Shown in pieces: positions 1 to 23,899 of a DNA stretch of 23,899 nucleotides. This stretch comes from a virus, in IMG/VR virus record IMGVR_UViG_3300048115_000128, positions 1 through 23,899 of that record; one strand, 5' to 3'. The notes below the pieces were generated by a model. It was not told the origin of the DNA. It worked only from the letters and a program-made list of their open reading frames with translations, and made no database searches. Within the stretch, counting starts at the first letter, position 1; each line of letters starts with the position of its first letter. A program made the position numbers and the translations under genes.

Positions 1-197
1 AAGGATATATCAACAATTATTCTATTGATACAAAACAAGGCGTACTAACTTTAAACTGTACTTCTCACTTTGGTGACTTTAGTAGAACGGCAGGAAGAAA
101 GACAAACGAAGGTAGCCAACAAAGATATTATTCTACTGATAAAGGTTTTGAATTTAGTGCCTTAACAATACAAGATTTAAAATGGGGTAGGCAATAA
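1..197 (+). CDS. Tail-tip assembly protein, C-terminal end only (partial)
   Basis: The reading frame is open from the left edge and its TAA (195-197) overlaps the ATG of the next gene as TAATG, so it is a gene whose start lies outside the window. About 64 residues are visible. They contain a Cys-x-Ser-His stretch, an Arg-Lys-Thr-Asn segment followed by Ser-Gln-Gln, and an ending Lys-Trp-Gly-Arg-Gln. From memory this pattern occurs at the C-terminus of phage proteins encoded just before lambda gpJ-like tail tip genes, where they help build the distal tail. The position here, directly before a gpJ-like gene, fits. The family name is an inference because the N-terminal domain is not visible. Confidence 0.7.
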   Translation, partial: GYINNYSIDTKQGVLTLNCTSHFGDFSRTAGRKTNEGSQQRYYSTDKGFEFSALTIQDLKWGRQ

Positions 198-2971
198 TGG
201 GTTTCTTTGATGACTTTTTTGATTTTGTAGGTGACGTATTTCAAGAGGTTATCTCTTGGATTATTCCTATTCCAGAAATTCCAGATGTACCTCAACAAGA
301 ACAAGCCAAAGGAACATTAGTTAATAAGCAATCTAATAATGCACAAATCCCTGTTATCTATGGTGAGCGATTAGTAGGTGGTACAAGAGTATTTTTAGAG
401 ACATCAGGAACAGATAATCAATATCTTTATGGTGCAATAGTATTAGGTGAAGGTGAGATTAACGCTATTACTGAAATTAAAGTTGATGATGAGGTAGTGA
501 CATTTAGTGGATCATTTGCTGATGGAACTCAAATAACATCAACAGGAGATAGATTTGGAACTACAATAACTATTCAACCTTTCTATGGTACTACAGGACA
601 ATCAGCTTCTAGTTTATTAACGACATTATCGTCATGGGGAAGTAATCATAAATTATCTGGATTATGTTATATTGCGTTTCGTATAACTTGGGATGCTGAC
701 AAGTTTACAAGTATTCCTAAAATCCAAGCAAAAGTTCAAGGTAAAAAGGTTGTAAGTTATAATTCAAGTTTAGTTGCTCAAACTGCATCTTATTCAACAA
801 ATCCTGCATGGTGTTTATTAGATTATCTAACAGATACTACTTATGGAAAAGGAATTAGTGTATCAGATATAGATTTACAAAGTTTCTATAATGCTAGTCA
901 AACTGCTATTACGCAAGTGACACCTTATTCTGGCGGTGCTGATATTAATTTATTTGATTGTAATTCAGTCTTAGATACTAACCAAAAGATTATAGATAAT
1001 GTTCGTTTTTTATTAAGAGGTATGAGGGGTTTCTTACCTTATACACAAGGTAAATATAAATTAATCTTAGAAGAAACAGGAAGTGCTAGTTTAAATTTAA
1101 ACAAAGATAATATCATAGGTGGCATTAAGTTATCTAGTGAAAAGAAAAATGAGAAATACAACCGCATCAATATTAACTATATCAATCCAGAAAAGAATTA
1201 TGAAGTAGACACAGTAGTTTATCCAGAAACAGATTCAGCACATCAAACATTAAAAACTGAAGATGGAGGTTTTTTACAAGAGTTTCAATTAGATTTACAA
1301 ATGATTACTAATCCTTATCAGGCATTAGAGTTTGGTAAAGTGGTTTTAAATAGAAGCAGAAATCAATTAGGTCTTACATTAACTGCTAATTATTCAGCTA
1401 TGGATTTAGCTATAGGGGATATTGTATCTGTCACTGATACGATTTTAGGAATGAGTGCCAAACCTTTTAGAGTTGTATCAATGGCTATTAACTTAAATTA
1501 CACAGTACAATTATCTTTAATAGAGCATCAAGATAGTTGGTACACTTGGGAAACTAATACTGTTCAACCTGTCGTACCAGATACTTCTCTACCAAATCCT
1601 TTCACAGTACAACCCCCATCTTCAGTCACCCTTGCTGATGAACTAATATCTTACAATGACGGAACAGTTATTGTTGCCATGAATATTACTATTGGTGCAT
1701 CACCAGACCAATTTGTTAGAGAATATCAAGTAGAATATAAAAGAACTGCTGATAGTAATTTTATTGTACATAGTAGAGGCACTGTAGATTTATTCCATAG
1801 AGTATTGAATGTTATCTCAGGTGATAATTACACAGTAAGAGTTAAGGCTATAAATTCATTAGGTGTTGAAAGTACAAATGTCACTGCTACAAGAGATATA
1901 ATTGGTGAAATTGATCCACCGAGTGATGTTCAAGACTTCGCAATTAATATTGTAGGTAGTGATGCTCATCTTAGTTGGGAAAGTATTCCTGATGCTGATT
2001 TGAACTATTATGTTATTAACTTCACTACAGAAACAGTCAATCCAGAATGGCAAAATAGTTTTACTTTAATTAACAGAGTATCAAGACCTGCAACATCTGT
2101 GACTGTACCTGCTAGAACAGGCTCATATCTTATTAAGGCAGTAGATAAGCTAGGCAACTTCTCATCTAATGAAGCTATTATTACTACTAATATCACTGCT
2201 ATTGGAAACTTTACTAATGCTAATACTGCTACAGAAAATCCAAACTTTACAGGAACTAAAACAAATGTAGTTGCGGTAGATAATACTTTAGAATTAGATA
2301 GTTTAGAAAACTTTGATGATAACACTACAGATAATTTTGATGACATAACTACAAGAAATTTTGATGGTGGTACAACAGATGATAATGTTCCATCTATTGG
2401 AACATATGAATTTGCTAATATTATAGATTTAGGCAGTACGCAAACAACTAGATTAACAGGAAATATTACCCAAACTACAGATGATAGAGATAGATTGTTT
2501 GATAACGTAGCAGGATTATTTGATGACCAAGCTTCTAACTTTGATGGTGACGCATCTGTGAACGCCTCTAGTCATTTAGAGATTGCTACATCCACTGATA
2601 ATATCACTTACACATCATTTAGAAATTTCAATGTAGGTGATTACTCCGCAAGATATTTTAAATTTAGATTAATAATGCAGAGTTTAGATAACTCCGCAAC
2701 TCCTGTGGTATCAGCACTATCTGTAGATGCAGATATGCAAGAAAGATTGGTTTCTGAAAATGATGTAGCATCAGGTGCAGGAACTAAATCTATTACATTC
2801 TCACCTGTGTTTATTTCTACACCTGCTATTGGTGTATCAGCACAAGGATTGGCAACAGGTGATTTTTATGAAATAACTAACAAATCAGTATCAGGCTATG
2901 ATATAACATTTAAGAACAGTGGTGGCACTGCAATAAGTAAAACATTTGACTATATAGCGAAAGGGCATTAA
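197..2971 (+). CDS. gpJ-like tail tip / host-specificity protein with fibronectin III-like repeats
   Basis: This 924-residue protein has the architecture of a central tail-tip or receptor-binding protein. The N-terminal half (about 35-460) includes an IPVIYGERLVGG stretch and a VGDIVSVTD segment typical of the phage tail-tip family. Two fibronectin III-like beta domains follow (about 475-570 and 575-670). A low-complexity stretch at about 705-735 repeats a DNFDD-x-TT motif and recurs more weakly near 775-800. The C-terminal 70 residues look like a small beta domain that also ends other marine-phage tail proteins. It overlaps the upstream gene by one base (TAATG), suggesting coupled translation. 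It should sit at the distal tail end and contact the host surface. Family assignment is confident; the receptor is unknown. Confidence 0.88.
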   Translation: MGFFDDFFDFVGDVFQEVISWIIPIPEIPDVPQQEQAKGTLVNKQSNNAQIPVIYGERLVGGTRVFLETSGTDNQYLYGAIVLGEGEINAITEIKVDDEVVTFSGSFADGTQITSTGDRFGTTITIQPFYGTTGQSASSLLTTLSSWGSNHKLSGLCYIAFRITWDADKFTSIPKIQAKVQGKKVVSYNSSLVAQTASYSTNPAWCLLDYLTDTTYGKGISVSDIDLQSFYNASQTAITQVTPYSGGADINLFDCNSVLDTNQKIIDNVRFLLRGMRGFLPYTQGKYKLILEETGSASLNLNKDNIIGGIKLSSEKKNEKYNRININYINPEKNYEVDTVVYPETDSAHQTLKTEDGGFLQEFQLDLQMITNPYQALEFGKVVLNRSRNQLGLTLTANYSAMDLAIGDIVSVTDTILGMSAKPFRVVSMAINLNYTVQLSLIEHQDSWYTWETNTVQPVVPDTSLPNPFTVQPPSSVTLADELISYNDGTVIVAMNITIGASPDQFVREYQVEYKRTADSNFIVHSRGTVDLFHRVLNVISGDNYTVRVKAINSLGVESTNVTATRDIIGEIDPPSDVQDFAINIVGSDAHLSWESIPDADLNYYVINFTTETVNPEWQNSFTLINRVSRPATSVTVPARTGSYLIKAVDKLGNFSSNEAIITTNITAIGNFTNANTATENPNFTGTKTNVVAVDNTLELDSLENFDDNTTDNFDDITTRNFDGGTTDDNVPSIGTYEFANIIDLGSTQTTRLTGNITQTTDDRDRLFDNVAGLFDDQASNFDGDASVNASSHLEIATSTDNITYTSFRNFNVGDYSARYFKFRLIMQSLDNSATPVVSALSVDADMQERLVSENDVASGAGTKSITFSPVFISTPAIGVSAQGLATGDFYEITNKSVSGYDITFKNSGGTAISKTFDYIAKGH

Positions 2972-2980
2972 AAAGAAGTT

Positions 2981-3691
2981 ATGGCACAACATGACATGAA
3001 TATCGCCAATCAGGGTTTCCCTGCGACTAGAAGCGATATAAACAATGCATTATCAGCAATCAATTCAACACATTCAGGCAGTTCTACACCTAGTGGAGCA
3101 GTAGCAGGTACTATTTGGCTAGATACAACTAATGCAACAAACCCAACTTTAAAATTTTATGATGGCTCAGATAATATATCACTAGCCACTATTGATTATT
3201 CAGCTAACACAGTTAATTGGTTAGACAGTTCTGTTGTTGCTGATTTAGTAAACGACACCTCACCACAACTAGGCGGTGATTTAGATGTTAATGGTAATCA
3301 GTTTGTATCTACCTCAAATGGCAATATACAGTTTACACCTAACGGAACAGGTAAAATATTATTTGATAATGTAGCTTACTCACCTACAGGAACGCTAACA
3401 GATGGTGCAACCATAGCTTGGGATACATCAGCTATCCAAGTGGCTCAAGTCACTCTTGCAGGAAATAGAACTTTTTCAGCACCAACAAATTTAATTGATG
3501 GTGGATTTTATGCTTTAATAATTATTCAAGATGGCACAGGCTCAAGAACTGCTACATTTAACTCTGTATTTAAGTTTGCATCTGCAACCGCACCTACATT
3601 AACTACAACTGCAAATGCTAGAGATATTATAGTTTTTCAATCAAACGGAACAAATTTATATGAAACTGGAAGGAGTTTGAATCTTACATAA
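2981..3691 (+). CDS. Tail fibre / appendage protein
   Basis: This 236-residue protein begins with a segment (about 1-60) of the type that opens many cyanophage and pelagiphage fibre proteins: an MAQHD start, a short helix with Asn-Asn-Ala-Leu, a Ser-Gly-rich turn and a Trp-x-Asp-Thr strand. A QLGGDLDVNGN motif near 95-105 marks the repeat region common in marine phage fibres. The remainder is Thr/Ser/Asn-rich beta sequence. An AAGAAG ribosome-binding site lies just before the ATG. Its stop codon overlaps the next ATG. It is probably a fibre attached to the tail tip. The family is recognised by pattern only; no enzymatic motif is visible. Confidence 0.75.
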   Translation: MAQHDMNIANQGFPATRSDINNALSAINSTHSGSSTPSGAVAGTIWLDTTNATNPTLKFYDGSDNISLATIDYSANTVNWLDSSVVADLVNDTSPQLGGDLDVNGNQFVSTSNGNIQFTPNGTGKILFDNVAYSPTGTLTDGATIAWDTSAIQVAQVTLAGNRTFSAPTNLIDGGFYALIIIQDGTGSRTATFNSVFKFASATAPTLTTTANARDIIVFQSNGTNLYETGRSLNLT

Positions 3692-4302
3692 TGTTTGCAC
3701 TAGTAGAAGATAATGCTTTTGTTAGGATAGTTAATTCTAATAAAGGAATAACCATTGGTGATAATCAATATCCTAAAACAATTTTTTCATTATGGTCAAA
3801 CGCTGAAAGGGAAGCGATTGGCATATATGAAGTCGTCATGGACGCAACTAATCAAAAAGATGAAGCTTACTATATCAATACTGATGTTAGTTATGCCTAT
3901 TCTAGTGGTACTGTCACAGGAAGTTATGGCACTGCAACTGCAAAACCTTTAGCAGATATTCTTTTTGAAGATGGTGATGAAATCCCTAGTGATAAAGAAG
4001 TCGGTGATATTAAACAATACGGATTAAAAGGATTAGAAATAAAAAAAATTAAAGCACAAGCAAGTGGACTTCTATCCCCTACTGATTGGCATGTAGTCAA
4101 AGCAACTGAAGTATCTGATTATAATGTTCCAAGTGATGTTGCAACTTACAGAACAAATGTAAGAGCAAAATCAAATGAAATGGAAACACAAATTAATGCA
4201 TGTTCTGATGTTGATGCTTTAAAAACTTTATTCACTTGGGTGTATGACGAAGATACAAATACATCATCAAGACCTTTAGCTAGTTTCCCAGAGGTGATAT
4301 AA
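3691..4302 (+). CDS. Tail fibre assembly-like protein
   Basis: This 203-residue protein has an N-terminal segment (about 1-70) that reads like small phage proteins found after fibre genes: Phe-Ala-Leu-Val-Glu start, an Asn-Gln-Tyr-Pro motif and Trp-Ser-x-Ala-Glu-Arg. The C-terminal part has a Thr-Asp-Trp-His-Val-Val motif followed by a Tyr-Arg-x-x-Val-Arg helix and an Asp-Ala-Leu-Lys-Thr-Leu-Phe end, which resembles lambda-type fibre assembly chaperones (Asp-Trp-Tyr, then Tyr-Arg). It sits between two fibre genes with TAATG overlaps on both sides, consistent with a chaperone or accessory for fibre folding. A structural role cannot be excluded. Confidence 0.65.
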   Translation: MFALVEDNAFVRIVNSNKGITIGDNQYPKTIFSLWSNAEREAIGIYEVVMDATNQKDEAYYINTDVSYAYSSGTVTGSYGTATAKPLADILFEDGDEIPSDKEVGDIKQYGLKGLEIKKIKAQASGLLSPTDWHVVKATEVSDYNVPSDVATYRTNVRAKSNEMETQINACSDVDALKTLFTWVYDEDTNTSSRPLASFPEVI

Positions 4303-6758
4303 TGACATTCCCAATTCTAGGTGGGAATGGTGCAGTCGCAGATGCTCAAGCTAGTTCCCTAAGATTTAATGATGATGATAGTCCAAGTTTAAGTAGAACA
4401 ATATCATCAGGGTCAGATATAACTAAATTTACATATTCTTTCTGGGTAAAAAGAAGTAGTAGTTTAGGTAGTACTCAAAGAATTATTAGTAATACCACTA
4501 GTTCAAAACAATTATACATTAGATTTACAAGTTCAGACACATTTGAGGCATTCCATACAGCAGGAGGCACTGACTCAGGCTCATATGTTTTTTATTTACA
4601 AACAACTGCAAAATTTCGTGATGTTAGTGCTTATTATCATATTTTGATAAAATTTGATTCCACACTGTCTACCGAAGCAGATAGAACAAAAATATATGTT
4701 AATGGAAATCAAATTACTGATTTAGAAGATAATACACAACCTAGTCAAAATGAAGTAGCACAGTTTATAAATACAGGTCAAAGACAAGACATTGGTACTT
4801 TTAATCAAAGTAGTGAATACTTTGATGGATATTTAGCTGAATTTCATTTTTTAGATTCTATTTCTTTGACACCTACAGACTTTGGTGAATTTGATTCTAC
4901 ATCAGGTATATGGAAGGTAAAAGAATACACAGGAAGCTATGGCACGAATGGTTATAAACTAAACTTCTCTAATAGCGGTAGTCTTGGTGCTGATAGTTCT
5001 GGTAATGGTAATAACTTTACTGCAACTAATTTAGCATCTACAGACCAAACAACAGATACACCGACTAATAACTTCTCAACATTTAATTCTTTAATTACAA
5101 AAAGTGGAACACTATCAGAAGGTAATTTAAAATCTACAGGTGACGGAAGTGGTCCGAGTGATAATTCAATTTCCACTATGGGTGTAAACACAGGGAAATG
5201 GTATGCAGAGTTTGAATTAACAGCAGATGGAGAAATTAGTGGTACTACAAATGCAGGTTTTGGAATTTGCGATGAACAATCAGATTTTTTTGATGTTGGA
5301 AATAATTTTCAAACATCTACATCAAATGCTATTGGTCTAAAAGATAATTCTAATATGTATAGATATGGTACTGAAAATGCATCTTGGGGTAGTTCTTTTA
5401 CAGAAAACGATATACTTCAAATTGCTTTAGATATGGATAATGGATATGTTTATTTTGGAAAAAATGGCACTTTTATGAATAGTGGAGTACCTACAAGTGG
5501 CTCTAGTGGAACAGGTGGTATATCTATTACTAATACTGATAGAAAATATTTTATGTTTGTTGGTGAAAGTTATTTTTATGCAACTCCAATTTGGTCATCA
5601 AACTTTGGCAATCCCTCATTCTCAATCACATCTGGCAACAGTGATGATAACGGATATGGAAACTTTGAATACGCACCACCCTCTGGCTATCTTGCACTAT
5701 GTACTCAAAACCTAGCAACTGAATTATCCCCTACGATTGATGATGGCAGTCAATATTTTAATACTGTTCTTTATACAGGTGACGGAAATTCTGGTGGTGC
5801 TAGAAATATCACAGGTGTTGGATTTCAACCAGATTGGACTTGGATTAAAGAAAGAAACAGTGTCACCTATCATAACTTATTTGATTCTAATAGGGGTGCA
5901 GGATATGTACTTCATTCTAATGTAAGTGATGCAGAAGGTAATTATACAAGTTATTTTACTTCATTTGATAGTGACGGATTTACATTAGAAAATAATGCAG
6001 GAAGTTTAAATGGTAATGGTGATACTTATGTAGCATGGAACTGGTTAGCATCTGGCTCTACTGCTTCTAATACTGATGGTACAAATGCGAGTACAGTATC
6101 AGCTAATCAAACCGCAGGTTTTAGTATTGTGTCTTACACAAGAAATTCAGATTCAGTGACTACAGTAGGACATGGATTAGGTAAAACTCCTAAAGTATTA
6201 ATAGAAAAAGATAGAGATACAAGTGGTACAAATTGGGCATTTATAACCACCGCTATTGATGGAACAGATGATTATTCTTTTTTGAATACCACTAATACTT
6301 TTGGGGCTACTACAGCAAATGCCTTTACAACAACAACTTTTAGAAGTTCTATGGGAGCAAATCAAGGAGATATAATTGCTTATGTTTTCGCAGAGATAGA
6401 AGGCTACTCTAAATTTGGCAAGTTTTCAGGCAATTCCAGTTTGGATGGACCTATGATTTATACAGGATTTTCCACCAAATGGGTAATGTATAAAAATATT
6501 ACTAGTGCAACCGATTGGATGATACTTGATGACAAAAGAATTCACAATGCAAGTAATGCACAACTTGATTATTTAGAGCCTAACACTTCTGATGCAGAGG
6601 GTGATATGAGATTAGATTTTTTAAGTAATGGATTTAAGCTTAGAGAAGGTTCTGAAAGTGGTGCTAAATTTAATCTAACTGGAGAAACATACATCTACAT
6701 GGCGTTTGCTTCAAACCCTTTCGTGAGTTCGTCTGGAGTTCCTGTCACTGCGAGATAA
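4302..6758 (+). CDS. Long tail fibre with LamG-like, SPRY-like and C-terminal fibre domains
   Basis: This 818-residue protein appears to contain three carbohydrate- or ligand-binding type modules. Residues about 20-220 look like a concanavalin/LamG fold, with SFWVKRSS, an IYVNG strand and a LAEFHFLD strand. Residues about 295-470 look like a SPRY domain, with KWYAEFEL, GFGICD and a LDMDNGYVYFGKNG hairpin. Residues about 485-818 match a C-terminal module seen in marine-phage fibres, with GVGFQPDWTWIK, LFDSNRGAG, SDGFTL and VAWNWLA motifs (I recall this as DUF7483-like). It is the last large tail gene and ends in TAATG overlap. It is a likely adsorption fibre. Domain names come from recognition by eye, so boundaries are approximate. 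Confidence 0.78.
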   Translation: MTFPILGGNGAVADAQASSLRFNDDDSPSLSRTISSGSDITKFTYSFWVKRSSSLGSTQRIISNTTSSKQLYIRFTSSDTFEAFHTAGGTDSGSYVFYLQTTAKFRDVSAYYHILIKFDSTLSTEADRTKIYVNGNQITDLEDNTQPSQNEVAQFINTGQRQDIGTFNQSSEYFDGYLAEFHFLDSISLTPTDFGEFDSTSGIWKVKEYTGSYGTNGYKLNFSNSGSLGADSSGNGNNFTATNLASTDQTTDTPTNNFSTFNSLITKSGTLSEGNLKSTGDGSGPSDNSISTMGVNTGKWYAEFELTADGEISGTTNAGFGICDEQSDFFDVGNNFQTSTSNAIGLKDNSNMYRYGTENASWGSSFTENDILQIALDMDNGYVYFGKNGTFMNSGVPTSGSSGTGGISITNTDRKYFMFVGESYFYATPIWSSNFGNPSFSITSGNSDDNGYGNFEYAPPSGYLALCTQNLATELSPTIDDGSQYFNTVLYTGDGNSGGARNITGVGFQPDWTWIKERNSVTYHNLFDSNRGAGYVLHSNVSDAEGNYTSYFTSFDSDGFTLENNAGSLNGNGDTYVAWNWLASGSTASNTDGTNASTVSANQTAGFSIVSYTRNSDSVTTVGHGLGKTPKVLIEKDRDTSGTNWAFITTAIDGTDDYSFLNTTNTFGATTANAFTTTTFRSSMGANQGDIIAYVFAEIEGYSKFGKFSGNSSLDGPMIYTGFSTKWVMYKNITSATDWMILDDKRIHNASNAQLDYLEPNTSDAEGDMRLDFLSNGFKLREGSESGAKFNLTGETYIYMAFASNPFVSSSGVPVTAR

Positions 6759-7291
6759 TGAAACTATTAACATCAATTTTATTTGTCTTTGTTTCAGTTG
6801 CAATTTTTACAGATGTCAAAGCTGAAACGAATACAGTTAGTTCTACTGTCGTTAATAATACACCCCCTACTGCTAATTCACCTGCAATCAATATAGTTAA
6901 TAGTGATATTTGTAAATCTGGTGTATCTGGTGCTATTCAATCAAATGTGATTGGATTTAGTACAGGTGTCACCATTACAGATATGAACTGCGAAAGAATT
7001 AAACTAGCACGAAGTCTTTACTCAATGGGAATGAAAGTTGCAGGTGTTTCTATTCTATGCCAAGACGCAAGAGTTTTTGATGCTATGATTATGTCTGGAA
7101 CACCTTGTCCATACATGTCTGATATAGGTGAAGATGCCTTAAAACAATGGGAACAAAATCCAGATAAAGTTCCTCAAGGTAGCACTGCTTTAATTAAACC
7201 AAAACCAATTAAACAAGAAACAAAAGAAGGAGATATAGATGGTCTTAAAAATTTTGGTCTTATGGCTCTTGGTTTGCTTCTCATATTCTAA
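6758..7291 (+). CDS. Exported protein with C-terminal membrane segment, unknown function
   Basis: This 177-residue protein is not recognised. Residues 1-22 form a clear signal peptide (positively charged start, hydrophobic core Leu-Phe-Val-Phe-Val, ending at Ala-Glu). A Ser/Thr/Asn/Pro-rich linker follows, then a compact region at about 48-135 with five Cys residues. The last 10-12 residues (Leu-Met-Ala-Leu-Gly-Leu-Leu-Leu-Ile-Phe) are hydrophobic and could be a membrane anchor. The start overlaps the fibre gene stop as TAATG. Its 3' end overlaps the next gene by 53 bases in another frame. A role in the virion, envelope or superinfection exclusion is possible, but nothing in the sequence decides. 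Confidence 0.7.
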   Translation: MKLLTSILFVFVSVAIFTDVKAETNTVSSTVVNNTPPTANSPAINIVNSDICKSGVSGAIQSNVIGFSTGVTITDMNCERIKLARSLYSMGMKVAGVSILCQDARVFDAMIMSGTPCPYMSDIGEDALKQWEQNPDKVPQGSTALIKPKPIKQETKEGDIDGLKNFGLMALGLLLIF

Positions 7292-8603
7292 AGCTGAAGA
7301 TTGCTCTACTGACACTATAGGTTTATGTACTCCCTTAGTGACAGATATAATTACTGAAGAAAAAGTTATTGAAGAAGAAACTGATAGCACAGGAATCTAT
7401 ATAACCGAAACTACCACAACCACTACAACAACAACCACAGTCACGAATGAAGATAGCAAAGATATATTAGATGGCAGTAATGGATTTGTTTCTACATCAA
7501 AAGAGGGTGATATGGATATTGATTGGGGTGGGCAGGGTAGTGCCTCAATGCCTTCTGGTAGTTATTGTAATGAATTAGGCACAGATAAATGTGCTGAGAT
7601 TACAGACAGTAATTTAACCACTTTTTATCAGCAAGTAGATATTTCAGAACTAGATATTAATTATGGTGGCACTACTGAATATACAATCAAAGTAGATAAA
7701 CAAGATGAACAAGATAGTGTTTATATGAAAGTCATTGGTAGAAATGGAAATACGGAAGTCTTTAATGGTACTGATGTTTTATCAGCTTCAGGTGTTAATA
7801 GTGGGTATCAACAATATCAAGGCAATTTTGATTTCTCAGGAAAGATAACTAATCTCATTATTGAAGTAGGGGGTAGAGATATTAATCTAGCGGTGGGAGT
7901 TCTATTTGATGATGTGAGTATTAATGTTTTATATAATGTTATTGAAACAATCATTACGCAAGAAATTACAAAGATAGAAACTTTTATTGCTTTAAACCTA
8001 GACCAACCAGAATTAATTGATGTCGCTGAAGATGTATTTAAATTCAATGATGTATCTAAACAAGATGATTTTATTATGTTTCAGCCTATAGAAGCTGAGC
8101 CAATGGAAATATCTTATGAAACTGTTGAAGCAGAAATAGAAGCACCTGTTATTGAAGAAATAAAAATAGAAGAAGCACCTATGGAAGAAATCATAGAAGT
8201 TGAAATGGAAGAAGTCGTAGAAGAAATTGTAGAAGAAACTGTAGAAGAAGTTGAAGTTGCAAAGGTTGACGAGCCTGTAGATGAGCCTGTTGAAGAAACA
8301 AAAGAAGAATCAAAAGAAGAAGTAAAAGAAACCAAACAAGAAAAAGCCAACAAGATAGTCAAGAAAATGGGTGATAAAGGTAAATATGATGCCAACAATC
8401 AAACAAAGACTTTAATAGTTATGCAGGTATTAGCTGATAGTAAGAGTTTCTTTGAACAACCTCAGCTACCACAGATACAAGGATTTTTTGATAATAGAAC
8501 TTTGCCAGATGCTGAAATAATTGATAATAATATTTTGATGTATAATTTGTTTATGAATAATGATTTAGGACACAATGAATTAGTGGATTTACAATGGAAG
8601 TAG
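7239..8603 (+). CDS. Exported protein with Thr tract, beta domain and Glu-rich linker
   Basis: This 454-residue protein starts at an ATG preceded by AAGGAG (7227-7232). Residues 1-20 form a signal peptide (Leu-Val-Leu-Trp-Leu-Leu-Val-Cys core). A run of about ten Thr follows near residue 60. A beta-rich domain lies at about 115-240, with the feel of a lectin or adhesin sandwich. An acidic stretch at about 285-375 is rich in Val-Glu-Glu and Lys-Glu repeats. The conserved-looking C-terminal domain (about 380-454) has KANKIVKKMGDKG, a MQVLAD helix and an ending rich in Asn-Asn-Asp. I recall related C-termini in other marine phages, but the function is unknown to me. It could be virion-associated or periplasmic. 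Confidence 0.72.
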   Translation: MVLKILVLWLLVCFSYSKAEDCSTDTIGLCTPLVTDIITEEKVIEEETDSTGIYITETTTTTTTTTTVTNEDSKDILDGSNGFVSTSKEGDMDIDWGGQGSASMPSGSYCNELGTDKCAEITDSNLTTFYQQVDISELDINYGGTTEYTIKVDKQDEQDSVYMKVIGRNGNTEVFNGTDVLSASGVNSGYQQYQGNFDFSGKITNLIIEVGGRDINLAVGVLFDDVSINVLYNVIETIITQEITKIETFIALNLDQPELIDVAEDVFKFNDVSKQDDFIMFQPIEAEPMEISYETVEAEIEAPVIEEIKIEEAPMEEIIEVEMEEVVEEIVEETVEEVEVAKVDEPVDEPVEETKEESKEEVKETKQEKANKIVKKMGDKGKYDANNQTKTLIVMQVLADSKSFFEQPQLPQIQGFFDNRTLPDAEIIDNNILMYNLFMNNDLGHNELVDLQWK

Positions 8604-9040
8604 AATATCAAGGAATGAAATTTAAAGGTGGTAAGTTCTTTATCATCTTATCATTAATGGGTGCAATTATTGGTGGTGGTTGGACTGGCTACAAATTCTA
8701 TGATGACTACTTAGATATGAAAGCCAAGATAGAAGGATATACTGCACCAGATTTAAGCCATATTGATGAGCAGATTGCAGTTCTTAAATCAGAAGTTTCA
8801 ATGATATTGGAAGAAGTTTCACTTATAAATGACGTAGTACAATCACAAAAAAATGATCTTAGAGATGACATAAAAACAGTTAAACAAGATACTAGATTAC
8901 AAGATAGAATAATTAAAGATGTAGAAACTATGGTAAAAGATATGGATAGGCAACTACATCAAGACTTGAAACTATTAGAAGAAAAATTAGAATCAGATAT
9001 TAGAAAAGCATTAAGCAACCCACTATCAGGAGTAAAATAA
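8594..9040 (+). CDS. Single-pass membrane coiled-coil protein
   Basis: This 148-residue protein has one membrane segment (about 15-36, FFIILSLMGAIIGGGW core) followed by a Tyr/Asp-rich juxtamembrane segment. A long helical, heptad-like region (about 55-138) is rich in Leu, Ile, Val, Glu and Lys. It overlaps the previous gene by 10 bases. The architecture (short cytoplasmic end, membrane anchor, long periplasmic coiled coil) resembles inner-membrane spanins or phage membrane anchors, but the gene lies 1.5 kb before the lysozyme and has no adjacent lipoprotein partner. The function is therefore not assigned. Confidence 0.7.
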   Translation: MEVEYQGMKFKGGKFFIILSLMGAIIGGGWTGYKFYDDYLDMKAKIEGYTAPDLSHIDEQIAVLKSEVSMILEEVSLINDVVQSQKNDLRDDIKTVKQDTRLQDRIIKDVETMVKDMDRQLHQDLKLLEEKLESDIRKALSNPLSGVK

Positions 9041-9352
9041 ATGGCAACACAAAATGAACTACAAGAACAACTAAAGAAAGCAAAAAAAGAATTAAGAGAA
9101 TTAAGGGAAGAAGTAAAAGAAGCTAAGATTAGGGAACAACTCTACCTTGAAAGATTAGATAATTGGGCAGAAAAAAATCAAGCTTTACACAGAGAAATAT
9201 CTGGAATGACTATGGATGATGTTGCAAGAAAGCAAAGAGCAAAAGCTGAATATAAAGAAAAATATGCTAAAGATATTGAGATAGCAGAAACATTTGACAA
9301 ACAGGCTCAAGTTAAGCTAAATACTACTGGAATAACAGAAAACCCAATGTAA
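9041..9352 (+). CDS. Small charged coiled-coil protein
   Basis: This 103-residue soluble protein is almost entirely helical and highly charged. Residues 5-45 form a Lys/Glu/Leu heptad pattern (Gln-Leu-Lys-Lys-Ala-Lys-Lys-Glu-Leu-Arg-Glu-Leu), and a second helix spans about 60-92. The ATG follows the previous TAA directly, and the stop overlaps the next ATG. It lies between two membrane coiled-coil proteins, so it may pair with one of them. No family is recognised. Confidence 0.65.
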   Translation: MATQNELQEQLKKAKKELRELREEVKEAKIREQLYLERLDNWAEKNQALHREISGMTMDDVARKQRAKAEYKEKYAKDIEIAETFDKQAQVKLNTTGITENPM

Positions 9353-9543
9353 TGAAAATAGAAATAAAAACCATACTACCTTACTTAGTTATAATTGTTT
9401 CTTTAGCTATGACATGGGGTATGTGGTCTGAAAGATTAGAAGCAGTAGAAAGAAAAGCAGATACTATAACTGATATGCAGCAGGATATAGCAGTTATCAA
9501 AGAAAAGATTATTTGGATAGAAAAATATCTAAATGGTGATTAA
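9352..9543 (+). CDS. Small membrane protein with coiled-coil tail
   Basis: This 63-residue protein has an N-terminal membrane segment (about residues 8-25, Leu-Pro-Tyr-Leu-Val-Ile-Ile-Val-Ser-Leu-Ala-Met) and a helical tail (28-60) with heptad-like Ile/Leu/Val spacing. The layout is like phage haemolysin/holin-accessory or spanin-like proteins, and it sits about 1 kb before the lysozyme. It overlaps its upstream neighbour by one base and the next gene by 11 bases. An accessory lysis role is possible; this is inference only. Confidence 0.6.
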   Translation: MKIEIKTILPYLVIIVSLAMTWGMWSERLEAVERKADTITDMQQDIAVIKEKIIWIEKYLNGD

Positions 9544-9730
9544 CCTCCCCTCTATATTCCTTTTGGGATATATGTGCATAGCAGGGGAATGTATTTCCAT
9601 TAACGAAAAACACAAATCTGTAGAGGATTGCAAATTGAACGGAACTTATCTAAAGTTAATGTTAGATGAGCAAAATATTCGCAAATATTTCTTTGCTTGT
9701 ATAGACGCAACAGAATATGAGCAAACATAA
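9533..9730 (+). CDS. Small exported Cys-containing protein
   Basis: This 65-residue protein starts with a hydrophobic segment (about 3-18, Ile-Phe-Leu-Leu-Gly-Tyr-Met) that could be a signal peptide or anchor. Cysteines at 15, 20, 33 and 56 could form two disulfides in the periplasm. The ATG lies inside the end of the preceding gene and its 3' end overlaps the phosphoesterase gene by 14 bases. It is unrecognised beyond this general form; the tight overlaps support it being a real gene. Confidence 0.55.
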   Translation: MVINLPSIFLLGYMCIAGECISINEKHKSVEDCKLNGTYLKLMLDEQNIRKYFFACIDATEYEQT

Positions 9731-10424
9731 AAAAATCCTTGTTATTGGTGACACACACTTTCCATATTCCCATCCTGAGTGCATAGAGTTTCTTGCAAAG
9801 CTAAATAAATATTATAAGCCTGATACTGTCGTGCATATTGGTGATGAAGCTGATTATCACTCACAAAATTTTCATGGTGTTGATCCTGATCTACCTAGTG
9901 CCTTTGATGAATTAGAAGTCACAAAGTCTTGGATTAAAAGATTAGAAAAGATATTTCCTAAAATGACTTTACTAGAAAGCAATCATGGTAGCTTAGTCTT
10001 ACGCAGAGCCATAGCCAGTAAGATGTCAAGGCAGTTCATCAAACCCTATAATGATATCTTAGATGTTAATAAGGGGTGGGTATGGAAAGATAAACACTTC
10101 ATTGATACAGACAAGAATAGGATAATGTTCGCACATCAATTTTCTAAAGATATTGCCAAAGCAGTTAAAGAAACGAGTATGTGCTGCGTTCAAGGGCATT
10201 TTCACACAGTATCAGAGGTTAAGTTCGTAGCTACGGATTATTCCCTAAATTGGGGTATTTCTACAGGATGCTTAGTCAATAAAGATAGTTTGAGTATGGC
10301 ATACATGAAAGTTAATGTGGCAAAACCCATATTAAGTTGTGCATTAATCACAGATGGTATTCCTGCCATTACACCTATGGTCTTGAAGAAGAATGGATCA
10401 TGGGATAAAAATATCTATATATGA
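9717..10424 (+). CDS. Calcineurin-like metallophosphoesterase
   Basis: This 235-residue protein carries the ordered metal-binding motifs of the superfamily: Asp12-x-His14 (GDTH), Gly-Asp43 with Asp46 (GDEAD), Asn89-His90 (SNHG in place of the usual GNHE), His140 and Gly160-His161-Phe-His163. These residues hold a two-metal centre that hydrolyses phosphomono- or diesters. The substrate cannot be read from the sequence. It overlaps the upstream small gene by 14 bases and the next by 4, directly before the lysis genes. The Glu to Gly change in the NH(E/D) motif is a mild deviation that is tolerated in the superfamily. Confidence 0.88.
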   Translation: MSKHKKILVIGDTHFPYSHPECIEFLAKLNKYYKPDTVVHIGDEADYHSQNFHGVDPDLPSAFDELEVTKSWIKRLEKIFPKMTLLESNHGSLVLRRAIASKMSRQFIKPYNDILDVNKGWVWKDKHFIDTDKNRIMFAHQFSKDIAKAVKETSMCCVQGHFHTVSEVKFVATDYSLNWGISTGCLVNKDSLSMAYMKVNVAKPILSCALITDGIPAITPMVLKKNGSWDKNIYI

Positions 10425-10600
10425 GGATCGTCAAAGTAGGTAATCAAATACGATTAACTATGACGAATGAAGAATTGGCAGAGGTCACGAGCCGCAACAG
10501 TTTAGATTTACATATTGGATATCTAAATGTGTTGCAGCAGGATCTCAGTAAGGTAATGACGGAACTATTACCAAAGGTTAAGAAGGTGAGAAAGAAATGA
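10421..10600 (+). CDS. Small protein, unknown function
   Basis: This 59-residue protein links the phosphoesterase and lysozyme genes through ATGA overlaps at both ends. It begins with a short beta-like segment (Arg-Ile-Val-Lys-Val-Gly-Asn), continues as a predicted helix with Leu and Val (about 17-50), and ends in a basic tail rich in Lys. No membrane segment or family is recognised. The overlap arrangement and the absence of any gap in the operon support it as coding. Confidence 0.6.
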   Translation: MRIVKVGNQIRLTMTNEELAEVTSRNSLDLHIGYLNVLQQDLSKVMTELLPKVKKVRKK

Positions 10601-11028
10601 ATATAGAAAGATTAAAAAAACAAGTTATCGCTAATGAAGGAATGAGAAAAACCGCCTACAAAGATACGCTTGATAATTGGACAACAGGTGTTGGTCATTT
10701 GATCAGATTGCCTGATGAAGAATATTTAATAGAAAAAGAATTAACTGATATAGAAGTAGATCAGATATTTACCACTGATCTTAATCAAGCCATAGATGAT
10801 GCAAGAAAATTCATTGATGCTGATACAATCCCTGAAGAAGCATTTGAAGTTGTTATTGATATGGCATTTAATTTAGGGCTACCTAGATTAATGAAATTTC
10901 AAAACTTTCAACAAGCACTTAAAGAGAAAGATTATAAAAGGGCTAGTCGTGAAATGCTTGATAGTGTTTGGGCAAAGCAACTACCTAATAGATCAAAAAG
11001 ATTAGCTAAGCAAATGAGGGAAGTATAA
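10597..11028 (+). CDS. T4-type lysozyme (endolysin, GH24)
   Basis: This 143-residue protein hydrolyses the beta-1,4 bond between N-acetylmuramic acid and N-acetylglucosamine in peptidoglycan. The N-terminus reads ANEGMRKTAYKDTLDNWTTG and then VGH. This places Glu14, Asp23 and Thr29 with exactly the spacing (9 and 6) of the T4 lysozyme triad Glu11, Asp20 and Thr26. The length is slightly below T4 lysozyme (164). No signal peptide or membrane anchor is seen, so release across the inner membrane would depend on a holin, and the next gene is one. The start overlaps the previous stop as ATGA. Confidence 0.93.
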   Translation: MNIERLKKQVIANEGMRKTAYKDTLDNWTTGVGHLIRLPDEEYLIEKELTDIEVDQIFTTDLNQAIDDARKFIDADTIPEEAFEVVIDMAFNLGLPRLMKFQNFQQALKEKDYKRASREMLDSVWAKQLPNRSKRLAKQMREV

Positions 11029-11438
11029 TGATTAATAAATTATTAGGTGGCGGTTTAGTAGATAGTGTTGGAAAGATCGTTGATGAACTACACACATCAG
11101 AAGAAGAAAAAGCACAAGCAAAAATAAAACTCAAAGAATTAGATAACGCATTAAACAAAGCACAAACAGATATAAATTTAGCTGATGCAAAATCTACTGC
11201 TACAGGTATTGGTGGTATCATGCAAAGATCATGGCGACCACTTATCGGAATGTCTTGTGCATTAGCAATCTTTTGGGAATTTGTTTTAAAACAATTTATA
11301 GTGTTTTTTCTTGCAGTGTTTGAAGTAGAAACTTTAGACTTGCCAAGTCTTGATATGAGTGTTTTGATGCCGCTTGTGATGTCACTTTTGGGCATGGCTA
11401 CGCTTAGGACTTACGAGAAAACACGAAAGGATAAATAA
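11028..11438 (+). CDS. Holin, three-TM type
   Basis: This 136-residue protein begins with an amphipathic helical region rich in Lys/Glu/Ala (about 10-55). A Gln-Arg-Ser-Trp-Arg-Pro motif at 66-71 precedes hydrophobic segments at about 71-97, with another at about 110-126. The end reads LGMATLRTYEK plus a basic tail. The Trp-Arg-Pro entry and the Leu-Arg-Thr-Tyr-Glu-Lys exit are hallmarks of the three-TM holin family. It would form the inner-membrane lesion that lets the lysozyme reach the wall. It follows the lysozyme with a TAATG overlap. Confidence 0.85.
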   Translation: MINKLLGGGLVDSVGKIVDELHTSEEEKAQAKIKLKELDNALNKAQTDINLADAKSTATGIGGIMQRSWRPLIGMSCALAIFWEFVLKQFIVFFLAVFEVETLDLPSLDMSVLMPLVMSLLGMATLRTYEKTRKDK

Positions 11439-11439
11439 A

Positions 11440-11571
11440 ATGAAAAAACTTATTTGGAAACCTATAGAAGCACTCCTTGATTGGGCAGATCCGTATTGGA
11501 CTTGGAATAATTTATGGAAACTAATTGCAATAATTATTGTGGTTTGGTTTGTTCATGGATTAATGCACTAA
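11440..11571 (+). CDS. Tiny Trp-rich membrane protein
   Basis: This 43-residue protein directly follows the holin. It contains six Trp (6, 15, 20, 22, 26, 36), an amphipathic N-terminal half and one membrane segment (about 28-41, Leu-Ile-Ala-Ile-Ile-Ile-Val-Val). The ATG lies one base after the holin stop codon, preceded by GAAAGG. The stop overlaps the next ATG. Position suggests a lysis accessory such as an antiholin or pinholin, but this is inferred from context only. Confidence 0.6.
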   Translation: MKKLIWKPIEALLDWADPYWTWNNLWKLIAIIIVVWFVHGLMH

Positions 11572-11717
11572 TGATAACAACTACCACATCACTATCAGTT
11601 TTAATTAAACCAAGAATAATTGGTAGTAAGGGTAGAACATTTAGAAAATTATCATTTGGTAAGATACCGATTAAGAAACCTAAATTACGAATTGGTAAAA
11701 TAAAAAAGGCAAGATGA
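11571..11717 (+). CDS. Small highly basic protein
   Basis: This 48-residue protein begins with a Thr-rich segment and continues with many Lys/Arg and repeating Ile-Lys-Lys-Pro / Ile-Gly-Lys units, giving a strong positive charge. I choose the ATG at 11571 because it overlaps the upstream stop as TAATG, although the frame is open to 11514. It is the last gene before a likely terminator. The function is unknown; nucleic-acid binding is plausible from charge only. Confidence 0.55.
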   Translation: MITTTTSLSVLIKPRIIGSKGRTFRKLSFGKIPIKKPKLRIGKIKKAR

Positions 11718-11734
11718 TTAACACCTTGCCTTTT
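11704..11734 (+). terminator. Intrinsic terminator at end of tail/lysis operon
   Basis: AAAAGGCAAG (11704-11713) is the exact reverse complement of CTTGCCTTTT (11725-11734), giving a 10-bp stem with an 11-base loop. The core is GGCAAG/CTTGCC and the stem ends in a T run, the form of a Rho-independent terminator. It overlaps the stop region of the last small gene and separates the late operon from the early block. The A-tract on the other side means it could also act on minus-strand transcripts. Confidence 0.75.
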
Positions 11735-11779
11735 AACTTATATACACAAAACTAATGATTAAATCATATATTGGTCTCC

Positions 11780-11785
11780 TATAAT
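11780..11785 (+). promoter_or_regulatory. Possible -10 element (TATAAT) before early block
   Basis: A perfect TATAAT lies 17 bases before the ATG at 11803. No good -35 match is found at 16-18 bases upstream and there is no extended -10 TG, so only the -10 box supports a promoter. The location just after the terminator is where a new promoter would be expected. Confidence 0.3.
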
Positions 11786-11802
11786 TAATTAAGAAAATTA
11801 TA

Positions 11803-12099
11803 ATGAAACATAAATCTGAAACAATAATTTATTGTGAATTTTATGATCACTCATCATCTACTAACTCTTGGCAAACCTATGAAGAATTAGATCAGGATCT
11901 CAGAGCAGAAAAAAATATCATGAAGGTATGTGGAAAAATTTACAAAGAGGATGCTATCTCATTTAAGTTAATTACCATGTGGGGTGATGATTGTGCAGGA
12001 TCTGGGCATTTAATCCTCAAGTCTACTATACTGCGTGAAATCAGGTGGGAAGTGCCATTTAAAACCCCTAAAAAACCCATTTTAAAGACCATACAGTAG
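11803..12099 (+). CDS. Hypothetical protein, first gene of early block
   Basis: This 98-residue soluble protein is not recognised. It has an N-terminal strand-like segment (Thr-Ile-Ile-Tyr-Cys-Glu-Phe-Tyr), a central helix, a Trp-Gly-Asp-Asp-Cys-Ala-Gly motif at about 64-70 and a Lys/Pro-rich end. No clear Shine-Dalgarno is present; only AAGAAAA lies before the ATG. It stands alone between the late terminator and a 236-base gap. Coding is supported by length and even codon use, and the function is unknown. Confidence 0.6.
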   Translation: MKHKSETIIYCEFYDHSSSTNSWQTYEELDQDLRAEKNIMKVCGKIYKEDAISFKLITMWGDDCAGSGHLILKSTILREIRWEVPFKTPKKPILKTIQ

Positions 12100-12143
12100 C
12101 CTTTTAATCTAAATAGCTGAAATAGTACCCTAGAATGAGAAAA

Positions 12144-12178
12144 GGGGTAATCAGTTTCCCAATTACCCCACAGGAGGA
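12144..12178 (+). other. Hairpin followed by orphan Shine-Dalgarno
   Basis: GGGGTAAT (12144-12151) pairs with ATTACCCC (12162-12169) around a 10-base loop. CAGGAGGAAC follows at once, the same strong ribosome-binding core used at 13481 and 15290, but no ATG, GTG or TTG lies within the next 15 bases. There is no T run, so it is a poor intrinsic terminator. The rest of the gap (12100-12335) is AT-rich, with a weak TCTTAT/ATAAGA inverted repeat at 12181-12202 and the promoter listed separately. I see no gene in it. Confidence 0.5.
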
Positions 12179-12273
12179 ACTCTTATCCGCTAAAAAATAA
12201 GATAATTCTTAGATACACTAAAATCACCTAAAAACAATGCTAACAGGTATATTAATTATTTATAATTTAGTTG

Positions 12274-12303
12274 TTGACGAATTGTAAAAAAAAGTGGTAT
12301 AAC
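12274..12303 (+). promoter_or_regulatory. Sigma-70-like promoter P1
   Basis: TTGACG (12274-12279) and TATAAC (12298-12303) are separated by 18 bases. Transcription should start near 12309-12311. The leader then contains ACAGGAGAAC before the ATG at 12336. It heads the run of small early genes leading into the recombination genes. The same leader form follows the promoters at 17482 and 22684. Confidence 0.65.
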
Positions 12304-12335
12304 TAATCATGCTAAAAAATACAGGAGAACTTAAA

Positions 12336-12542
12336 ATGATTAACCTAAAAAGACTAACCAAAAAAGAACTTGAAAGAAAACGTAAAAGAGAAATGGATAG
12401 ATTACAGAAACTCTGGAGATCCTGCTATGAAAGAAGAAAAAAGACTGGCGACCATGCAAACCATATTGAGGAAAGAATTAACAAAGCTATGGTTGCGGTT
12501 TCTAAGAAATACAACTTTGAAATGTTAAGGAGGGTAAAATAA
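12336..12542 (+). CDS. Small basic helical protein
   Basis: This 68-residue protein is very rich in Lys and Arg and reads as two helices (about 5-30 and 35-60), with no recognised family. I choose the ATG at 12336 because AGGAGA (12323-12328) is well spaced before it. An in-frame ATG at 12309 sits at the expected transcription start and would add nine residues. It is the first gene after promoter P1 and overlaps the next as TAATG. Charge and size suggest an early regulator or host-directed protein; this is inference. Confidence 0.6.
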   Translation: MINLKRLTKKELERKRKREMDRLQKLWRSCYERRKKTGDHANHIEERINKAMVAVSKKYNFEMLRRVK

Positions 12543-12889
12543 TGAATAAATCAATAGTCACAAAAAGGATGCAGTCTTTAATGGACTGCATTGATGCTTT
12601 GTATAATGAAGAAGGTAATACTTGTTCAAAGTTAGAAATAGTTGCAGGATCATATTCCGATACTTACAAATCAATAAACGGAATTAGACCAAGAGGTAGC
12701 CACATGAATGAATGGACTTATGAAGATTATATCTATCATCATGATAAACTTGCGGATGATCTTGCAGATATGGAGAAATACGAGCAGGAGCAAAAAGAAT
12801 TAAAGAAGAAAAGAATTTCTAATGCTCTTAAAGATAACTTCTCTAACTCACCATTCTCAAACTTTTTTCAGGAGGTAAATAATGCTTAA
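12542..12889 (+). CDS. Hypothetical early protein
   Basis: This 115-residue protein is unrecognised. The N-terminal half has one short helix with Met-Asp-Cys-Ile-Asp-Ala-Leu. Residues about 65-100 form a charged helix with Lys/Glu clusters. GGAGGGT lies before the ATG, which overlaps the preceding stop. There are no membrane segments or metal motifs. It is part of the P1 operon. Confidence 0.6.
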   Translation: MNKSIVTKRMQSLMDCIDALYNEEGNTCSKLEIVAGSYSDTYKSINGIRPRGSHMNEWTYEDYIYHHDKLADDLADMEKYEQEQKELKKKRISNALKDNFSNSPFSNFFQEVNNA

Positions 12890-12986
12890 CTTAGCACTAA
12901 CTACATTCGCACACATAATTATGATTGCAGGTTTCTTATGGGCAATCAGAGAAATAATTAACATATTTGTTAAGGGGGTAAAATGA
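12882..12986 (+). CDS. Tiny single-pass membrane protein
   Basis: This 34-residue protein is almost one hydrophobic helix (about 3-30, Leu-Thr-Thr-Phe-Ala-His-Ile-Ile-Met-Ile-Ala-Gly). A strong AGGAGGT (12869-12875) precedes its ATG. It overlaps the upstream gene by 8 bases and the next by 4 (ATGA). Such phage membrane peptides can act in exclusion or membrane takeover, but no specific role is visible. Confidence 0.6.
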   Translation: MLNLALTTFAHIIMIAGFLWAIREIINIFVKGVK

Positions 12987-13300
12987 ATTGGACTATGCAC
13001 TACGGCTATTTAAACGATAGCGATACGATAGACACAACAGTTTTTGTTAAAGAAAATGATCGCAGCTATATTGCAGTTGCGATCTTCACTGGGAAATCAA
13101 GATCAGTTTATAAAAAAGATAAAGATAAACTTTTTAATAGATTATCTGATCCTAAACTCTTTACAAAAAAAGGGATGATCAATTTTGTTAATCCCAAAGA
13201 CAAGGCTCTAAGAGGTTTTATGCACAGAATATTTGAGCAGAATAACTACACTAGAGAAATCAAACAATTCTTAAAAGGAGAAATGAAACATGACTACTAA
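12983..13300 (+). CDS. Hypothetical early protein
   Basis: This 105-residue soluble protein begins with beta-like sequence (about 1-35) and continues as Lys-rich helix and coil, including a Lys-Lys-Asp-Lys-Asp-Lys run near 45-50. GGGGGT lies just before the ATG. A 7-bp inverted repeat GATCGCA/TGCGATC falls inside the gene (13058-13084). No family is recognised. Confidence 0.55.
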   Translation: MNWTMHYGYLNDSDTIDTTVFVKENDRSYIAVAIFTGKSRSVYKKDKDKLFNRLSDPKLFTKKGMINFVNPKDKALRGFMHRIFEQNNYTREIKQFLKGEMKHDY

Positions 13301-13475
13301 ACTAGAACTAATCTATGGCAAGAAGCCAAAGAGAGATCAGTTCATCACAAAGGCTCTACCCATAGATTTATGTGATGATATTGAAAAAGAAACTGAAGGA
13401 TATGATGCACCTTTTTATATTAAGGTGAAAGCATTATTTCTTCATTACAAACAAACAAAGAACGCTAAATATTAA
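13290..13475 (+). CDS. Small hypothetical protein
   Basis: This 61-residue protein is helical in its second half, with an acidic patch (Asp-Asp-Ile-Glu-Lys-Glu-Thr-Glu) near 28-36 and a Lys/His end. AAAGGAGAAA lies 8 bases before the ATG. The alternation Leu-Pro-Ile-Asp-Leu-Cys-Asp-Asp resembles small DNA-binding or antitoxin-like folds, but too weakly to name. It belongs to the early operon. Confidence 0.55.
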   Translation: MTTKLELIYGKKPKRDQFITKALPIDLCDDIEKETEGYDAPFYIKVKALFLHYKQTKNAKY

Positions 13476-13493
13476 CCAAAGGAGGAACTCAAT

Positions 13494-13643
13494 ATGCAAG
13501 AAATAGAAAAATCAGTCTGTGATATCTGTAAAGGTAATCACTATTTCATTGATGAAGATGGTAATGTAAACCAATGCCCTGAGTGTACAACTCAAGGCTA
13601 TGTAGACGAACAGGAGGATATACCCAATGAAACCAGAAGCTAA
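13494..13643 (+). CDS. Zinc-ribbon mini-protein
   Basis: This 49-residue protein has Cys9-x2-Cys12 and Cys28-x2-Cys31, spaced as a zinc ribbon knuckle pair (VCDICKG and NQCPECT), with an acidic loop between them. AAAGGAGGAACTC lies before the ATG at a good distance. Zinc ribbons in phage early proteins often bind nucleic acid or host transcription machinery; the target here is not known. It overlaps the next gene by 17 bases. Confidence 0.65.
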   Translation: MQEIEKSVCDICKGNHYFIDEDGNVNQCPECTTQGYVDEQEDIPNETRS

Positions 13644-13806
13644 ACCATTCATGCACATCTTAGAGAAGTGCTTTGAACGAGATGGTAAATTTGAAATACC
13701 ACTTATTAAAAAACAGGAGGTGAAAAATGAGGATATCAATTATACTACTTATAATTTTTCTAAGTTCATGCTCATCAAAGATAGTTCACGATCCGAGGGG
13801 AAATAA
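13627..13806 (+). CDS. Small hypothetical protein
   Basis: This 59-residue protein starts at an ATG with a strong CAGGAGGA (13609-13616) ahead of it. It includes a helix with His-Ile-Leu-Glu-Lys-Cys-Phe-Glu-Arg. Its last 80 bases overlap the lipoprotein gene in another frame. The strong ribosome-binding site favours it being translated, but it may be shorter in function than the open frame suggests. No family is recognised. Confidence 0.45.
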   Translation: MKPEAKPFMHILEKCFERDGKFEIPLIKKQEVKNEDINYTTYNFSKFMLIKDSSRSEGK

Positions 13807-14017
13807 AGGTAGCGAAGTGGCATTAAGATATTTAGATGATAAATATAGCTGCGAACAGTTAGCTAAAGACAATACGAACAATATTGTTGAAGGCTATAAG
13901 GTAGTTCATAATTGGTACATCAGACCATCTTTTCTTTTCTTAATAGATAAGATGGAGTATAGTTATGATAATTTAGTAAAGGAATGTTTACGAGGTCGTG
14001 GGCACTCCATACTTTAG
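13727..14017 (+). CDS. Small lipoprotein
   Basis: This 96-residue protein has a textbook lipoprotein signal: charged start, hydrophobic core Ile-Ile-Leu-Leu-Ile-Ile-Phe-Leu and the lipobox Leu-Ser-Ser-Cys with Cys15 as the lipidated residue. The mature part contains a Pro-Arg-Gly motif, a Lys-Gly-Ser-Glu segment and two more Cys (about 41 and 87). AACAGGAGGTG is well placed. It lies far from the lysis genes, so an outer-membrane spanin role is less likely than an early exclusion or envelope role. The function is unproven. Confidence 0.65.
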   Translation: MRISIILLIIFLSSCSSKIVHDPRGNKGSEVALRYLDDKYSCEQLAKDNTNNIVEGYKVVHNWYIRPSFLFLIDKMEYSYDNLVKECLRGRGHSIL

Positions 14018-14030
14018 GAAGGAACTTAAT

Positions 14031-14474
14031 ATGGAAATAAGAACAGACAAGCTGCTAGTCGCACTTGAAGCAGCAAAGAAAGAGTTTAAACCATTACAAA
14101 AAAACGGCAAAAACAATTTCTTTAAAACTCAAAACGGAGTGCATGAATACAGTACATTAGTTGATATTAAAAATGCTACAGATGCAGCATTAAACAAATA
14201 TGATCTATCATTGTATTACACAATCACTTTTGAAAATGATCTACAATTCTTGACTACGAATTTAGTACACACAGGAACAGGTCAATTCATACAATCAAAG
14301 TCAGTTTTAGGTAATCTATCAAACACACCGCAGCAAAACGGATCGGCGGTGACTTACTACCGCAGGTATCACATACAGGCTATGTTGAACTTAGAAGCTG
14401 ATTTTGATGATGACGGAAACAAGGCATCCAAGCCTAAAGCTAATGACAACACAACTTTTAAAGGAGGTTTATAA
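14031..14474 (+). CDS. erf: Erf-family single-strand annealing protein
   Basis: This 147-residue protein anneals complementary single-stranded DNA in phage recombination. Residues 1-60 have the typical Lys-x-Gly-Lys-Asn spacing and a Tyr-Ser-Thr-Leu-Val-Asp strand. The signature lies near 101-130: a Gly-Ser-Ala-Val-Thr-Tyr-Tyr-Arg-Arg-Tyr stretch, then Gln-Ala-Met-Leu-Asn-Leu and an acidic Asp-Asp-Asp-Gly-Asn, as in the ERF superfamily. I chose the ATG at 14031, with AGGAAGGAAC upstream, over an ATG at 13998 that lies inside the lipoprotein gene. It is short, consistent with a core-only Erf. An SSB-tailed protein and a nuclease follow. Confidence 0.87.
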   Translation: MEIRTDKLLVALEAAKKEFKPLQKNGKNNFFKTQNGVHEYSTLVDIKNATDAALNKYDLSLYYTITFENDLQFLTTNLVHTGTGQFIQSKSVLGNLSNTPQQNGSAVTYYRRYHIQAMLNLEADFDDDGNKASKPKANDNTTFKGGL

Positions 14475-14735
14475 ATGTCATACATAACTTTATTTTTTAA
14501 CGATAAGAAAACAGAAGGTGATAACTTACCTTTGTATGCTAATGGTAAAATCAAATTTGATGAGCCAATAGATCCTAACTTAACTTATGAGGTTGCTCTT
14601 TGGAAAAAGACACAAGACAAGAACGGCAACCCTATGAACGCTTTAACAATTAAAATTGCTCCTAGTGATTACTGGAACAACAAAGAAGAAGCACCAAAGG
14701 AAACACCAAACCTAGATGATCCGATCTCATTCTAA
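14475..14735 (+). CDS. Small protein with SSB-like acidic tail, possible ssDNA-binding
   Basis: This 86-residue protein is beta-rich in its first 65 residues, with Lys/Asn-rich turns and no clear family. It ends Leu-Asp-Asp-Pro-Ile-Ser-Phe, similar to the acidic tip Asp-Asp-Asp-Ile-Pro-Phe by which bacterial SSB recruits partner proteins. It starts immediately after the Erf stop and overlaps the HNH-type gene by 20 bases. A single-strand binding protein at this place in a recombination module would make sense. The assignment rests on the tail and the neighbours. Confidence 0.5.
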   Translation: MSYITLFFNDKKTEGDNLPLYANGKIKFDEPIDPNLTYEVALWKKTQDKNGNPMNALTIKIAPSDYWNNKEEAPKETPNLDDPISF

Positions 14736-15057
14736 AAAGATCATCAAGGATAAAAAATACCTGATGTGGGTTTGTAGTTTACCCTGCATCTCATGTCAGG
14801 TAAGGGATGGAACTTATAATATCAGTGAAACGATACAGGCTCACCATGTTCAACTTAGAAGATATGGTGCTATGATTAGAGATGATAGTAGAGTAGTGCC
14901 GCTTTGTTTTTACCCATGTCATCACTTACTACATACGAAATTTGGGGAAAAGAAATTCTGGGGTGATCTAAACTTTGATCCGATCAAGTACGCTGATAAA
15001 CTATATAAACACTACAAGGAGAAACTAAATGCGAAAAATAAGAGAGTACCCAATTAA
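14716..15057 (+). CDS. HNH-type nuclease-like protein
   Basis: This 113-residue protein has a Cys24-x2-Cys27 pair after a Leu-Met-Trp-Val-Cys strand, then Gln-Ala-His43-His44, and a second metal cluster Cys64-x3-Cys68-His69-His70-x2-His73. The order Cys-Cys, His-His, Cys-Cys-His-His-His matches phage HNH-like recombination nucleases of the NinZ/Ref/DUF968 type. Such proteins cut DNA or help resolve recombination intermediates. It sits between the SSB-tailed protein and the RecB-type nuclease. The exact subfamily is uncertain. Confidence 0.7.
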   Translation: MIRSHSKKIIKDKKYLMWVCSLPCISCQVRDGTYNISETIQAHHVQLRRYGAMIRDDSRVVPLCFYPCHHLLHTKFGEKKFWGDLNFDPIKYADKLYKHYKEKLNAKNKRVPN

Positions 15058-15289
15058 ATCTCTATTCAAGGGATTTGCACCAGTAAGAGATAAGATCATT
15101 AATGATTGTGAGCGTAAGAACTGTGATATTAAAATTATAGTTTATGGTAAAGAGATGGTTTTACCGATAGAGGAGTTTAAGAACTTCTCTTATTCTGTAC
15201 CTGTCAAAGATAAATTTACTTCTGATGTTCATCAATTACTGTATTTTGAATTTAAAGAAGAAAATAAACAACAAACAAATTTATTCTAA
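15029..15289 (+). CDS. Hypothetical protein in recombination block
   Basis: This 86-residue soluble protein has an alternating strand pattern (Asp-Ile-Lys-Ile-Ile-Val-Tyr near 33-40) and an acidic Lys/Glu-rich C-terminus. AAGGAGAAAC precedes the ATG, which lies 29 bases inside the previous gene. No motif is recognised. Confidence 0.6.
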   Translation: MRKIREYPIKSLFKGFAPVRDKIINDCERKNCDIKIIVYGKEMVLPIEEFKNFSYSVPVKDKFTSDVHQLLYFEFKEENKQQTNLF

Positions 15290-15298
15290 GGAGGAACT

Positions 15299-16069
15299 AT
15301 GAATAAAGAAAACTTTAGTAAGTTTGACTTACTGCCAATGAGTTATTCAAAATTAAACTCATTCAAATCATACCCAACACAGTTCATAATTAATAAAATC
15401 TACAAGATAAACACAGGCACAAATCCTGCTATGTTTACAGGGATCATTGTTGAGGAACTATTAAAGGATCTATTAGAAGGTAATGATAGTGAACAAAACA
15501 CGCAATACGCTTTGAAAGACTTTCAAAGAGAACTAGCTGATTATCATAATCAGGATGAAGTAGCTAAATACTTAAAACTAATTCCAAAGTATTATGAGAA
15601 TTGTAGAGCCTTGTTTAATAGATTTGGTAATCAACCACTTCACTCTTATCAAGAAGAATTAACTGTAGAAATAGAAGGCATCCCATTTATAGGCTATTCT
15701 GATTTCGTCTGGGATTTGGGAGAAGAAGGAATATTTGTGTTTGATCTCAAAACCAAAGGTAGAATGGCAATCAATCATAGTGATAAGTTGCAGCAGCTAA
15801 TTTATAAAAAAGCCTTAGAGCAGAAATATCAAAAACCAGTTCACTGCAGTTTGTTTGTAGTCACACCTACGAAGCATCACTTTGAGGAAATAGTCTTTAC
15901 TGATGAGCATGAAATAGAAATTAAGAACATTCTCAAAGGTATGGATAAAGTGTTGCAATTTTGCAACACCCCTAAAGACTGGGCATATATCTATCAACCT
16001 AATGTGGATGAATTTCTATGGAATAATCCCAAGATGGTAGAAGCTAGGCGGCAAATATGGGGGATTTAA
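15299..16069 (+). CDS. PD-(D/E)XK nuclease, RecB/Cas4-like
   Basis: This 256-residue protein shows the ordered nuclease motifs: an N-terminal Ser-Tyr-Ser-Lys-Leu-Asn entry, Gly48 with Glu52/Glu53 on a helix, Asp135 in Gly-Tyr-Ser-Asp-Phe-Val, Asp149-Leu-Lys151 in a strand, and Gln165-Gln166 in the following helix (Lys-Leu-Gln-Gln-Leu-Ile-Tyr-Lys). Such nucleases resect DNA ends, the partner activity for an annealing protein such as Erf. AAGGAGGAAC lies directly before the ATG. Enzyme class is confident; exonuclease direction is unknown. Confidence 0.85.
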   Translation: MNKENFSKFDLLPMSYSKLNSFKSYPTQFIINKIYKINTGTNPAMFTGIIVEELLKDLLEGNDSEQNTQYALKDFQRELADYHNQDEVAKYLKLIPKYYENCRALFNRFGNQPLHSYQEELTVEIEGIPFIGYSDFVWDLGEEGIFVFDLKTKGRMAINHSDKLQQLIYKKALEQKYQKPVHCSLFVVTPTKHHFEEIVFTDEHEIEIKNILKGMDKVLQFCNTPKDWAYIYQPNVDEFLWNNPKMVEARRQIWGI

Positions 16070-16233
16070 TGGTAAGCAATAGAGGATTTATCCCTGCTAG
16101 AGAAAAAGTAATAGTCATTTGCACACAATGCAAAAGACCATCTACCAGATTTATGTCAATTTGTTTGAATACTTATAAACAAATCTATAAATGTATAAGT
16201 TGCTATAATTCAGGAGGTAGCACTAATGCCTAA
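16069..16233 (+). CDS. Small zinc-ribbon-like protein
   Basis: This 54-residue protein has Cys18-x2-Cys21 and Cys42-x2-Cys45 with a basic stretch between them, a likely zinc ribbon. The start overlaps the nuclease stop as TAATG and the end overlaps the initiator gene by 8 bases. A DNA- or RNA-binding role is plausible. No family is named. Confidence 0.6.
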   Translation: MVSNRGFIPAREKVIVICTQCKRPSTRFMSICLNTYKQIYKCISCYNSGGSTNA

Positions 16234-17032
16234 AATGATATTTATTAATTACTGCCCAGATGATCAACTATCAGGGTGCATGATCCTAAGCTATAAAGCA
16301 GAATTAGCTTATAGAAGAATACAGGATCTAATTTATACCAATGATAATCTTTTATTTGATGATCCTATTAGTTGGGATTTAGCAACTAGAGGATTTAGTG
16401 AAGATCAAGAACAAATCAAAGATGAATTAATCAAGAAAAGAAAGATCAGCATTGAGGATGGTCAAATCAAGAATAAAAGATGTTCTGAGGAGATCCAAGC
16501 AGCAAAAGATAGACATAGTAAATCTACAAAAGCAGCAAAGGCTAGATGGGATAATGCTAACGCATCATCCAAGCATACCCCTGAGCATATGCTTGATGGA
16601 TGCCAACCACTAACCACTAACCACAAACCACTAACTACTAATAATAAACCAAATATATACACGCAAGACTTTGATATTTTTTGGCAAAAATATGTTCTTT
16701 CAGAGAATGATAGAAGATCAACTAAGTATGATAGTTATCAGCAGTGGAAGAAGTTGAAAGATCATGAGAAAGAATCTTTAGGGGATAAGTTCTTAACCTA
16801 CAGAACTCAAAAAGGGGAATATTATAAGGCATTAGAGAGGTTTATTTCAAAGAAAATATATCTGGAAATAGTGCCTGAGAAGAAGCTATCTGATCAAGAA
16901 ATGAAAGATTGGAAGTTTAATTCTGATGTAGATATGCGAAGAAAAGGCATGAAACCTATGTCTTGGTCAGTTGGCTACATTCGTGAACTAGATGATTATA
17001 TTGAAAAAAACCCAAAACCCATTCCTACATAG
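16226..17032 (+). CDS. Replication initiator, lambda O-like with DUF1376-type N-terminus
   Basis: This 268-residue protein probably recognises the phage origin. Its N-terminus (about 8-60) has the DUF1376 pattern: Tyr-x-Pro-Asp-Asp, a helix with Ala-Tyr-Arg-Arg-Ile-Gln-Asp-Leu, and Phe-Asp-Asp-Pro. A charged linker follows, including the duplicated 7-residue unit PLTTNHK/PLTTNNK at 128-141. The C-terminal domain (about 145-240) starts at Phe-Asp-Ile-Phe-Trp-Gln-Lys-Tyr, typical of phage replication proteins. CAGGAGGTAG sits before the ATG. The linker DNA is a tandem heptamer array, as expected for an origin inside the O gene. No helicase or polymerase is visible in the window. Confidence 0.75.
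   Translation: MPKMIFINYCPDDQLSGCMILSYKAELAYRRIQDLIYTNDNLLFDDPISWDLATRGFSEDQEQIKDELIKKRKISIEDGQIKNKRCSEEIQAAKDRHSKSTKAAKARWDNANASSKHTPEHMLDGCQPLTTNHKPLTTNNKPNIYTQDFDIFWQKYVLSENDRRSTKYDSYQQWKKLKDHEKESLGDKFLTYRTQKGEYYKALERFISKKIYLEIVPEKKLSDQEMKDWKFNSDVDMRRKGMKPMSWSVGYIRELDDYIEKNPKPIPT
16566..16641 (+). repeat. Candidate replication origin: inverted repeat plus heptamer array
   Basis: An imperfect inverted repeat CATC(C)AAGCATA / TATGCTTGATG (16566-16577 and 16588-16598) is followed by five tandem heptamers: CCACTAA, CCACTAA, CCACAAA, CCACTAA and CTACTAA (16607-16641). AT-rich sequence follows (16642-16665). Iterons next to an AT-rich stretch inside the initiator gene match the lambda layout. 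The repeats also encode a duplicated peptide unit, so coding constraint could explain part of the pattern. Confidence 0.55.
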
Positions 17033-17041
17033 GGGTGGGTT
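17016..17041. terminator. Hairpin after initiator gene, possible minus-strand terminator
   Basis: AACCCATTCCT (17016-17026) pairs with AGGGGTGGGTT (17031-17041) over a four-base loop, with two G-U pairs in the plus-strand RNA. Read on the minus strand, the shorter stem (AACCCA/TGGGTT) runs into a T-rich tract that is a poly-A stretch near 17004-17017 on the plus strand. It could end transcription from the minus-strand candidate gene, or shape the plus-strand mRNA end. Confidence 0.4.
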
Positions 17042-17046
17042 ATGGG

Positions 17047-17199
17047 TTATTTATTCATAAAATGGATTTTTGCCCATTGACGATCTTGTTCTTTAAACTC
17101 TACTTCTACAAATTGGTCAATGCCTTTAGGAGCATGATCAAACTTGAAAAGGTTAAGAAAAAAACGGATAGATTTGTTAGTAATATGATAAACATTCAT
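17047..17199 (-). CDS. Possible minus-strand small protein
   Basis: This 50-residue frame reads like real protein in its second half (Pro-Lys-Gly-Ile-Asp-Gln-Phe-Val-Glu-Val-Glu-Phe-Lys and Arg-Gln-Trp-Ala-Lys-Ile-His-Phe). The region holds no better plus-strand gene. On the minus strand a promoter-like TTAACA-17-TATTCT lies upstream, with -10 ending 12 bases before the ATG, and the hairpin at 17016-17041 lies past the stop. There is no Shine-Dalgarno. The frame is open further upstream to 17268. It would be the only minus-strand gene here, so confidence is low. Confidence 0.3.
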   Translation of the reverse strand: MNVYHITNKSIRFFLNLFKFDHAPKGIDQFVEVEFKEQDRQWAKIHFMNK

Positions 17200-17240
17200 G
17201 GTTGGAATATAAGAATAAATCTTTATCTTTGAATTGTTAA

Positions 17241-17420
17241 ATGAGTAAATCAGATATGCAAAAACCACAGAATTACATCATAGTTGATAATGAAGATGGC
17301 ACATATTCCGCTTATGTTAATTATGGTGTATTTGAAAGCAGAGAAGATGCAGAAATGAGTTTGCAATATGTGATGGATTTAATGGGATATAAACTACAAC
17401 CACAGGTCACTTATCACTAA
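17241..17420 (+). CDS. Small hypothetical protein
   Basis: This 59-residue acidic protein has a compact strand-strand-helix feel: Asn-Tyr-Ile-Ile-Val-Asp-Asn-Glu-Asp-Gly, Thr-Tyr-Ser-Ala-Tyr-Val, then a helix Glu-Asp-Ala-Glu-Met-Ser. No clear Shine-Dalgarno precedes the ATG, and an in-frame ATG five codons later could be the start. Codon use is like the neighbours. It is unrecognised. Confidence 0.55.
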   Translation: MSKSDMQKPQNYIIVDNEDGTYSAYVNYGVFESREDAEMSLQYVMDLMGYKLQPQVTYH

Positions 17421-17445
17421 AAACCGCTAAAAATAAAGGTTTTTT
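17419..17445 (+). terminator. Weak terminator-like hairpin
   Basis: AAAAACC (17419-17425) pairs with GGTTTTT (17438-17444) around a 12-base loop, and T runs follow at 17440-17445 and 17453-17462. The stem is only 7 bp and mostly A-T. It sits between the replication block and promoter P2, where a terminator is expected. Confidence 0.4.
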
Positions 17446-17481
17446 ATGTGTAATTTTTTTTTATTTTAGACATAAATAAGG

Positions 17482-17508
17482 TTGCATTTGTTATAAATAT
17501 ATTATAAT
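17482..17508 (+). promoter_or_regulatory. Promoter P2 candidate
   Basis: TTGCAT (17482-17487) and TATAAT (17503-17508) are 15 bases apart, shorter than usual; GGTTGC two bases earlier would give 17. An ATG at 17518 sits near the expected transcript start, and ACAGGAGAAC follows before the ATG at 17545. The leader resembles those after P1 (12274) and P3 (22684). Confidence 0.5.
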
Positions 17509-17544
17509 TTTATTATAATGAATAAACAAACACAGGAGAACAAA

Positions 17545-17790
17545 ATGGAAAACACAAAAAAACCTTTAGACTGGCACTGGACTCACATCATGACTAACAC
17601 AAAAACTGGTGAACATCTTTACATTAGACAAGATTATTGGGGTAAAGTTTATCCAACTAATACTTATACTTTAGTTAGAGATGGTGTTGCTTTACTTAAA
17701 TCAGTTTTAAGACGACCTGCACCTTCTAAGACTTGGGAACTAACTGATGATGGTGAATTATTGCAACATGAAAACTGGGGGAGAGATTAA
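17545..17790 (+). CDS. Hypothetical protein downstream of P2
   Basis: This 81-residue protein is unrecognised. It is rich in Trp and Tyr (Asp-Trp-His-Trp-Thr-His near the start; a Trp-Gly-Lys-Val-Tyr-Pro strand in the middle; Asn-Trp-Gly-Arg-Asp at the end). I choose the ATG at 17545 because ACAGGAGAAC is well spaced. An in-frame ATG at 17518 would add nine residues. It is the first gene of the operon leading to the terminase. Confidence 0.6.
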   Translation: MENTKKPLDWHWTHIMTNTKTGEHLYIRQDYWGKVYPTNTYTLVRDGVALLKSVLRRPAPSKTWELTDDGELLQHENWGRD

Positions 17791-17791
17791 A

Positions 17792-18082
17792 ATGTTAAAA
17801 CCTAAGTATAAACTAAACGACTTTGTAAGATATACAGGTCTTAGAAGAAATGAACGTAGATTTAGATATCAGTTTATTGAAGATTTTAAAAAGCAACAAT
17901 TAGAGGGAACTGCTAAAATTGTTGGTATATCATATAGATCTGATTTTAATATATTTGAATACGAAGTATCATATCCATTTGCAAATAAAGAAAAAACATA
18001 CTTTGTTAGAGAATTTGATTTATTAAAAAGAAAAAATCAAAATTATTACAATGAAAAAAATAATTCACATCAATCAACATAA
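17792..18082 (+). CDS. Hypothetical protein, possible SH3-like fold
   Basis: This 96-residue protein has an N-terminal strand Asn-Asp-Phe-Val-Arg-Tyr, a basic helix, then strands Thr-Ala-Lys-Ile-Val-Gly-Ile and Phe-Glu-Tyr-Glu-Val-Ser-Tyr and a closing Val-Arg-Glu-Phe-Asp-Leu-Leu. This strand order resembles small barrel proteins. I start at the ATG at 17792 with GGGGGAGAG before it. Its end overlaps the next gene by 32 bases. The function is unknown. Confidence 0.55.
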   Translation: MLKPKYKLNDFVRYTGLRRNERRFRYQFIEDFKKQQLEGTAKIVGISYRSDFNIFEYEVSYPFANKEKTYFVREFDLLKRKNQNYYNEKNNSHQST

Positions 18083-18305
18083 GATTAAATCAAATATAAA
18101 AAAAGATAATCCAGAGCCTGTGATTACCTGCAAAACTTATAAATCAAATGATTATGCTCATAATGTAGAGATCAAAGATAAAGATAATAATACTGTTGCA
18201 AAGGTTGTTTATTCACCTAAAAAACCATTACCCTGCGGTGCTAGGGTATGGATTGAAACAGAGGAAAAGATTGTTTTAGATAATGGATTATGTTTAGATA
18301 AGTAA
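18051..18305 (+). CDS. Conserved phage protein upstream of ParB-like gene
   Basis: This 84-residue protein opens IHINQHKIKSN and has the core PVITCKTYKSN with a VVYSPKKPLPCGARVWIET end. I recognise this pattern as a conserved small protein of many marine and proteobacterial phages, usually encoded near the terminase region, but its biochemical role is not known to me. It overlaps both neighbours (32 and 1 bases), which suggests a constant operon position. Confidence 0.65.
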   Translation: MKKIIHINQHKIKSNIKKDNPEPVITCKTYKSNDYAHNVEIKDKDNNTVAKVVYSPKKPLPCGARVWIETEEKIVLDNGLCLDK

Positions 18306-18763
18306 TGAATATATTACTTAAATCAATTACAGATATAAAACCCTATTCAAGAAACCCTAGAAAAAAACTTAATCTTGATAAGGTAGTTGAGAGCATCAGA
18401 AATTATGGATGGCAGCAACCTATCGTAGTAGATAGAGCAGGAGTAATTATTGCAGGTCATTCCAGATATGAAGCTGCAAAGATATTAGAGTGTAAAGAGA
18501 TACCAGTATTAATTGCTGATCTATCCCCAGAGAAAGCAAAAGCATATAGAATAGCTGATAATAAAACTAATCAATACAGTGAATGGGATTATTCCTTACT
18601 GAATAAAGAATTTACGGACTTGCTAGACATCAATATGGACTTAGAACTTACTGGATTTGATACCAAAGAACTTGAAGATTTCTTTACATTTGATAAAGAA
18701 GATGATGTAGCCAAGATTAAGACAGAGAAATCATGTCCTAGTTGCGGTGTAAAATTAAAATAG
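18305..18763 (+). CDS. ParB/Sulfiredoxin-like N-terminal domain protein
   Basis: This 152-residue protein has the ParB N-domain hallmarks: Asn17-Pro18-Arg19, Trp-Gln-Gln-Pro-Ile-Val-Val-Asp near 36-43 and Gly51-His-Ser-Arg54. A helical section ends near residue 125. In phages this domain is often fused to an adenine methyltransferase; here it stands alone and ends with Cys144-x2-Cys147, a possible zinc knuckle. Related domains bind DNA, hydrolyse nucleotides or cut DNA. It lies right before the terminase genes, so a role in DNA processing before packaging is plausible. Confidence 0.75.
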   Translation: MNILLKSITDIKPYSRNPRKKLNLDKVVESIRNYGWQQPIVVDRAGVIIAGHSRYEAAKILECKEIPVLIADLSPEKAKAYRIADNKTNQYSEWDYSLLNKEFTDLLDINMDLELTGFDTKELEDFFTFDKEDDVAKIKTEKSCPSCGVKLK

Positions 18764-18774
18764 AGTACACTCTA
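18761..18774 (+). repeat. Palindrome upstream of terminase small subunit
   Basis: TAGAGT-AC-ACTCTA has perfect 6-bp arms around AC, and includes the TAG stop of the ParB-like gene. An overlapping GAGTA/TACTC pair extends to 18777. It could be an operator or a packaging signal next to terS. It is short enough to be chance. Confidence 0.35.
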
Positions 18775-18792
18775 CTCATAAAGAGGTAAAAA

Positions 18793-19095
18793 ATGGCAAG
18801 ACCAAAACTAGACATCAAAGGGGAGGAAGTTCAAAAATTAGCATCCTATGGATGTACTAACACAGAAATTGCAGACTATTTTAATTGTAGTGAAGGCACT
18901 ATTAGAAATAGTTTTTACGAATATCTCACAAAAGGTAGGAGCATTAAGAAATTGCGTTTAAGGCAGATCCAATGGAAGATAGCTGAGAATGGAAATGCAG
19001 CTATGGCTATCTGGTTAGGTAAGAATGAATTAGGTCAATCTGATGGTGGATTGATAGCAGAAGATAACGAGCCTTTGGCATGGTCAGTTGATTAG
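18793..19095 (+). CDS. terS: Terminase small subunit
   Basis: This 100-residue protein has an N-terminal helix-turn-helix (about 22-42, Asn-Thr-Glu-Ile-Ala-Asp-Tyr-Phe-Asn-Cys-Ser-Glu-Gly-Thr-Ile) and a conserved-looking helix with Ala-Ala-Met-Ala-Ile-Trp-Leu-Gly-Lys-Asn. This HTH plus Trp-Leu-Gly-Lys pattern is typical of phage TerS, which selects the packaging start. AGAGGT precedes the ATG. The TAG stop overlaps the GTG start of TerL as TAGTG, a coupling expected for the pair. Confidence 0.82.
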   Translation: MARPKLDIKGEEVQKLASYGCTNTEIADYFNCSEGTIRNSFYEYLTKGRSIKKLRLRQIQWKIAENGNAAMAIWLGKNELGQSDGGLIAEDNEPLAWSVD

Positions 19096-20318
19096 TGCCG
19101 CTAAGTAAACCCCAAAAACAAATATTACAATGTGATAAACGCTTTAGAGTATTAATTACTGGAAGAAGATTTGGTAAGACGTTTTTATGTGTTCAAGAAA
19201 TAGCTAAGTTTGCTAGATATCCTAAAAAGAAAGTTTGGTATGTAGCACCTACTTATCGTATGGCTAAAGACATTGTTTGGAATGACTTAGTAGATCGTAT
19301 GACTAAACATAAATGGGTGAGTAAGATTAACCATAGTGATCTAAAGGTTATCCTCAGGAACGGAAGTGAGATATCCCTGAGAGGTGCAGATAATGAGAAT
19401 AGTTTGAGAGGTGTTGGATTAGATTTTCTTGTCATGGATGAATTTGCAGATATTAAAGAACACGCCTATACAGAAGTTTTAAGACCAACATTATCTGATA
19501 AGGGAAGGATGGGTGCGGCTCTATTCTGTGGAACTCCAAGAGGATATGGCAACTGGTCATACAATCTGTTTACGAGAGAGAAAGATGACGACCAATGGGC
19601 ATCATTCCAATATACAACACTAGAAGGTGGTCAGGTATCTAAACAAGAAATAGAACAAGCTAAATCTGATCTAGATGAACGAACATTTAAACAGGAATAT
19701 GAAGCATCATTTGTTAATTATGCAGGACAGATTTATTACAACTTTGATAGAAAAGATAATGTTATAGATAAATACACTCCTCAAACGGCAGAAATACATA
19801 TAGGCATGGACTTTAATATTGATCCTATGAGTGCAGTAGTTTCTGAATTAAAAGGAAATGGTATATATATTTATGATGAAATCGTGATTTATTCCTCCAA
19901 TACTGATGAGATGGTTGAGGAAATCAAGAATAGGTTTAAGGATAAACATATCTATATTTATCCTGATCCTGCGTCAAAGCAAAGAAAGACATCAGCAGGT
20001 GGTGTCACAGATTTAGCTATATTAAAAAATGCAGGATTTAATTTAAGAGTAAGAAATAATCACCCACTAATTAGAGATAGGATTAATTCAGTAAATACTA
20101 AATTGAAGAACGCTAATGGCACTAGAACTTTATTTATTGCAAATAAATGCAAAACTATGCTAAAAAGCATTGAAAGACAAATTTATAAGGAAGGCACAAC
20201 TGTACCTGATAAGGACAATAATTACGATCACATGAATGATGCATTAGGATATTTAGTGGAATATTTATACCCAGTAAGACGAGATTTTACACCTAGTAAA
20301 CCCAAGAGGTGGAGTTAA
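19095..20318 (+). CDS. terL: Terminase large subunit (packaging ATPase/nuclease)
   Basis: This 407-residue protein has Walker A-like TGRRFGKT (22-29), Walker B LDFLVMDE (109-116) and a Gly-Thr-Pro coupling motif near 142. The C-terminal RNase H-like nuclease shows Gly-Met-Asp-Phe-Asn near 236-240, Tyr-Pro-Asp-Pro near 288-292 and a final Asp-His-Met-Asn-Asp-Ala-Leu near 380-387. It is on the short side for the family but complete. It starts with GTG overlapping the TerS stop; this was chosen because no in-frame ATG occurs before the ATPase motifs. It drives DNA into the prohead together with TerS and portal. Confidence 0.93.
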   Translation: MPLSKPQKQILQCDKRFRVLITGRRFGKTFLCVQEIAKFARYPKKKVWYVAPTYRMAKDIVWNDLVDRMTKHKWVSKINHSDLKVILRNGSEISLRGADNENSLRGVGLDFLVMDEFADIKEHAYTEVLRPTLSDKGRMGAALFCGTPRGYGNWSYNLFTREKDDDQWASFQYTTLEGGQVSKQEIEQAKSDLDERTFKQEYEASFVNYAGQIYYNFDRKDNVIDKYTPQTAEIHIGMDFNIDPMSAVVSELKGNGIYIYDEIVIYSSNTDEMVEEIKNRFKDKHIYIYPDPASKQRKTSAGGVTDLAILKNAGFNLRVRNNHPLIRDRINSVNTKLKNANGTRTLFIANKCKTMLKSIERQIYKEGTTVPDKDNNYDHMNDALGYLVEYLYPVRRDFTPSKPKRWS

Positions 20319-21739
20319 TGGCAATATATAGTAGAGATTTTTTAACATCAAGACACAAACACTACGAAGAAAAATTCAAGGATTGGCATTTTCATTTAAT
20401 GTCATATCTTGGCGGACAGGATTATCAAGATGGTTATCAGTTAAATAGATACATCCTAGAGACTGATGAGGAGTATTTAAAACGAGCAGAAAACACTCCT
20501 ATTGATAATCATTGTAAGAACGTAGTACAGATTTATTCCTCATTTTTATTTAGAGTTGCACCCACAAGAGATTACGGATCATTAGCAGGTGATCCTCAGC
20601 TAGAGAGTTTTATTAATGATGCAGATTTAGATGGTAGATCATTTGACAATGTAATTAGAGAGATGCAAGTAAACGCATCTATCTATGGTACTTGTTGGGG
20701 TATTATAGATAAACCTGCAATACAAACTCAAACTAGAGCAGAGGAGATCCAGTTAGACATCAGACCATACATGAGCATCTATACCCCTGAGAATGTCTTA
20801 AATTGGAATTATGAGCGTAGTATGAACGGAAGATATGTTCTTACAGAATTAACATTGTTAGAAGATTTATTTGATGATGTAGCCACCATTAGAGTTTGGA
20901 ATATGGAAGATATTTCTACTTACAAAGTAAAAGATTTTAATAAAGGTTATGCTACTGCTAAACCTATGCTTATAGATGAAATGCCTAATCAATTAGGTAA
21001 AGTTCCTGCCGTAGTTTTATATAACCAGAAATCTCAGCGTAGAGGTGTTGGTATATCTGATCTCAATGATGTGGCAGAATTGCAGAAAGCTATTTACAAT
21101 GACTATTCTGAAATAGAGCAGCTAATTAGATTGTCTAATCACCCTAGCCTAGTAAAGACACCTAATGTAGAAGCTAGTGCAGGTGCAGGATCTATTATTG
21201 AAATGCCTGAAGATTTAGATGCAAGTTTAAAACCCTATTTAATTCAACCAAGTTCCCAGTCATTAGATGGCATTATGAGCAATATCAATATGAAGGTAGA
21301 AGCTATTAATAGAATTACACATATGGGAGCAGTAAGAGCCACTCAGGATAGAGTACAATCTGGAATAGCACTACAAACAGAATTTCAATTATTAAACGCT
21401 AGATTATCGGAGAAAGCAGATTACTTACAGAACGCAGAAGAACAAATCTGGAAACTATTTGCTGAATGGCAAGATAAAGATTTTGATGGGGAAATAATTT
21501 ATCCTGATAGCTTTAATCTGAGAGATTACGCTAGTGATCTACAATTCCTACAGGCAGCTAAAGCTAGTGGCGTTCCTTCAGATAGCTTTGCTAAAGAAGT
21601 AGATAAACAAATAGCTAGAGCCGTAGTAGATGATGATGAAAAGATTAGCACTATTGATGATGAGATAGATGCGAAAGCTGCACCTATTGGTCAATTCTCT
21701 ACACCAACTATTGAGGGTGAAGAAATTGAAGAAGCGTAA
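20318..21739 (+). CDS. Portal protein
   Basis: This 473-residue protein has the form of a siphovirus portal subunit. The N-terminal region includes Leu-Gly-Gly-Gln-Asp-Tyr-Gln-Asp-Gly-Tyr and Thr-Pro-Ile-Asp-Asn-His-Cys-Lys-Asn-Val-Val-Gln-Ile-Tyr. The wing and stem include an Ile-Ser-Asp-Leu-Asn-Asp-Val-Ala motif, and a helical crown-like region ends in acidic residues. I choose the ATG at 20318 because it overlaps the TerL stop as TAATG and follows AGGTGGAG, rather than a GTG at 20309. It forms the dodecameric channel through which DNA enters the head. Assignment rests on length, motifs and position right after TerL. Confidence 0.82.
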   Translation: MAIYSRDFLTSRHKHYEEKFKDWHFHLMSYLGGQDYQDGYQLNRYILETDEEYLKRAENTPIDNHCKNVVQIYSSFLFRVAPTRDYGSLAGDPQLESFINDADLDGRSFDNVIREMQVNASIYGTCWGIIDKPAIQTQTRAEEIQLDIRPYMSIYTPENVLNWNYERSMNGRYVLTELTLLEDLFDDVATIRVWNMEDISTYKVKDFNKGYATAKPMLIDEMPNQLGKVPAVVLYNQKSQRRGVGISDLNDVAELQKAIYNDYSEIEQLIRLSNHPSLVKTPNVEASAGAGSIIEMPEDLDASLKPYLIQPSSQSLDGIMSNINMKVEAINRITHMGAVRATQDRVQSGIALQTEFQLLNARLSEKADYLQNAEEQIWKLFAEWQDKDFDGEIIYPDSFNLRDYASDLQFLQAAKASGVPSDSFAKEVDKQIARAVVDDDEKISTIDDEIDAKAAPIGQFSTPTIEGEEIEEA

Positions 21740-21902
21740 AGTTCCTAAAGATAAGAAATCTAAAGTACCTAAGAAGTACCTATCAGGTCTTAAAGGTGCT
21801 AAGAGATCAAGACGAGCATCATTAATTAAAAAAGTTGCAGCACTGTATAAAGCAGGTAAACGCATTCCCATGGGATTATTAAGATCAAGGACTAAAGCAT
21901 AA
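21726..21902 (+). CDS. Very basic small protein after portal
   Basis: This protein is rich in Lys and Arg (Lys-Lys-Arg-Lys-Val, Lys-Asp-Lys-Lys-Ser-Lys, Lys-Arg-Ser-Arg-Arg) with one helix near Leu-Ile-Lys-Lys-Val-Ala-Ala-Leu-Tyr. I propose TTG at 21726 as start (58 residues), after GAGGGTG. The ATG at 21669 would need a 71-base overlap with portal. It ends with TAATG overlap onto the next gene. I recall similar basic proteins near portal genes of marine phages. DNA or head binding is an inference. Confidence 0.55.
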   Translation: MKKRKVPKDKKSKVPKKYLSGLKGAKRSRRASLIKKVAALYKAGKRIPMGLLRSRTKA

Positions 21903-22141
21903 TGGCAGTAAGAAGAAAACCATTATCAGCTACAGTTAAAGCCACCTTACAAAGAAAAGCAAAGGCATCTAAAAGATATACTTATGGAACACTAGCTAAA
22001 GTGTACCGCAGAGGACAGGGTGCTTTTTTATCATCTGGTAGCCGTAGAGTACCTATGGCGGCATGGTCTATGGGTAGAGTAAACTCATTCCTTAGAGGTA
22101 GTCGGAAACACGACTTAGACTTACGCAAAAAGAAAAAGTAA
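21902..22141 (+). CDS. Basic protein, possible frameshift donor
   Basis: This 79-residue protein is highly basic. Its core reads Tyr-Gly-Thr-Leu-Ala-Lys-Val-Tyr-Arg-Arg-Gly-Gln-Gly-Ala-Phe, then Ala-Ala-Trp-Ser-Met-Gly-Arg-Val-Asn-Ser-Phe-Leu-Arg-Gly, a pattern I associate with small proteins of the head region in marine phages. It ends Arg-Lys-Lys-Lys-Lys at an A-rich run that could let ribosomes slip into the -1 frame (see 22138-22371). The function is unknown. Confidence 0.65.
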   Translation: MAVRRKPLSATVKATLQRKAKASKRYTYGTLAKVYRRGQGAFLSSGSRRVPMAAWSMGRVNSFLRGSRKHDLDLRKKKK

Positions 22142-22371
22142 AAGGTAGAACAGTATCTACTACTGATTTCTATAATTGGTCACATCAGCAACATGGTGAA
22201 AAGAAATGCTTTTGCGGTAAGTTCGCAAGTATCGGTTTTAATTACAGATATGGTATGTTAGAACTACTATGTTTTAAACATTACGAAGAAAGGATAAGCC
22301 AATGCCATACGGAAAAGGAACATACGGATCAAAAGTCGGTAGACCAAAAAAATCAACTAAGTCTAATATGA
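22138..22371 (+). CDS. Cys/His-rich -1 frame extension, possibly made by frameshifting
   Basis: This open frame codes for 77 residues from GTA at 22138 and has no ATG, GTG or TTG start before the late ATG at 22255. It includes Lys-Cys-Phe-Cys-Gly-Lys and, 18 residues on, Cys-Phe-Lys-His, a Cys-Cys-Cys-His set that could hold zinc. The upstream frame (21902) ends with two AAAAAG runs at 22127-22138. A -1 slip on AAG just before its TAA would join the two into a protein of about 156 residues. A hairpin GGTAGA/TCTACT (22144-22161) starts five bases after. It overlaps the next tiny gene by 70 bases. Confidence 0.4.
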   Translation, partial: VKGRTVSTTDFYNWSHQQHGEKKCFCGKFASIGFNYRYGMLELLCFKHYEERISQCHTEKEHTDQKSVDQKNQLSLI

Positions 22372-22394
22372 AGAAGAAAAAGAAAAAGAAATAA
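22302..22394 (+). CDS. Tiny Gly/Lys-rich peptide
   Basis: This 30-residue peptide begins MPYGKGTYGSKVGRPKK and ends in seven Lys. I recall similar MPYGKGTYG peptides in marine phage head regions. GAAAGGAT lies before the ATG and the stop overlaps the next ATG. It may bind DNA or be a virion component. Its small size keeps confidence moderate. Confidence 0.55.
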   Translation: MPYGKGTYGSKVGRPKKSTKSNMKKKKKKK

Positions 22395-22672
22395 TGGCTA
22401 AATATAGAGGTCGCCAAGTCAAGCTGAATAAACCTTTTAGAACACCCAGTAAAAGCAAGAAATTTGGTGTTTATGTGAAGGATAAATCCAGTGGAAATGT
22501 CAAAGTAGTGAGATTTGGCGATCCTAAAATGAAGATAAAAAAGAACATTCCTGCTAGACAAAGGTCATTTTTGGCTAGAATGGGGGGTGTTTTAAAGCAA
22601 GTACGAGGTCAAAAGACATTATCCCCTGCCTATTGGTCAATTAGGGCATGGAAAAAAAACTTTCCTTTATAG
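22394..22672 (+). CDS. Basic protein of DUF6321-like type
   Basis: This 92-residue protein has the order Val-Lys-Leu-Asn-Lys-Pro-Phe-Arg-Thr, Phe-Gly-Val-Tyr-Val-Lys, Val-Val-Arg-Phe-Gly-Asp-Pro-Lys-Met, and Ile-Pro-Ala-Arg-Gln-Arg-Ser-Phe-Leu-Ala-Arg, then Ala-Tyr-Trp-Ser-Ile-Arg-Ala-Trp. Relatives I recall in marine phages have Arg-His-Asn-Cys after the Phe-x-Ala-Arg and Trp-Ser-Cys near the end; both Cys are missing here. It may be virion-associated. It is the last gene before promoter P3. Confidence 0.6.
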   Translation: MAKYRGRQVKLNKPFRTPSKSKKFGVYVKDKSSGNVKVVRFGDPKMKIKKNIPARQRSFLARMGGVLKQVRGQKTLSPAYWSIRAWKKNFPL

Positions 22673-22683
22673 TAATTTAGGGG

Positions 22684-22712
22684 TTGCAATTTAGTTATAA
22701 TTTCTTTATAAC
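22684..22712 (+). promoter_or_regulatory. Promoter P3
   Basis: TTGCAA (22684-22689) and TATAAC (22707-22712) are separated by exactly 17 bases. Transcription should begin near 22719-22720, on an ATG. The leader ATGAATACAGGAGAAAC precedes the ATG at 22741. It is the best-spaced of the three promoters with this leader. Confidence 0.65.
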
Positions 22713-22740
22713 TGTATTTATGAATACAGGAGAAACTAAA

Positions 22741-23052
22741 ATGTGCGAACACAAACAACCAAGAACTAAATACCTAGGTATCTTTGTTAAAGACTGGAGC
22801 AAAGTTGAAGATCAAGATTACGGATGTATTATTTGCGGTAAAGATACATCAAAGCAAAAAATTCATTTTTATGCAATAGGTGATGGATCACCTTATGATG
22901 CTACTCATGTAGAAGATAAACATTTAGCTGAGTTAAGTGCAGGTTATATGGGTGTATATCCTATTGGATCTACTTGTGCAAAAAGAATTATTGATGCAGG
23001 TTATGGTGATTATATCCATACAAAAAAGGTAATATTAAAGGAGTGGGCATAA
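22741..23052 (+). CDS. Cys/His-containing small protein
   Basis: This 103-residue protein has Cys29-x2-Cys32 after a strand, His42, and Gly-Ser-Thr-Cys79-Ala-Lys-Arg, which together could form a zinc site. Pro-Ile-Gly-Ser-x-Cys-Ala-Lys is a pattern I associate with small phage and plasmid zinc-binding proteins. I choose ATG 22741, after ACAGGAGAAAC; an in-frame ATG at 22720 adds seven residues. It is placed between head-region genes but under an early-type promoter. Confidence 0.6.
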   Translation: MCEHKQPRTKYLGIFVKDWSKVEDQDYGCIICGKDTSKQKIHFYAIGDGSPYDATHVEDKHLAELSAGYMGVYPIGSTCAKRIIDAGYGDYIHTKKVILKEWA

Positions 23053-23059
23053 GCCCACT
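23042..23059 (+). other. Hairpin with stop codon in its loop
   Basis: AGTGGGC (23042-23048) pairs with GCCCACT (23053-23059), leaving ATAA as the loop, whose last three bases are the stop codon of the preceding gene. A strong CAGGAGGT for the next gene follows closely. No T run follows, so it is not a standard terminator. It may stabilise the mRNA or help balance the two genes. Confidence 0.45.
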
Positions 23060-23076
23060 TCTCAGGAGGTAAAATA

Positions 23077-23301
23077 ATGAAAATTAAAGTTGGAGATATT
23101 TGTAAATTACATAGTAATTTTAACGGAGAGGAATATACAAGAAAAATACTTGTGTTTAAGAAAGATGAAGCTAGAAGTAAAAAATATAAAGATATTTTTA
23201 TTTGCTTCACATTAACTAATGTTAGAAATATGCATCCACAAGTAATTGGAAAGCATGAGTATTTCTGGACTAACGCAGATAAATTATCTCAAATTAAATA
23301 A
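23077..23301 (+). CDS. Small hypothetical protein
   Basis: This 74-residue protein starts Met-Lys-Ile-Lys-Val-Gly-Asp-Ile-Cys-Lys-Leu, an opening typical of small barrel proteins, and is otherwise Lys-rich with aromatic strands (Ile-Phe-Ile-Cys-Phe-Thr-Leu; Tyr-Phe-Trp-Thr-Asn). CAGGAGGT is ideally placed. No family is recognised. Confidence 0.6.
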   Translation: MKIKVGDICKLHSNFNGEEYTRKILVFKKDEARSKKYKDIFICFTLTNVRNMHPQVIGKHEYFWTNADKLSQIK

Positions 23302-23322
23302 AACAATCCTGTATTTACTAAT

Positions 23323-23356
23323 TAGCCATTCCATTATATACAAAATGGAATGGCTA
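23323..23356 (+). repeat. 13-bp perfect hairpin over a start codon
   Basis: TAGCCATTCCATT (23323-23335) and AATGGAATGGCTA (23344-23356) are perfect reverse complements around an 8-base loop. The right arm contains the ATG at 23350. There is no T run on either side, so it is unlikely to be a terminator. A weak TTTACT-17-TATACA (23314-23342) overlaps its left arm. Confidence 0.65.
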
Positions 23357-23899
23357 CCAAACAAGAGATACTATCCAAACTAGCTGCTTCTCACGAACAA
23401 AGAATATCCAAAGTTCTTTTTGATCTTGAAGAAGATATTATTGCTCAATTACAAAGAGCCACAGATGGAGTGCCGCTTACTACCCAATTAGCTATTCAGC
23501 TAAGACCAAACCTAAAAACATTAATAGAACAGAATTACCTTAAAGAAGGTACAAAGATTATCTCAGAATATGATGAGGTAGTGAAATCCTTTATGGACTT
23601 TACTAGGACTGTTCCTGATAACTTAGTTTCACCTAAATTTAAAACCCTAACCAAACCTGATCTAGTTTTAATCAATCAATTAAAACAGTTATCCTTTAGT
23701 GGGTTTGAAGATGTAGCCAATAGATTTCTTGATACGATTGCTACAGAGATATATTCATCCGCAGTCACAGGTAAACCATTTGCTCAAGTAGTAGAGAATA
23801 TCAGAGCATCTGTGAATGGTGTCTATAGACGTAGTAATGAAGCTGCAGTCAATAGATTAGTTAGCATTGTAGAAGAAAATAGATACTCAGATGATCCTA
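23350..23899 (+). CDS. Probable head morphogenesis protein, N-terminal part (partial)
   Basis: The frame runs open to the window end (at least 183 residues). An in-frame TAG at 23323 limits the start, and ATG 23350 is the only usual start codon. There is no Shine-Dalgarno, and the ATG lies in a hairpin. The visible part is strongly helical (Ile-Leu-Ser-Lys-Leu-Ala-Ala-Ser-His-Glu-Gln-Arg and later Val-Glu-Asn-Ile-Arg-Ala-Ser-Val-Asn-Gly-Val-Tyr-Arg-Arg-Ser). The position after portal and its small proteins, and helical character, fit a minor head or morphogenesis protein; the signature domain is not visible, so this is inference. Confidence 0.55.
   Translation, partial: MATKQEILSKLAASHEQRISKVLFDLEEDIIAQLQRATDGVPLTTQLAIQLRPNLKTLIEQNYLKEGTKIISEYDEVVKSFMDFTRTVPDNLVSPKFKTLTKPDLVLINQLKQLSFSGFEDVANRFLDTIATEIYSSAVTGKPFAQVVENIRASVNGVYRRSNEAAVNRLVSIVEENRYSDDP

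Follow-up and report, generated by a model that had tools for sequence, protein, structure and literature searches.

The stretch of DNA analysed here (the window) is a 23,899-base IMG/VR virus record, the terminase of which is 54-55% identical to that of Pelagibacter phages such as HTVC202P, HTVC111P, and HTVC026P. In it the portal gene is followed by a short lysine-rich gene, then by a gene for a 79-aa basic protein and, behind this, by an open reading frame in the −1 frame. No tRNA gene was found in the window. The features of the locus, all on the + strand and in positions of the window, are:

21902..22141, + strand: zero-frame gene of the 79-aa basic protein, with the end ...DLRKKKK and a stop; phrog_28338, weak DUF5824 similarity, predicted to be all-helical.
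22096..22122, + strand: upstream stem-loop (probable), with outer stem 22096-22099/22119-22122, inner stem 22100-22104/22111-22115 and loop 22105-22110.
22127..22132, + strand: first slippery run, AAA_AAG (containing the A_AAG tetramer); every relative with this arrangement has C/A_AAA_AAG or A_AAA_AAA here.
22133..22138, + strand: second AAA_AAG run, directly 5′ of the stop; AAG_AAG in three haplotypes and missing in L233/L234.
22139..22141, + strand: zero-frame stop TAA, which is TAA in every relative of the same arrangement.
22138..22371, + strand: −1 frame extension of 77 aa with no start codon; predicted treble-clef-like Cys-x-Cys-Gly ... Cys-x2-His domain, conserved part 22138-22302.
22302..22394, + strand: 30-aa gene MPYGKGTYGSK..., starting within the 3′ part of the extension in a different frame.

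The PHROG to which the basic protein was assigned is one of unknown function, and its resemblance to DUF5824 is under the curated cut-off. The predicted structure has four helices, and a fold search with it gave no match. The gene comes after terminase and portal; as a sequence-only reading of this DNA had already put forward, it lies in the portal-head region and differs from the tail-chaperone type. In agreement with this, none of the family searches grouped the protein with tail chaperones, and a tail-assembly-chaperone frameshift of the lambda G/GT kind was rejected given the gene order and the PHROG. The identity of a major capsid gene was unsupported by every test made. A 238-aa post-portal gene of L244 (PV211013.1, Roseobacter phage CRP-823), at 1168-1884, contains a relative of the basic protein and is annotated as major capsid protein; the next gene is also annotated in this way, and one of the two names is probably wrong. 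With respect to the lysine-rich gene between portal and basic gene (window 21714-21902), its most likely start is a TTG near 21725, overlapping the portal stop, while a longer listed ORF begins at ATG 21669 within the portal gene. TTG starts recur among the relatives in overlaps of this type.

No stop interrupts the −1 frame between 22102 and 22368, and TGA at 22369-22371 closes it. The sequence-only reading had described 77 residues open in this frame and a fused product of about 156; both figures hold, as there are 77 codons counted from V at 22138 and the fusion would comprise 79+77 = 156 aa. The missing start was also borne out, with no NTG or ATN codon ahead of the CxC...CxxH motif in the open frame of the window. 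Three scans of IMG/VR revealed more than 70 contigs that encode the extension. The arrangement of the window, named context A, in which the extension lies in the −1 frame behind a basic gene of 79-81 aa, was present in about 40 contigs plus the window, corresponding to 32 distinct haplotypes, and ATG, GTG, TTG, and CTG were absent from the −1 open frame in 32/32 of them. Given that about 40 independent contigs share the start-less arrangement, a sequence error is excluded.

Conservation at the protein level was clear in this group. In 23 distinct start-less relatives the extension had a pS of 0.42 and a pN of 0.057 (pN/pS 0.14), vs pN/pS values of 1.18 and 1.34, with 2-9 stops, in the other two frames across the same stretch. 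Judging from these substitution patterns, the extension is a real protein under purifying selection. The ratio was 0.16 before the first Cys and 0.12 from the first Cys on; since the portion ahead of this Cys is constrained as well, translation should begin upstream of it. The residues Cys24, Cys26, Cys45, and His48 were invariant over 24 aligned relatives with identity down to 60%.

The carriers of the start-less arrangement are a family of uncultured marine phages related to Pelagibacter phages. None of the cultured phages in the collection searched has the extension, and tblastn against 50,697 phage records, including an own-start relative as query and with E up to 10, gave no match. No convincing match was obtained against Pfam, PHROGs, or PDB sequence profiles, and fold searches with Foldseek gave none below E 0.5, the best VIA-align Z being 2.8. 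The predicted structure of the extension by itself (pLDDT 81) consists of a knuckle, a hairpin, and a helix, which is the element order of the treble clef, a fold with a zinc knuckle, a beta-hairpin, and a helix that bears two more ligands at its start. The extension is therefore predicted to be a zinc-finger-like, treble-clef-like domain that would bind zinc through its Cys and His residues.

Some traits of the surrounding sequence must also be mentioned. The 30-aa MPYGKGTYGSK... gene, which overlaps the 3′ part of the extension, comes after it in most contexts, and in the window (22302-22672) it is followed by the 92-aa MAKYRGRQVKLNKPF... gene. In L164, L171, L174, L188, and L193 differing extra genes are found between these two, which suggests that the region after the extension is a hot spot of small-gene turnover. 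The extension gene of L243 is joined, at the contig end, to a long poly-C stretch and to what resembles a sequencing adapter, which is probably an artefact of assembly in the public data.

The basic gene ends in AAA AAG AAA AAG TAA. The two AAAAAG runs before the stop that the sequence-only reading had pointed out are thus located at 22127-22132 and 22133-22138, with TAA at 22139, and its question whether the A-rich run is conserved can be answered positively. A slippery run was kept in 32/32 haplotypes as C_AAA_AAG, A_AAA_AAG, or, in L233/L234, A_AAA_AAA; in these last two AAAAAG is missing at this place and there are eight As in a row. The second AAA_AAG is missing in five haplotypes, so that the first run is the likelier slip site and the second is not essential. 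In addition, the frame relation between gene and extension was exactly −1 in 32/32 haplotypes and every indel was a multiple of three. Six tail sequences of three lengths were seen among the 32 haplotypes, these being, after codon 75, AAAAAGAAAAAGTAA, AAAAAGAAGAAGTAA, AAAAAGAAAAAGAAGTAA, AAAAAGAAAAAGAAATAA, AAAAAAAGACGCAAGAAATAA, and AAAAAAAGACGCAAGAAGTAA. It must be noted that members of this gene family lacking the extension also commonly end in lysine-rich tails encoded by A-rich codons. In E. coli, according to the data available from PMC4066793, A_AAG is the most shift-prone tetramer measured when a stimulator is given, and is barely shifty without one.

The upstream stem-loop sits inside the zero-frame gene, with its 3′ end 4 bases ahead of the first slippery run. 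The inner stem is AGTCG/CGACT and the outer stem AGGT/ACTT, and the loop has one variable base. The inner stem was complete in 32/32 distinct sequences with the extension vs 0/50 without it, in a split that places L080 among the carriers. Overall, 100% of the cells were paired, with no double-sided compensatory changes. A search for the hairpin block in 2.9 million contigs found 36, and wherever enough sequence follows the block, a slippery run and the extension come after it. The 5′ portion of the gene in L027 and L218 clusters with that of extension-less relatives, yet block, slip run, and extension are all present, indicating that the 3′ block and the extension stay together. Synonymous change in codons 66-75 of the basic gene was 0.44 of expectation in context A (p 0.012, at this pre-specified place) vs 1.38 in 51 relatives used for comparison, of which only L080 has the extension. 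In a scan over all intervals, the synonymous minimum lay at the junction, with a permutation result that was not significant (111 and 336 of 1000). Given that double-sided compensatory changes are lacking and that the related sequences are not independent, the stem-loop is probable rather than proven, and its strict conservation could partly reflect one common origin. A search of Rfam gave no match. No Shine-Dalgarno-like stimulator was found in the sequence 9-14 bases upstream of the slip site.

On the 3′ side, the 6-bp hairpin at 22144-22161 that the sequence-only reading had proposed does fold in the window, but it is not conserved in relatives. Among 22 distinct relatives, two of its six pairs fail, one in 7 and the other in 11, for which reason it was rejected as a stimulator, and L139-type sequences fold differently over this region. 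Folding of the alignment (RNAalifold) showed no conserved stem just 3′ of the slip site. A 3′ stimulatory structure is, as described in PMC4066793, common and not obligatory for bacterial −1 frameshifts. RNAalifold also paired CGCAAAA at the slip site (22124-22130) with the Cys-x-Cys codons ~85 bases downstream (about 22210-22216), a pairing kept in nearly all relatives that may reflect conserved codons only.

The extension was found in two further gene contexts. In context B it is in the +1 frame and overlaps a form of the basic gene that is more divergent, and has an in-frame TTG, ATG, or GTG, while in context C it overlaps the end of a 241-aa post-portal gene and has an ATG start, or TTG in L164 and L169. 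The comparison of fused and separate arrangements among homologues, which had been suggested from the sequence, thus gave a divided answer: the start-less arrangement recurs widely, and own-start genes exist in the other contexts. Separate homologues with a start, which that reading had named as evidence against itself, are therefore partly borne out, though in gene surroundings unlike those of the window. Given its own ATG, TTG, or GTG in those two contexts, the module can be regarded as mobile and as start-less in context A only. In the tree of the extension, members of context A were intermixed with those of context C, and one member of context C grouped with context B. According to this mixing, the module appears to recombine between contexts. 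In L164, L169, L174, L175, and L185 of context C the preceding gene ends in TCC TAA, with the extension in +1; this TCC-stop recalls the +1 site of antizyme, though ATG or TTG is also present.

Considering all these comparisons, we judge it quite probable that the −1 frameshift proposed by the sequence-only reading is a programmed one and yields a minor 156-aa fusion protein; the protein-level conservation of the extension and the A-rich run in every relative of the arrangement speak for it. This explanation is favoured because it jointly accounts for a conserved protein that lacks a start, the constant −1 relation, the slippery run, and the block of reduced synonymous change. Some ribosomes reaching the end of the 79-aa gene would slip back one base on its A-rich 3′ end, the likeliest place being the first AAA_AAG (22127-22132), where lysyl-tRNA would re-pair from AAG to AAA, while the second AAA_AAG, where present, would be an additional slip site. 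The slipped ribosomes would no longer meet TAA in frame and would continue in the −1 frame to 22368, adding the zinc-finger-like domain. The products would be a major 79-aa protein and, at a rate of slippage that we presume to be low, a minor 156-aa fusion, both with a common N-terminus. The upstream stem-loop is probably part of the frameshift signal. If slippage occurs at the first run, most of the stem would not yet have left the ribosome, and the stem-loop could be formed behind a ribosome waiting at TAA. Plausibly, the fusion would be a minor head-region protein with an extra metal-binding domain, in few copies per particle, this domain perhaps being nucleic-acid- or protein-binding.

Other explanations must be considered. 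The extension might be made as a separate protein from an unusual codon in the overlap (e.g., ACG 22123 or GTA/ATA 22138), perhaps by re-initiation after TAA, the frame being simply inherited. The starts that the module has in contexts B and C, the invariance of ACG 22123 in the group, and the fact that dual coding would likewise suppress upstream synonymous changes are in accordance with this possibility. Nevertheless, we consider it unlikely: there is no NTG in 32/32 haplotypes, no Shine-Dalgarno-like stretch lies 5-10 bases before ACG 22123, and GTA at 22138 is ATA in some relatives only. Moreover, the few substitutions seen within the overlapping stretch alter the −1 reading non-conservatively (L to S, R to G, Q to K, K to E), and the conserved slippery run would be left unexplained. 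That the extension is a dead gene, its start lost through recombination, would fit the movement of the module among gene contexts seen in the tree and the start missing here. It is very improbable, however, as purifying selection inside the start-less group, at a pS of 0.42, and the lack of any frame-breaking indel in 32 haplotypes exclude it in practice.

A ribosome hop, in which lysyl-tRNA would pass from AAG before TAA to AAA at 22141-22143 with the help of the 5′ stem-loop as in T4 gene 60, is equally hard to sustain. There is indeed a lysine codon before the stop and another five bases on, in the frame of the extension, and bypassing is known to involve 5′ stem-loops (as presented in PMC5009743). 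However, the landing codon is replaced by AGA in L158, which leaves no lysine codon to land on, and the conserved A-rich run farther upstream would lack an explanation. Slippage of the RNA polymerase on the A runs, giving a minority of transcripts in the −1 frame, is the least credible of these alternatives. The A-rich runs as such, and the eight consecutive As of L233/L234, could be cited for it, but the runs in the window have only five As each and are interrupted by G, most relatives keep five or six, and such slippage normally requires longer runs.

Programmed −1 frameshifting at this locus belongs to a known class of mechanism and can be compared with several systems. Like lambda gpG/gpGT and its relatives, it would be a low-level −1 shift near the end of a small phage gene with a minor product that gains an extra C-terminal domain, whereas here the gene lies just after the portal, in the head region, and the extension is Cys/His-rich. 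T7 gp10A/B is a frameshift-extended capsid protein. The major head protein of phage A2 is also frameshift-extended (cited in PMC10885494). With both it would share a −1 shift near the 3′ end of a head-region gene and a minor extended form, but none of the tests made identified the present gene as one for a major capsid protein, and its extension is zinc-finger-like. The slippery motif is the same as that of IS3-family elements and dnaX (A_AAG / A_AAA_AAG), with presumably the same tRNA re-pairing; in those systems a 3′ structure acts, often together with a Shine-Dalgarno-like stimulator on the 5′ side, whereas here neither was found conserved and a conserved 5′ stem-loop is present instead. 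Upstream stem-loops are described for the bypassing of T4 gene 60 and close to the frameshift site of a luteovirus (according to PMC5009743); in T4 gene 60 the stem-loop is likewise 5′ of the recoding site, but no conserved take-off/landing pair exists here. The literature search found no paper describing this extension or frameshift and nothing useful on the host tRNA-Lys set, and the passages it covered described no −1 frameshift in bacteria whose sole conserved structure is a 5′ stem-loop. The case is a variant of the known class in its gene, in its domain, and in having a 5′ stem-loop but no conserved 3′ stimulator. We would only tentatively propose that the slippery A run and the 5′ stem-loop, in the absence of a 3′ stimulator, form a signal that travels with the mobile zinc-finger module. 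With similar caution, the module might owe its expression to this signal, being translated as a prolongation of the gene before it rather than from a start codon of its own.

Documented phage frameshifting concerns mostly tail chaperones and a few capsid genes, and the present one is a comparative-genomics case in a different gene, in relatives of the phages of Pelagibacter, which is an abundant group in the sea. With no start codon, the extension would escape gene callers. That this small protein is encoded independently in some phages, while in others it is apparently a frameshift extension, provides a natural comparison. With it, one could examine how genes come to depend on recoding, and whether −1 slippage in bacteria can be stimulated by a stem-loop on the 5′ side.
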